A stretch of DNA of 64,000 bases from Planctomycetaceae bacterium (GTDB lineage Bacteria; Planctomycetota; Planctomycetia; Pirellulales; UBA1268): the NCBI GenBank assembly GCA_947449135.1, contig CANFQO010000001.1, forward strand, positions 20,946 through 84,945, written 5' to 3'. The translations under genes were made by a program, and so were the position numbers. Every line of letters starts with the position of its first letter. Position 1 is the first letter of the stretch. The notes under the pieces are model-generated. The model did no database searches, was not told the DNA's origin, and was given only the letters and a program-made list of their open reading frames with translations. Positions 1-64,000 of the stretch are shown here, piece by piece.

Positions 1-555
1 GATCTTGTCGCCCACCAGCGTCGGAGAACTGCCCTCCCCGAAGCCATGCCGCACCTGCATGTCGCCGAAGTCCCGCTTCCAGACCGGTTCGCCGGCCATG
101 GTGTAGCAAAAAAGTCCGCGTGATCCGAAATACGCGTAGACATGCGCGCCGTCGGTGCATGGCGAACCCGATGCGAAACCGTTGGTCTCATGTGTTCCCT
201 CGTGGGGCATGGCCTCAATGGCAGAACGGGACCAGTTTTCCTTTCCATTCGCACGATCAAGGCAGATCACGCGGAAATCAAAGCGATCAGGGGAGCCCTC
301 GATCGGGATGGCTGTGGTCACGATGACCACATCATCCCACACCACGGGAGAGGATGATCCGCGGCCGGCAATTGTCGTCTTCCAACGGACGCTCTTGTCC
401 GCACTGAACTCGATGGGCGGCGTGGCCGTGGCTGCCGTGCCGTTGCCAGCCGGCCCACGCCAGTGTCCCCACTGATCCGCACGTCCAGACGTCTGGAAAG
501 ACAGCGCCGTGGTGAGAACCGCAACGGCCACATAGGCCACTCGACGCATGACCAT
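1..555 (-). CDS. PQQ-like beta-propeller repeat protein, N-terminal part (runs off the window edge)
   Basis: Reverse-strand reading frame MVMRRVAYVAVAVLTTALSFQTSGRADQWGHWRGPAGNGTA...SVRWKTTIAGRGSSSPVVWDDVVIVTTAIP...GEPVWKRDFGDMQVRHGFGEGSSPTLVGDKI; signal peptide then WxHWRGP and beta-propeller blade motifs; same type as the gene at 14358-15698. Confidence 0.75.
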   Translation of the reverse strand, partial: MVMRRVAYVAVAVLTTALSFQTSGRADQWGHWRGPAGNGTAATATPPIEFSADKSVRWKTTIAGRGSSSPVVWDDVVIVTTAIPIEGSPDRFDFRVICLDRANGKENWSRSAIEAMPHEGTHETNGFASGSPCTDGAHVYAYFGSRGLFCYTMAGEPVWKRDFGDMQVRHGFGEGSSPTLVGDKI

Positions 556-583
556 TGTTTCCACCCCTCACGTTTCGGGCACT

Positions 584-1021
584 CTAACCGGCGAGCACGA
601 TGATGGCCGCCCCGATAAAGATAAACATTCCGCCAATGACGACCTGAGAGTGGAGCTGGCCTTGGAACAGCAGCACCGAGAACAGGGCGACGAAGAGTGG
701 ATAGGAAATCTCCAGCACTGCCGAGGTGCCTGCTCCCAGCAATTGAATCGAGCCGAGGATGCAGAGCGCCGCCGCCGTGGCGGTCACCAACGTCAGGCCG
801 ACAAGTGGTAGGCTCGCGGCCGACGTGTCGAACCGCATCAACGATCCCGGCGAGTGCCCCTGAACCAGAAGGATTGCCGCCGACACCAGCACCCCACACA
901 GGCAATGGAGGAAGTAGAGCTTGAAGACGGAGAGGCTCGCCAGCACCCGCTCATCGAGGCAGTAGGTCAGCCCCCAGAGGACCGACGCCAGCACCGCCAA
1001 GACATAGCCGGAATAGTTCAT
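584..1021 (-). CDS. EamA/DMT-type small transporter-like membrane protein
   Basis: 145 aa, MNYSGYVLAVLASVLWGLTYCLDERVL...; hydrophobic helices, ends GGMFIFIGAAIIVLAG, typical of the EamA fold. Confidence 0.7.
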   Translation of the reverse strand: MNYSGYVLAVLASVLWGLTYCLDERVLASLSVFKLYFLHCLCGVLVSAAILLVQGHSPGSLMRFDTSAASLPLVGLTLVTATAAALCILGSIQLLGAGTSAVLEISYPLFVALFSVLLFQGQLHSQVVIGGMFIFIGAAIIVLAG

Positions 1022-1050
1022 GGCAGCCTCCTTGGCAGCGATCGGTCATC

Positions 1051-1512
1051 CTACCGGAACTGTTGGCACCAGTAGGCGGTGCCGTTGGCACTGCGGGCCA
1101 TCGCGACACCGATCCGGGTGTGCCCGCTGCCAAGCATGTTGGCCCTGTGGCCACTCGATTGCATCCAACTCGCCGTGGCATCAGAGGCCGAAGCCTGGCC
1201 CATTGCGATATTCTCTGTGACGCCGGTGCCGTGCGACATATTGCGGTTGTGAGCCATCCAGCGGGCATGATTGCGGGCACCGTTCATGAGGTTGCTGTCG
1301 GCGACGAGCGGAGGCAGGCCGCTGCGGGCCCGTGCGGCATTGGTCTGGGCAATGACGGCCGACTCCGTTGCCGACAGTGCAATCCCTTCCCCGGGGACCG
1401 ATCCGCCATTCATTGCCGGTTCGCGGCAGAAAGCAGGGATCCCGCTGCTCAAAAGGGCCACTACCGCAAGTACCGTGAATGAGCGATTGTGACGTGAATT
1501 CGTTTGCAGCAT
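1051..1512 (-). CDS. CAP (SCP/PR1-like) domain secreted protein
   Basis: 153 aa with signal peptide; NAARARSGLPPL...ARNHARWMAHNRNMSHGTGVTENIAMG...SSGHRANMLGSGHTRIGVAMA CAP motifs. Confidence 0.85.
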   Translation of the reverse strand: MLQTNSRHNRSFTVLAVVALLSSGIPAFCREPAMNGGSVPGEGIALSATESAVIAQTNAARARSGLPPLVADSNLMNGARNHARWMAHNRNMSHGTGVTENIAMGQASASDATASWMQSSGHRANMLGSGHTRIGVAMARSANGTAYWCQQFR

Positions 1513-1691
1513 GACCGTTTCCCTGTTCTTTTGAGGTCTCGTTCCATCACCAGCGATCGAACAAAAGTCCGAAGCACATCATCGAACCAGCAAGCAAAAC
1601 GGTTCTAAGCCGCTCACCAAAAAAATGTCAAACTGTGTCGCTTGCCGACAGGGCACATCTTCGAACGATTCACTGTTTCTCGCTGCACTCC

Positions 1692-2702
1692 ATGCGGTTA
1701 CTCATCACCGAACACTTCTGCTCCGGGGGCCTCGCTGGCCACCCCCTCGACTTGGGATTGCTCACCGAGGGAGCGGCCATGCTCAGAGCGATCGTGGAGG
1801 ATGTTCATGCCGCGGGCGAGGATGTTGTCGTCATGCTCGACGAGCGGGTACCGCTCGACCTTCCCGGACGGGTTATCCGGGTCAGCGCGACGTCACGGGA
1901 GTCGGCTCGCGACACGTTTGATCAAGCGCTTGCCGATGTCGATGCGGCGCTGGTCATCGCGCCTGAGCATGACGGACTGCTGCCTGCGGCGATTGAGCGG
2001 GTCGAGAGCGCCAGCGTTCTAAACCTTGGCTCGTCGAGCGACGCGATCCGTGCCTGTAGCGACAAGCATGCCCTCGGGCAGCGGCTCTCTGCCGTCGGGC
2101 TGCCCGTGCCCCACGGCGTGCTTGGCCTGAATGATGTGCACGACATGATCGCGCGGTGGGGGGAGGTGGTCATCAAGCCCAGTCGTGGCGCTGGCTGCAT
2201 TGACACTTTTGTCTGTCAGTCATCGGCCGACGTTGCGTCGTTGCCGCCGCGTAACGACTGGCTCGTTCAGCCGCGCGTGGCTGGTCTGGCTGCCAGCGTG
2301 GCCTTCATCGTGCCTCGCCGAGGCGAGCCCATTCCGCTCCGCGCTGGGATTCAGGCGATCGGCATCCCGGGCCATGCACGCGTTGGTAGGCTTGCCTACG
2401 CCGGCGGTCGACTCCCTCTCGCCCCCGGCCTCGAGCAGCGGGCGATACGACTCGGCCTGGCGGCACTCTCGCACCTGCCCGGCCTCCATGGTTGCGTCGG
2501 CATTGATCTCGTGCTCGGAGAAAGTGCCGACGACGACATGCTTATCGAAATCAATGCGCGGCCAACGGTCGCTTATGCCGGTCTGCGTCGACTCGCCCGC
2601 TTCAACATCGCCGACCTCATCCTGGGCAAGCCGACCCGAATCGAATGGCACGCCGGTGCGGTGCAGTATCAGGCTGACGGCAGCTGCGAACTGCTCGATT
2701 GA
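1692..2702 (+). CDS. ATP-grasp domain ligase, MfnD-like (tyramine-glutamate ligase family)
   Basis: MRLLITEHFCSGG...ALVIAPEHDGLL...NLGSSSDAIRACSDKHALGQRL...VVIKPSRGAGC...GCVGIDLVL...MLIEINARPTVAYAGL; ATP at 1692 is the likely start within ORF 1635-2702. Confidence 0.75.
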   Translation: MRLLITEHFCSGGLAGHPLDLGLLTEGAAMLRAIVEDVHAAGEDVVVMLDERVPLDLPGRVIRVSATSRESARDTFDQALADVDAALVIAPEHDGLLPAAIERVESASVLNLGSSSDAIRACSDKHALGQRLSAVGLPVPHGVLGLNDVHDMIARWGEVVIKPSRGAGCIDTFVCQSSADVASLPPRNDWLVQPRVAGLAASVAFIVPRRGEPIPLRAGIQAIGIPGHARVGRLAYAGGRLPLAPGLEQRAIRLGLAALSHLPGLHGCVGIDLVLGESADDDMLIEINARPTVAYAGLRRLARFNIADLILGKPTRIEWHAGAVQYQADGSCELLD

Positions 2703-2741
2703 TACACGCAGCGTGACCGCCTGCTGCGTACTGAAGATGGC

Positions 2742-4484
2742 TCAGACAGTGTTGTAGGCGCGCAACCGGCCAGCCGTTGCCTCGCGGGTGAACTTGTAGA
2801 AATGCCAGTGTGTCACGCAGCGGTTCATGAACTGCGCGAAGCCGATGATTCCCCGTTGCGACACGATCCGCTGCGTGAAGAAAAAATGAGCGTAAACGGC
2901 TCCCACCTTGCGCAGCGAGCCGTCGCGGGCGAGAGCCCAGAATAGGGTCCAGAGCAGCGTCAGCCCGTAGCCGAGCGTCGGCAGCGACTTGCCCTCTCCG
3001 GCCTTCTGGCAGATCGCCGCCCTCCGTTCGAGATACTCCTTCGACTCACAGACCTTGAAGTAACGCTCCAGGTAGGCCTCGGGCGTGTAGAGCCGCGTGA
3101 CCAGATCCCAGTACCCCTTACGGAGTTCGTCTCGCGTCATCTGTTTCGGCACGAAGTTGCAACTGGGATCCTCCTCGACGAGCCGCCCCTCTGCCTTGAG
3201 TCTCGCGTAGAGCGGGGTGCGCGGGATGGCCTGCAGCATGCCGACCATGGCCAGCGTGATGCCGTTGTCCTGAATGAACCGGAACTGATCCTCAAAGATG
3301 GCCTTGTCGTCGCTGTCGAAGCCGACGATGAAGCCGGCGTTGATGTCGAGCCCCGCCGCCTGGATCCGGGCGAGCTTGGCCTCGAGGGAATCGCCTCGCA
3401 CGTTCTGGAATTTCTTCGTCTCTTTCAGCGACTCCATCCGCGGCGTCTCGATCCCAATGAACACGCTGCGAAAATTGGCCCGGTACATCAAGTCCAGCAG
3501 TTCGGCGTCGTCGGCCAAGTCGATGCTGGCCTCCGTCGTGAGCCGAAGCGGATAGCCGTGCTTCTCCATCCAGGGGATGATCTGCTCGAGCAGCGACTTG
3601 GCTTTCTTCTTGTTGCCGATGAAGTTGTCATCCACGATGAAGGCCGAATGAAAACCGGCCAGGCGAAGATCGTCCAGTTCAGCGACGAGTTGCTCCGGTT
3701 CCTTCACCCGCGGCTTGCGGCCGTAGATGACGATGATGTCGCAAAACTCGCATTGGAACGGACAGCCTCGTGAATACTGCAGCGCCGCCGACGCGTAGCG
3801 GCTGACCTTGAGCATGTCGAATCGCGGTCTGGGCACCTGCGTCATGTCGGTGGGCGTGGTCTGTTCGTATCGCGTGTCAGTCTTCAGGTTGTGTGAAAAA
3901 TCGTCGAGAAACTTGGGCCAGGTAGTTTCCGCCTCGCCCACGAAACTCACGTCGCACAGACCCTCGAAAAACTCCTCCTGCACCGACATCAGCGGCCCGC
4001 CGACAACGGTGAAGATCTTGAGCTCCCGCAGTCGGAGCAGAATCTGCCGCATGCGTTCCTTCTGAACGATCATGCCCGTCACACCGACGATGTCGTAGCC
4101 CGACATCGACTGCCAGTCGATGTCCTCGACGTTTTCATCAACGAGCGTCACATCGTGCTCACCGGAGAGACCGGCTAAGGCAGACAACGAGCCGGAGATC
4201 ATCGTGCTCCGCTTGTCGCCCGGGTAGAGAGGCAGGGCAAAATCAAATCCCCAGTAGGACGGCTCAAACTTGGGGTTGATCAGGCAGATCGAGAGTTTTC
4301 TTCCCGGGGGCTGCCGTGTGCGAATGGGTGCCGGGGCTGTGTACGCGACGGTGGCGGGCGACACGAGGTCGACAACCCCGACGAGCTTCTCCCCGCAGCA
4401 GGGATCATCGACGATTGTGAGGGCGGTACTCATCCGTGAGTTTCCGAGGCAGGGTGACCGGGCGATCGACCCCGCGGCCGACAT
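2742..4484 (-). CDS. B12-binding-domain radical SAM protein (C-terminal DUF4070-like)
   Basis: 580 aa; cobalamin-binding-like N-terminus, RGCPFQCEFCDI (CxxxCxxC), FIGIETPR motif; actual start may be the internal MSTALTIVDD. Confidence 0.85.
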   Translation of the reverse strand: MSAAGSIARSPCLGNSRMSTALTIVDDPCCGEKLVGVVDLVSPATVAYTAPAPIRTRQPPGRKLSICLINPKFEPSYWGFDFALPLYPGDKRSTMISGSLSALAGLSGEHDVTLVDENVEDIDWQSMSGYDIVGVTGMIVQKERMRQILLRLRELKIFTVVGGPLMSVQEEFFEGLCDVSFVGEAETTWPKFLDDFSHNLKTDTRYEQTTPTDMTQVPRPRFDMLKVSRYASAALQYSRGCPFQCEFCDIIVIYGRKPRVKEPEQLVAELDDLRLAGFHSAFIVDDNFIGNKKKAKSLLEQIIPWMEKHGYPLRLTTEASIDLADDAELLDLMYRANFRSVFIGIETPRMESLKETKKFQNVRGDSLEAKLARIQAAGLDINAGFIVGFDSDDKAIFEDQFRFIQDNGITLAMVGMLQAIPRTPLYARLKAEGRLVEEDPSCNFVPKQMTRDELRKGYWDLVTRLYTPEAYLERYFKVCESKEYLERRAAICQKAGEGKSLPTLGYGLTLLWTLFWALARDGSLRKVGAVYAHFFFTQRIVSQRGIIGFAQFMNRCVTHWHFYKFTREATAGRLRAYNTV

Positions 4485-4631
4485 CCTGTCTGCCGCAGTG
4501 CCCCAAGAATAAGCAGGTTCCGGGAAATGCCCAAGGTCAAATCTCAGCCCAGGCCGCGGGCCTGTCGTGAGTGGGCTATTTCCACCAGTTTTCGCGATCC
4601 AGGCAGACGCTGGCGGGGCGAAAAAGCCGAC

Positions 4632-4988
4632 TTATTGGTCTGGCGTCGGTTCGAGGGGCGGCAACTCCCAGGTATCGACCTCTACCACCGCCACAACGTG
4701 GGCGGCATTGATGGAGCAGGTGGCGCGGTCGGGGCCGGAGGACTTCAGAACGGGAAAATGCCCCCATGGAAACCCGTCCTTCCGGAAGGGAATGACCAGT
4801 TCCACATCGAGCCAAATCATGCCGTTCGGCCCCTGCCTCACTGCTTTGATGGCATCGATAACGAGAACCTGCCGGGTATCGAGCAGGGCGCCAAATCGGC
4901 CTGGCTCGGATAATATTCGGTCAGTGAACCAGCAGGGGAGCAATTCCCGCGCGGTGCCACGCCACAACTCGGTTTCTTCTTCGTGCAT
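4632..4988 (-). CDS. hypothetical protein
   Basis: 118 aa ORF MHEEETELWRGTARELLPCWFTDRIL...; protein-like composition, but no recognised family and weak RBS. Confidence 0.4.
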   Translation of the reverse strand: MHEEETELWRGTARELLPCWFTDRILSEPGRFGALLDTRQVLVIDAIKAVRQGPNGMIWLDVELVIPFRKDGFPWGHFPVLKSSGPDRATCSINAAHVVAVVEVDTWELPPLEPTPDQ

Positions 4989-5151
4989 GGGAGTGGAGGT
5001 CTTTGAGCCGATCAGCGAGGAGCCCAGAACGGCCTTTTTCGCTGATACAGGAAGGGAACGGACGGTTGTTACTCACATCCTCAATGTCCACGAATCGCCT
5101 CATGACCGCAACGCCCCGCACCCAACTATGGCGATGGTGAGGCCGGGAAGC

Positions 5152-5157
5152 TATACT
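5152..5157 (+). promoter_or_regulatory. candidate -10 box (TATACT) upstream of the DEAD-box helicase leader
   Basis: AAGCTATACTCTC; 5/6 match to TATAAT, no convincing -35. Confidence 0.25.
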
Positions 5158-5255
5158 CTCCCTCGTAACGAGGTGGTGAGAGCGATTGACAACGGTGATT
5201 GAGCCCGCGTCTCTCGCTGAATCATCAAAATTCTACTTGCCCCCTCCGCTGAACC

Positions 5256-5468
5256 GCACGATCTTCGAGATCGTGTTGCTCGCCTCTGACTCTCGCCTGT
5301 GACGCATCGTGTGCGTAGCTGGCGGGCTCAGGAGTCGCAAGCCGTCGGGTTCGGTGCGTCCCAGGAATGGGAAACGGGGCCGATTGCCATCGGCTTGGCC
5401 AACATCGTGTTGGCTGACGTGGCATGGATGTGCCGTGGGTTCGTCCCGCGGTCCCTGCGCTTACCGCG
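5256..5468 (+). ncRNA. putative structured 5' leader / cis-regulatory RNA of the DEAD-box helicase
   Basis: Serial hairpins: CACGATCT-TCG-AGATCGTG (5257-5275); CGCATCG/CGGTGCG (5303-5309/5352-5358); UCCCA-GGAA-UGGGA with a GNRA loop (5359-5372); GCCGAU-UGCC-AUCGGC (5379-5394); GCCAACA-UCG-UGUUGGC (5398-5414); CCGUGGG-UUCGU-CCCGCGG (5433-5451). Confidence 0.5.
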
Positions 5469-5530
5469 TCTGTCGCGACCGACGGGCCGTATGCGGATCC
5501 GAGCAACACATTTTTCCACAGGAATCGAAT

Positions 5531-6934
<1,404 letters not shown>

Positions 6935-6977
6935 GTGGGCGTCGCCGTATCTCGATCGTTCAACCCCGGAATACACG

Positions 6978-8072
6978 ATGACTCCGTCGCCACTCCTTCA
7001 GCCCTTCCAGCTCCGTGACATCCCGCTGCGCAACCGCATCGTGATGGCGCCGCTCACTCGGTCGCGGGCCGGCGTTAGCCGCGTTCCCAACGCCCTGATG
7101 GCGGAATACTACGGCCAGCGGAGTGCCGCGGGGCTCATCGTCTCCGAGGCCACGACCATCTCCGAGCAGGCAAATGGCTGGCTTGAGTCTCCTGGCATCT
7201 ACACCGACGCGATGGCAGAGGGCTGGCGGCTCACCACCGATGCTGTCCACGCCCGAGGTGGCCGGATCTTCCTGCAGCTGTGGCATATGGGCCGGGCTTC
7301 GCATTCGAGCTTCCACGGCGGACGGCTCCCGGTGTCGGCTTCGGCGATCCCGATCGCCGGTGACGGCATCCACACACCGCAGGGCAAACAGCCTTACGAG
7401 ACGCCGCGAGCACTCGACACCGCCGAGATTCCGGGTGTTGTCGGCGACTATCGTCATGCCGCCGCCCGGGCCCGAACGGCAGGCTTCGATGGCGTCGAAA
7501 TCCACGCCGCCAACGGCTACCTCATTGACCAGTTCCTGCAGTCTAAGACGAATCACCGTACCGATCGCTACGGTGGCAGCATCGGGAATCGCTTCCGCCT
7601 CCTGGCTGAGGTAGTTGAGGCAGTATCAGCCGAATGGCCTGCCGGTCGCGTCGGTGTTCGCCTCGCCCCAAATGGCGGGTTCAACGACATGGGCTCGCCC
7701 GACTTCCGTGAACAGTTCACCTTCGTGGCCACGCAACTCGATGCCTTTGGTCTGGCGTACCTCCATGTCATGGATGGCCTAGCCTTCGGCTTTCATAGGC
7801 TCGGCGAGCCTATGACGCTGACGGATTTTCGCGGCGTCTATCGTGGACCGCTTATTGGCAACTGCGGCTACACGCAGGAATCGGCGGAGGCTGCCATCGC
7901 TGGCGGGCTCGCCGATTTGATTGCCTTTGGTCGCCCTTACATCAGCAATCCGGACCTCGTCGAACGGATCACGAACGGCTGGCCGTTGGCCCAGCCAGCC
8001 GACATGGCGACGTGGTATTCGCCGGTCGGTGCCACCGGCTATACCGACTACCCACCCTACCGCGGCTGCTAG
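6978..8072 (+). CDS. alkene reductase, Old Yellow Enzyme family
   Basis: MTPSPLLQPFQLRDIPLRNRIVMAPLTRSRA...LQLWHMGRASH...GFDGVEIHAANGYLIDQFLQSKTNHRTDRYGGS. Confidence 0.93.
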   Translation: MTPSPLLQPFQLRDIPLRNRIVMAPLTRSRAGVSRVPNALMAEYYGQRSAAGLIVSEATTISEQANGWLESPGIYTDAMAEGWRLTTDAVHARGGRIFLQLWHMGRASHSSFHGGRLPVSASAIPIAGDGIHTPQGKQPYETPRALDTAEIPGVVGDYRHAAARARTAGFDGVEIHAANGYLIDQFLQSKTNHRTDRYGGSIGNRFRLLAEVVEAVSAEWPAGRVGVRLAPNGGFNDMGSPDFREQFTFVATQLDAFGLAYLHVMDGLAFGFHRLGEPMTLTDFRGVYRGPLIGNCGYTQESAEAAIAGGLADLIAFGRPYISNPDLVERITNGWPLAQPADMATWYSPVGATGYTDYPPYRGC

Positions 8073-8178
8073 ATCGCAGACGCCCCCGGCGGCCCAACGC
8101 TCCTCGAGCTTCCGCTGACCCCCTTCGCCCACGTCTCAAGGTTTACCAACTCGTCGCAACAGCTATCTGAAATGCGAT

Positions 8179-10485
8179 CTACGAGCCCATCTTCATCGAC
8201 CGCAGCCGTAGGGCGTTGGCGACGACCGATAGGGAGCTCAGGCTCATGGCGGCCGCGGCGAGCATTGGGTTGAGAAGCAGATGGCTCGAAAGCGGATAGA
8301 GCACCCCCGCGGCGATCGGCACTCCCAGCGCGTTGTAGACCAGCGCGAAGAACAGGTTCTGTCGGATATTCCGCATCGTGTGACGGCTAAGTTCGATCGC
8401 CTTCACGATCCCCCTGAGGTCACCCTTCACCAGGGTCACCCCAGCCGACTCGATGGCGGCGTCGGAACCGGTGCCCATGGCAATGCCGACATCGGCCGCG
8501 GCCAGAGCTGGCGCGTCGTTGATCCCGTCACCGGCCATCGCCACCACACGGCCCTCCGCCTGCAATGCCCGAACAAGCGCATGCTTCCCTTCCGGCTTCA
8601 CTCCGGCGAGAAATTCGTCGATCCCCAGCCCAGCAGCGACCGTGCGGGCGGTCTGCTCACTGTCACCCGTGAGCATGATCAGCCGTAGACCAAGTGCGTG
8701 GAGGCTGCGCACCGCCTCGGGAGTCGATTCCTTGATGGGGTCCGACACTGCGATCAGGCCGGCAAGCCGCCGGTCGACGGCGACATGCATCACGGTTCGG
8801 CCCTGCAGTTGAAGCGCATCGGCCCGATCGTCGAGGGCCGCCAGGCCCTCAACGCTCTCCTCGGCAAGCCATGCTCGCTTGCCGACCAGAACCTCCCGTC
8901 CTTCCACGCTCCCGCGGGCGCCGCCGCCGGTCACGGAATCGAAGTCGGCGACCGTCGGCACCGCGATGTTCCGCGCCTTAGCACCTGCCACGATCGCACG
9001 GGCCAGTGGATGTTCGCTGTTTTGTTCGACGCTTGCGGCGGTTCGCAGAAGATCCGTGTCGGTCATGGTCGCGACCGGAAGGCACTCAGTCAGCGTGGGG
9101 CGGCCAGCCGTCAGCGTGCCCGTTTTGTCGACGACCACGGTGTCGACTTTTTCGAGGTGCTCGAGGACTTCGGCGTTCTTGACGAGCACGCCTTCCCTCG
9201 CCCCGCGGCCGATGCCAACCATGATCGACATTGGCGTCGCCAACCCCAACGCACAGGGGCAGGCAATGATCAGCACGGCGACGGCGTTGACGAAGCCCCA
9301 CGCCAGTGGCGGTTGCTCCGGCGCCGCGATGGCCCAGACGAGGAACGTGAGAATCGCGATCGCCAACACGGCGGGAACGAAATAGCCAGCAACGGCGTCG
9401 GCGACCTTTTGGATCGGCGCCCGACTCCGCTGCGCATCGGCCACCATGCCGATGATCCGCGACAGCACCGTGTCCGCTCCGACCTTGTCGGCGACCATCA
9501 GGAACGAGCCGGTTTGGTTGAGGGTGCCGCCGATCACCGAATCACCGACCCGCTTCTCCACCGGCATCGGCTCGCCAGTGATCATCGACTCCTCAATCGA
9601 ACTGCCACCTTCCGACAACTGGCCGTCCACGGGAATCTTTTCGCCGGGCCGTACCCGCAGCACATCGCCCTCGCGGACCTCGTCGAGCGCTACCTCTCGC
9701 TCCTCTCCATGACGAACCACTCGGGCCACGGGCGGGGCGAGCGTCAAGAGCTCGCGGATGGCGGCACCGGTGCGATTCCTGGCCCGCAGTTCGAGCAGTT
9801 GTCCGAGCAGAACCAGCGTGATGATCACTGCCGCAGCCTCGAAGTAGATCGGCACGACGCCGCCGTGCTTGAACTGGTGCGGGATGATCGCAGGGAACAG
9901 GATGGCGACCACGCTGTACAGATAGGCGGCACCCGTACCGATGGCGATCAGCGTGAACATGTTTAGATGACCGGTCACGATCGACCGGAACCCCCGCTCG
10001 AAGAACGGCCATCCTGCCCAGAGCACTACCGGAGTGGCGAGGAACAACTGCACCCACGGCTCCACCGTCCGCCCCAGCCAACGATCCACCGGCACGCCCA
10101 GCATCGGGAGCATCGATATGAGGAACACCGGCAGCGTGAGCGCTGCGGCCACCCAGAACCTCCGGACCATGCCGCGCAGCTCGTGATCATCCTCGCCAGC
10201 ATCGGGCTGCAGAGTCTTCGGCTCCAGATCCATGCCGCACTTCGGGCAGGATCCTGGGCCCACCTGCTCGATCTCAGGGTGCATCGGACAGATGTAGAGA
10301 ACGTCCGCGCGGCCGGGGGCCGAATGCCGCGTGGCGGCGGGGACCGATAGCGGCAGAACGTCAACGTCGCCCGTGAATTTTCGGCGGCAGCCCTCGGCGC
10401 AGAAATAGTACGTGACACCATCGCGAACCGCGCTGCGGGCGGTCTTCTCGTCGACGGTCATACCGCAGATGGGATCTATAGCCAT
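8179..10485 (-). CDS. heavy-metal (copper-type) translocating P-type ATPase with N-terminal YHS and heavy-metal-binding domains
   Basis: [33 protein letters not shown] (YHS), [54 protein letters not shown]. Confidence 0.95.
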
Positions 10486-10637
10486 GGGCGGGAAATACTC
10501 CTGAGGAAGCAGCAGACTACCGTAGAACCACAGTCGTGGCAGCCCGATGTGCCATGGACGCAGTCCGAGGAAAAAAGGCGGCGGGAGACGTTCGTCCCCC
10601 GCCGCCACACACGATCACACGGCATGCCCGTCGGGTG

Positions 10638-10865
10638 CTACTTGCTGCAGCATCCCGAGCCGCAGCAGCCCGCTTGCTCTGCCTTCACGCTAGCAGGCAT
10701 GCACTCCTCGACGCAGCAGACGCAGGTGCAACTCGTGCACTCGCAACTACCCGTCTCGCAGCATCCGCAGCAGTCACACTTTCCACAGCCGACGTTTCGG
10801 CTGGTATCGGTCGCGGGCACGAAGGGCACCAGGGCCAGTGCCGCCAAGAGAATCAGACTGTTCAT
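10638..10865 (-). CDS. metallothionein-like Cys-rich small secreted protein
   Basis: 75 aa, MNSLILLAALALVPFVPATDTSRNVGCGKCDCCGCCETGSCECTSCTCVCCVEECMPASVKAEQAGCCGSGCCSK; 17 Cys; AAGGA RBS upstream of this ATG. Confidence 0.7.
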   Translation of the reverse strand: MNSLILLAALALVPFVPATDTSRNVGCGKCDCCGCCETGSCECTSCTCVCCVEECMPASVKAEQAGCCGSGCCSK

Positions 10866-11002
10866 GGGAAATATCCTTGTCATGGGAACATTGAATCGAT
10901 CACTCCACGTCACGACATGTGAGCGTGGGAAAGCCACCGCACGTGCCACTGCATCCCTCGGGCTCACGCCCACGGACGGGGAGGCACGGTTCAATGGCCG
11001 AT

Positions 11003-11467
11003 TCAGTTCCGCCAGACACCGTAGAGGATCCGCACAGGCCGGATCGGAATGGATCGTGACGCCACCACATAGGTCCGGTTGGCGCCGAGCCCATGAGAGG
11101 CTCCAAGTGAGGTCGAATCCGCTACCTCGCCCCACACGGGCAGGTCGTCTCTCTGCGATGATCTGGCATCGTGCACCGCGAGCGACTGATCCTGCCTCGC
11201 ATCCAACTGACAGTGGCATGGCGACTCGTCTGTCTGGGCCAGACGACCATCTGATGTGGCCGCGCAGAGAGGGCAACCGGCTTCGGCGTCTACTGAAGCT
11301 GGGCGAGAAACCGAAAGCGGAGGGAGCGCGACTGCGCAGCAATCAGTCTCTTGGGCCGCACAGCAACTGCGGTCGCAGTCTCCGCTCCGTGCCTGGGGAG
11401 CGACCTGAGCGACGAATGCCGCGCACGCCACGACCAGCCAGACGGGTTTTTGCCAGTGTGCAACCAT
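11003..11467 (-). CDS. hypothetical secreted Cys-rich protein
   Basis: MVAHWQKPVWLVVACAAFVAQVAPQARSGDCDRSCCAAQETDCC...CPLCAATS...PCHCQLDARQ; signal peptide plus CC/CxxC/CxC clusters. Confidence 0.6.
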   Translation of the reverse strand: MVAHWQKPVWLVVACAAFVAQVAPQARSGDCDRSCCAAQETDCCAVALPPLSVSRPASVDAEAGCPLCAATSDGRLAQTDESPCHCQLDARQDQSLAVHDARSSQRDDLPVWGEVADSTSLGASHGLGANRTYVVASRSIPIRPVRILYGVWRN

Positions 11468-11547
11468 CGAAAAACTCCTCGATACTTGCTCTACGGACCC
11501 CGGCGGGAGATGGTTCGCTGGCAAAAACATGCCGCGTCGGACAGCCG

Positions 11548-13113
11548 TCACTTGCCCGGCTTTCCTCCAGGCGGCTTTCCCTTCTTCTTGGCACCGCCGT
11601 GCGGCTTGCCGAATCGCGGCCCGTTCACGGGGGCGAACTTCCGTGGTTTCGGATACTTGCCACCGGGGCCGGGCCGTCGATCCTCGCGGTCACGGTGGTC
11701 ACCCCTGTCGTTCGGCCGCCGATGCTCCGGCCGGTGCACGGGCTCCGCGTCGACAGCCTCCTGGCTGGCAGGCGCGAAGTGGTGCAGGATCGCCGCGGCG
11801 ACGTCGGTCGGCGTGTGTCCCTGTTCCAGGAGTCGCTCCACCAGCGGGGCCCGTCGCGCAAAGTCGCCCCCTTCGAGCGTCGCCGTGATCTTGTCGAAGA
11901 GGGCGTCTGAACGACGGTCCTCAACCGCTGCCAGTGACGGCACCTGCTCCCGACGGATCTTCGTCCTCAGAAACCGCTCGATCGACTGCAGTTTGTAAAT
12001 TGCTGCCCCCGACACAAGCGTCACTGCCTTGCCCTTCTTTCCAGCCCGACCAGTGCGGCCGATGCGGTGCACGTAGTCCTCGGCATCGTAGGGCAGATCG
12101 TAGTTGACGACGAGTTCCAGATCATTGACGTCGATGCCACGCGCGGCCACGTCGGTCGCGACCAAGAAGGCGAAAGCGGCCCGCTTGAAGTTCTGCATGA
12201 CGCGAGTTCGCTGGGCCTGAGCCATGCCACCGTGCAGTCGCTCGGCCGAGTAGCCTCGGCCGATGAGCGCGTCGGCCAATTCGTCGACCATCCGCTGCGT
12301 GTTGCAAAAGATGACGCCGCTCTTCACGTCGTGAAAGTCGATGACGCGAACCATCGCGTCGAGTTTCGCGTGATGCCGAACCTCGTGATAGACCTGATCC
12401 ACGAGTGGCGGACCGCTCACGGACTTCTGTGCGATCTTGATCGTGGCCGCGTCGTTTGAGTGGCCACGGACAAGCGCCTGGATCTGCGGCGAGATGGTGG
12501 CGGAGAAGAAGATCGTCTGCCGGCCCTCCGGGGCGGCGGCGAGAATCTTCTCGATATCCTCGCGGAAGCCCATGTCGAGCATCCTGTCGGCTTCGTCGAG
12601 AATCAGCATGCGGATCTTCGTGAGATCGAGTGTGCCGCGATTCATGTGGTCGGTAAGCCGGCCCGGCGTGCCGACGACGACATGTGCTCCGCGCTTGAGT
12701 TCGGCAAACTGGCGCTCATACGAAGCGCCACCGTAGATCGCCACAGAATTGACGCCACGACGAAACGCCGCGAGTTTGTGCACCTCGTCAGCCACCTGCG
12801 TGGCCAGTTCCCGCGTCGGGGTGAGGATCAGCACCTGAGTGGCCTTCAGGGCCGGGTCAATCTTCTCGATGGCCGGGATGCAAAAGGCCGCGGTCTTCCC
12901 CGAACCCGTCTCCGACTGGCCGACGACGTCTCGGCCGGACATGATCAGTGGAATGGCTGCTGACTGGATCGGTGACGTTTCCTCGAAGCCGAGTTGGGCC
13001 ACCGCCTTGAGCACTTCCTGGGAGAGCCCCAAGGAGGCAAACGGCACGTGTCCGGGGCGGGAATCGTCCGGCGAAGAGGGAGCGGGACTGCGATCGGGCT
13101 TGGAATCAGTCAT
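11548..13113 (-). CDS. DEAD-box ATP-dependent RNA helicase
   Basis: 521 aa; VGQSETGSGKTAAF, PTRELATQ, LILDEADRMLDMGF, FSATIS, HRIGRTGRAGKKG; Lys/Gly/Pro-rich tail. Confidence 0.95.
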   Translation of the reverse strand: MTDSKPDRSPAPSSPDDSRPGHVPFASLGLSQEVLKAVAQLGFEETSPIQSAAIPLIMSGRDVVGQSETGSGKTAAFCIPAIEKIDPALKATQVLILTPTRELATQVADEVHKLAAFRRGVNSVAIYGGASYERQFAELKRGAHVVVGTPGRLTDHMNRGTLDLTKIRMLILDEADRMLDMGFREDIEKILAAAPEGRQTIFFSATISPQIQALVRGHSNDAATIKIAQKSVSGPPLVDQVYHEVRHHAKLDAMVRVIDFHDVKSGVIFCNTQRMVDELADALIGRGYSAERLHGGMAQAQRTRVMQNFKRAAFAFLVATDVAARGIDVNDLELVVNYDLPYDAEDYVHRIGRTGRAGKKGKAVTLVSGAAIYKLQSIERFLRTKIRREQVPSLAAVEDRRSDALFDKITATLEGGDFARRAPLVERLLEQGHTPTDVAAAILHHFAPASQEAVDAEPVHRPEHRRPNDRGDHRDREDRRPGPGGKYPKPRKFAPVNGPRFGKPHGGAKKKGKPPGGKPGK

Positions 13114-13304
13114 GAAGGCCTAGTCTGGCGGAGGAGGGGGGGCGGGAGAGAGGCGGGAGGGCGGGAACTCCCCAGAGTACCTCAATCACGATGGGCCTGC
13201 GCGGACAACCGCGAGATTGCCTCTCCCCATCCACTGGGTGATGCCGGTCCTTCGCGATCCGCTGGAAAACAGCGGTGCCCAAAACCGGCGCATTTCGCCC
13301 TGAA

Positions 13305-14267
13305 TCAGGGATCCAGCGTGGAATCGCCCGGATCGGTCGGAGCGGTTGGGTCGTTGCCATCGCCAACCGTGCAATACCACCGCAGCACGGTCGTATCGGT
13401 ATCGCTGGTGATCGGCTCGACATGCCCATCCAGAAACACGAAGTTCGTCACGCCAGGGTGCAGGCTGCCGTACTTCCGGGGGTTGAGGTCGGATGGACCG
13501 TCGGCGATGCCGCGGGCGGTATCGCGAAAGATCGTCTGTGGAGTGTCTGCTGCAAAGAACGCCGTGTCTCCCTGATCGTGGTGGGTCATGTCGGCCGAAG
13601 CCGACGTGATCTTGGGGATGTGCTTCTCACCCATGGCAAACGTCCTGCTCAGGCCATCGCTTACCTGCCGAGACTGCACCCGCGAATAGGTATGTATCGG
13701 CCCGCCCAGTCTCGGATCGAAGGTGGGAGCATCGGACTCCCAGTGATAGTTGTAGTAGGTTCCGGCGTTCGCGGCGTAGTCGCCGCCGGCTGCGGCGCCC
13801 TTTACGACAGGTGGCGCATCGTTGTTGTCGAAGTTCCGATCCGCGGCCGGGGAACGACGACTGGGGCAGAAGTAGTTGGAAACCGGCGTCCGCATGGCGA
13901 CGGCGTTTTTGTCGTCGTCGGCGCGGGCTGTCTTGTCGTAGGCGTTGTAGATCGCCGACTGCTCGAGATATGGAAGCACCAGGAAGCCCCAGGAAATCCC
14001 GGTCTGCTCGCGCAAGTTCCGTCCCTGCGGATAACTCTTGCGGGCCTGCTCATAGCCGACAATGGCGAGCCCGACCTGCTTCATGTTGTTGCTGCAACTC
14101 ATCCGGCGGGCGGCCTCGCGGGCAGATTGGACGGCCGGCAGCAGCAATCCGACGAGCGTGCCGATGATGGCAATCACCACCAGGAGTTCCACCAGGGTAA
14201 AGCCAGGCTTCACAGAAGCTGCTTGTGTCGCGGCTCGGCAACGACCGGAATGGATGACATGTCTCAT
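13305..14267 (-). CDS. DUF1559 domain protein with type IV pilin-like N-terminus
   Basis: KPGFTLVELLVVIAIIGTLVGLLLPAVQSAREAARRMSCSNNMKQVGLA...VTNFVFLDGHV. Confidence 0.95.
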   Translation of the reverse strand: MRHVIHSGRCRAATQAASVKPGFTLVELLVVIAIIGTLVGLLLPAVQSAREAARRMSCSNNMKQVGLAIVGYEQARKSYPQGRNLREQTGISWGFLVLPYLEQSAIYNAYDKTARADDDKNAVAMRTPVSNYFCPSRRSPAADRNFDNNDAPPVVKGAAAGGDYAANAGTYYNYHWESDAPTFDPRLGGPIHTYSRVQSRQVSDGLSRTFAMGEKHIPKITSASADMTHHDQGDTAFFAADTPQTIFRDTARGIADGPSDLNPRKYGSLHPGVTNFVFLDGHVEPITSDTDTTVLRWYCTVGDGNDPTAPTDPGDSTLDP

Positions 14268-14326
14268 ATCGGAGTCCTCGGAAAGGCAGGGGTTCAGAAG
14301 GCGGGAAACCGGCAGGGAGAAAAGTA

Positions 14327-14350
14327 TCGACCGGGGCCGGATGCCCCGTC
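14327..14350 (-). terminator. putative intrinsic terminator downstream of the PQQ-like gene
   Basis: Minus strand GACGGGGCATCCGGCCCCGGTCGATACTTTTC, CGGGGC/GCCCCG stem 10 nt after the stop codon, T-rich tail. Confidence 0.45.
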
Positions 14351-14357
14351 AACACCG

Positions 14358-15698
14358 CTAGCGGATGCAGTAGATGGCGTCCGATGACCGGATCAGCAGA
14401 GCATCATCGCTGACAGCGGGCGTTGCCCAGAAGACCTCTGCATCGCTCCCGACCGAGAATTCGCCAAGAATCTTGAATTCTGGACCGGCCTCCAGCACGA
14501 CGGTCCGGCCCTTCTCATTGACAAGGTAGATGCGGTTGCCAATCACCAGTGGGCAGCCGACAGCCGTGGTGCCTCCCGGAAGCCGCTTCCGGTATTTCTC
14601 TTCGCCGGTCCGCTTGTCGTAACAGACGGCCTTGTCGCCGAAGAAGTAGAGGAGGTCGTCGACGACTACCGGCGATGGCATGCCCGCGCCGCTCTTGTTT
14701 TTCGACCAGACCACGGCGGCCGTCGCGGTCTGCCCCTTGGGGGGCGTGAGGTCGCCGAGGTGTCCGCTGGCAATCGCATACACAGGCGCCTTGCTGCCGG
14801 GGCTCGAGGTGCCGAAGTAGATGCCTGCGGCATCGGCCACGACCGAACAGGCGAATGACGTGTCAAGCCCGCCAAGACGCCAGCGTTCCCTGCCATCCGC
14901 GATTCCATACGCGATCACGCTGCCCTGACCCGCCGTCACGATCTCCGCGATGCCGTTGTTCGTCCAGACGACGGGCGTGCTCCACGCGGTCCCTTTATTA
15001 CGATCGACCGTCCACATGTCTGCGCCTGTCATTGGATCGAGGCAGTGCAGTCGGGCAGAGTCTTCGTTGTAGATCTGCAGCAGTATCCGGTCCCCCTCTG
15101 GATCACGGTGCAGCACTGGTGACGAGCCGGTGCCAAACTGATTCTGGATCGGCTGCGGGTCGAAATTCCGTCGCCAACGTTCAACCCCAGCACCATCGAG
15201 GGCCACGAGGGTGCCGGTGCTGCCGAAGAAAGCGAAGACCGTGTCGGCCGAAGCGCAGGGCGTCTCCGTGGCGTAGGTATTCGACGCATGCTTGGCGAAT
15301 TTCGGGACCGCCTCGACGACAGTCTTCGACCAGAGGATCTTCCCGTCAGCGGGGTCGAGGCAGAGGACCCGCCATTGCACGGGTTCGGTCGGCGTCGACG
15401 CCATGCCCCAGGTGGAGAACGACATCACGCCGCCCATGCCGCTGGGGTTGTCGGCCTTGGGGCCGACGGCAGTGGTGACGAATATCCTGCCGCCGGAGAC
15501 GATCGGCTGTGACCAGCCGGCGCCGGGAATCGGAGTCCGCCACGCCAGGTGATCGGTATTGCTCCACTGCGAGGGCACTCTGGCCTGCGGGGCGAGGCTT
15601 TGGGCTGTGCCACCGCGAAACTGCGACCAATCGTTTCCCGCAGCAATGTTGCAGCCGAGTAGGCAGCATCCGAGCACGCATGAACCTATCGAACGCAT
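14358..15698 (-). CDS. PQQ-like beta-propeller repeat protein, secreted
   Basis: MRSIGSCVLGCCLLGCNIAAGNDWSQFRGGTAQS...LAWRTPIPGAGWSQPIVSGGRIFVTT...LCLDPADGKILW. Confidence 0.85.
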   Translation of the reverse strand: MRSIGSCVLGCCLLGCNIAAGNDWSQFRGGTAQSLAPQARVPSQWSNTDHLAWRTPIPGAGWSQPIVSGGRIFVTTAVGPKADNPSGMGGVMSFSTWGMASTPTEPVQWRVLCLDPADGKILWSKTVVEAVPKFAKHASNTYATETPCASADTVFAFFGSTGTLVALDGAGVERWRRNFDPQPIQNQFGTGSSPVLHRDPEGDRILLQIYNEDSARLHCLDPMTGADMWTVDRNKGTAWSTPVVWTNNGIAEIVTAGQGSVIAYGIADGRERWRLGGLDTSFACSVVADAAGIYFGTSSPGSKAPVYAIASGHLGDLTPPKGQTATAAVVWSKNKSGAGMPSPVVVDDLLYFFGDKAVCYDKRTGEEKYRKRLPGGTTAVGCPLVIGNRIYLVNEKGRTVVLEAGPEFKILGEFSVGSDAEVFWATPAVSDDALLIRSSDAIYCIR

Positions 15699-15971
15699 GG
15701 CATTCCCCTCCTTGGCCTGACAGCTTCGCCTGGTGACATTTCTCTCGGAGAAGTCTATCGGCCCGTGAAAAATTCGATCAAGCGGAGTGCGAGCACGAAC
15801 AGTTTCACGCCAGATGGCATTGAGCTGCTTGAGCACGATGGCAGTTGCCGTAGCTTCCCGTTTGCCTCAGATCAACGATAAATAGACTGCAGAAGGGCGT
15901 CAGTTGGTCGCGACGGACAGATCATCGTGTTCTTCGGGAAAACAGCCCGCTAGAATCGTCGACATCCCGCC

Positions 15972-18572
15972 ATGACCGCATCTCAACGCCCACTCCTGCC
16001 CGCCGATCTGCCCGTGGCCGCTGTTCTCCGTGACGTCGTCGCGGCGTCGCGGAGCGGAGCCGTGGTCGTCACCGCTCCCCCCGGTTCTGGCAAGACGATG
16101 CTCGTGCCAGCCGCCGTACTCGATGACCTGCCGCCGTCGGCGCGGCTCATCCTGTTGCAGCCCCGAAGGCTGGCGGCTCGCTCCGTGGCACACCAGATAG
16201 CGCGGCTGCGGAACGTGCCGCTCGGCGGCGAGGTTGGCTACCAGGTGCGGTTTGATGCCCGAGTCAGCCGCGACACGCGGCTCATCGTCGAGACCACCGG
16301 CATCATGCTCCGCCGTCTGCTCAGCGACATCATGCTCGATTCAATAGCCGCCGTCGTCCTCGACGAGTTTCACGAGCGGACCATCGAAATGGACCTCGTG
16401 CTCGGCCTGTTGATCCGCGTGCGGCAGACACTCCGGCCCGACCTCCGCATCATCGTGATGAGCGCCACGCTCGCCGCAGAGCCGGTGGCCCGCCTGCTGG
16501 GAACAGCAGCCGATCAGTCCGCCGGCGCGGGGAGCCTGTGCCCGATCATCTCCGCCCACGGCCGGCTCTTTCCGGTCGAGGTGAGATTCTCTCGTCGCGG
16601 CGAACAGCGAGACCTTGTCGACATGGTCTCCGCTGCCGTGCCAGAGGCACTCCGCGCGACGACCGGCCACGTGCTCGTCTTTTTGCCGGGCGTGGGGGAG
16701 ATCATGCGGTGTGAGCGGGAGCTGTCCGCGGCAGCAGACCGACAGGGCATTGCGTTACTCACGCTCTTTGGCGACATGCCGCCGGACCAGCAGGACCGCG
16801 TGCTCACCGACGTGGGCCGCCGCAAGATCATCCTCGCCACCAACGTTGCCGAAACCTCGCTGACGATTCCTGGGATCACCGCCGTGATCGACTCCGGCCT
16901 CGCCCGGCAGCTCCGCGTGTCGCCGGCCACGGGACTGCCCCGGCTGGAGCTCGTACCGATCTCGCAGGCCTCTGCCGAGCAGCGGGCCGGCCGGGCGGGA
17001 CGGACGGGCCCCGGCATCTGCTGGCGGCTCTGGGACGAGTCCTCGCACCCCCATCGCCCTACCGCGGAGGTTCCCGAGGCGGTCCGTGGCGATCTCGCGG
17101 CATCGCTTCTTCACCTGCTCACGGCTGGCGAACACCGGGATTTTCCTTGGCTCGATCAGCCGCCCGTTGACAGCCTCGAGAATGCACGGCGGCTCCTGCA
17201 TCAGCTTGGCGCGATCGAACCCGGTGTCGCGGCAGGAGACGACCGGGTGACGCCGCTGGGGGCTGAATTGGCAAGGCTGCCGGCGCATCCGCGGCTGGCC
17301 AGGCTACTGCTGGCAGGTGTCCAACACGGCGTGCTCCGCAAGGCGGCGATCGCCGCGGCGTTGCTCTCCGAGCGGGATCCGTTTCGCGTGGGCGGCCATG
17401 GTGGACAGGGGCCGCGGGACAGGCTTACCGTGCGGATTCGTTCGGACGTCGTGGATCGCGTGGCAGCGCTCGAGGCTTTTCATGAGGGCAAGACGCCAGG
17501 CCGAACCGACCTTGAACTGCATCCCGGGGGAGCGCACAACGTGCTGCGGGCAGCCGAACAGCTGCAGGGGCTCGTCGACACACCGGAGGCGGCTCCTCCG
17601 GCAGATACCGAGACAGCCCTCATGCAGGCGCTCCTCGAGGCGTTTCCCGATCGCCTCGCTCGGCTCCGGCCTGGCGCGCAGGATCGCGGCACGATGGTTG
17701 GAGGGCGAGGTGTGCGTCTCGACGGGGGCTCCCGTGTCCGCCACGAGCCTTTCTTTCTCGCGATCGACATCAACGATGCCGGCGGCGAGGCGAGCGTGCG
17801 ACAGGCGTCGGCCGTGGAGACGTCATGGTTGGAGGCCGAACCGTTGGCGGCCACGAACCTGCGGGCCGTTGAGGAGCTGCTTTACCATCCGTCCCGTCGG
17901 CAGGTGGAGGCCCGTCTGCGGCGATACTGGAACGACCTCGTCCTCGATGAGACTCCAATTGCGATCCGTGACGGGGCAGCCGCCGCGGCAATTCTGGCCA
18001 CCGAGGCGATCCCACAACTCACCAGGCTTCTGCCGGGAGCCGATACCGCTGCTGGGAGCTTTCTGGCACGGGTCCGCTGGCTCGCCGACGTCGCGCCGGA
18101 ACTTGCACTCCCCGCCCTCTCCGATGCCGACCTGTCAGCGCTGCTACCCGCTCTCTGCACGGGACTTCGGTCGCTTGATGAGATCGCGACTGCCGACTGG
18201 CTCTCCCACCTGCAGAACATCGTGGGCTACGAGCGGCTCGCGGAACTCGACCGGCTGGCTCCCGCGCAGTTCGAACTCCCAACGGGAAAGCGGTACAAGC
18301 TCGCCTACGAGCCCGGCAGGCCGCCCGTACTGGCGGTGCGGATTCAGGAACTGTTTGGCGTTCGGGAGACGCCTCGGGTGGCGGCTGGCCGCGTGCCGGT
18401 GCTGCTCCACCTGCTCGGGCCGAATCACCGTCCTCAGCAGGTCACGAGCGACCTCGCGAGCTTCTGGAAGACGACATATACCGAGGTTCGGAAGGAACTC
18501 CGCCGCCGCTACCCAAAGCACGCTTGGCCTGAGGACCCCCTCAGCGGAGGAGCAGCGCCCCGTGGCCGATGA
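15972..18572 (+). CDS. hrpB: ATP-dependent helicase HrpB
   Basis: 866 aa; APPGSGKTMLVP, LDEFHERTIEMD, MSATLAAEPVA, ATNVAETSLTIPGI, QRAGRAGRTGPG; HrpB C-terminal domain. Confidence 0.93.
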   Translation: MTASQRPLLPADLPVAAVLRDVVAASRSGAVVVTAPPGSGKTMLVPAAVLDDLPPSARLILLQPRRLAARSVAHQIARLRNVPLGGEVGYQVRFDARVSRDTRLIVETTGIMLRRLLSDIMLDSIAAVVLDEFHERTIEMDLVLGLLIRVRQTLRPDLRIIVMSATLAAEPVARLLGTAADQSAGAGSLCPIISAHGRLFPVEVRFSRRGEQRDLVDMVSAAVPEALRATTGHVLVFLPGVGEIMRCERELSAAADRQGIALLTLFGDMPPDQQDRVLTDVGRRKIILATNVAETSLTIPGITAVIDSGLARQLRVSPATGLPRLELVPISQASAEQRAGRAGRTGPGICWRLWDESSHPHRPTAEVPEAVRGDLAASLLHLLTAGEHRDFPWLDQPPVDSLENARRLLHQLGAIEPGVAAGDDRVTPLGAELARLPAHPRLARLLLAGVQHGVLRKAAIAAALLSERDPFRVGGHGGQGPRDRLTVRIRSDVVDRVAALEAFHEGKTPGRTDLELHPGGAHNVLRAAEQLQGLVDTPEAAPPADTETALMQALLEAFPDRLARLRPGAQDRGTMVGGRGVRLDGGSRVRHEPFFLAIDINDAGGEASVRQASAVETSWLEAEPLAATNLRAVEELLYHPSRRQVEARLRRYWNDLVLDETPIAIRDGAAAAAILATEAIPQLTRLLPGADTAAGSFLARVRWLADVAPELALPALSDADLSALLPALCTGLRSLDEIATADWLSHLQNIVGYERLAELDRLAPAQFELPTGKRYKLAYEPGRPPVLAVRIQELFGVRETPRVAAGRVPVLLHLLGPNHRPQQVTSDLASFWKTTYTEVRKELRRRYPKHAWPEDPLSGGAAPRGR

Positions 18573-18773
18573 CCGGTTGTGCAGCAAGTGCACGGAATGC
18601 CGTGCGCACGGCCGATGTCGTTTATGTCTCGTGCAACGCCGCTTCCCGGATCGCTGATGGATCACGCCCCGTCACGACGATGAGCCGATCACTCGTGTCG
18701 TCCGGAGTGCACCGTGCCCTCCGGCGATCGACGCCCTCACCACGTTCGTCGTCCCCCAGCAGGAGCCCCCCTC

Positions 18774-18959
18774 ATGCGTCGGATCGTTCTCGTCGTCGCC
18801 GTCCTCACCAGTCTTGTCATTGCAGGCACCGCGTCTGCCGCTCAGACTCGCTCCACGAGCAGCAGTGCATCTGCCACCCGCAAGGGACCCGTTGCCAAGC
18901 TGGTCGAACTCGAGAAGCGGAAGAACGAGTGGCTGCGTCAGCAGTTCCTCGGCAAATAA
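18774..18959 (+). CDS. small secreted protein, hypothetical
   Basis: 61 aa MRRIVLVVAVLTSLVIAGTASAAQTRSTSSSASATRKGPVAKLVELEKRKNEWLRQQFLGK; clear signal peptide. Confidence 0.55.
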   Translation: MRRIVLVVAVLTSLVIAGTASAAQTRSTSSSASATRKGPVAKLVELEKRKNEWLRQQFLGK

Positions 18960-19014
18960 CCGCAGATACGGACAGCCATCACCTCTTGCCATTCCCGCAA
19001 TCACCTGACGTCGG

Positions 19015-19545
19015 TCATCCGCAGCGAAGTGCCGTGATGATGCGCTGAACGATGATTTCGGGCGGAAGAGCGATATCGACCCTAATCGGCCGTTCGTCAT
19101 CCGTTGGACGCTCGAGCAGCGCACACTGACTCGCCAAAAGCGAGGCGGGCATAAAGTGCCCAGTGCGCTGCTCGAGGCGTTCGCGGAGGATTGCCTCGTC
19201 ACCATCGAGTTGCACGAGTCTGACGCCCGGCTTTCCCATCCCGAGGCGGACGCGATAGCCGCGTCTGAGCGCCGAGCAGGCCAGCACGAGGCGACGTCGC
19301 TCTTCGATCGCCGCCTCGACCACAGCCGCGAGGCGATCGAGCCACGGGCGGCGTGCTTCGTCGTCGAGGGGCATTCCCTGTCGCATCAGCGCGACGTTTT
19401 CGGGCGGATGATAGTCATCGGCATCAACGAACTCGGCCCCGCGTTCCCGTGCCAGCAATCTGCCGATCAGCGTCTTGCCGCTGCCGGCGACACCCATGAC
19501 GATGATGACATCCGGTGTGGTTGCACTTGGCGAAGAGGTCCGCAT
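19015..19545 (-). CDS. gntK: gluconokinase
   Basis: IIVMGVAGSGKTLIGRLLA...FVDADDYHPPENVALMRQGMPLDDEARRPWLDRL...ACSALRRGYR. Confidence 0.93.
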   Translation of the reverse strand: MRTSSPSATTPDVIIVMGVAGSGKTLIGRLLARERGAEFVDADDYHPPENVALMRQGMPLDDEARRPWLDRLAAVVEAAIEERRRLVLACSALRRGYRVRLGMGKPGVRLVQLDGDEAILRERLEQRTGHFMPASLLASQCALLERPTDDERPIRVDIALPPEIIVQRIITALRCG

Positions 19546-19665
19546 GGAGACGCCTACGGGTGAAAAAGTCGCCCGGGCCGCAGATCAGGTTTGCGGAGCC
19601 CCGTCGTCCGGAAGCGTATGCTACCGCCGTTGATTCCTGGAAGTCTTTACCCTGGAGCGCTGACG

Positions 19666-20280
19666 ATGACCGATGCCACCCAGGCCTGGCTCGATGGACT
19701 GCGGGACCATGCTGCTAACGCCCGCCATGACACCCGTAACGACGATCGGCCGGCGGCGATGATCGCCGCCGAGCGGGCCGTGCTGGCTGCCCACTTGGCG
19801 GTGTGGCTCGACACTGAACTCCCCGGGCTCCTCGCCGAGCGGGCTGCAGACTCACTGTCAGTCTGCCCCAGCGGCAGTGCCGAGATGGACGCCGAGCCAG
19901 CCCTGGTACTAACCACCACTGCGGCCGGTCTCGCCGCGGCGGCTGACCTGCTTGGCCGAGAAGATCCCCTCATGCGGGAGTGGCGGGAGCGGTTCGCCTG
20001 TGTCACGGAGCTTGAATACCGGCGTTTTTGCATGCTGCATCCGGATCACGACTACCGCCTGCATATTGCCCACTGGAGCTGGATGAAGACCCGCGTGCCA
20101 CCGCAGAGGTGGCCGGCATTCGTGCGGTGGCCGCTTCGCGAGGGCGAGGCGTATTGGCTGCACCGCACCGGCACGGCCGGGGCAGGGCGGGAACGACGCT
20201 CGAGTCATCTCTGGAAATGGAACGGCACGCACGCCGTGATTCTCAAGCCCTTCATCGATGAAGAATTCCCGATCAGGTGA
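19666..20280 (+). CDS. hypothetical protein
   Basis: MTDATQAWLDGLRDHAANARHD...; coding-like, start after GGAG, no family recognised. Confidence 0.6.
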   Translation: MTDATQAWLDGLRDHAANARHDTRNDDRPAAMIAAERAVLAAHLAVWLDTELPGLLAERAADSLSVCPSGSAEMDAEPALVLTTTAAGLAAAADLLGREDPLMREWRERFACVTELEYRRFCMLHPDHDYRLHIAHWSWMKTRVPPQRWPAFVRWPLREGEAYWLHRTGTAGAGRERRSSHLWKWNGTHAVILKPFIDEEFPIR

Positions 20281-20316
20281 GGGGCGTGCTTCAAAGGGCA
20301 GAGCAGCCAGCGACAG

Positions 20317-20808
20317 TCAGAGATCCACCCAGGACTTGCAGCCGCCGAATGACTCCTGCCAGGGCAGCACGAGCGGCTCCGAGAGGGCCGACACTTGGAC
20401 CTCCAGCACGTGCAGTTCATTACGCCAGCGATGAAACCGCTCCGCAACCACGTGGTCTGCCCAGACGTGGTCGCCGCGAAACCGCGCAAGGCCCTCGAGC
20501 GACTCAATTCGGATCGCACTGATCACGCGGGCCCGATGCCGAAAGGCCACCGTGCCCTCTCGCGGGCGGTCTACGTCGATGTCGACGAGCAGATCGCGAG
20601 CCTCTGGCACGAGGCTTTCGGGCGACTGGTGGAGAAACGTCGGCATCAGCAGAAACTCCCAGTGGGCAAGATCGAAATGCCCGCCCGGTTCCACGATGCC
20701 GCCCTTGCGGAGAATTACCCGCTGACGTCCTTGAGCAAGCGCCCGGCAGATGGCCGCCCACTCCTTGAATGCAGCCTTGCAGACGGATGGCATACGATCC
20801 GTATTCAT
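20317..20808 (-). CDS. DUF1802 family protein
   Basis: MNTDRMPSVCKAAFKEWAAICRALAQGRQRVILRKGGIVEPGGHFDLAHWEFLLMPTFLHQ; resembles DUF1802. Confidence 0.75.
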   Translation of the reverse strand: MNTDRMPSVCKAAFKEWAAICRALAQGRQRVILRKGGIVEPGGHFDLAHWEFLLMPTFLHQSPESLVPEARDLLVDIDVDRPREGTVAFRHRARVISAIRIESLEGLARFRGDHVWADHVVAERFHRWRNELHVLEVQVSALSEPLVLPWQESFGGCKSWVDL

Positions 20809-20827
20809 GAGGTCTATTCGGCAAGCG

Positions 20828-21391
20828 TTACTTTGCGGGCGGACGGACATACATGCCATCGGCCGTAAGCTGGATCACCGGGATCGCCAGCTTTGGATCA
20901 AAGACGCCCTGGCCACGAACCACGACCTCGGAGCCCTTCTGAATGCCGAAGAGTTTCCTCGCATCGACCGGGATCACCGTGCCATCGGCACCGACGAATT
21001 GCACGGCGATCATCGGGGCATTGGCCTGACGCTTCTTGCAAAACGGACAGTTGTCGTTGTCGTGCCCAGGCTTCTTGGCGTGGTCGTCGGCCGGAATCTC
21101 CACGAGTACAAACGATGCCTTGTTGTCCAGGAACGGCTCCATGCCCCGCGCACCGACACGGCCTGCCAGCACGATCGGCTGCGGGTCTTTCGTGAGCTTT
21201 TCCTTCGCCGCGGACGGCGTGACGGCGCCCTCCGGCTCCGCGGGCAGAACGAGTCGCCCACGGACTGCGGCCGGATCGATCTCCAGCCCCAGGCAACGCG
21301 CCGGTGACACGGCAACCCCGCCTGTGAGGCCCACGAGAATCCCAAGTGACGCGATATCGAATATCCGTCTCAGACCTGGCTTCACCAGCAT
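20828..21391 (-). CDS. secreted hypothetical protein with CPFCKK motif
   Basis: MLVKPGLRRIFDIASLGILVGLTGGVAV...NDNCPFCKKRQANAPMIAVQFVGADG; signal/anchor at N-terminus. Confidence 0.65.
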   Translation of the reverse strand: MLVKPGLRRIFDIASLGILVGLTGGVAVSPARCLGLEIDPAAVRGRLVLPAEPEGAVTPSAAKEKLTKDPQPIVLAGRVGARGMEPFLDNKASFVLVEIPADDHAKKPGHDNDNCPFCKKRQANAPMIAVQFVGADGTVIPVDARKLFGIQKGSEVVVRGQGVFDPKLAIPVIQLTADGMYVRPPAK

Positions 21392-21447
21392 GACCGTCCT
21401 CCTTGATAGTGTGCTTCCTCTGACACAGTCGTGCATCGCTGGTGGGC

Positions 21448-22050
21448 CTACTGTGCCCCACCCTTTCCAAGGTTCTTGAGCGACTCGATGGCGGCCTCAA
21501 GCCGCGTTCCCAGCTCGTCGATGTCGATCTTCTTCAACTCCTCCTCGCCGCCGTGCAGGGCAGCGTCGAGCGCATCGAAACACTCAAACACGACCTGGGT
21601 TGCCTGTTTGCCGGCGTCCTGCAGGCCCGCCTCCTCCTTCGACACGAGCCCTTCGAAATCCTCCAACAGGTGGCCGACCGCGTGCACCTTGTCGTCGGCC
21701 TTCTCGCGATCACCAGCCTTCAGAGACTCCTTGACGTGGCCCCACATGGCTTCCAACTCGGCAACGCCAGCCGCAAGTGTCTCTGGATGTGCGTGATTGT
21801 GGTCAGCATGATCCTGATCGGCAGGCTCGCTATGGTCGTGGCTGTCCTTCGGAGCCTGTTTGTCGTGGTCATGGTCGTGGTCGGTGTGAACGGCCGCCGG
21901 CTTGGCGGTGGGCGCAGGTGGCACCGCCGGGCTGCACCCTGGGGCTGCGATTGCTGCAAGGCTTCCGAACCCCACCATCGCACAGACGGCCAGCGGGTGA
22001 CCCAGCCGGATATGACGCGGGCTTCGGCCACGGTATGACGAAACAGACAT
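21448..22050 (-). CDS. secreted His/Asp-rich hypothetical protein
   Basis: MSVSSYRGRSPRHIRLGHPLAVCAMVGFGSLAAIAAPGCS...HTDHDHDHDKQAPKDSHDHSEPADQDHADHNHAHPETL... Confidence 0.65.
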   Translation of the reverse strand: MSVSSYRGRSPRHIRLGHPLAVCAMVGFGSLAAIAAPGCSPAVPPAPTAKPAAVHTDHDHDHDKQAPKDSHDHSEPADQDHADHNHAHPETLAAGVAELEAMWGHVKESLKAGDREKADDKVHAVGHLLEDFEGLVSKEEAGLQDAGKQATQVVFECFDALDAALHGGEEELKKIDIDELGTRLEAAIESLKNLGKGGAQ

Positions 22051-22105
22051 CAGAGATCTCCTGACGGTGTTGAGTGGTGGGCAGAGTACCCACACAGCAT
22101 ACGAA

Positions 22106-24322
22106 TCACACGGGCGAGAATGCTAATCCTTTGCGAACAGGCTCCGGCTCAGGGTCAGCCACGAAGCAGACCAGCGAATGTTCGGCCAATTCGAGCGGCT
22201 GTGCGGTGTCGGCGACGGGCCCTGTGCCCTCGGGAAAAATATCGTTCGGGGACGAGCGGCTGGTATCGATGAAGAGCCGCCACGACAGCGACGCGATCGC
22301 CGTCGGCCTGGGAAAGTGAAACCGTCTGGGCAGCGAGCCGGCGTGGGTGAAAATCAGAACGTGTCGGGGCCTGCCTTCCACGCCACCTGCCGCGACGTCA
22401 TCTTCTTGGAGCAGCTTTTCGTGGGTGGGCGCCCCAAAGAAGCAGACCAGGCTCGCATCAGCGGCATACCAGTCGACATGACTGCCCTCCGGCGAGAACC
22501 ACTCCACGTCGGGCAGTCCTCCCGCATCGCTCGCCCCCCCCTCGAGGAACGACCGGCGACGGAGGGTGGGGTTGTCCAATCGGAACCGCACCAATTCCCG
22601 TACGAACCTCACGAGTTCGGACTGGGATTCGATCAGCTGCCAATCGAACCACGAAATGGCGTTGTCCTGACAGTAGGCATTGTTGTTACCCAACTGGGTG
22701 CGGCGGCACTCGTCGCCAGCCAGCACCATCGGCACGCCCTGGCTCAGGAGCAGTGTCGCGAGCATGTTACGAATCTGCCGGGCACGCAGGGCGTCGATGT
22801 CGGCGCGGCGGGTTGGTCCCTCGATTCCATAGTTTTCGGAGAAGTTGTTGTTGTCGCCATCGCGGTTCCCCTCGCCGTTTGCCTCGTTGTGCTTGTCGCG
22901 ATAAGTGACGAGATCGTTGAGTGTGTAGCCGTCGTGGGAGGTGACGAAATTGATGCTGTGATAGGGCTGGCGGCCGTCGTCGCCGTAGAGGTCGCTTGAG
23001 CCGGCCAGCCGCGTGGCGAGGTGGCCAGTCTGCGCGTAGTCTCCCCGCCAGTACCGGCGGACGTCGTCGCGGTATCGGCCGTTCCACTCAGCCCACCGCA
23101 GGCTCGCGAAGGAGCCAACCTGGTAGGCCCCCGCTGCATCCCAGGCCTCGGCGATGATTTTTGTGTCGGCGAGCATCGGATCTTCCGTGATGAGCTCTAC
23201 GATCGGGGGATTTGGCAGGATTTCGCCGTTCCGGTCGCGACTGAGCACGCTGGCGAGATCGAAGCGAAAGCCGTCGATGTGGTAGTTGTGCACCCAGTGC
23301 CGCAGGCAGAGAAAGATCAGCTCGCGGACGATCGGGTGGTTGCCGTTGATGGTGTTGCCGCAGCCGGTGTAGTTGCGGTAATAGCTGCCGCCCTCACCGA
23401 GCATGTAGTAGACGCGGTTTTCCAATCCCTTGAATGAGAACGTTGGTCCGAGATGGTTTCCCTCAGCGGTGTGATTGAACACGACGTCGAGGATCACCTC
23501 GATGCCGGCAGCATGGAGCGCCCGGACCATCTCCTTGAATTCGCGGACATGACAGCCCGGCTCCGTTCCCGCGGCATAGCCGCGGTGGGGCGCGAAGAAG
23601 GCCATCGGATCGTACCCCCAGTAGTTGAACTGGTCTGGTCGAACACCGCTGGGAAGCTCGGTGGGGAACTCGTGCACGGGCATGAGTTCCACCGCCGTCA
23701 CCCCGAGCGACTTGAGATAGGGAATCTTTTCGATCACGCCCAGGTAGGTGCCTGGGTGGGCGACGCCGCTGGTCGGGCTGGCGGTAAAACCGCGAACATG
23801 CAATTCGTAGATAACGGTGTCGGCGAGGCCACGCCGCAGGTGGCGATCCCCCTGCCAGTCGAATGAGTCATCGATCACCACGCTCTTCGGCGGTCGGATG
23901 ATCGAGTCGTTCCCGGGCAGGAAGCGACCGGCCAATGCCCGCGAATAGGGATCGATCAGCCGGGCCTGCCCGTCGAATCGCTGGCCCCGCTCGGGATCGA
24001 AAGGGCCGTCGGCCTGGAAGTGATAGAGCTGCCCGTGGCCGACTCCCGGGACGAAAATGCTCCAGATATCTCCCCAGCGGTCCTTGTTGGGGTCGAGCGA
24101 GATGACCTCCGATGGCTCGGGATCGTCGACGTTGTCGTAGAGCAGCACCCGCATCGCCGTCGCCGAGCGGCTATAGACGACGAACTGGACGCCCTGTTCC
24201 TGCCGTCCGGAACGGTCGCGAAGCAGGGCCCCGTAGGGCAGAGGATGGCTGAACTGCAGCGGGGGCAGCGGCAACGCTCGGTGCGATCGCTGAACAACAG
24301 CCTTGGGGTTGCGGGTTGACAT
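22106..24322 (-). CDS. glgX: glycogen debranching enzyme (isoamylase family)
   Basis: GLADTVIYELHVRGFTASP...VTAVELMPVHEFP...DVVFNHTAEGNHLGPTFSFKG...DGFRFDLASVLSRD...TSHDGYTLNDLVTY...NGEGNRDGDNNN. Confidence 0.95.
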   Translation of the reverse strand: MSTRNPKAVVQRSHRALPLPPLQFSHPLPYGALLRDRSGRQEQGVQFVVYSRSATAMRVLLYDNVDDPEPSEVISLDPNKDRWGDIWSIFVPGVGHGQLYHFQADGPFDPERGQRFDGQARLIDPYSRALAGRFLPGNDSIIRPPKSVVIDDSFDWQGDRHLRRGLADTVIYELHVRGFTASPTSGVAHPGTYLGVIEKIPYLKSLGVTAVELMPVHEFPTELPSGVRPDQFNYWGYDPMAFFAPHRGYAAGTEPGCHVREFKEMVRALHAAGIEVILDVVFNHTAEGNHLGPTFSFKGLENRVYYMLGEGGSYYRNYTGCGNTINGNHPIVRELIFLCLRHWVHNYHIDGFRFDLASVLSRDRNGEILPNPPIVELITEDPMLADTKIIAEAWDAAGAYQVGSFASLRWAEWNGRYRDDVRRYWRGDYAQTGHLATRLAGSSDLYGDDGRQPYHSINFVTSHDGYTLNDLVTYRDKHNEANGEGNRDGDNNNFSENYGIEGPTRRADIDALRARQIRNMLATLLLSQGVPMVLAGDECRRTQLGNNNAYCQDNAISWFDWQLIESQSELVRFVRELVRFRLDNPTLRRRSFLEGGASDAGGLPDVEWFSPEGSHVDWYAADASLVCFFGAPTHEKLLQEDDVAAGGVEGRPRHVLIFTHAGSLPRRFHFPRPTAIASLSWRLFIDTSRSSPNDIFPEGTGPVADTAQPLELAEHSLVCFVADPEPEPVRKGLAFSPV

Positions 24323-24511
24323 GACAGACAAGCATACCATTAACGCATTCCCGTCGTGACGAACAACTCGACGGGACGTTCTTCATCGACCTACCCGCGC
24401 AGAAGCAGTGGTAGGTCATATGGTGGGCTTTCGAGCGTGCGGAATTCCAGGCTGGAGGTTGGAGGCTCAGGACCGCGGCGAGCCCTGCGTGAGCCGTGGA
24501 GGAATGAACGA

Positions 24512-27500
24512 TTATTCGAGACTCACAAAGACCTGCGCTGTCATCGCGGACGTCAGTGCCCCGTCCGAAGCCTTTATTTTGAACGCGGGTTGATTCCCGA
24601 TGGCGCCAGCAGGCGGCAGCCAGCGGATCTTCTGGCCGGCAGAAATGAGCTTCTGTGAGAGCGGTGCGTTCGCGGCGACCGACACGGCAGCCCATGCTGT
24701 CCCGTTCCACTTCTGCAAACTGCCTGAATTGATCGCTTGGATAAGGATCCCAGGGGACGTCGTCTCGACGTCTGCGACGTTCGCGGCTGTTCGCAGAGAC
24801 TCGTAGGTGATTTCGTACGGAATGCCTGGACGACCGCCAGTCAGAGTGGCCACCGCATAAACGGTTGGGGCGTCGTTCACGGGCGTAATCTTGATGGTGC
24901 TGACCTTCGATGCCGACAGGATGCCGTCGGAGACGGTCGTGGTGAGTGTCCGGGCTACGGTGCTATTCGGTGCGGAGGTGTAGCCGATGGAACCGAGCTT
25001 TCGGAAATAGGCATTCAGTGCGGCGGTTGTGCCGGTGAAGCTGCGGGCAGTCGCCGTTCCGCCCACGGCAACTGCTGCGGTGCTGGCGGCCGAGATTGCT
25101 CCGTCTTGCACGGCGAGTGTGACCGTGAGCGACGAAGAGTCGATGTCGGTGAAGGGCATCTTTTGAGCAGTCCAAGCCAGATTCCCACGGATGTCTTCCT
25201 TGACGGTGAATGATCCCGGGACGGTTAAAGTCGGGGCATCGTCTACCGCTGTTACGGCGACAGTGCTCGTAACGCTACTCGAAAGGGTCTTCAGCCCGCT
25301 GGGTTCGGAGATCGTTGTGGCGAGCACCACGGGCTTCGTGCTGTTGGCCACAGTGGTGTAGGTAATGCGTGCCGGGCTGTCGGTGAAGAAGGCATTCAGG
25401 GAGGTGAGCGTGCCTGTGAATCTGCGGGCTATCGCTGTGCCACCGACAGCGACGCCGTCAGCCGACAGCGCAGAGATCGTGCCGTTCGCTACCTTGAGCG
25501 TGACGGTCATCACACGTGTTGCTGGGGAGTCGGCGTCAGTGAACGGTGTGCCGGTAAAAATCAGCCCCGTGGCCTGATCTTCGACCACAGAAAAGACGCT
25601 GGGAACCGTTGCAACTGGTGGGGTTATCGGTTCCGGCAGGTCCAACACGGAGCCCGTGAACTGCCGTTCAGAGGTGAGGCCGCCGGCGTCAGTGGAACAG
25701 ACTCGGATGGAGTAGGAGTTCTTGGCCTCGTAGTTGAAAGAGGCCGCGGCCTTGAGCAGCCCGCCATCGATCGCAAAGAAAGCGTTGTCGGTAGACCCTG
25801 CTCCTGCAACAAGCGAATACGTGAAGGATTCACCCGCATCGGTGTCCGAAGAAGACAGCAGTCCCACGATGGTCCCCTTGGCTGTGTTTTCGGGGACGCT
25901 TGTGGTGGAGAGGGCGATGTCGGTGGGAGTTTCGTTGACGTTGGTGACCGAGATCGTGAATTGTTTCTCGGTGGTGAGACCATTAGCGTCTGTCGATCGG
26001 ACGCGGATGGAGTAGCTGTTCTTTGTCTCGTAGTCGAAGACGGCGGCGGTCTTGAGCGAGTTGCCGACGATGGAGAACGCGGCGTTGTCTGCATCGCCAG
26101 TGCCGGCGACGAGGGTATAGGTAAAGGTGTCGCCTGAATCGACGTCGGTAGTGGAGAGGGTGCCGACGGCATTGCCGACCGACGCATTCTCCACGGCTGA
26201 GGTCGCCGAGAGGGCGATGTTTGTCGGCGCATGATTCAACGCGACGATGTTGATGGTGATGATCTGTTGGGCAGAGGTGTTGACGCGGCCGAATGCGGTG
26301 CCGCCGGTGTCTTCGGCCGTGAGTGTGAAGGTCGCGGTGCCGAGGGCATTGGGCGCGGGAGTGAAGGTGAGCGTACCGTTCGCAGCAACGCTCGGCCCGA
26401 CGGCGAAGAGCGAGGCGTTGGAGAGATTGGCGACACGATAGGTGGCGGAGCTGTCAGTAAGGTTCGGCACGCCTGAGACGATGGGTAGCGCTGCGGGCGG
26501 CGTCCATGACGCGGACTGGGTTCGTGCGGCGAGCTTGCGAACTTTTCCGTCGAACTTGGTGGTGAGGTAGATCTCACCGTTGGCGTCGAGGCCAAATCGC
26601 ATGTCGGTGCGAGTCGCTCCACCGCCAAGGATTTGCAGGAGCGTCTTCTGCGTACCGCCGGAAAAGAGGGTGAGCTCCTGAATGTTGGCCTGCGTGCCCA
26701 AGGCGAGATCATTGACATCCGCAAAGTAAACCTTTCCCGTGTTGAGGTCACCGAAGATGTACTTCCCCTGGAGGTAGGGCATGGCGGAACCGCGGTATAC
26801 AAAGCCGCCGACGATGGCGATCCCCTCGGAGCGGTCGTAGGTAGCCACAGGGTATGTGTAACCGAGTGAGGCGTCATTGGCGGGCAGCCCGTAGACCTTT
26901 GTCTGGTTGCCGGAGGTGTGATCGACGGCGAACATTCCCTCGCGCTCAGACCAGCCGTAGTTCGCGCCCGCGATGCCGAGATTAATCTCTTCGGCGTTTT
27001 TCTGGCCGATGTCAGAGATGAGCATCTTCCCAGTGACAGTGTCCCAGGAGAATCGCTGGGGGTTGCGGAGACCGATGGCCCAGATTTCGTCGAGCGCGGT
27101 GTCGCCGGGATCATGAGCGGCGACGAACGGATTGTCGGTGGGGATTCCGTACTTGCCGTTGGCCGCGTTGCTGCCAAGCGGATCGATGCGGAGGATTTTG
27201 CCGAAGGGAACCTGGCGGTTCTGCCCGTCGTTGTATTGATCGACGATGTTGAGCGGGCGGACGTTGCCGGTATTGCCGCCGTCGCCAACTCCAATGTAGA
27301 GCTTACCGAAGTCCGAGTCGCCGGGCGTCGAGGTCGGGTTGAAGGCGACCTGGTTCATGTTGTGATCGACAAGCGGCTGGGCGAGTCGCAGTATTTCTCG
27401 CCGCGAAGTGGTGGCAATCACGTTGGGATTACTGGCGTCGACGGTCCACTCGGAGAGCACGTCGTAGTGGGCCGTCACGCCGGACGGTGAATCGAAGTCC

Positions 27501-28645
27501 CCACGTGCGGCGGAAGCGGGCGCCTCAGTGTGAACGGTGTACACCTTGTGATAACCCGGCTTTGTCGTGTCATTGAAGTCGGGGTGAAACGCAAATGTCG
27601 AGAAGCCACGCTCGGAGTTGATTGAGGAGGAGTTGTCGATCCAGTTGTCGCCGCGGACGGCAGGGATGTCGAGAAACGGTGCGCTAAGCAGCGTGCTGTT
27701 TTGGATGATCCAGAGTTTGCCGCGCATGTCATTCACGAACAGACGGCTGGCATCGCCGGGGGCGAAGTAGCTGAAGTTGGTGCGGGCGGGCTTCAGTGTG
27801 CCGGTATTCGGATCAATTGACTGCGGAATGGTGGCGACGTCGACGACATCGACGGAGAGCCCGGGCACGTTGATGCTGGGTGCGTAGCCGTTGCCTGTGA
27901 TGACGGGGTTCGTAGAACCGGGCGTAAAGGAAGTCACAAATCCTGCGATGGACTGGGCAGGTGCGTCGGTGTTGATGCTCAAGGTTGTCTGAGCGGTGAT
28001 GAATCGTGGGCCGTCGGCCACGCCATACACAATGATGGAGGAGGACGCAGTTGCCGTGGAGTAGGCAGTGGCGTCCCCGTTCACCGTGGTGTTAGCAAGG
28101 ACACCCTCGACTCCGCCGTTGAATCCGTCCCAGGCGCGGAACGTGAGGGCGTCGATCACAGTGCCGTTGTAATCGGCATTGGGAACGAATCGGATGCGCG
28201 TGTCGGCATCGGCGGCGAGGAGGCACGCAGCGGTCGCGGAGACGGCCCCCAGTGGTTGCCAGGTGACGCCGTCAGTGGCGAACTGCCAATTGCCGTAGGT
28301 GGCAATTGCGTTCGTGACAGCGATGCCGCTGGCTGGTCCGTCGGGGTCGATGATGAAGCCCTCGACGAGCGCGGCGACTCGTGTGCCTGGTTGCGTTGCA
28401 TTGTCCTCGTAGATTGCGTTGAGGTGGTTCGCGCCGACGAGCGTGGGGGCAGTGTTTGTGGCGACAATAGCGATTGCGCCTGCCCCCTGTGTCACGCCGA
28501 TCTGGGCGGGAGGCATTTGCGGGCTTAGGTCGCCGACGGAATCAACGACCGTTGCGAGCAGCGCCCGGGATTCGAGCGGCTCGAACGGTAGGACTTGCAG
28601 CGCGCGCGAGAGCGGCTTACGACGTCGAGGCTGGACCCGCGTCAT
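24512..28645 (-). CDS. large extracellular protein: planctomycete N-terminal motif, PQQ-dependent sugar dehydrogenase-like propeller, cadherin-like repeats
   Basis: FEPLESRALLATV at N-terminus; propeller motifs (NHNMNQVAFNP..LYIGVGDGG, LDEIWAIGLRNPQRFSWD, NYGWSEREG); repeats HAPTNIALSATSAVEN.../ETPTDIALSTTSVPEN... Confidence 0.85.
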   Translation of the reverse strand: MTRVQPRRRKPLSRALQVLPFEPLESRALLATVVDSVGDLSPQMPPAQIGVTQGAGAIAIVATNTAPTLVGANHLNAIYEDNATQPGTRVAALVEGFIIDPDGPASGIAVTNAIATYGNWQFATDGVTWQPLGAVSATAACLLAADADTRIRFVPNADYNGTVIDALTFRAWDGFNGGVEGVLANTTVNGDATAYSTATASSSIIVYGVADGPRFITAQTTLSINTDAPAQSIAGFVTSFTPGSTNPVITGNGYAPSINVPGLSVDVVDVATIPQSIDPNTGTLKPARTNFSYFAPGDASRLFVNDMRGKLWIIQNSTLLSAPFLDIPAVRGDNWIDNSSSINSERGFSTFAFHPDFNDTTKPGYHKVYTVHTEAPASAARGDFDSPSGVTAHYDVLSEWTVDASNPNVIATTSRREILRLAQPLVDHNMNQVAFNPTSTPGDSDFGKLYIGVGDGGNTGNVRPLNIVDQYNDGQNRQVPFGKILRIDPLGSNAANGKYGIPTDNPFVAAHDPGDTALDEIWAIGLRNPQRFSWDTVTGKMLISDIGQKNAEEINLGIAGANYGWSEREGMFAVDHTSGNQTKVYGLPANDASLGYTYPVATYDRSEGIAIVGGFVYRGSAMPYLQGKYIFGDLNTGKVYFADVNDLALGTQANIQELTLFSGGTQKTLLQILGGGATRTDMRFGLDANGEIYLTTKFDGKVRKLAARTQSASWTPPAALPIVSGVPNLTDSSATYRVANLSNASLFAVGPSVAANGTLTFTPAPNALGTATFTLTAEDTGGTAFGRVNTSAQQIITINIVALNHAPTNIALSATSAVENASVGNAVGTLSTTDVDSGDTFTYTLVAGTGDADNAAFSIVGNSLKTAAVFDYETKNSYSIRVRSTDANGLTTEKQFTISVTNVNETPTDIALSTTSVPENTAKGTIVGLLSSSDTDAGESFTYSLVAGAGSTDNAFFAIDGGLLKAAASFNYEAKNSYSIRVCSTDAGGLTSERQFTGSVLDLPEPITPPVATVPSVFSVVEDQATGLIFTGTPFTDADSPATRVMTVTLKVANGTISALSADGVAVGGTAIARRFTGTLTSLNAFFTDSPARITYTTVANSTKPVVLATTISEPSGLKTLSSSVTSTVAVTAVDDAPTLTVPGSFTVKEDIRGNLAWTAQKMPFTDIDSSSLTVTLAVQDGAISAASTAAVAVGGTATARSFTGTTAALNAYFRKLGSIGYTSAPNSTVARTLTTTVSDGILSASKVSTIKITPVNDAPTVYAVATLTGGRPGIPYEITYESLRTAANVADVETTSPGILIQAINSGSLQKWNGTAWAAVSVAANAPLSQKLISAGQKIRWLPPAGAIGNQPAFKIKASDGALTSAMTAQVFVSLE
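25641..26235 (-). repeat. two tandem cadherin-like protein repeats (about 99 aa each)
   Basis: PTNIALSATSAVENASVGNAVGTLSTTDVDSGDTFTYTLVAGTGDADNAAFSI...DYETKNSYSIRVRSTDANGLT vs PTDIALSTTSVPENTAKGTIVGLLSSSDTDAGESFTYSLVAGAGSTDNAFFAI...NYEAKNSYSIRVCSTDAGGLT. Confidence 0.85.
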
Positions 28646-28832
28646 GCCCTCCTCCTGCGAAAATCGAGACTCCCCAGATGCACCCCGGACCAATAGCCCA
28701 GAGTCTGCCCCGCGGTGCAGTGTATCCAGTAGTCGCCAATCCCTCAAAGGGCGGGTGTTTCGGCCGTTGTGGAGGCCGTCGGGGCCGATCGCCGCGGGAC
28801 CACGCGGCGGGCTTGCGGGACGCCGCTTCGCA

Positions 28833-29918
28833 GTGAAGATAGGGCTCGTGAGCGGAGCCACCTATTCCAGCGCCGGCGTCAACCTTGAACTCTACCGCGA
28901 AGGTATGGCCCGCCTTCCCGCGCACATGCGGCGAACGCAGTGTCCGCGGGTGATGAGTCAGGAGGGGGGCTTTGCCGCCCTCTTTGCACTCGACCTACCG
29001 GGGCTGTTTGCCCGCGGCTATGTCGATCCAATGCTCGTCTCCTGCACCGACGGTGTGGGCACGAAACTGAAGGTTGCCGTAAACGCCGGGATCCACCACA
29101 CCGTCGGCATCGATCTGGTGGCGATGAGCGTCAACGACGCCCTCTGCACCGGTGCCGAGCCACTGTTTTTTCTCGACTATGTCGCGATGTCGCATGACGA
29201 TCCGAGCCTGCTCGAGCAGATCGTGCGAGGGATCGCCGACGCCTGCGTGGAATGCGAATGCGCTCTGGTTGGCGGCGAGACGGCAATCCTGCCCGACATG
29301 TACCACGGTGGCGACTACGATCTCGCCGGGTTCTGCGTCGGCGTGGTCGAGCGGACGCGGGTCGTCGACGGGCGGCAGATCCAGCCCGGCGACGTCGCCA
29401 TTGGCATCGCCTCCAGCGGTTTCCATTCCAACGGCTACAGCCTCGTGCGGAAGGCCGTCTTCGAGATGGGCGGGCTGAAGGGGGATGATCGCGTCCCGGA
29501 ACTCGGCAACAGGACAGTGACCGAGCTCCTGCTCGAACCAACGCGGCTCTACGCTCGGCCCGTAAAGGCCGTGCTCCGCCAGACTCGTGCGACACCCGTT
29601 GTCCACGGGATCGCCCACATCACCGGCGGCGGCTTGGTCGAAAATCTGGCGAGGATCGTGCCGGAGCAGGTGCAGATCCAGCTTGAGCGTGGATCGTGGC
29701 AGATCTCCGGGGTCTTTCCCTGGGTTCAAGGGCTCGGCCAGATCGCCGCGGACGAGATGGAGCGCGTCTTCAACATGGGCGTGGGTATGGTGCTCGTCGT
29801 GTCGCCACACTCCGCCGAAAGCATCCAGCGGCAACTGGCCGAGCTGGGCTTTGAGAACTGGAAGATCGGCACTGTGCGATCGGCTACTGCCGACGAAGAC
29901 CGCGTCGTCCTGCGGTAG
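28833..29918 (+). CDS. purM: phosphoribosylformylglycinamidine cyclo-ligase
   Basis: YSSAGVNLELYREGMARL...VSCTDGVGTKLKVAVNAGIHHTVGIDLVAMSVNDALCTGAEPLFFLDYVA...LVGGETAILPDMY; GTG start at 28833 or 28848. Confidence 0.9.
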   Translation: MKIGLVSGATYSSAGVNLELYREGMARLPAHMRRTQCPRVMSQEGGFAALFALDLPGLFARGYVDPMLVSCTDGVGTKLKVAVNAGIHHTVGIDLVAMSVNDALCTGAEPLFFLDYVAMSHDDPSLLEQIVRGIADACVECECALVGGETAILPDMYHGGDYDLAGFCVGVVERTRVVDGRQIQPGDVAIGIASSGFHSNGYSLVRKAVFEMGGLKGDDRVPELGNRTVTELLLEPTRLYARPVKAVLRQTRATPVVHGIAHITGGGLVENLARIVPEQVQIQLERGSWQISGVFPWVQGLGQIAADEMERVFNMGVGMVLVVSPHSAESIQRQLAELGFENWKIGTVRSATADEDRVVLR

Positions 29919-29992
29919 GGCCCGAAGTGGCCGACTGCCGCTGGCCAGATGCCCATGAGACGGGCCAAATCAAGTCGAGGAACGGTCTTTCT

Positions 29993-31294
29993 TCATCGGC
30001 GCAGGTCAGTGTCAGGCCCCCTGAGAACGAATTCGAGGAACAATCCCCAGGCGCCCGGGCCGAGCGGCTGTCCGCCCCGGCGTGCCTCCGCAGACACAAG
30101 ACGGCCAAGTGCGTTGATCGCTTCGGCGGAGTGTGTGTCTCGCAGGAATTGGCGATCGTTCCGGAAGGCGTGATTCACCAGTAGCAGTGCTTCCATCGCG
30201 TGATCCTTCGTCATCACGCCGCGAGTGACCATCTCAGCATTTCGCGTCGTGAGGCCGAGCGCGAGCGACCTCACAATGCCAGGACGATCGGCGTGGTCGG
30301 GCGGGATTACCGCGGCCAACTGCGCCAGCGCCCGCATCATGATGTAGTGGTAGGCAGGGCGTGCATTGTGCGGATCAAGCCAGCGCCCGACGTGGGGGCC
30401 GTCGACGAGCTGCCCAGGGATGACACCAAGGCGGGCTTTGTGAACGGCGGCGTCGAGATATTTCGCCTCCGCAGTGACGCCATACATCTTGGCGAGAAGG
30501 AAGACGCTGAAGCTGTTGTAGTTCCAATTGGTGCAGAGCGGACGCGTGGCGGCCCAGTCTGCTGCCTTGCGGGCCGAGACGAGGTAGCGGTCGTCCTTGG
30601 TCACCCCATAGAGGTCGAGCATGGCCGCACCGCACTCCCCATTGTCGAACTGCAGCCCTCCGTCCCCCGCATCGTCGAAGATCCAACCGTTACGAACGAC
30701 CGACTGGAGTGTTCCTTCCCGCTCCGCGCGAGCCAGGAATCGATTCGCGACTTTCATCGCCTGCTTGTCCGATGGGCCTCGCGCGGCGGGAAACGGATAG
30801 AAGCCTGCTCCCGCCTGCTCCTGAGCCCACATCAAAAAGTCTCCAGCGTCCTTCGCCGTGGCGAGTCCGGCCTCAGCGCCGTCGAGCGTGGCACGGGCCG
30901 CCGCGGCACTTCCGAGAATGACCGACGCTGGAACACGCAGGGGAGCGGTCAACGTCGCGGGAACAACGCCCTTTTTCCACCAGCGAACCTTCTCGAAGTT
31001 GGCCGGCCACGGCAAGAATCCGCGCTGTGCTTCTTCACGGGAGTAGAGCCTGGCGTCGGCCGGCACGCGACGGAACACATCGGGCACTTCCGGTTCACCC
31101 GCTTGGTGCCCGAGCGTTTCGCGACCGGCGGCGACGGCAGCCCTTATGGCATCGAGATCATCGGCCGCGAGTGCCTTCGCAAGCTCGGCGGTGGGCATCT
31201 GCGGCGTCGCACGGTTGCAACCGACGAACAGACACCATGCAATAATGCTGCCGATGATACAAACATGCGAGGCTGGTTTTATGCGTGGTGTCAT
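29993..31294 (-). CDS. lipoprotein, six-hairpin glycosidase-like hypothetical
   Basis: MTPRIKPASHVCIIGSIIAWCLFVGCN lipobox; alpha-helical repeat composition (AMLDLYGVTKDDRYLVSARKAADWAA). Confidence 0.65.
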   Translation of the reverse strand: MTPRIKPASHVCIIGSIIAWCLFVGCNRATPQMPTAELAKALAADDLDAIRAAVAAGRETLGHQAGEPEVPDVFRRVPADARLYSREEAQRGFLPWPANFEKVRWWKKGVVPATLTAPLRVPASVILGSAAAARATLDGAEAGLATAKDAGDFLMWAQEQAGAGFYPFPAARGPSDKQAMKVANRFLARAEREGTLQSVVRNGWIFDDAGDGGLQFDNGECGAAMLDLYGVTKDDRYLVSARKAADWAATRPLCTNWNYNSFSVFLLAKMYGVTAEAKYLDAAVHKARLGVIPGQLVDGPHVGRWLDPHNARPAYHYIMMRALAQLAAVIPPDHADRPGIVRSLALGLTTRNAEMVTRGVMTKDHAMEALLLVNHAFRNDRQFLRDTHSAEAINALGRLVSAEARRGGQPLGPGAWGLFLEFVLRGPDTDLRR

Positions 31295-31306
31295 AAGGAA
31301 CGTCCA

Positions 31307-32482
31307 GTGAGTCGCACTTTCACAATCGAGCAATCTCGCACCGTTGCACTCGTTCTATTCACCGTCGCACTTTTGACGCAAGCGTTGCAGGCCGGGGAGC
31401 CGGTCGCCGTGGCTGGACGCTGGTCCCTCGAGAACGGCCACGAGAAGCCGCGCTATCTTTTTCGCGACGGCGACCGGGAAATCGACCTCTTCTCCTATCA
31501 CCAGAGTGACTCCAACAGCGACGGCACCGACGAGGTTCAATTGCGGCACGAAGCCGGGGCTCTGGTGATCGAGAGCCAGGGATGGCCCAATCATCCCACG
31601 GCAACGTTTCCCAACACTGGCAATCCCAACACGATCCGGGTGCAAGAGTTTACGTTTCGTCTGCCGCTCGTGCCGCGTCGTGCCGCCGAGATCACACGGC
31701 TGCCGATGGGGCCGATCGGCGTGGCGCTCAACGGCGTCGTGTTTTTCAACCCGTTCGAGCAGGGGGGCATGAACGCGGTCGAAGGCTACTCGGAGGTCTG
31801 GCTCGACAGCTGCTGCGGGCATCCCCAGCAGACTGGAGTTTATCACTACCACAAGTATCCCACCTGCGTGAAAAGCCCGTTCCCCGACGATGGAACGGAG
31901 CATTCGCCGGTCATCGGCTTCGCTTTCGACGGCTTTCCCATCCACGGTCCCTACGAGTCTGCCGGCGTGATGGCGATGGATCTCCATGGCGATCAAAGCC
32001 TCGACGTCTGCAATGGACATGAGGACAAGAGCCGCGGCTATCACTACCACGTCACGCCGGGCCGCTTTCCCTATGTGATCGGCGGGTATCGCGGTGTCCC
32101 CGAGCCGTCGAACAACCGCGGTCTGCGCCGCATGGGGTCGGGGGCCATCGAGGACAACGCTGCGGGTGAGAGCCGTCTCGAACAGGTGATTGCGGATGTC
32201 CGTCCCGGCACGGTCCAGAGGAGTGGTCGCCGCGAGGTTGTGCTCGTACTCGATCCCAAGGCCGCAAACCGTGGGGGGATCCCGTCTGGAAAACCCTCGT
32301 GGGTACAGTTCGGCCCCTACGAGGCCGTGGCGATCGATCGCAAGGGCGACACCGTGACGGCCACGCTCGACGTGCCGGCCGATGCGTCGGTCGGCATGCT
32401 GCTCGACTGCCACGTCGAGTTTGATTCAGACAACCGCACGCGGGTGTTCAAGAAAAACGATGTGTTGCGGGTTTCCGAATGA
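31307..32482 (+). CDS. YHYH domain secreted protein
   Basis: VSRTFTIEQSRTVALVLFTVALLTQALQAGEP...GVALNGVVFFNPFEQGG...GVYHYHKYPTC...GFAFDGFPIHGPYE...CNGHEDKSRGYHYHVTPGRFPYVIGGYRG; GTG start with upstream AAGGA. Confidence 0.85.
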   Translation: MSRTFTIEQSRTVALVLFTVALLTQALQAGEPVAVAGRWSLENGHEKPRYLFRDGDREIDLFSYHQSDSNSDGTDEVQLRHEAGALVIESQGWPNHPTATFPNTGNPNTIRVQEFTFRLPLVPRRAAEITRLPMGPIGVALNGVVFFNPFEQGGMNAVEGYSEVWLDSCCGHPQQTGVYHYHKYPTCVKSPFPDDGTEHSPVIGFAFDGFPIHGPYESAGVMAMDLHGDQSLDVCNGHEDKSRGYHYHVTPGRFPYVIGGYRGVPEPSNNRGLRRMGSGAIEDNAAGESRLEQVIADVRPGTVQRSGRREVVLVLDPKAANRGGIPSGKPSWVQFGPYEAVAIDRKGDTVTATLDVPADASVGMLLDCHVEFDSDNRTRVFKKNDVLRVSE

Positions 32483-32510
32483 CGCATCGTGATACTGTGC
32501 GGGTTGGAGA

Positions 32511-33605
32511 TCATGCGGATCGCCGCTGCCAGCAGGGCCGTTCCACCAGGTGATGGAGCACGACGGCGAGGATGACGCTCGCCCCCCACGCGGCCACCAT
32601 GCCGGCAAACGCCTCTGTCGGAGTCAGCGACCACTGCGAAAGCCAGCCGCTCACCAAGAGGCAGGCCGGAAAGTGGATCAGGAACAGACTGAAAGAGATC
32701 CGTCCGAGGTAGCCAATCACGCGGCTGTCGGGCCAGCGACGTAGCAAGCCGCCTTGGGACGCCAGCAAGATCATCAGGGCCGTGCACGCAGCCACCAGTA
32801 GCCGCGGGCGCCAGTCGACTGCCAGCGATGCTGCGACGAGTCCCAGGTAGCCCCAGAATGCGGCAGCGCCGAGGCTCCCTGAAATCACCCACTGCACGAG
32901 CATCCCAAGGAAGTAGCTACCGAGATAGTAGCAACCCCAGCTGTCGAGCGCCGGATCGCGGTTGAACCAGAAAAGCGACAGAATCGCCGGCGCTGCCAGG
33001 ATCCCCTGCGTCAATGCGAGCGCTCGGCCCGGTTCAACAACACCCGCCATCTGAGTCCATCGCTGCGCCGTCATTGCCACTGCAAGCGACAGAAGGAACA
33101 GCTGAAAGTCGATACCGAGATACCAGATTCCCGCCGAGAGGGGCTCGTATTTCAGCAGGTCTTGCAAGAAGAAGACATGCGCGACGAGCTGCGGCACGGT
33201 CGGTGCTGCCGAGATTGAATCGTGGTCCATCCAGCGGCTGGCTAGGGCGTTAGCGCCGATCGCCACGGGGAGCATCGCGAGGTAGGGGATGCCGATCCTA
33301 CGGTAACGTCGAACGATCTCCAGACAGAACTGCCGCCAGCCGGGTGTGCCAAGCCGAGCGAGATGCTGGGCGGTGCCGAATCCGCCGATCACAAGAAAAA
33401 TCTGCACAACGAACCGTGCGGGGTCGGCAAGCCAGTCGAGCAGAATCGGCGCCAGCGGATAGGCCTGTTCAGCAAGCGGCCCATAGAAGGCGAGGTGATG
33501 CCAGACGAGCAGGTGCGACGAGAATGCCCGCAGCATGTCGATGAATCTGAGACGCCCGGATACCGTGGCGGATGACGAGGACACGAGGCTGACGGCGGTC
33601 GACAT
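32511..33605 (-). CDS. acyltransferase family (acyltransferase 3) membrane protein
   Basis: RLRFIDMLRAFSSHLLVWHHLAFYGP...VVQIFLVIGGFGTAQH...YLGRISFSLFLIHFPACLL...LHHLVERPC. Confidence 0.85.
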   Translation of the reverse strand: MSTAVSLVSSSSATVSGRLRFIDMLRAFSSHLLVWHHLAFYGPLAEQAYPLAPILLDWLADPARFVVQIFLVIGGFGTAQHLARLGTPGWRQFCLEIVRRYRRIGIPYLAMLPVAIGANALASRWMDHDSISAAPTVPQLVAHVFFLQDLLKYEPLSAGIWYLGIDFQLFLLSLAVAMTAQRWTQMAGVVEPGRALALTQGILAAPAILSLFWFNRDPALDSWGCYYLGSYFLGMLVQWVISGSLGAAAFWGYLGLVAASLAVDWRPRLLVAACTALMILLASQGGLLRRWPDSRVIGYLGRISFSLFLIHFPACLLVSGWLSQWSLTPTEAFAGMVAAWGASVILAVVLHHLVERPCWQRRSA

Positions 33606-33707
33606 GGCGGCACATCGGCGACCACCGAGGGCCAGCCGAGAAGAGGGAAACTGCGGTCAGGATCTAAGCCCGCCCTTACACCCACCCGTGAACCGTGGCT
33701 CGACGTG

Positions 33708-34205
33708 TCACGGCTGTACCGGGATCACCGAGGCATGGCCACTCACGCACTGCCACGCGTTGTTCTTGAGCACCCAGACGTTTGTGAATCGTGATTTCCG
33801 TTCGAATGGCTTACCGTCCTTGCCCCGGCCAGCCTCGCGGTAGTCGCCGATGTCGACAGCCACCGTGCCGCCGCCATACACGCGGACATCGATCGAACTG
33901 GCCTCGGAAACCGTGTGCTGCTCGCCCCCCTTCGCGAGCGCTGCGATCCCTTCCGCCTTCGTAAATCGGTGCCCGGACGGCTCTACATAGACGAACTCCG
34001 GAGCCCAGATCCGCTCGAGGATCGTTGGATCATTCTTGAGGTAGGCGATCGACCACTGTGCTGAGAGGTCTTTGATGCCCGCCTCGACGGCGGCTTCCTG
34101 GGCGGGGGTGACAGCCGCCGGCGACTGAGCTCGCGCTGCGGCGCCACACGCTATCACCATCACCAACAGTGCGACACAACGCATGATATGCGGTACATGA
34201 ACCAT
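33708..34205 (-). CDS. nuclear transport factor 2-like / DUF4440 secreted protein
   Basis: MVHVPHIMRCVALLVMVIACGAAARAQS...LSAQWSIAYLKNDPTILERIWAPEFVYVEPSGHRFTKAEGIAAL...VWVLKNNAWQCVSGHAS. Confidence 0.85.
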   Translation of the reverse strand: MVHVPHIMRCVALLVMVIACGAAARAQSPAAVTPAQEAAVEAGIKDLSAQWSIAYLKNDPTILERIWAPEFVYVEPSGHRFTKAEGIAALAKGGEQHTVSEASSIDVRVYGGGTVAVDIGDYREAGRGKDGKPFERKSRFTNVWVLKNNAWQCVSGHASVIPVQP

Positions 34206-34360
34206 GGCGGGCAAGACCTCTCGGCTGGGCACCAGACATCGCTGTTGATGGTGCGGTGGCGGAAGCGAGCGCACCCGGTGGCGCTTGCGGATCAAGCATA
34301 GCAGCGCCTCGAGACTATGCCGCCACCCGAATCAAAAGCGGGAAGTAGGCATATGCGAGG

Positions 34361-36421
34361 CTAATGTCCCGCGCCCTGAAGAGGCTTCGACGCCGCACGA
34401 ATATCAGCAGGCGCGGCTCGCGAGGGACCGGCTTCCCGGATCGCGGAGAGTACCTGCGTTTCTGTGATCAGGTCGCGGAGCACAATCGGCTCGGGGGGCC
34501 GGTCCCCTGAGCGGGCAGGCGGAAAGACGGCCAGCACCGGAATCGACTTGCTCTGGAGGCTCTCAAGCATGAGCTTGATCTCGGGGGAGCCGTCGGTCCA
34601 GTCGGCCAACAGCGGAACCACGCGATTGCGATCGATTTCCGCCTTCACCTTCGATGTCTCGATCGCTGTAGCGAGGTTGTACTTACAGGTCATGCACCAG
34701 TCGGCCGAAAAATCGACCAACACTGTCGCGCCCTTCTGCCGGAGGTCGGCGAGCCGATCCCGCGAGAACGGCTCCCACGGGATCACCGAGGTGACCGGCC
34801 CCAGAAACATGAAGGCGAGGGTGCCGACCGTCGCCACGATGCCGCCGGCCGTCAACCACCGACCAAACCCGACCTCTCCCGCCCGCGCCTGCTGAGCGCG
34901 GCCGATCCACCAGCAGGCGGCCCAGATGCCGATCAACAGTGCAAAGGTCGGCACGAACCAGTCGTGGTTGAGGAACGTGAAGAGGAAGACGACTGTGCCG
35001 AGCATCACAAACCCGAGCACCTCCTTGAGCGTCTCCATCCAGGCGCCCGGCTTCGGCAAGAATTTCACGAAGCCCGGAAACAGTCCGACGAGTAGATAGG
35101 GCAGCGCCATGCCGGTGGCGATGGCGGCAAAGACTGCGTAGGTCACGCCGGTCGACTGCGTGAGCGTGAAGCCGAAGACCGGTCCCAGGAAGGGCCCACT
35201 GCAGGGTGTGGCCAGCACGGTGCTCAGCACGCCCTTGAGGAAGGAGGCGAGTGGCCCCTCCTGTGACTGCACCCGTCCGGCGTTGGCACCGATGAAGCCC
35301 GGAATCGGCAGTTCCCAGACGCCGAGAAAAGAGAGCGCAAAGGCAAACACGATCGCGGCCATCGCAATGTTGAAGCTCGACGACGTGAACTGCTCTCCCC
35401 AGGCGAGATTTGTCCCCGCCAGACCTATGTTGGCCGCCACGCTGGCCGTGGCCAGCACAAAGAACACGGCGAAGAGACCGGCGCAATACCAGAGGTTGAG
35501 TTGGAAGATCTCCTGGCGGGCCCGGCCCGACTGCTGGGCAAACGACATCAGTTTGAGGCCCAGCACCGGCAGCACGCAGGGCATCAGGTTGAGAATCAAT
35601 CCACCCACAAGACCCATCAAGAGCGCTATAGGGAGCGACACCGGCACGCTCCCGCGTGCGTTGCTGGCCCGAGGACTGGTGCCCTGATCGACCGACTCGG
35701 GCCCGGCTGGACCGACCATGGCCATGGGCAATCCGCTGCCGCCCGCAGCGACTGGCGAATCACGATTGGGTTCGACCGCCGCAGAACCTGTCGGTGCAGC
35801 ATCAGACGGCACTGGAGTGGCAATCGTCACTCCCGATGTGTCGGCCGTAAAGGCGATCGTTTCCGGCGGGGTGCAGGCATTGTCACGGCACAGTTGCAGG
35901 CTCACGCTGCCACGCACTTCCGTGCCCTTGCCAGAAGGATTCGGGGCGAGCGGAGCCCTCCAGATGACGACTCCGTCGTGTTCCTCGACCACGAGCCCAT
36001 TCCACCCCGGAACATCTTTGACGGTCCGCTTGTGGGGCGGTTCGTCCGGACGAAACGGGCCGGCAAGCGCGACTGGCGAATCGGCGGCGAGCACGATCGT
36101 GGTCGGCTTCGGACCACCGGGCTTCTGCTCCAACGAATAGAGGTGCCAGCCGTCCTCGAGAGTGGCGGTCACGACAAGGATGTCGGCCTGCGGCCCCGGC
36201 TCAATCTTCGCCGTGATCTGGGCCGGGCTGCCCAGCGCAGCCGAGATCGACGCGAGAGGATCAAAGGGGACTGTTTCCACGTCTGCCGCCACAGCGGCGT
36301 CCGGACATGGCCAGCCTCCCACCAGTGGAGCCCAGATCAGGGCCACGGCACCGACCGCGCGGCATATCCTGCGCAGCTTCACAACAGTAGAGAGGGAAGA
36401 AAAAATATGCATGCGTTCCAT
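34361..36421 (-). CDS. thiol:disulfide interchange protein (DsbD-like): DsbC-like N-terminal domain, CcdA-type membrane domain, thioredoxin domain
   Basis: LILNLMPCVLPVLGLKLMSFAQQSG..., LATPCSGPFLGPVFGF, VLVDFSADWCMTCKYN. Confidence 0.93.
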   Translation of the reverse strand: MERMHIFSSLSTVVKLRRICRAVGAVALIWAPLVGGWPCPDAAVAADVETVPFDPLASISAALGSPAQITAKIEPGPQADILVVTATLEDGWHLYSLEQKPGGPKPTTIVLAADSPVALAGPFRPDEPPHKRTVKDVPGWNGLVVEEHDGVVIWRAPLAPNPSGKGTEVRGSVSLQLCRDNACTPPETIAFTADTSGVTIATPVPSDAAPTGSAAVEPNRDSPVAAGGSGLPMAMVGPAGPESVDQGTSPRASNARGSVPVSLPIALLMGLVGGLILNLMPCVLPVLGLKLMSFAQQSGRARQEIFQLNLWYCAGLFAVFFVLATASVAANIGLAGTNLAWGEQFTSSSFNIAMAAIVFAFALSFLGVWELPIPGFIGANAGRVQSQEGPLASFLKGVLSTVLATPCSGPFLGPVFGFTLTQSTGVTYAVFAAIATGMALPYLLVGLFPGFVKFLPKPGAWMETLKEVLGFVMLGTVVFLFTFLNHDWFVPTFALLIGIWAACWWIGRAQQARAGEVGFGRWLTAGGIVATVGTLAFMFLGPVTSVIPWEPFSRDRLADLRQKGATVLVDFSADWCMTCKYNLATAIETSKVKAEIDRNRVVPLLADWTDGSPEIKLMLESLQSKSIPVLAVFPPARSGDRPPEPIVLRDLITETQVLSAIREAGPSRAAPADIRAASKPLQGAGH

Positions 36422-36489
36422 CTGGCGCCGACGCTCACTGACGCCGCTCGGTTGCGGACACAAACCCATCCTTGGTTGTCGGTAGATTT

Positions 36490-36519
36490 AGTTTACCCGC
36501 TCCAATTTCAGACGGTCAA
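36490..36519 (-). promoter_or_regulatory. candidate sigma70-type promoter for the dsbD-like gene
   Basis: Minus strand TTGACC-N18-TAAACT, about 60-70 bp upstream of ATG 36421. Confidence 0.35.
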
Positions 36520-36542
36520 TCGAAATTCCCGTCACCGGATCT

Positions 36543-37592
36543 TCAGGGCGTGACGAGGGCGTCGGGCAGTTCCTGCAGCAGACTGTCGATGCGGGCGAGT
36601 ACCCGCTGTGGATCCGCAAAGGTCCGCTGTTCGTCCAATATCCAGCGAAACCAGTTGTCGAGACCAAAGACGACAGCAGTCGCATGAAAAAAGGAAATCA
36701 GACCGACGTCGACGCTGGACAAGGGCCGTTCGACGTCATACGCCGTCATCGCCTCAGGCCAGCGATCACAGAGCGAGCGTTGCTGGTTTCTTGCCGGAGC
36801 GTGCCAGCTTCCCAGCAGCCGGGCGAGATCGGTGACAGGCGTATCGATGCCAGCGGCATGCAAATCGAGGATGCCCGTCACACGATCGGAGCGTCGATCC
36901 GCGAACAAGATGTGGTCGCACCAGACATCACGGAGGACGACCTGCTGCAAGCACTCCGCCGGCCGCATGTCGGCCAATCGCTCAATGAATGCATCTCCGC
37001 CACAACTCGCGAAGATGGAGATGGCTGCATCGAAGCGAGCGGCAATGCCGGCCAGTGGCGACCTCGTGGTGGCCTGCGGCAGAGCCGCGCGGCGGCTCTG
37101 CCAGGAGATCGCGCGAAGCTGACACGCCTGTTCGATCCGACGGCCGACTCCGGGGGAGAGCCCCGTGCGCACCGGCTGCCCCGGCAAGCGGGCAGCGGCG
37201 AGGTGGAGCCGCGCCAGCGCCGCCGCTGCCGCAGCAGCCTGCGGGGGCGTGGGGCAGGGGATCGCCTCGCCCGGCATGAAGCGGACCAGTTCCCAGAGCA
37301 CGCCGGACGAATCAGTCACGATCGTGTCGCCATCGACGGCTGGCATCACCTCCGGTACCTGCGTGAGGCCCTCGGCCCGGAGGTGCATGACGAGGCGGTG
37401 AACAAACCGGGCATGCTCGACGGAAGCCGCGGCATGAAAGCTCTTGAGCACGAACCGACCCGAAATGTCGGGCAGTTCCACCGCAAACACCTGCGACCCA
37501 CTGAACCCCGGCGTGCCCACAGGAGTGACGCTCACTGGCGCTGCGGCACACCAGCGGCGGCAGAGTTCAGCGAGTGGTGTAGTGGACTGCAT
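36543..37592 (-). CDS. phosphotransferase family protein (aminoglycoside phosphotransferase fold)
   Basis: GFSGSQVFAVELPDISGRFVLKSF...LVRFMPGEAI...VVLRDVWCDHILFADRRSDRVTGILDLHAAGIDTPVTDLARLL; longer start at 37670 possible. Confidence 0.85.
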   Translation of the reverse strand: MQSTTPLAELCRRWCAAAPVSVTPVGTPGFSGSQVFAVELPDISGRFVLKSFHAAASVEHARFVHRLVMHLRAEGLTQVPEVMPAVDGDTIVTDSSGVLWELVRFMPGEAIPCPTPPQAAAAAAALARLHLAAARLPGQPVRTGLSPGVGRRIEQACQLRAISWQSRRAALPQATTRSPLAGIAARFDAAISIFASCGGDAFIERLADMRPAECLQQVVLRDVWCDHILFADRRSDRVTGILDLHAAGIDTPVTDLARLLGSWHAPARNQQRSLCDRWPEAMTAYDVERPLSSVDVGLISFFHATAVVFGLDNWFRWILDEQRTFADPQRVLARIDSLLQELPDALVTP

Positions 37593-37927
37593 CGGTGCGG
37601 GAGCCAGAATGGGTGACGGGGTGGCTTCATGGGAGCCATGGCATGCCTGCCATTTTCGCTTGGCGGGCATCCTGACCGGCAGTCTTTCTACTCACCAGAG
37701 AGGAGCCGGGATCGGCGAAGGTGGAGGAGACGAGGAGGATGTCCGACTTGTTGTGCGCACCATACCTTCCAGGGTGGCAAGTCGGAATCTCCGAGCGACG
37801 GAACCTTTGCCGTCCCGGCGGTGCTGCGGAGTTGATGCAGCGCGGCATGGAGGGGCGGTGAAGCGGCCCTGAGACCTGAAATTGGTCGGCGGGGCAGGGC
37901 GATGCTAGTCTGAAGGGTCGGAGATCT

Positions 37928-40729
37928 ATGACTGTCCCGGATCGAAACGGAGCGAGCATCGAGATGCGTAAACGTCGGCTGATGGCGGTGATTGGGATCG
38001 TACTCATCACGGGTGGCATCGCGGTTCCCCTGACCGTTTCCGTTCAGGCCGAGGACGCCCCGGCGAAGCCTGTCACTCCGTCGCAGGAGCCGAAGGCCGA
38101 TACCCCTGCGCCGACCACGCCGGCGCCCCCTGCCAAGGACGCCGCCGAAGCCAAGCCCGCTGATCCCAAGGCCGATGGCAAGAGCTCCAAGCCCACCTTC
38201 GCCGTGCTGCTCAAGGACGCGACGAAGATCAGCGGCCTGATTCCGCTCTGGCGGAAGGACGAGAAAGTCTATGCCGAACTCACCGACTCCCTGCTCGGCA
38301 AGGAGTTCTTCGTGCTCATCTCTATCGCTCGCGGCATCGGCGACCGCTTTCTCCTCGGTGGGATGAGCTGGGGGGACGGCGACGACTGGGTGTGGCAGTT
38401 TCGCAAGGTCGACGACAACATCCAGATTATCCGTAAGAACGTGCGGTTCTTTGCCGACAAGGGCAGCCCCGAGGAGAAGGCGGTCGACCTCGCCTATACC
38501 GATAGCGTGCTCTTCAGTGTTCCGATCGCGACGACCGGACCGGCCGGTGGCCACGTCATCGATCTGTCGCCAATCTTCTTCACCGACCTTCCGCAGATTT
38601 CGGCATTGCTGCCGGGCTTTTCGTTCGCGCGAGATCGCTCCACATGGGCACGCGTCAAGGGCTTCCCCGACAACGTGGAGTTGGAGGTGGCCGCAACCTA
38701 CGGTTCGAGCGGCACGCAGAGCATCGACACGGTTCCCGATTCACGCGGCGCGACGATCACAGTGCACTACTCGCTCAGCCTGCTCCCACAGAACAGCTAC
38801 AAGCCCCGACTGGCGGACGACCGCGTTGGCTACTTCGTGACGGCCCTCAAGGACTTCTCGCAAAAGGTCGACGAAGACCGGTTCGTGCGTTACATCAACC
38901 GCTGGAACCTGGAAAAGGCCGATCCCGCGGCTCCGGTTTCACCCCCAAAGAAGCCCATCGTGTTCTGGATCGAGAAGACGGTGCCGTTCAAGTATCGGCA
39001 GGCCATCCGAGAAGGCATCGAGTCGTGGAACGTGGCTTTTGAGAAGGCCGGCTTCGCCACCGCGATCGAGGTCCGCCAGCAGCCCGAGACCACCGACTGG
39101 GATCCCGAAGATGTCAATTACAACACGTTTCGCTGGATCACGGCTGGCGCCAGCTTCGCCATGGGCCCATCCCGGGTGAATCCACGGACCGGCCAGATCC
39201 TCGATGCGGACATCATTTTCGACGGCGATTTCCTGCGGTCCTGGCGGACGGAGTATGAGACGTTCACGCCGCAGAGCGTGGCGATGCTCACCGGCGGCTT
39301 AGCCCGTCGCGAGGGCGTCCATGGCCATGCTCACGATCCGGCACACGCCTGCGGCTGCTCCCTCTTCGACGGCCACGCGAGAGAGACCGCATTGGCGGCG
39401 ACAGCCCTGGCCGCCAATGCCGAGGGCGGTCTGTCGGAAGCCAATAAGGACAAACTGGTGCTCCAGGGTCTGAAGCTCGTCGCGATGCACGAGGTTGGGC
39501 ATACGCTGGGGCTGCGGCACAACTTCAAGGGGAGTGCCTTCCGGTCGCTGGCCGACATCAACGATGTGTCGAAGACCGCAGCGACCGGCGCGAGCACGAG
39601 CGTGATGGACTATATCCCGGTGAACATCGTGCCGAAGGGCAAGACGCAGGGTGACTACTACACCGCACAACTTGGCCCCTACGACCTGTGGGCGATCGAG
39701 TATGGCTACAAGCCACTCTCCGGTGGCACCCCCGAGGCCGAATTGCCAGAACTCGAAAAGATCGCCACCCGCAGCGGTGAGCCGGTGCTTGCCTATTCAA
39801 CTGACGAGGAAACCGAGTTCGGGGACCCCGACCCGCTCTCCAACCGCTTCGACCTGGGAAACGATCCCCTGGAGTTCGCGAGCAGCCGTGCTGAACTGGT
39901 GGCCCAGTTGATGCCCGTCATCGCCGACAGAATGACCGCCAAGGATAAGGACGGCACGACGGGTGGCTACGAGCGGGTGCGACAGGCATTCGGGGTGCTG
40001 CTGGCTGCCCACGGGCAGGCGATGTATGCAGCATCGCGGCTTGTCGGCGGACTCCACACCTCACGAAGCCACAAGGGAGATGCCAATGCTCCGACTCCCT
40101 TCCGCGTGGTCGAGCCGCAGAAGCAGCGGGATGCTCTCGCGCTTTTGGAGCGGCAGATGTTCAGTGCTCAGCCCTTCACGTTTTCCCCCGAACTCTACAA
40201 TCAGCTCGTGGCCACCAACTGGTCGCACTGGGGCAGCACTTCGCCAGACCGCGAGGACTACCCCGTGCACGACGCGATCCTGATGTGGCAGAGTCGCGTA
40301 CTCGGCAGGCTGCTCAACCCACTCACGCTCGACCGGATCCAGGACAGCGAACTCAAGGTACCGGCCGACCAGGATGCCTTCACCACCGCCGAACTGCTCG
40401 ATCGGCTCACGAAATCGATCATGGCCGAGGTCGACACGACCGCCCCCGGCGACTACACCGTGCGGAAGCCTGCGGTGGGGAGTCTGCGACGAAACCTGCA
40501 GCGGCAGTATGTCTCCCGCCTGGCGTCGCTGGCCATCGCTCCGAGTGGTGTGACGCCGGACGCACAGGCGATCGCGGCAGCCCAACTTCGGTCGCTCGAG
40601 GGCCGAATTGGCACACTCCTTGCGAAGAACGACGTGAAACTCGATGACTACTCCCGAGCGCACCTCGGCGAGATGCAAATGCGGATTCGTAAGGTGCTCG
40701 ACGCCAGCCTCGAACTTACCAGCCCCTGA
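37928..40729 (+). CDS. zinc-dependent metalloprotease (DUF5117/DUF4953-type)
   Basis: 933 aa; signal peptide, VRYINRWNLEKADP...KPIVFWIEKTVPFKYRQAIREGIESWNVAFEKAGF...MHEVGHTLGLRHNFKGS; alternative start at 37964. Confidence 0.93.
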   Translation: MTVPDRNGASIEMRKRRLMAVIGIVLITGGIAVPLTVSVQAEDAPAKPVTPSQEPKADTPAPTTPAPPAKDAAEAKPADPKADGKSSKPTFAVLLKDATKISGLIPLWRKDEKVYAELTDSLLGKEFFVLISIARGIGDRFLLGGMSWGDGDDWVWQFRKVDDNIQIIRKNVRFFADKGSPEEKAVDLAYTDSVLFSVPIATTGPAGGHVIDLSPIFFTDLPQISALLPGFSFARDRSTWARVKGFPDNVELEVAATYGSSGTQSIDTVPDSRGATITVHYSLSLLPQNSYKPRLADDRVGYFVTALKDFSQKVDEDRFVRYINRWNLEKADPAAPVSPPKKPIVFWIEKTVPFKYRQAIREGIESWNVAFEKAGFATAIEVRQQPETTDWDPEDVNYNTFRWITAGASFAMGPSRVNPRTGQILDADIIFDGDFLRSWRTEYETFTPQSVAMLTGGLARREGVHGHAHDPAHACGCSLFDGHARETALAATALAANAEGGLSEANKDKLVLQGLKLVAMHEVGHTLGLRHNFKGSAFRSLADINDVSKTAATGASTSVMDYIPVNIVPKGKTQGDYYTAQLGPYDLWAIEYGYKPLSGGTPEAELPELEKIATRSGEPVLAYSTDEETEFGDPDPLSNRFDLGNDPLEFASSRAELVAQLMPVIADRMTAKDKDGTTGGYERVRQAFGVLLAAHGQAMYAASRLVGGLHTSRSHKGDANAPTPFRVVEPQKQRDALALLERQMFSAQPFTFSPELYNQLVATNWSHWGSTSPDREDYPVHDAILMWQSRVLGRLLNPLTLDRIQDSELKVPADQDAFTTAELLDRLTKSIMAEVDTTAPGDYTVRKPAVGSLRRNLQRQYVSRLASLAIAPSGVTPDAQAIAAAQLRSLEGRIGTLLAKNDVKLDDYSRAHLGEMQMRIRKVLDASLELTSP

Positions 40730-40789
40730 AGCGCGCGATCGGCCGTCGCGTCTGGAGCCTGCTCTGGAATACCACAGGAAACTTTCGTC

Positions 40790-41137
40790 ATGCGTCTGGT
40801 CGTCGCCGTGCTGAAGCCGGCACAGGTGGAAGCGGTGCGGCAGGCGCTGGCCGCGATTCACGTGACCCGGCTGACGATCTGCGATGCGCAGGGCTATGGC
40901 GGCAATGACGGTGTCGGCCAGGCTGCACTGACTCAGGAGTCTGTCATGGAGATCGCGGTCAACGATGATTTCCTGGAGCGGACCGTCGATACGGTCCACA
41001 AGGCGATGCACCTCGGCGAGACGGTGAGTGGCGATGCCGGCAACACTGTCCAGAGCCAGTCCGGCAGCCTGTTTGTGCTGCCGATTCACGAGGCCGTTCA
41101 ACTCTATCGCGAAGTTCGCGGACCGGAGGCCGTATGA
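40790..41137 (+). CDS. divergent PII-like (GlnB/GlnK family) protein
   Basis: MRLVVAVLKPAQVEAVRQALAAIHVTRLTICDAQGYGGNDG...MEIAVNDDFLERTVDTVHKAMH...GSLFVLPIHEAVQLYREVRGPEAV. Confidence 0.85.
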   Translation: MRLVVAVLKPAQVEAVRQALAAIHVTRLTICDAQGYGGNDGVGQAALTQESVMEIAVNDDFLERTVDTVHKAMHLGETVSGDAGNTVQSQSGSLFVLPIHEAVQLYREVRGPEAV

Positions 41138-41559
41138 CCATATCGATCATGACCCCAGTGACGGCCGACGATCAGGGCGGCGAGGGTCCTCAGATTCTGC
41201 TCGTCTCGCCCGACCTTCTCTCCACGAGTCGGATCGCCGGATTGGCACGGGAAGCAGGAGGACGGTTGGCGACACTTCGCAACCTCGACGATCCTCTGCC
41301 GAGCGGCTCGTACGATCTTGTGCTGCTCGACTTGCAGGCTATGAGCGGTGACCCTGCAGTCCTGGTAACGAAGGTGATCGCCCTCCTGAATCCACAACGG
41401 GAGGCCCAGCCCGGAAAGCTGGCGCGGATCGTGGCCTTCGGGCCGCACGTCGCCAAAGACCGGCTCGATCAGGCAAAAGCGGCCGGAGCCGACGCGTCGG
41501 TAAGCCGAGGCGAACTCCTCGGCGGCTTTCCCGCGATCGTCAAACGCTGGTACGGCTGA
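41134..41559 (+). CDS. receiver-like small protein
   Basis: ATGA overlap with the PII-like stop; PQILLVSPDLLSTSRIAGLAREAGGRLATLRNLDD...SYDLVLLDLQAMSGDPAVL...VAFGPHV...AGADASVSRGEL. Confidence 0.7.
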   Translation: MTISIMTPVTADDQGGEGPQILLVSPDLLSTSRIAGLAREAGGRLATLRNLDDPLPSGSYDLVLLDLQAMSGDPAVLVTKVIALLNPQREAQPGKLARIVAFGPHVAKDRLDQAKAAGADASVSRGELLGGFPAIVKRWYG

Positions 41560-41715
41560 ATCGCATCTGAGTAATGCTGAGCGGGGTAACCGACTGTTGA
41601 ACGAGCCGGGGGTCGGGGGAAGCCGGAGCGAGTCGGGCTATCCTGCCCTCGAGTCGGAGGCTTTCGCCGCCCCCGGCGGTTTGGGCCGCTCTATAAGTGT
41701 CGAACGCGATCACAG

Positions 41716-42951
41716 TCACGCGTTGCCGGCCGGCTCCTCCAGCACCACTTCGTCGAACTCCGTCCCGTCGACGTCCTGGCGCAGGAGCAGATAGCCCGCC
41801 GTGGCAATGGCCCAGAAGTAGCCCCAGCCGAACGAGGAGAGCAGCCATTGCAGGCCACGCATCCAGAAGCCGATGGCCCGGGCGCCCCACGGTGCCGATG
41901 CCGCCGTGTTTCCAGCCGCAGCCACGCCTTCCATGACCGCCGCGGTGCGATCATGCCCCATGCCAAAGCTGGCAGCCCACATCGCCAGCGTGCCGGTGGC
42001 ATCGGCGAAAACTCCCGCGGCGGCCAGCGAGGGCAGCGCCACGAGCAGAGCGATCAGGCCATAAAATGCGTAGTGGAGCGGCCGCTGGTAGAGGTAGGAA
42101 AACGCCGTGGAGATGGCCTGAAAGCTGTCGCCCCGTTCCACCCCGACAGCCGCCACCATCAGCGGCCAGCCCGCCAAGAGACCGACTGCGAGGATGGCCA
42201 GCACGATGGCGCCGATGAGAACGACTGGCCAGATAGCCCCAGCCAACGCGAGCCCGATGTCGGTCCGCATCAACAGCCCAAGCACGGCCCCGGGCACGGC
42301 CAGCGCGACGATGCCCAGGAGCACGAAGGCGACGGCGTTGAATGCCGAGCCCCACTTTCGCGTGCCGTAGAAAATGGCATCAACGAGCCCCGGGGCATCC
42401 TCGCCAATCAGCTTGAGTGCGACATGGCGGGTGATGGCGGTGCCGAAGATCGCCCAGACGAGCGCAAACCACCCCAACCGCGCAATCGCCCCAAACATCT
42501 GGCCGATCGTGGCCGACGGCTGAAAGGGCACCGACACCAGCCGCAGCACATCGGCTGCAGAGGCCGGCAGCCGGTCGATCAGCCCGAGCAGTCCCGGCAG
42601 TACCTCGCGACTCGGCACGAGCAGCCGGTCGGCTGCGGGGAGTGAGTCAGAGGCGAGCTGCAGGGCCACGGGGCCGTCTGGCGAGCCGATCGCACGCACG
42701 GCAGCCACGGCGGTCCGTTCGGCCCCCGCCAGTCGCAGGCTGTCGGCGAGTGACCAGCCGGCCCATGTTGCCAGGCAGCCCAACGCGGCCAGCAGGATAA
42801 CGGTTGGAGAAAAGGCGACACCAGCGGCCCGAAATAAAATCCACCAGGGCAGGGCCTCGCTCCACTGGATCGCCTGCACAGTGTTCATCGGCTGTGAGAT
42901 CTGCGGTGGGCTCTCTGCCGAGACCGGGGCGGGGCTGGCTGGATCGGACAT
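41716..42951 (-). CDS. multi-pass membrane protein, hypothetical
   Basis: 411 aa; many hydrophobic segments (MFGAIARLGWFALVWAIFGTAITRHVALKLI..., GAIWPVVLIGAIVLAILAVGLLAGWPLMVAAVGVERGDSFQAISTAFSYLYQRP). Confidence 0.8.
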   Translation of the reverse strand: MSDPASPAPVSAESPPQISQPMNTVQAIQWSEALPWWILFRAAGVAFSPTVILLAALGCLATWAGWSLADSLRLAGAERTAVAAVRAIGSPDGPVALQLASDSLPAADRLLVPSREVLPGLLGLIDRLPASAADVLRLVSVPFQPSATIGQMFGAIARLGWFALVWAIFGTAITRHVALKLIGEDAPGLVDAIFYGTRKWGSAFNAVAFVLLGIVALAVPGAVLGLLMRTDIGLALAGAIWPVVLIGAIVLAILAVGLLAGWPLMVAAVGVERGDSFQAISTAFSYLYQRPLHYAFYGLIALLVALPSLAAAGVFADATGTLAMWAASFGMGHDRTAAVMEGVAAAGNTAASAPWGARAIGFWMRGLQWLLSSFGWGYFWAIATAGYLLLRQDVDGTEFDEVVLEEPAGNA

Positions 42952-43042
42952 ATGTTTTTCTCCCTCGTCGATGGAGCGACCGGAATCATGCGGCGGGGCA
43001 GAGCCCGCGCGGGCACGAGTATACGCCCGGCGACGTCCAGGC

Positions 43043-43210
43043 CTACTCGTCGCCTTCTTCTTCGTCGGACTGCGGCTTCTTTTCAGGGACAGCGTAGGCC
43101 TCGTCGAGCCAGCGGCCGAGGTCGATCAGACGGCAACGCTCGCTGCAAAACGGGGCCGTTGGCGTGGTGTCGAGCTTCACGTCTGCATCGCAGACCGGGC
43201 AGCGTGGCAT
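43043..43210 (-). CDS. yacG: YacG-type zinc-binding protein (DNA gyrase inhibitor family)
   Basis: 55 aa [55 protein letters not shown]; below the ORF-track size limit. Confidence 0.88.
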
Positions 43211-43213
43211 GGT

Positions 43214-43519
43214 CTACTCCGATCCTTTTCCGTTGCCACCGCCGCCGCCAGAGTCGGATTTCCCAGAATCTGTTTTCTTGCCACCGCCATCGGCTTTTCC
43301 GCCCGAATCAGCGGCGGCGCCCTTCTTATATGACTCGCTGCGGTAGTCGGTCTTGTAGAAGCCCGAGCCCTTGAACACGATCGCTCCGCCGGCACCGATC
43401 AGTCGCCGCAGCTTCTTTTTTCCGCATTCCGGACAGGTCTTCTTCACGCTGTCGGTCATCGACTGGAACAGCTCGAAGGCATGCCCGCAGCCATCGCAGA
43501 CGTAATCGTAGGTGGGCAT
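43214..43519 (-). CDS. FmdB-family zinc ribbon protein
   Basis: MPTYDYVCDGCGHAFELFQSMTDSVKKTCPECGKKKLRRLIGAGGAIVFKGSGFYKTDYR. Confidence 0.93.
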   Translation of the reverse strand: MPTYDYVCDGCGHAFELFQSMTDSVKKTCPECGKKKLRRLIGAGGAIVFKGSGFYKTDYRSESYKKGAAADSGGKADGGGKKTDSGKSDSGGGGGNGKGSE

Positions 43520-43525
43520 GGTTCA

Positions 43526-44065
43526 TCACTCCTTGGAAACAATGACCTGGGCCGGCCGTACCACCCGATCGTGCAGTTTGTATCCCTGGCTGGCGACCCC
43601 CACGACCGTGCCGGCAGCCACACCGGCCACCGCCTGCTGGAGGATCGCTTCGTGGACGTTCGGATCAAACGGCCGGCCATCCGTTTCAATGGTCTTGCAG
43701 CCGTGGCTGTCGAGCACTTTTTCCAGTTGCTGGGCTGTCATCCGGAAGCCAGAGCGCAAGCTCTCAACGTCCGCAGTGTTTTCACTGGCGTCGATCGCCC
43801 GGCGAACGGTGTCGAGGACCGGGAGCAGGTCGCGGAGCAGGTCGATCTCGCGATAGCGAATCGCGTCCTCGTATTCCCGACGGGAACGCTTCCGAAAATT
43901 CTCAAGCTCGGCCTGAGCCCGGAGCACGCGATCCTCTGCGTCGCGCAGCTGCTGGGCAACTGCGTCGTCGAACGGCACCCGCCCCGCCACCGGCTCAGCG
44001 CCGTCTGCAGCGGACGACGGGTTCTCGGCTGGCGGATCGAGATCATCCTGGTCGGCTGGAGTCAT
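43526..44065 (-). CDS. grpE: nucleotide exchange factor GrpE
   Basis: RVLRAQAELENFRKRSRREYEDAIRYREIDLLRDLLPVLDTVRRAI...FDPNVHEAILQQ...VGVASQGYKLHDRVVRPAQVIVSK. Confidence 0.95.
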   Translation of the reverse strand: MTPADQDDLDPPAENPSSAADGAEPVAGRVPFDDAVAQQLRDAEDRVLRAQAELENFRKRSRREYEDAIRYREIDLLRDLLPVLDTVRRAIDASENTADVESLRSGFRMTAQQLEKVLDSHGCKTIETDGRPFDPNVHEAILQQAVAGVAAGTVVGVASQGYKLHDRVVRPAQVIVSKE

Positions 44066-45255
44066 GATTGGCTCTCTTTCTTTTTTGTGGGCTTCTCGTC
44101 CCGTGGCTTTTCGGTGGGGCTGGCAGCCTCTTTCGGCTGAAAATACTCACCCAAACGGCTGAAGAAGCTCGATCGTTTCGGGCTCACGGACTTCTGTTCC
44201 TCGGCCGCCAGTTCCCGCAGCAACTGCTCCGCCTTTGGCGAGAGCGTCTTGGGCACCTCCACGTGCACATGCACGTGAAGGTCGCCAATACCGCGGCCGC
44301 GCACCTCGGGCATACCGAGCCCTTTCACGCGGACCACATCGCCGGCCTGCGTCCCCCGCGCGATCGCCAGCGGCTTCGGTCCGTCGAGTGTCGGTACCTC
44401 GACGGTTGCCCCGAGCGCCGCCTGACTGAATGTGATCGGCACCTCGCAATGCAGATCACGGCCCTCACGGGTCAGAAACGGATGGTCCTCGATCTCGATC
44501 ACGCAGTAGCAGTCGCCTGGGGGCCCGCCATTGGCTCCCGGCTCGCCCTCTCCAGCCAGCCGCACGCGGACGTCGCGATCGACTCCGGCGGGAATCGTGA
44601 CACGCCGCTCGACCTGCTCGACGGAGAGCCCCTCTCCGGCACAGTCGGGACATTTCTCACGGATGATGGTGCCGGCACCACGGCACGAGGGACACGTGGT
44701 CTGCAGGCGGAAGACGCCGGCAGACTGGATCACCTGCCCATGTCCCGCGCAATACTCGCAGGGCTGCGGCTTCGTACCCTTCTTCGCACCGGTACCGTCG
44801 CATGAGCCACAGAGCTCATGCCTGGAAAACTCGACGGTCTTCGTCGCTCCGCGGGCGGCCTCCAGAAGGGAGAGGGAGACGCTCGTACCCACATCGCGGC
44901 CCTGCCGCGCCCGGTTGGCCCGGCGACCGCCGCCACCAGCACCGCTGAACACGCCACCACCACCGAACAGATCACCGAACGCGTCGAAGATGTCCGAAAG
45001 ATCGTTGAACTCATGGCGGCCGCCGCCCTGGAGGCCCGCATGACCGTAACGGTCATAGCGGGCCCGGAGTTCATCATTGGAAAGCACCTCGAAGGCCCTG
45101 GCCGCCTCCTTGAAGCGATCGGAAGCCTCCGTGTTTCCAGGGTTTTTGTCGGGGTGAAACCTGATCGCCAGCTTGCGGTATGCGTCGGCAATCACCGCAC
45201 CATCGGCACGGCGTTCCACTCCCAGAACTTCGTAGTAATCGCGCTCGTTGGCCAT
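44062..45255 (-). CDS. dnaJ: molecular chaperone DnaJ
   Basis: MANERDYYEVLGVERRADGAVIADAYRKLAIRFHPDKNPG; four CxxCxGxG-like repeats (CGSCDGTG, CEYCAGHG, CPSCRGAG, CPDCAGEG). Confidence 0.96.
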   Translation of the reverse strand: MANERDYYEVLGVERRADGAVIADAYRKLAIRFHPDKNPGNTEASDRFKEAARAFEVLSNDELRARYDRYGHAGLQGGGRHEFNDLSDIFDAFGDLFGGGGVFSGAGGGGRRANRARQGRDVGTSVSLSLLEAARGATKTVEFSRHELCGSCDGTGAKKGTKPQPCEYCAGHGQVIQSAGVFRLQTTCPSCRGAGTIIREKCPDCAGEGLSVEQVERRVTIPAGVDRDVRVRLAGEGEPGANGGPPGDCYCVIEIEDHPFLTREGRDLHCEVPITFSQAALGATVEVPTLDGPKPLAIARGTQAGDVVRVKGLGMPEVRGRGIGDLHVHVHVEVPKTLSPKAEQLLRELAAEEQKSVSPKRSSFFSRLGEYFQPKEAASPTEKPRDEKPTKKKESQS

Positions 45256-45286
45256 TTCCAGACTGTCCAGAAACAGAAATGATCAC

Positions 45287-45317
45287 CTGGGAAAAGACCG
45301 CGGACGGCTTTTACCAG
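45287..45317 (-). terminator. intrinsic-type terminator between groEL1 and dnaJ
   Basis: Minus strand CTGGTAAAAGCCGTCCGCGGTCTTTTCCCAG: A-tract, GC stem with UCCG loop, T-tract, 7 bp after groEL1 stop. Confidence 0.55.
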
Positions 45318-45323
45318 TGACAG

Positions 45324-46943
45324 TCAGCGAACGCTGCCTTCGGCTCGGTGCTTCTTGGCGTCATCCTTGTCGAGATTGGTGACAAGTGCCTCGGTCGTGA
45401 GCATCAGGCCGGCAATACTCGCCGCGTTGGTGAGAGCCACGCGAACGACCTTGACCGGATCGATGATTCCCGCCTTGAGCATGTCGACATACTCGCCCTT
45501 GTTGGCGTCGTAGCCCATGTTGAGCGGCTTGTCGGCCACTTCGTCGGCCACCACCGCGCCGTCGATCCCACCATTGTCGGCAATCTGCCGGATGGGAGCC
45601 TCGAGCGAGTGGAGAACGATGTCGACGCCGATCTTTTCGTCGCCCTTGGCCGAAGCGCGGGCCTTTTCCACCGCCTCACGGCAGCGGAGCAGCGCCACGC
45701 CACCACCCGGCACGATCCCTTCTTCGACGGCCGCCCGCGTGGCATGCAGGGCGTCCTCGACGCGGGCCTTCTTCTGCTTCATCTCCGCCTCGGTACCAGC
45801 TCCGACCGAGACGATCGCTACGCCGCCGGTCAGCTTGGCGAGCCGCTCCTGCAGCTTTTCGCGATCGTATTCGCTTTCAGTGCCCTCGATCTGGGTGCGC
45901 AGCTGGTGCACGCGCGACTTCACGTCGTCCTGCTTGCCGGCTCCCTGCACGATCGTCGTCTCATTCTTGTCGACCGTGATCTTCTTGGCTCGGCCAAGAT
46001 GCGAGAGGTCGAGATTCTCGAGCTTCAGCCCAAGATCCTCGGAAATCAGCGTGCCACCGGTGAGGGTGGCGATGTCGCCGAGCATCGCCTTGCGACGGTC
46101 GCCGAAGCCCGGGGCCTTCGACGCGCAGATGTTCAGCACTCCACGCAGCTTGTTGACCACCAGCGCCGTAAGGGCGTCGCCATCGACATCCTCGGCAATG
46201 ATGAGCAGCGGCTTGCCCGACTGCGCCACCTTCTCGAGCAGGGGCAGCAGATCGCGCAGGTTGGAGATCTTCTTCTCGTGGATCAGGATCAGGGCGTCAT
46301 CAAGCTGGCAGAGCATCTCGGCCGGCTTGTTGACGAAGTACGGGGAGACAAACCCCTTGTCGAACTGCATGCCGTCGACGAACCGCACTGTGGTCTCGGT
46401 CGTCTTACCTTCTTCGACCGTGATCACGCCGTCCTTGCCGACACGCTGCAGCGCCTCGGCCAACAGATCGCCGATCGACCGATCGTTGTTGGCACTGATG
46501 GCCCCGACCTGTGCGACCTCTTCAGGCCGCTCAACCTTCCGCGCGATCTCCATGAGGCGTCCCACCGCTGCGGCCACACCCTTGTCGATGCCGCGGCGAA
46601 CGGCCGTCGGATTGCTGCCGGCCGCCACGTTCCGCGTGCCCTCGCGGAAAATCGCCCGGGCAAGCACCGTCGCCGTGGTCGTGCCGTCACCGGCAAGGTC
46701 CGACGTCTTCGACGCAACTTCGTTCACGAGTTTGGCGCCCATGTTCTCGAAGGCATCCTCGAGATCCACCTCTTTGCTCACCGTCACGCCGTCCTTGGTG
46801 ACGGTGGGGCCGCCAAACGACTTGTCGATGATCACGTTGCGGCCGGTCGGCCCCATCGTGACGGCGACGGCGCCGGCCAGTTTCTCGACGCCCTTGAGCA
46901 GTTTGGCACGGGCGTTGTCGTCGAACAGCAGTTGCTTGGGCAC
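45324..46943 (-). CDS. groEL: 60 kDa chaperonin GroEL, paralog 1 (no GGM tail)
   Basis: 539 aa; [91 protein letters not shown]; ends [20 protein letters not shown] start. Confidence 0.95.
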
Positions 46944-47009
46944 GAGTCGTTACTCCTGGAAAGTGACTGTGAGAGAGGGATTTTTACTGAATGGAATACG
47001 CCGGGCCGA

Positions 47010-47315
47010 TCAGCCCATGACCTTCGCGAGGATGTCGCTCTCGCGCAGAATCTTCACGTCGTGGCCGTCGACCTCGATGTCGCTGCCGGAATACTTGCCG
47101 TAGATCACCTGATCGCCGATCGCGACCGAGAGCGGCGCCCGACCGCCGTGCTCCAGCAACTTGCCCGGACCCATGGCCACCACGTGGCCACGCTGCGGCT
47201 TCTCCTTGGCGGAATCGGGCAGCACGATGCCACCGGCGGTTCGCTCTTCAGCCTCAACGGGCTCCACCACCACGCGGTCATCGAGAGGACGGATCTTCAG
47301 ATTCTTGGCAGCCAT
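47010..47315 (-). CDS. groES: co-chaperonin GroES
   Basis: [57 protein letters not shown]...[28 protein letters not shown]. Confidence 0.96.
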
Positions 47316-47422
47316 GTGTCATTCACTCCAAAACAAAGGAAAAAAAGAGGGTAAAAACCAGTACGTCAATTGGGGAGCGAAGGAGCCGCCGAGCCGAAGC
47401 CGGCTGGCCCTGTCGCCGCCGA

Positions 47423-49135
<1,713 letters not shown>

Positions 49136-49238
49136 GAGAAACTCCTCCAAAAATTGACGAATGAAACGACGTACAAGAAAAAGTGCGGGAAGAAAACGTG
49201 TTGAATTGGCAGTCCGGGCAGCGGCGGCTGGAAAAGGA

Positions 49239-49255
49239 AGCAACCGGCGTGCCAA
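49239..49255 (-). promoter_or_regulatory. sigma-54 (-24/-12) promoter upstream of groEL2
   Basis: Minus strand TTGGCACGCCGGTTGCT matches YTGGCACG-N4-TTGCW; about 100 bp upstream of the GTG start. Confidence 0.6.
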
Positions 49256-49395
49256 AGTCTTTCAGTTCTATGGAAACAGGATCGGCCCGGCGGTCTTCCT
49301 AATGCCGACGCCAGCGGAATCTGCCGTCTGGACGCCATCTGGACCGAGTGCCGTTTTGGCAGGACACCGCCCCTATTTCAAGGAAGCTGCCTGGC

Positions 49396-50478
49396 TCACG
49401 GCGCCCAGTTGATCTGCCCCTCCAATCCGCGAACGAAGGCGGCCAGCAGGTCGGCCGTTCGGTCGGCATCGTCGAGCGAGATGGTCTCGACCGCGGAGTG
49501 CATGTAGCGGTTGGGCACGCTCACCAGGCCGGTCGCAACACCGGCACGAGTGGTCTGGAGGACGTTGGCGTCGGTCGGGGTGGCCCGACCGCTGGCACCC
49601 AATTGGAACGGGATCTCGCGGGCCTTGGCAGCCGCGACAAGCCTGTCCACCACGTGTGGATTCATGTTGGGACCTCGATAGACCACAGGCCCCTTGCCGA
49701 GCGCCACATCACCCTCAGACTTCTTGTCGATCGTGGGACAGTCGGTGGCGTGAGTCACGTCGACCGCGATGGCGACGTGTGGATCAACGCCATAGCAGCT
49801 GGTCTGCGCCCCGCGGAGACCAATCTCCTCCTGAACGGTCGAGGCCACATAGAGCGCACAGGGCAGCGGTCCAGCTGCAGCAGCCCGGCGAAAAGCCTCC
49901 AGAACGACCCAGAGGCCGACTTTGTCGTCCATCGCGACCGAGCAGGCAAGATTTCGCCGCAGCGGCTGAAACCGAAGCTCGAACGTCACCGGATCGCCAA
50001 TGCGGATCACGCTCTCGACTTCGGCCTTGTCTCCGGCGCCGATGTCGATCCAGAGATCCTTCATCTTTGGCACCACTTTTCGCTCCTCGTCCGTGAGGAG
50101 ATGGATCGGCTTCCGCGACATGACGCCATTCACTGGCCCGTTGGCGGTCCAGATCACGACCCGGGCACCGACGAGCTGGATCGGGTCCCAGCCGCCGATG
50201 GGCTGTACCGAAATGAAACCGTCGGAATCGATGTATTGGACGATCAGGCCGATCTGGTCGCAGTGGCCCGCCAGCAGCATCCGCAGCGGAGCGTTCGGAT
50301 TTTTCGCTCCGATCACATTGCCGTGGGCATCGGTCACGACGGTATCGGCGATTCCTGCCAGATAGTCCCGTACCACCCGCTGGATCGGCTGCTCGTAGCC
50401 GGAGGGGCTCGGGGTTTCCAGAAGTCGCACGAGAAATTCGCGGGCCGACGTATCCAAGGCTTGAGACTCCTTCGCCAT
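49396..50478 (-). CDS. M42 family metallopeptidase (glutamyl aminopeptidase/cellulase M-like)
   Basis: FLVRLLETPSPSGYEQPIQRVVRDYL...LLAGHCDQIGLIVQYIDSDGFISVQPIGGWDP...VAMDDKVGLWVVLEAFRR...STVQEEIGLRGAQTS...DVTHATD. Confidence 0.93.
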   Translation of the reverse strand: MAKESQALDTSAREFLVRLLETPSPSGYEQPIQRVVRDYLAGIADTVVTDAHGNVIGAKNPNAPLRMLLAGHCDQIGLIVQYIDSDGFISVQPIGGWDPIQLVGARVVIWTANGPVNGVMSRKPIHLLTDEERKVVPKMKDLWIDIGAGDKAEVESVIRIGDPVTFELRFQPLRRNLACSVAMDDKVGLWVVLEAFRRAAAAGPLPCALYVASTVQEEIGLRGAQTSCYGVDPHVAIAVDVTHATDCPTIDKKSEGDVALGKGPVVYRGPNMNPHVVDRLVAAAKAREIPFQLGASGRATPTDANVLQTTRAGVATGLVSVPNRYMHSAVETISLDDADRTADLLAAFVRGLEGQINWAP

Positions 50479-50690
50479 GATGGCGGTGACGCATGGGCAG
50501 GATCGACAGAGCGTGCTGTTGTACGCGATCCGGCACAAACCGCACAGCAGCCAACAGCCCCAGTCCCGGCAGTGCCCGCACGACCGTCACAACCGGATCG
50601 GGGCGGGAAACCGCACGCCGTGCTTCCAGCCGCAAGCTAGGCTCATTACGATCAGAGATTCATCCTGCTTTCCCTGGAGTCGTTTCCGCC

Positions 50691-51992
50691 ATGAACGCAC
50701 CAGTCCGTGTCGGCGTTGTCGGGTTGGGCACCGTCGGTTCGGGTGTCGTCCGTCTGCTCGTCGAGTCGGCTGACCATATAACGCGCCACGCCGGCCGACC
50801 GATCATCGTCGAGAAGGCTGTCGTGCGCGATGTCGCCAAGCCGCGGAGCGTGCCTGTACCAGGCGGTCGAATCTCGTCCGACATCCGCGACATCTCGGAA
50901 GATCCATCAATTTCCGTGGCCGCGCTCCTTGTCGGTGGGCTTGAGCCGGCGCGATCGATGATGATCGAGCTGCTGGAGCACGGCAAGGATGTCGTCACCG
51001 CCAACAAGGCGCTGCTGGCGGAGCATGGGCCGGAGCTGTTCGAGCTGGCCCGAAAGCGGGGCCGGTCAATCGCCTTCGAGGCGGCCGTAGCCGGTGGCAT
51101 TCCGATCGTGGCTGCCATCGGCGAGTGCCTGGCTGCCAACCGAATCGAATCGATTCGGGGGATCTTGAACGGCACGAGTAACTTCATCCTGAGCCGCATG
51201 GAGGAGGATGGAGCCGACTACGCCGAAGTGCTCAAGCTCGCGCAGTCCAAGGGCTTTGCCGAGGCCGATCCATCGATGGACGTCGATGGCACCGACGCCA
51301 CGCAGAAGCTCGCCATTCTGGCGCACCTCGCCTTCGGCGTCTGGGTGCCATGGGCCGAGATCCCGCGGACGGGCATCGACGGCATCGACCTCGACCTCCT
51401 GAACTACGCCGGCGAACTCGGCTACAGGATCAGGCTGGTGGCCGTGGCCAGCCGTAACGACGGGCGGCTCGCGATGCGAGTGGCGCCGGCGCTGGTGAAG
51501 ATCGGCACGCCGCTGGCCGAGACCCGGGGTGCCTATAACGCCGTGAGCATCGTCGGGGATGCGGTCGGCCGAATGTTTTTCCATGGTTTGGGCGCCGGCC
51601 AGATGCCGACCGCATCGGCCGTAGTCGCCGACATCATCGACACCGTGGTGGGCCGGACAGCGATCACGTTCCGCACGACCGGCGTTTTGGAAGCCGACAC
51701 GCCCGCAGCCAAGATCAGCGACACAGAGGCGAATGAACGGCACTTTCTGCGGATTCTCGTCAAGGATCAGCCGGGGGTGTTGGCGAAGATCACCGGCACG
51801 CTCGGTGACCACGGCATCTCGATTGCATCGGTCATCCAGCATGATGTTTCGGCATCCTCGGGCGCGGGGGTGCCGCTGGTGATCATGACCCATGCCTGCG
51901 CGTCGAGCGCGGTGCAGCAGGCGGTCGCCATGATCGACACGTCCGACGTTGTCCAAGGGAAAAGCGTCTGCCTGAGCGTGCTTGAGGAGTAA
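50691..51992 (+). CDS. hom: homoserine dehydrogenase with C-terminal ACT domain
   Basis: VRVGVVGLGTVGSGVVRLL...VVTANKALLAEHGPELF...EAAVAGGIPIVAAIGECLAANRIESIRGILNGTSNFILSRM...DQPGVLAKITGTLGDHGISIASVIQ. Confidence 0.96.
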   Translation: MNAPVRVGVVGLGTVGSGVVRLLVESADHITRHAGRPIIVEKAVVRDVAKPRSVPVPGGRISSDIRDISEDPSISVAALLVGGLEPARSMMIELLEHGKDVVTANKALLAEHGPELFELARKRGRSIAFEAAVAGGIPIVAAIGECLAANRIESIRGILNGTSNFILSRMEEDGADYAEVLKLAQSKGFAEADPSMDVDGTDATQKLAILAHLAFGVWVPWAEIPRTGIDGIDLDLLNYAGELGYRIRLVAVASRNDGRLAMRVAPALVKIGTPLAETRGAYNAVSIVGDAVGRMFFHGLGAGQMPTASAVVADIIDTVVGRTAITFRTTGVLEADTPAAKISDTEANERHFLRILVKDQPGVLAKITGTLGDHGISIASVIQHDVSASSGAGVPLVIMTHACASSAVQQAVAMIDTSDVVQGKSVCLSVLEE

Positions 51993-52002
51993 AGGACAAA
52001 CC

Positions 52003-53247
52003 ATGAAATACGTGATCGTGATTCCTGACGGTGCCGCCGACGCTCCACAGGCTTCCCTCGGGGGCAAAACGCCCTTTCAGGCGGCCCGCACGCCCGCGAT
52101 GGATGCGCTTGCTGCCCGCGGCCAGGTGGGGCTGACCAACCATGTGCCGGACAGTTTGCCGCCGGGCTCCGAAGTGGCCTGCATGAGCCTGATGGGCTAC
52201 GACCCGCTCGCCTACTTCACCGGCCGCGCGCCCCTCGAGGCAGCGGCCCAGGGCATCACCCTCGGTCCCGACGACTGGGCCGTGCGGTGCAACCTCGTGA
52301 CGATTCGCTCAGTTGAAAGTGGAAGCGACTCCGTGATGGAAGACTTCACGGCCGGCCACATCACAACCGAGGAGGGGACCGAACTCCTTGCCGCAGCCCA
52401 GCAGGGACTGGCGGCCGATTTCCCAGACCTCGCCGACGCATGGCAATTCAAGCCAGGTGTCAGCTACCGCAATCTGCTCATGTATCGCGGCAAGTCCGGC
52501 ACGGTTCCGCCGCTCGGCTCGGACCTGCGGGCGACGCCGCCGCACGACCTCATGGACAAGTCGGTCGCCGACTCCTTTCCCCGCGGCACCGGCAGCCGGG
52601 TGCTCACCGAGATCATGGCGAAGAGCGCCATCTGGCTGGCGGGGCACCCGGTGAACAAGGCACGGATCGCGGCCGGTAAACGCCCCGTCACGCACGTCTG
52701 GCTCTGGGGCGTGGGCCGCGCGCCCGCGATGGAGCCCTTCACGAAAAAATACGGCACGAATGGCACGATGATTACGGCTGTGGATCTCCTCCGCGGACTG
52801 GCCTCGCTGGCAGGCTGGAAGCGGCTGGAGGTGGCTGGGGCCACCGGATATCTCGACACCGACTATGCCGCGAAGGGCAGGGCGGCAATCGCGGAACTCG
52901 CCACAGCCAATCTTGTCTGCGTGCATGTCGAGGCCCCGGACGAGGCAAGCCATCAGGGCGACGCCGTGGAGAAGGTGAAGGCGATTGAGGAGATCGACGC
53001 CAAGATCGTGAAGCCGATCGCCGAGTATCTGGCGGGCGTGGCGGAACATCGCATCCTCGTCTGTCCCGACCACCCCACGTTCATCACGACGAAGACGCAT
53101 TCCCGGGGCCCGGTGCCTTTCGTGATGGCCGGCAGCGGCATCACGCCGCTGGGGCAGAAGACCTATGACGAGATTGCGGCAGCCGCCAGCGGGGTGTCGA
53201 TCCTGCCGGGCTGGAAGCTGATGGGCGAGTTTTTGCGAACCAAGTGA
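52003..53247 (+). CDS. cofactor-independent phosphoglycerate mutase family (ApgM-type); possible alternative homoserine kinase
   Basis: MKYVIVIPDGAADAPQASLGGKTPFQAARTPAMDALAARGQVGLTNHVPDSLPPGSEVACMSLMGYDP...VHVEAPDEASHQGD...HPTFITTKTHSRGPVPFVMAG. Confidence 0.9.
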   Translation: MKYVIVIPDGAADAPQASLGGKTPFQAARTPAMDALAARGQVGLTNHVPDSLPPGSEVACMSLMGYDPLAYFTGRAPLEAAAQGITLGPDDWAVRCNLVTIRSVESGSDSVMEDFTAGHITTEEGTELLAAAQQGLAADFPDLADAWQFKPGVSYRNLLMYRGKSGTVPPLGSDLRATPPHDLMDKSVADSFPRGTGSRVLTEIMAKSAIWLAGHPVNKARIAAGKRPVTHVWLWGVGRAPAMEPFTKKYGTNGTMITAVDLLRGLASLAGWKRLEVAGATGYLDTDYAAKGRAAIAELATANLVCVHVEAPDEASHQGDAVEKVKAIEEIDAKIVKPIAEYLAGVAEHRILVCPDHPTFITTKTHSRGPVPFVMAGSGITPLGQKTYDEIAAAASGVSILPGWKLMGEFLRTK

Positions 53248-53283
53248 CCACACCAACCGCGCCATAAGCAGCGCACGGAGAAC

Positions 53284-55050
53284 ATGTCGATGGCCCTCGT
53301 GGTGCAGAAATTTGGCGGGACGAGCGTCGCCGATCCCCAGAAGATCCTGGCGGCCGCCCAGAAGGCGATCACGCGGCAGCAGGCCGGCCATCAGGTGGTG
53401 GTGGTGGTCAGTGCCATGGGCCACCAGACCGACGTGCTCGTCGACCTCGCCAAGCAGATCTCTGAGCGGCCGAGCGCCCGTGAGATGGACATGCTGTTGT
53501 CGACCGGCGAGCAGGTGAGTGTGGCTCTCTTTGCGATGGCCATCCAGTCGCTGGGTCACAAGGCGGTCAGCCTGACGGGCGCCCAGATCGGCATCCGCAC
53601 CGACTCGACCCACACCAAGGCCCGCATCAAGTCGATCTCGACCGATCACGTCAAGAAACTGCTCGACGACGGCGCGATCGTGATCGCCGCCGGCTTCCAG
53701 GGGATCGACCAAGACGGCAACATCACCACGCTCGGTCGTGGTGGCTCCGACACCACGGCCGTGGCACTGGCCGCCGTGCTCGACGCCGACCTCTGCGAGA
53801 TCTACACCGACGTCGACGGTATTTACACGACCGACCCGCGGATGCTGCCGAAGGCCCGCCGACTGGCGTCGATCAGCTACGACGAGATGCTCGAGTTGGC
53901 CAGTCTCGGTGCCGGGGTGATGCACTCCCGGTCGATCGAGTTTGCCAAGAAATTCGGGGTGAAGGTGCTCGTTCGGTCGAGCTTCAAGGACATGCCCGGC
54001 ACGGTGATCCTGGCCGCTGAGGAATCGACACCCCGGCCCGCCAGCGGCGTGGCCCTTGCGAAAGACGAGGCACGGATCACGCTGGAAAATGTGCCTGACC
54101 AGCCGGGATCGAGTCACGCGCTTTTTTCACAGTTGGCTGCCTCAGGGATCGCGGTCGACATGATCGTGCAGAACGTGGGGCAGGGGGGCCAGGCCGACAT
54201 CTCTTTCACGGTTCCGGTCGATGATCTGCCCGCGGCGCTCGAACTCTCCAACCGAGTCGCCACGCAGCTCGGCGCCACCGGCGTGTCGCACGACGCGGAA
54301 TTGGCGAAGGTTTCCGTCGTGGGTGTCGGCATGGCGACCGCCGAGGGCGTTGCCGGCAGGATGTTCTCGGCCCTCTCCCGCGAGAAGATCAATGTCCACA
54401 TGATCACGACGAGTGAGATCAAGATCTCCGTGCTCGTCGACCGCAAGGATGGTGCCGCGGCCGTGCAGGCTGTGCATCAGGCCTTCGGCCTCGAGGCTGA
54501 AACAGCCGCCAGCGACGCCGACATCGCAGGGTCACATCTCGTCAAGTCGAGCCCACTCGACGTGGTCCGCCGACTCGAAGGGATGGAGGATCTGGCGATC
54601 GAAGACTGCCAACTCGACTCGTCACAGGCGCTCGTGACGTTCACCGATCTCCCCGACACGCCCGGCGTGGCGGCTGATGTGTTCGAGGAAGTTGGTAAGG
54701 CGGGCCTCAACGTCGACATGATCGTGCAGAGCCATCCGCGGGAAGGACGTGCGGAGATTTCATTCACCGTGCCGGCCGAGAGCCGCGACCGTGCGATCGA
54801 GGTCGCCCGGAAAATTGCCGCCAGCCGGGGGGCGAACGTGGCCGATGTGCCGCATGTGGCCAAGCTCTCGATCACGGGCGTTGGCATCCGCAGCCATGCG
54901 GGCGTAGCCGACCGGCTCTTCAGGCCGCTTGCTGACGAGGGGATCAACATCGATCTCGTGAGCACGAGCGAGGTTCGGCTCAATGTGGTGGTCGCCGCCG
55001 AGCATGGCGAGAAGTCGCTCAAAGTGCTCCGCCGGGCGTTCGGACTGTAG
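53284..55050 (+). CDS. lysC: aspartate kinase with four ACT-type regulatory segments
   Basis: LVVQKFGGTSVADPQKI...GRGGSDTTAVALAAVLDADLCEIYTDVDGIYTTDPRM; duplicated regulatory region (DQPGSSHALFSQLA.../DTPGVAADVFEEVG...). Confidence 0.96.
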   Translation: MSMALVVQKFGGTSVADPQKILAAAQKAITRQQAGHQVVVVVSAMGHQTDVLVDLAKQISERPSAREMDMLLSTGEQVSVALFAMAIQSLGHKAVSLTGAQIGIRTDSTHTKARIKSISTDHVKKLLDDGAIVIAAGFQGIDQDGNITTLGRGGSDTTAVALAAVLDADLCEIYTDVDGIYTTDPRMLPKARRLASISYDEMLELASLGAGVMHSRSIEFAKKFGVKVLVRSSFKDMPGTVILAAEESTPRPASGVALAKDEARITLENVPDQPGSSHALFSQLAASGIAVDMIVQNVGQGGQADISFTVPVDDLPAALELSNRVATQLGATGVSHDAELAKVSVVGVGMATAEGVAGRMFSALSREKINVHMITTSEIKISVLVDRKDGAAAVQAVHQAFGLEAETAASDADIAGSHLVKSSPLDVVRRLEGMEDLAIEDCQLDSSQALVTFTDLPDTPGVAADVFEEVGKAGLNVDMIVQSHPREGRAEISFTVPAESRDRAIEVARKIAASRGANVADVPHVAKLSITGVGIRSHAGVADRLFRPLADEGINIDLVSTSEVRLNVVVAAEHGEKSLKVLRRAFGL

Positions 55051-55085
55051 GCGACTCAGAACCAATCGGCACGGCTTCAGACTGC

Positions 55086-55109
55086 GTGTGCGGTTGGAAC
55101 TCCGCACGC
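55086..55109 (+). terminator. hairpin in the lysC/DUF151 convergent gap, possible lysC 3' end
   Basis: GTGTGCGG-TTGGAACT-CCGCACGC, 8 bp with one G-U pair favouring + strand RNA; no clear U-tract. Confidence 0.35.
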
Positions 55110-55120
55110 ATATGGATCGC

Positions 55121-55522
55121 TCAGCCCAGTACGTCCGAGAGCACTTCCTCGGCGACGTAGATCGGCAGGTTCGGCTCGCATGTAACGGCCACCGCGATCG
55201 CATCGGAGGGGCGGGAGTCGATCTCCACGATCTCGCCGTCCTTGAGCACCCGGATCGTGGCGAAGTAGGTGTGCTCCTTCAGCTCTGAAATCACGACGTC
55301 CTGAAATTCGCCACCGAGCAGTTCCACGGAGGCGACCAGCAGGTCGTGCGTGAGCGGCCGTGGCGACTGGTGATGCTTCACCCGGCGGTCGATGCTCGTC
55401 GCCTCGAAAAGGCCGATCAGGATCGGAAAGGTGCGGTCACCCTCGACCTCCTTGAGGTAGACCACCTGTTGATCGTTGATCTCGCTGATGATGATCCGCG
55501 AGAGCTCCATCTGGACGCTCAT
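55121..55522 (-). CDS. bifunctional nuclease family protein (DUF151)
   Basis: MSVQMELSRIIISEINDQQVVYLKEVEGDRTFPILIGLFEATSIDRRVKHHQSPRPLTHDLL...IDSRPSDAIAVAVTCEPNLPIYVAEEVL. Confidence 0.93.
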   Translation of the reverse strand: MSVQMELSRIIISEINDQQVVYLKEVEGDRTFPILIGLFEATSIDRRVKHHQSPRPLTHDLLVASVELLGGEFQDVVISELKEHTYFATIRVLKDGEIVEIDSRPSDAIAVAVTCEPNLPIYVAEEVLSDVLG

Positions 55523-55707
55523 GATTCGGTCTCCGGCTGTGCGTGTGAGATGGAATCTGATGCAGGGCAGAAACGCCCCCACCGACTTCATCTGATCACC
55601 CCGTCCAGCGTACCCGAAAAGGGAGGGCCTTTCATCCTGCCGGAATCGCTGGAGCCAGGCGACAACACAATCCGCCTGAGGGAGCCAAGAAACCACGAGC
55701 CGTATGT

Positions 55708-58700
55708 TCAGGATTTCCGTGAAGCCAGTTCCGCGAGCGTGGCGACGCCCTTGGCGAGCTTCGCCTCCAGTTCGGCGAGTTGCTCCCGCTCCTTCGCGAC
55801 CACGGCAGGCGGGGCCTTGGCCGCGAACTTCTCGTCCGCGAGCTTCGTCTGCTTGGCAGCGATGAATCCGGCGGTCTTTTCGTTTTCTTTTGTGAGCCTC
55901 GCGATTTCGGCCCCCACGTCGATCAGGTCGGCCAGATCAACGTAGAGATCGCAGCCCATGGCCGTCGCCGTAGCCGCGCCGGGGGCCGCCGCAGCATCGT
56001 GGCCGAGCGCCGTGATCTCCACGGCCGCCATCGACTCGATCGACGCCTGCATCGGCTGGAGCAGGTCGGACGTCTCCCTCGGCCCGCGGATCGCCACCTT
56101 CACCTTCGTCCGCGGCGGCACGTTCTGCCGCGACCTGATCTCGCGGATCGCCGCGACGACTCCCAGAAACGTGCCAAACTGCTTCTCCGTGTGGTCGTCG
56201 ATCCATTCGGCCGGCGGCGCCGGCCAGCGGGCCACCATGATCGACGGCGTGAGGTCCCCCGAATCCCACGGCATCCTCCGCTGCCCTGCCGCCTCGCGGA
56301 GATGCTGCCAGATCTCCTCCGTGACGAACGGCATGATCGGATGGAGCAGCCGGAGGATCGTGTCGAGGCCGAGCAGCAGCATCGACTGCGCTTGCGGCCG
56401 GAGGGCCGGGTCGGAGAGCCGCGACTTGCAGAGCTCGAGATAGGCACTGCAGAACTCGTCCCAGGCAAAGGCATAGAGGATCCGCGCGGCCTCGGCGAAC
56501 TTGTATTCGTCGATGGCCTTCGTGGCGTCGCGTGTCACGCTGGCGAGCCTGCTGGCCAGCCAGCGGTCCTCAAGCGCGGCAAAGCTGCCACACCCGCCCG
56601 ACAGGTCCTTCCCCTGGAAATCCTCCAGGTTCATCAGGACGAATCGCGTTGCGTTCCAGAGCTTGTTGGAGAAATTTCTGCCAGATTCAAATCGCTCCGA
56701 AAGCGCAGGACCACGGGGCAGGGCGAGATCGGCCGGCGTATTCGCCCACTGCGTGCGGAACGCCGCCTTGCACTTCGGGCAATCGATTCGCGGCAGCATC
56801 CGATTCTGCACGGTCTGTTCGATCCGTGCCGCGCATGACGGACACTGAAACTCCACTGGCATCCGCACGTCCTGCGTCTCGGTCGCCATGCTCACCATGC
56901 CAAACCGTAACGCGTCGGCGCCGAGGGCCTCGATTACGTCGAGCGGATCGACGCCGTTGCCCTTGCTCTTACTCATCGTCTCGCCGTAGCGATCAAGGAT
57001 CTTGGGATGGATGGCTACGTCGCTGAAGGGAATCTTCCCGGTATCGAAGAGCCCCATGATCACCATCCGCGCCACCCAGAGCGTGATGATGTCGCGGCTG
57101 GTGACGAGCGTGGCCGTGGGGTAGAAGCATTCAAGCTCCGCCGTTTGCGCCGGCCAGCCGAGCGTGGAGTGCGGCCAGAGCGCCGACGAGAACCAGGTGT
57201 CGAGCGTGTCGGGATCGCGGACGAGCGGTTTTTCATTCACGCTCTCCGCACCCAGCGACTCGTCCGAAGAGCAGACATGCCAGCCGCTGCCACCGTCGGT
57301 CTTCCACGACACGGTCTCCCGGCCAGCGAACGCCTTCTGCAGATCTGTATCCGTCACGCCCTCGACGTGCCAGATCGGGATCCGATGGCCCCACCAGAGC
57401 TGCCGGCTCACCGGCCAGTCGCGTTTTTCGCCAAGCCAGTCGAGATAGCTCTTCGCGTAGCGGTCGGGCACGATCCGGACTTTTCCCTGCGTCACGGCAT
57501 CGAGTGCCGGCTGCGCGATCTCGCTCATGCGGATGAACCACTGATCGGCCAGGAACGGCTCGATCGGCGTCTTCGAGCGGTCGGAATGGGCGAGGTCGAT
57601 GACACGGTCTTCCACCTGCATGAGCTGGCCAGCCGCTTCGAGGTCGGCCACCACCCGCGTACGGGCCTTCATCATGGCGAGGCCGGTGTAGGGTCCTGCC
57701 TCGGCGTTGAGCGTGCCGTCGGGCTTCAAAATGTTGATCATCGGCAGCTTCTGCCGCAGGCCGACGTCGTAGTCGTTGGGATCGTGGGCCGGCGTGATCT
57801 TCACGCAGCCGGAGCCCATCTCGGGCTTCGCCCACTCGTCGGCAACGAGCGGAATCGCCCGGCCGAGGAGCGGGAGCCGCACCTGCCGGCCGTCCTTCGC
57901 CATCGCCGCCAGGGTTTCGAGCACCGGCAGCAGTTCGCGGCGGCGGATCTCGAGATCCTCGATCGCCCGGTCGATGTCGGCATGTTCCTTGGCCGACGCG
58001 GCGGCACGCTTTTCACGCAGCGACTTCTCCGCCTCGGCAAGCGCGGCAGCCGGCGTCGGATGCACGGCCACGGCCGTATCACCGAGCAGGGTCTCGGGCC
58101 GCGTCGTGGCTACCGTCACGCTTGTCGGCTCCCCCGGCCTCGCGTCGATGACGTCGTAGCGGATGTGCCAGAAGTGCCCCTTTACCTGCTCATGAAACAC
58201 CTCGTCGTCGCTGACAGCGGTCTGCAGGAACGTATCCCAGTTGACCAGCCGCTTGCCGCGGCGGACGAGGCCTTTCTCAAAGAGGCGAAAGAAAGCCTCG
58301 CGGACGGCCCGGGCACACTGGTCGTCGAGGGTGAACCGCACCCGGTCCCAGTCGCAGCTCGCCCCAAGGTCGCGGAGCTGTCCGAGGATCCGCTTCTCAT
58401 ACTGCTCCTTCCAGGCCCAGATTCGTTCCACGAGCTTCTCCCGGCCGAGGTCGTGCCGGGAGAGTTTTTCTTCTTCAAGCAGCCGCCGTTCGACGACCGC
58501 CTGCGTGGCAATGCCGGCGTGGTCGGTGCCGGGCATCCAGAGTGTGAGGTAGCCCTGCATCCGCCGCGCACGAACGAGCAGATCCTGAAGGCTGTTGTTG
58601 AGAGCGTGACCAAGATGGAGAGCGCCGGTGACGTTCGGCGGCGGAATCACGATCGAGAAGACCTGTTGTCCGGGACGACGGTCGGCGGGCTCGGCGTGCC

Positions 58701-58779
58701 AATAGCGTCCGGCGTCCCAGAGGGTGCGGCATCGGGCCTGGGCCGCGGCGTGATCGTATTGCTTGGGCAGTTCGTGCAT
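55708..58779 (-). CDS. valS: valine-tRNA ligase with a zinc-ribbon-like insertion
   Basis: FSIVIPPPNVTGALHLGHALNNSLQDLLVRARRMQGY (HIGH), MSKSKGNGVDPLDVIE (KMSKS), ARTRVVADLEAAGQL, coiled-coil C-terminus; MPVEFQCPSCAARIEQTVQNRMLPRIDCPKCKAAF insert. Confidence 0.97.
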   Translation of the reverse strand: MHELPKQYDHAAAQARCRTLWDAGRYWHAEPADRRPGQQVFSIVIPPPNVTGALHLGHALNNSLQDLLVRARRMQGYLTLWMPGTDHAGIATQAVVERRLLEEEKLSRHDLGREKLVERIWAWKEQYEKRILGQLRDLGASCDWDRVRFTLDDQCARAVREAFFRLFEKGLVRRGKRLVNWDTFLQTAVSDDEVFHEQVKGHFWHIRYDVIDARPGEPTSVTVATTRPETLLGDTAVAVHPTPAAALAEAEKSLREKRAAASAKEHADIDRAIEDLEIRRRELLPVLETLAAMAKDGRQVRLPLLGRAIPLVADEWAKPEMGSGCVKITPAHDPNDYDVGLRQKLPMINILKPDGTLNAEAGPYTGLAMMKARTRVVADLEAAGQLMQVEDRVIDLAHSDRSKTPIEPFLADQWFIRMSEIAQPALDAVTQGKVRIVPDRYAKSYLDWLGEKRDWPVSRQLWWGHRIPIWHVEGVTDTDLQKAFAGRETVSWKTDGGSGWHVCSSDESLGAESVNEKPLVRDPDTLDTWFSSALWPHSTLGWPAQTAELECFYPTATLVTSRDIITLWVARMVIMGLFDTGKIPFSDVAIHPKILDRYGETMSKSKGNGVDPLDVIEALGADALRFGMVSMATETQDVRMPVEFQCPSCAARIEQTVQNRMLPRIDCPKCKAAFRTQWANTPADLALPRGPALSERFESGRNFSNKLWNATRFVLMNLEDFQGKDLSGGCGSFAALEDRWLASRLASVTRDATKAIDEYKFAEAARILYAFAWDEFCSAYLELCKSRLSDPALRPQAQSMLLLGLDTILRLLHPIMPFVTEEIWQHLREAAGQRRMPWDSGDLTPSIMVARWPAPPAEWIDDHTEKQFGTFLGVVAAIREIRSRQNVPPRTKVKVAIRGPRETSDLLQPMQASIESMAAVEITALGHDAAAAPGAATATAMGCDLYVDLADLIDVGAEIARLTKENEKTAGFIAAKQTKLADEKFAAKAPPAVVAKEREQLAELEAKLAKGVATLAELASRKS

Positions 58780-59020
58780 GGTGTGACCTTCTGGGACGGT
58801 GATCGGGAGCCGCAAAATGTAGCGGAAACACGCGGATTACCGCCATGGGAAGACGGATGCCCGGCGGAAGTCGAGGCCGGCCGCAACTCCGCGGGCAACG
58901 TGCCGTTGAAGTGCACGTGCGAGCCTCTGCCGCCCATGCGGTCGTTTCGATATGGTGAGGGTCGGCAGCAGCGTGCACAGCACGTCACTGCGTCGAGCCT
59001 GAGATTTCATGGGAGCGAAT

Positions 59021-59785
59021 ATGAACCGCCTGCTGGTTTCCTCCGTGCGGGCCGTCGTGATTGCAGCAGGTCTGATGTGGTTTGTATGGGCGGTGGGTGA
59101 GGCCCATGCCCAGCCGGCCGGCCGGCTCCGCAAGCCTGCGCTGACCGACACGATCAGGGCCAACATCTACGCCGACAACTGGTTTAGCCTCTCCATCAAC
59201 GGCGAAGTGGTGGCCGTCGACTCGATCGCTTTTCTGCCGCATAACGTGGTCTCGGTCGACATCCTGCCGTCCTACCCAATGACTATCGCCGTCATGGCGA
59301 AGGACAACGCCGATCCAAAGACGGGTATGGAATACGCCAACACGAATATCGGCGACGGCGGATTCATCCTGAAGTTTGCCGATGGCACCGTCACCGACCG
59401 CTCCTGGAAGGCGAAATGTTTCTCGCGGGGACCGATCGATGGCGACACCCGCAACCCGCGGGTGGAAAGCATCCCGGTCCCAGACAACTGGCAGGCCGTC
59501 GATTTCGACGACAGCACATGGAAGATGGCGCGGGAATACAGCGAGCAGGAAATCGATCCCAAGCAGCCCTACTACGATGCCGACTTCAAGGGGGCGAAAT
59601 TCATCTGGACCGATGACCTGCTGCTCGACAACACCGTGATCTTCCGCCGGACGGTGGCTCGTCCTCCGGACGGCCGGCAACGGACCGACTTCTCCAATCT
59701 CACCAATACGGTTCCAGACGGGCCACCAAAGCCCGGCGGTAAGCGGCCGCCAGGAAATCGCCCTCCCGGAGGCAGGCCCCGATGA
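59021..59785 (+). CDS. secreted hypothetical protein
   Basis: MNRLLVSSVRAVVIAAGLMWFVWAVGEAHAQPAGRLRKPALTDTIRANIYADNWFSLSINGEVVAVDS...; signal peptide; Pro/Gly/Arg-rich C-terminus; ATGA overlap with next gene; start may be 59009. Confidence 0.8.
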   Translation: MNRLLVSSVRAVVIAAGLMWFVWAVGEAHAQPAGRLRKPALTDTIRANIYADNWFSLSINGEVVAVDSIAFLPHNVVSVDILPSYPMTIAVMAKDNADPKTGMEYANTNIGDGGFILKFADGTVTDRSWKAKCFSRGPIDGDTRNPRVESIPVPDNWQAVDFDDSTWKMAREYSEQEIDPKQPYYDADFKGAKFIWTDDLLLDNTVIFRRTVARPPDGRQRTDFSNLTNTVPDGPPKPGGKRPPGNRPPGGRPR

Positions 59786-61236
59786 CGACGCGCAACGGTT
59801 CCTCGCCATGCGGGCCACGGTGGCTCCCAGTGGCGGCACTACTCGTCATCAGCAGCAGCTCGTTTGCAACGGCGGCCGACCGTCAGCCGCAGCCGAACAT
59901 CGTCTTGATGCTTGCCGATGACCAGGGGTGGAACGGGCTCTCCGTGGCGATGGCACCCGATGTGCCCGGATCACGAGGAGAGATCTTTCAGACGCCAAAC
60001 ATCGCGCGCCTTGCCGCACAGGGGATGCGTTTTTCGAACGCCTATTCCCCGGCGCCCGTCTGCTCTCCCACCCGCATCAGCATCCAGACGGGAAAGAGCC
60101 CGGCGCAGCTGCATTGGACCAAGGCCGCGCCGCCGGAGCGGGGCCATCGGCTGCTGGAGCCACGGCTGATCAAGGACATTGCAGATAACCAGACCACTGT
60201 TGGCGAACTCCTCCAGAAGGCGGGCTATGCCACAGCCCATTACGGCAAGTGGCACATCGGCGGCGGCGGGCCGGGAGAGCACGGCTACGACGAGCACGAT
60301 GGCGACACCGGCAACGAACAGGCGCTTCAATTCACCGATCCGAATCCGGTTGATATTTTCGGCATGGCCGCTCGTGCCGAGGCCTTCATGGAGAAGAACT
60401 CCCGAGCCGGAAAGCCCTTCTTCATCCAGCTCTCATGGAATGCGCTGCACGCCCCCGAAAACGCGCTTCGTGCCACGATGGCCAAGTATGAAAAGCTGGC
60501 CATTAACGCAAACGACCGGGGCAAGCGGGCCGCGACGGCGGCGATCACGGAAGACCTCGACACGGGCGTCGGGAGGGTGATGGCGGCAATCGACCGGCTG
60601 GGGCTCACGAAGAACACCTACGTGATCTACATGTCGGACAATGGTGCCGGTGGGGGCGGTGGGAAGCGAGGCGGATTGAGCGGCGGCAAAGGTTCCGTCT
60701 GGGAAGGGGGCATTCGCGTGCCGCTGATCATCCGCGGCCCCGGCATCACTGCCGACTCATGGTGCCATCTGCCCGTCGTGGGCTACGACCTCCTGCCGAC
60801 CTTGTGCGAATGGGCCGGTCTGCCGGCGACCGCGATCCCGAAGGGGGTCGAGGGGGGCAGCATCGCGTCGCTGCTCACCCACGAAGGTGATGGCATGGTG
60901 CGGCGGCCTCGCGACGAACTGGTTTTTCATTTCCCCCACTACCAGAGCGACGACGGGCCCCACTCGGCGATCCGTATCGGGCCGCTGAAGCTCATCCGAT
61001 TCTACGAGGACGATCGCGTGGTGCTGTTCGATCTCTCCAAAGACATTGGCGAACGAACCGACCTCGCCCAGCGACTGCCGGCTGAGGCAAAACGGCTGCG
61101 TGAGCGACTGGAGCAGTATCTGGCCGCGGTTGCCGCCCAGATGCCGACGCCCAATCCGGATTTTGACCCGGTGACACCACAGCAGACACGTGAGAAGGGC
61201 AACAAAAAAGAGATGAAACGGAAGAAAAAAGCATGA
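59782..61236 (+). CDS. sulfatase
   Basis: PNIVLMLADDQGWNGLSVAM...NIARLAAQGMRFSNAYSPAPVCSPTRISIQTGK (CxPxR site)...GYATAHYGKWHIGG...YMSDNGAGGGGG. Confidence 0.95.
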   Translation: MTTRNGSSPCGPRWLPVAALLVISSSSFATAADRQPQPNIVLMLADDQGWNGLSVAMAPDVPGSRGEIFQTPNIARLAAQGMRFSNAYSPAPVCSPTRISIQTGKSPAQLHWTKAAPPERGHRLLEPRLIKDIADNQTTVGELLQKAGYATAHYGKWHIGGGGPGEHGYDEHDGDTGNEQALQFTDPNPVDIFGMAARAEAFMEKNSRAGKPFFIQLSWNALHAPENALRATMAKYEKLAINANDRGKRAATAAITEDLDTGVGRVMAAIDRLGLTKNTYVIYMSDNGAGGGGGKRGGLSGGKGSVWEGGIRVPLIIRGPGITADSWCHLPVVGYDLLPTLCEWAGLPATAIPKGVEGGSIASLLTHEGDGMVRRPRDELVFHFPHYQSDDGPHSAIRIGPLKLIRFYEDDRVVLFDLSKDIGERTDLAQRLPAEAKRLRERLEQYLAAVAAQMPTPNPDFDPVTPQQTREKGNKKEMKRKKKA

Positions 61237-62984
61237 TCCACGTCCGCGACCGGAGCATCCTTGCGTTTGCCTGTCTGCTGCTGATGACAGTCGCGCCGGG
61301 CATCGCCACGGCTCACCCATGGCATCGCCACCGTGACGGCGACCAGAGCCGCCACGAACACGCCGATGCCGTCGCCGGGGGCCATGCTTCGCAGCCATCG
61401 CCCCCAATGGAGCCGCGGTTCCTGCTCACAGCCGCTGCCAAGCCCAAGCGGCCGGAGGGCGTCGACATTGCCAAGGCCTTTGAGCCGTTCGTCGACCTGA
61501 AGGCGATCTCCTGCCGCAGCGACGACCGCTATTTCTTCGTCGAAAGTAACGGCATTCCCGACCACCCGCTGATGGTCGGCATTCGGGCCTGGCAGCAACA
61601 GGTGCCTCTGCCGCAGAAATATGTCGGCGAAAACGCTTGGCGGATTCCCTTGCAGCCCGTGCCGGCGGCGAACCCAGTCAGCACGAAAAACGGGTTCCTC
61701 CGTGGCGCGATCGCGCTGGCGGTCAACGGCGTGCCGATCTTCAATCCACTCAACAATCGCGGCGAGGACGCCTTTCTCATCGGCGAACTCGATGACTACG
61801 GCGGCCATTGCGGCCGGGCCGACGACTACCACTACCACATCGCGCCGGTGCACCTGGAGAAGCAGGTCGGCATGGGGATGCCGATCGCCTACGCTCTCGA
61901 CGGCTATCCGATCTACGGCTACACGGAGCCAGACGGCTCGGCAGTGAAGGGGCTCGATCGGTTCAACGGCCATGAGGATGCCGACGGCAGCTATCACTAC
62001 CACGCCACGAAGACCTATCCCTATCTCAACGGCGGCTTTCACGGCGAGGTGACAGAACGTGATGGCCAGGTCGATCCGCAGCCACGGGCCGAGCCCGTGC
62101 GGCCGGCACTTCAGCCGCTTCGCGGTGCGACCATCGTCGGCTTCACGTCACCCACGCCTACCAGCCGTCGGCTCACCTACGAGGTCGGTGGACGCCAGGG
62201 TTTTGTCGACTACAAGCTGGGCGGCGACGGCACGCTGGCGTTTGAATACACGGATCCATCCGGCAAGAAGACTTCGGAAACCTACACGCCGCGTGGTCGT
62301 GGCCAAGGTGGTCGGGGAGGGCCCGGGCCTCGCGGCGAGGGACGTCCACGCGGTGAAGGTGGCCCGCGCAACTCTGCGAGGCGCAATGATGGCCCGCCTC
62401 GTCCTGGCGACGATCGACCACCGCCTCCACGCGACCGTCCAGATGATCGTCCGCCACCGCCGTCCTCCTCTGCCGGCAGGCAGGCCGCTCCGCGGGAGCG
62501 GGCCGGGGCCACGGCGTCGTCGGGGGCTGAGAGCCTCACCGTCACGAGCAGCGCCATCGGACCCGACGGCAATCTCCCGGTGGAGTTCACCTGCGACGGC
62601 GCCGGTGTGTCGCCGCCGCTGGAGTGGCAGGCAGGCCCTCCCGGAACGAAGTCCTACGCCATCACTCTCTGGCATGAGGCACCAGATCAGGTGAAGTCGT
62701 ACTGGGTCGTCTACGGCATCCCGAGCCGTAGCACGCAGTTGGCAAAGAACTCGACCGGTGTCGGCACGACGGGACTCAACGACAAGAATCGCACAGAGTA
62801 TGACCCAATGTGCTCAAAGGGACCCGGAGTAAAAACGTATCACATCACCGTCTACGCGTTGTCGGCTGAGCCGAAGCTCCCGACACGCGGAGCCACTCGC
62901 GATGCATTGCTTGATGCGATCGGCGACATCACCCTTGCCGAGGGCACGCTGACCTACACCTACGAACGCGGAGCCGGGCGATGA
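61233..62984 (+). CDS. YHYH domain protein fused to a PEBP (YbhB/YbcL-like) domain
   Basis: GHCGRADDYHYHIAPVHLEKQVGMGMPIAYALDGYPIYGYTEPDGS...GHEDADGSYHYHATKTYPYLNGGFHG; Arg/Gly/Pro linker; SLTVTSSAIGPDGNLPVEFTCDGAGVSPPLEWQ...SYAITLWHEAPDQ..YWVVYGIP. Confidence 0.88.
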   Translation: MIHVRDRSILAFACLLLMTVAPGIATAHPWHRHRDGDQSRHEHADAVAGGHASQPSPPMEPRFLLTAAAKPKRPEGVDIAKAFEPFVDLKAISCRSDDRYFFVESNGIPDHPLMVGIRAWQQQVPLPQKYVGENAWRIPLQPVPAANPVSTKNGFLRGAIALAVNGVPIFNPLNNRGEDAFLIGELDDYGGHCGRADDYHYHIAPVHLEKQVGMGMPIAYALDGYPIYGYTEPDGSAVKGLDRFNGHEDADGSYHYHATKTYPYLNGGFHGEVTERDGQVDPQPRAEPVRPALQPLRGATIVGFTSPTPTSRRLTYEVGGRQGFVDYKLGGDGTLAFEYTDPSGKKTSETYTPRGRGQGGRGGPGPRGEGRPRGEGGPRNSARRNDGPPRPGDDRPPPPRDRPDDRPPPPSSSAGRQAAPRERAGATASSGAESLTVTSSAIGPDGNLPVEFTCDGAGVSPPLEWQAGPPGTKSYAITLWHEAPDQVKSYWVVYGIPSRSTQLAKNSTGVGTTGLNDKNRTEYDPMCSKGPGVKTYHITVYALSAEPKLPTRGATRDALLDAIGDITLAEGTLTYTYERGAGR

Positions 62985-64000
62985 ACCGCGCTGTCGCGAG
63001 GATCACAGTGACTCTCGCGAACACGCTCATCGCTGCGGCCTGCTGGACGGCATCGCTGGCTGTTGCCGCCGATCGGCCGCGGCCACCGAATGTGATCCTG
63101 ATCCTGATGGACGACATGGGATGGCGGGATGTCGGCTTCATGGGCAACACCTTCTTGGAGACGCCGCACATCGATGCGCTCGCGAAGAAAGGCCTCGTAT
63201 TCACACAGGCCTACGCCAGCGCCCCAAACTGTGCGCCAACGCGCGCCTGCCTGATGTCGGGGCAATACACCCCCAGACACGGCATCTACACGGTCGTCGA
63301 TCCCAGGCAGCCGGCCGGGTCGCCGTGGCACAAACTCGTCGCGTCCCAGAGCGAGTCGGAACTGGCGACCGGCGTCGTCACCATCGCCGAGTCGCTCAAG
63401 TCCGGCGGCTATGCCACCGGCTTCTTCGGCATGTGGAATCTGGGCCGCGGACGATCCGGCCCCGTCACGCCCGGCGGTCAGGGTTTTGGCACCGTCGTCT
63501 TTCCCGAGACGATCCAGTTCGGGAAAGACGCCTACTTCGATGACGCGGGCAACTACCTCAGCGACCGGTTGACCGACGAGGTGCTCGCCTTCGTGGAAAA
63601 GAACCGCGAGCGACCGTTCTTCGCTTACCTGCCCGATCATGCGGTCCACGCGCCCTACGATCCCAAGCCCGACCTGCTGGCAAAATACGAGGCGAAGGCG
63701 GCCCGCGGCGACGACGGCCGGAATAATGCGGCGCACGCGGCGACGGTGGAGGCGGTCGATCAGAACGTCGGTCGCATCACCGCTGCGCTCGACCGTCTCC
63801 AGCTTTCTGATAACACGATCGTGATCTTCACATCCGACAACGGAGGCACGCAGCAATTCACACCGCCGCTGCGGGGCGGCAAGGGAGAACTCTACGAGGG
63901 GGGAATCCGCGTGCCGCTGGTCGTCTCGTGGGCCGGACTCAAAGCACCCGGCAGCACCTCCGCTGTGGCTGTGTCGAGCATCGATCTCTATCCGACGCTG
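62981..64000 (+). CDS. sulfatase (C-terminus beyond the window)
   Basis: PNVILILMDDMGWRDVGFMGNTFLETPHIDALAKKGLVFTQAYASAPNCAPTRACLMSGQYTPRHGIYTV...FTSDNGGTQQFT...RGGKGELYEGGIRVPLVV; ATGA overlap with upstream gene. Confidence 0.95.
   Translation, partial: MNRAVARITVTLANTLIAAACWTASLAVAADRPRPPNVILILMDDMGWRDVGFMGNTFLETPHIDALAKKGLVFTQAYASAPNCAPTRACLMSGQYTPRHGIYTVVDPRQPAGSPWHKLVASQSESELATGVVTIAESLKSGGYATGFFGMWNLGRGRSGPVTPGGQGFGTVVFPETIQFGKDAYFDDAGNYLSDRLTDEVLAFVEKNRERPFFAYLPDHAVHAPYDPKPDLLAKYEAKAARGDDGRNNAAHAATVEAVDQNVGRITAALDRLQLSDNTIVIFTSDNGGTQQFTPPLRGGKGELYEGGIRVPLVVSWAGLKAPGSTSAVAVSSIDLYPTL

Follow-up and report, generated by a model that had tools for sequence, protein, structure and literature searches.

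The mRNA of deaD (csdA), a DEAD-box helicase gene of Escherichia coli, has a long 5′ UTR. In Caulobacter crescentus, there is evidence that RhlE autoregulates by lowering the level of its own mRNA, and the 186-nt 5′ UTR of rhlE is required for full expression (PMC5472812). The Synechocystis helicase CrhR also autoregulates, using both transcriptional and post-transcriptional routes in a temperature-dependent manner (PMC3485376). For a different gene of RNA metabolism, that of RNase E (rne), feedback through the rne 5′ UTR is reported (PMC10989929).

Here we describe the 5′ leader of a DEAD-box helicase gene in a stretch of 64,000 nucleotides from a Planctomycetaceae bacterium, hereafter the window. 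The gene is RhlE-like and not DeaD-like; the leader is likened to that of E. coli deaD by its length. The Caulobacter rhlE 5′ UTR combines an RhlE-type helicase, a long leader and several predicted stem-loops, but its structure was predicted from a single sequence, it belongs to another phylum, and no covariation model or sequence relation is known for it (PMC5472812). Synechocystis crhR is likewise a DEAD-box helicase that controls its own expression, although no UTR element is named there (PMC3485376). The rne leaders offer a parallel in which a structured leader of an RNA-metabolism gene is read by the gene's own product; they belong to another gene, however, and the Rfam rne models had no match to the leader described here.

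The helicase gene and its leader in the window

The gene at 5531..6934 (+ strand) encodes the Pfam domains DEAD (PF00270) and Helicase_C (PF00271), and its ATG at 5531 is the helicase start codon, as the preliminary description of this DNA had proposed. Its top NCBIfam models were RhlE2 and RhlE, both scoring under their cut-offs, which is why we call it RhlE-like. A B12-binding radical SAM protein with DUF4070 is encoded divergently from it (2742–4484, − strand). The window holds a second DEAD-box helicase gene, CshA-like (11551–13113, − strand), which lacks a leader of the type found here, termed A-type below.

A −10 promoter box, TATACT (5152–5157, +), precedes the leader, and the box likewise lies ahead of GAGGTGGTRAGA in other A-type leaders. 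Its distance to GAGGUGGURAGA is 16–18 nt in 14/14 A-type leaders. From the position of this box, transcription is predicted to start at about 5164, giving a structured leader RNA of 5164–5530 (+) that is kept in relatives: A-type leaders are present in four congeners, five further genomes of the family and four genomes of another family. No terminator-like site (a G+C-rich hairpin followed by a T run) was found in 5060–5580, and no conserved upstream ORF in the leaders compared. A Shine-Dalgarno-like AGGA, recognised by sequence at 5520–5523 (+), lies outside the conserved fold; pairing of this site, or of the ribosome-binding site of other A-type leaders, was inconsistent across the type.

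Conserved folds of two leader types

Folding energy did not set the leader apart. In 120-nt segments over 5180–5499, the + strand reached z-scores of only about −0.2 to −1.7 against dinucleotide shuffles, so its hairpins by themselves do not exceed chance expectation, and the − strand scored no worse. Leader identity was 72–80% across about 350 nt in four congeners, and a plain DNA search reached the genus only, plus short pieces in one other genus. Most of the 72 family genomes encoded the orthologous helicase (identity at least 71%, versus at most 44% for paralogues), and we read the upstream DNA at 44 of these loci. The A-type was seen in the genus of the window as well as in g2 and g5; a second type, B, was distributed over genera g3, g4, g7, g10, g11 and g12.

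The A-type fold was derived from nine orthologous leaders, retaining only the better-supported helices, and mapped onto the window. In these nine leaders 95.9% of cells were paired, the covariation score was 0.233 (at most 0.069 with slid controls), and two-sided changes occurred in 16/66 pairs compared with 2–5 in slid controls. As the fold was built on the same sequences that were counted, slid controls flatter it, and a blind search is the cleaner test.

The 5′ domain (5170–5246, +) consists of H1 (5170–5180/5236–5246, with a single U-C mismatch in the window sequence), P2 (5181–5185/5214–5218) and a weak P3 (5219–5222/5230–5233). H1 and P2, with 100% and 97.5% of cells paired, are mostly invariant in the nine leaders. 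In the covarying H2 domain (5247–5356, +), H2 (5247–5255/5348–5356) closes two hairpins: H3 (5256–5276, +; 97% of cells paired, two-sided changes in 4/8 pairs) and H5 (5301–5317, +; stem 5301–5307/5311–5317, 91% of cells paired, two-sided changes in two pairs). Over 14 sequences, H2 had two-sided changes in 4/9 pairs and a score of 0.223 versus at most 0.089 for slid controls. A candidate helix H6 (5376–5378/5453–5455), which would enclose variable hairpins in 5376–5455 (+) including those at 5398–5414 and 5435–5439/5445–5449, is invariant in nine sequences; it is therefore conserved without covariation. The 3′ hairpin H7 (5459–5494, +; core 5462–5475/5480–5491) had 97% of cells paired in 13 sequences, two-sided changes in 5/12 pairs and a score of 0.424 against at most 0.097 for slid controls. 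An outer helix joining GUAA near the leader start to UUAC in H7 was rejected, being inconsistent and in conflict with H7.

The preliminary description, whose quoted sequences and coordinates are all correct, had proposed a linear chain of hairpins. The conserved fold is instead branched, and its main helices H1, H2 and H7 were absent from that description. Conservation and covariation of the stems, whose absence had been named beforehand as refuting, were looked for and both found. The stem at 5257–5275, which is H3, is strongly supported, and that at 5433–5451 gained support from two-sided changes in 3/5 pairs of 5435–5439/5445–5449 in the A-type alignment. The hairpin UCCCA-GGAA-UGGGA (5359–5372, +) has a stem that is invariant in five congeners and absent elsewhere, and its proposed GNRA loop holds in four of the five but fails in the other. 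For 5398–5414 the support is limited to one compensatory change, GCCGACA/UGUCGGC, in the closest congener, whereas 5379–5394 has unpaired changes even in that congener, which weaken it, and is gone in the other three. Three elements were dropped as not conserved: the hairpin at 5161–5173, which straddles the predicted start and would thus be partly untranscribed; the closing stem 5303–5309/5352–5358, which clashes with two conserved helices; and the competing helix CGCGGU/ACCGCG (5447–5452/5463–5468), which is missing from 3/4 congeners. The bistability suggested for that helix is likewise unsupported, and in the conserved fold H1, H2 and H7 take the place of these three elements.

For the blind search, a covariance model (R2) was made from the H2 domain of the nine A-type leaders, all of family f1. 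In the order sample it found new matches in family f12 (L208, E-value 1e-12; L209, 7e-11; L210, 1e-6; L211, 4e-5), all 4/4 of them immediately 5′ of the orthologous helicase, here 78–85% identical. R2 also matched a locus in genus g6 (L204) whose contig stops ahead of any gene. Among 392 genomes of the phylum, strong matches came only from the genome of the window and a single genome of f12. Matches with E-values of at least 6e-4 in families f9, f10 and f15 (L212–L214) and in the phylum sample (L215–L218) were not near the helicase and were set aside as noise. A plasmid search found no leader.

The B-type leader occupies the equivalent position in 25 genomes, mostly behind promoters of the TTGCC-17-TGGTATGAT kind, and contains the near-invariant blocks YGAUGARGG, CGCGAUCG and GUGAUCCAUCG. 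RNAalifold with RIBOSUM scoring folded it as a three-way junction of P1 (YGAUG/CAUCR), P2 (GGYNN/NNRCC) and P3 (GAUCGC/GUGAUC), which standard RNAalifold missed. Its covariation score over 21 sequences was 0.276, whereas shuffles reached 0.172 ± 0.011 and slid partners no more than 0.126. The corresponding covariance model, R1, searched against 297 genomes of the order, yielded 24 strong matches (E-value 3e-8 or better); across the family's 72 genomes it yielded 25. All were within the window's family, one per genome, and at 24/24 loci of the order search the orthologous helicase followed directly 3′. Four of these 24 (L184, L185, L187 and L188) lay outside the training set.

R1 did not match A-type leaders, even unfiltered, and neither model recognised members of the other type, so the unity of the two types is argued from helices and not from a model. 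Long A-type leaders (L046, L048, L049 and L208–L210) hold the B-type landmarks GAUUGCAUCUUC..AGCGGCCGUUU and GACCGCGAUU, slightly varied, inside H1. At P1, these leaders have GAGG/CCUC where the B-type has GAUG/CAUC, and at P3 they have GAUUGC/GCGAUU or AAUUGC/GCGAUU where the B-type has GAUCGC/GUGAUC. These differences are compensatory exchanges at matching places. In the window's genus the 5′ domain is shortened relative to the long A-type leaders. Both types probably form one family, a homology drawn by hand.

Leader variants track the helicase tree, in which A-type is the leader of the basal f12 row, and a single group unites the B-type rows with two leader-minus rows. Three orthologues (L050, L058 and L060) have a −10-like box merely some 15–35 nt before the ATG; as these have no leader, it is dispensable in some lineages. 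In genus g8 (L052–L055 and L057), an H7-like hairpin, GGUCG-CGAU-CGACC, lies about 220–235 nt before the helicase, and no leader model matched there. The helicase in a public record titled Candidatus Kuenenia stuttgartiensis (L085) showed no differences, along the stretch compared, from those of g8, a genus of this Pirellulales family, so the record is apparently mislabelled.

Taken with the fixed −10 box, the lack of an intervening terminator and the constant position between the promoter and one helicase gene family, the covariation and blind matches strongly support a conserved structured leader of the RhlE-like helicase mRNA, in agreement with the central proposal of the preliminary description.

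Known RNA families and leaders of sister lineages

None of 4227 families of Rfam 15, among them cold-shock leaders, rne leaders and riboswitches, matched the leader at the gathering cut-off, and a search of window positions 4000–7000 with E-values up to 10 left it without a match. Nor were there matches at the gathering cut-off among 14 A- and B-type loci, while twenty sister-lineage loci gave sub-threshold chance matches only, so that type C, described below, is absent from Rfam too. The main text of two published RNA-discovery surveys, one of them PMC2864571, mentions no helicase-associated motif. The listed range of the Rhodopirellula-1 motif covers Proteobacteria and Planctomycetes (PMC2864571), whereas, in the genomes sampled, only two families of Pirellulales gave strong A- or B-type matches, a comparison of distribution alone. 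These comparisons place the leader in an as yet uncatalogued family of RNAs of the order Pirellulales that are structured and putatively cis-regulatory, and we infer that it acts in cis on helicase expression.

Helicases 59–68% identical to that of the window were found throughout the order, and we read twenty of their upstream regions. One leader had an A-like 5′ domain (L219), and two more look related (L136, from the cultured Bythopirellula polymerisocia Pla144, and L238 with an R2 E-value of 8e-4). Thirteen loci of several families shared a different leader of about 130 nt, type C. Together with L125, which came from a model search described below, the type C loci are L220, L221, L224–L226, L228, L229, L231, L232 and L234–L237. 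Type C comprises a hairpin CCAUUGGA-UUACUGCCAGG-UCCAAUGG, a hairpin GAACGC/GCGUUC and a hairpin CAUUC-GGUCC...GGACC-GAAUG whose stem includes the start codon. The fold scored 0.180 versus at most 0.084 for slid controls, with mainly one-sided changes in the start-codon hairpin, and the predicted pairing probability of the start codon was 0.36–1.00, mostly above 0.6. A candidate pseudoknot between a CCAGG loop and CCUGG is nearly invariant and thus conserved, not proven by covariation; it occupies the same bases as the start-codon hairpin, with which it would compete.

A type C model, R3, matched two loci outside its training set, L125 (E-value 7e-18) and L234 (2e-21). Weak R3 matches were also seen in two Phycisphaerales genomes (L103:403–518, E-value 0.0015; L144:1336–1470, 0.025), both just upstream of a helicase, hinting that type C extends to another class. 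Other helicase loci, mostly from other phyla, gave no convincing R3 match. Two further leaders were observed among the sister lineages: type D (L222 and L223), with a conserved start AGCGAATGCRAGAGCGCCG, and type E (L227, L230 and L233), with conserved TGTAAAGWTGTAGCGAG..GTCTCGTCACACTTTAGTG..TTTTCCRCCATGCCG.

A proposed sensor of helicase level and other readings

We favour, with modest confidence, the reading that this uncatalogued cis-regulatory leader is a feedback sensor of helicase level. Three observations favour it: the element is specific to a single helicase gene; in sister lineages the leader of the homologous gene pairs the start codon; and self-regulation seems to occur in Caulobacter rhlE (PMC5472812) and Synechocystis crhR (PMC3485376). 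The feedback itself is suggested by analogy. Sequence comparison shows a leader that lies right behind the promoter, folds into the H1/P2/P3 junction domain, the branched H2 domain and the 3′ hairpin H7, and is attached to this one helicase gene. One fold would permit expression under a shortage of free helicase or when, as in the cold, RNA is too stable; plentiful helicase would remodel the leader or recruit decay, lowering its own synthesis. In the A-type, the step acted on could be translation, stability or Rho-dependent termination. Intrinsic termination by the leader is unlikely, and leader-peptide attenuation is disfavoured.

The leader might instead respond to temperature, the RNA refolding or being stabilised in the cold and so raising helicase synthesis without helicase feedback. 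RhlE-type helicases are known to be cold-induced (PMC5472812), and cold-shock genes typically have long leaders. However, the cold-shock leaders in Rfam did not match, and no R1 or R2 copies were found before cold-shock or other genes, so we regard this as unlikely, though ahead of the remaining alternatives. Somewhat harder to sustain is a constitutive element that shields the 5′ end or guides processing of the mRNA by RNase and senses nothing. It would fit the stable 5′ junction and the 3′ hairpin flanking the gene, as well as the Caulobacter rhlE 5′ UTR, which increases the mRNA level, probably via stabilisation (PMC5472812); yet a branched conserved fold with near-invariant blocks is more than a protective stem needs, and the gene specificity of the leader also speaks against it.

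A small-molecule riboswitch with a three-way-junction aptamer is improbable. The B-type junction does carry near-invariant blocks, and its GUGAUCC has two possible partners, one within the junction and the other GGGAUCAC further downstream, but the blocks are largely explained by pairing, in several B-type members the alternative hairpin is disrupted, and control of one gene family lacks a metabolic logic. An independent small RNA beside the gene would account for the promoter of its own and the dense structure, but hardly for the missing terminator-like site before the gene or for an occurrence solely directly before the helicase wherever a gene is visible, and we give it very little weight. 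Chance hairpins in G+C-rich DNA, which the shuffle-like fold energies would allow, are contradicted by the covariation and the blind cross-family matches and are equally implausible.

The feedback reading can be widened, tentatively, to a principle valid across much of Planctomycetota, with each major lineage having a dedicated leader (types A–E) that reports helicase activity, and the helicase resolving mutually exclusive folds. In type C, it would resolve the pseudoknot versus the start-codon-pairing hairpin in its own mRNA. If this is true, these bacteria would possess an inbuilt sensor of RNA-unwinding capacity, with an architecture that has been exchanged repeatedly and a function that has persisted.

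Structured leaders of DEAD-box helicases were previously known as single examples without comparative structures. New here are a covarying RNA family outside Rfam that is tied to one helicase gene in two families, and a leader of another kind that sister lineages have on the homologous gene. With its defined helices, its natural leader-minus orthologues (L050, L058 and L060) and the candidate switch of type C, this system opens to direct testing how bacteria gauge and adjust their capacity for RNA unwinding.
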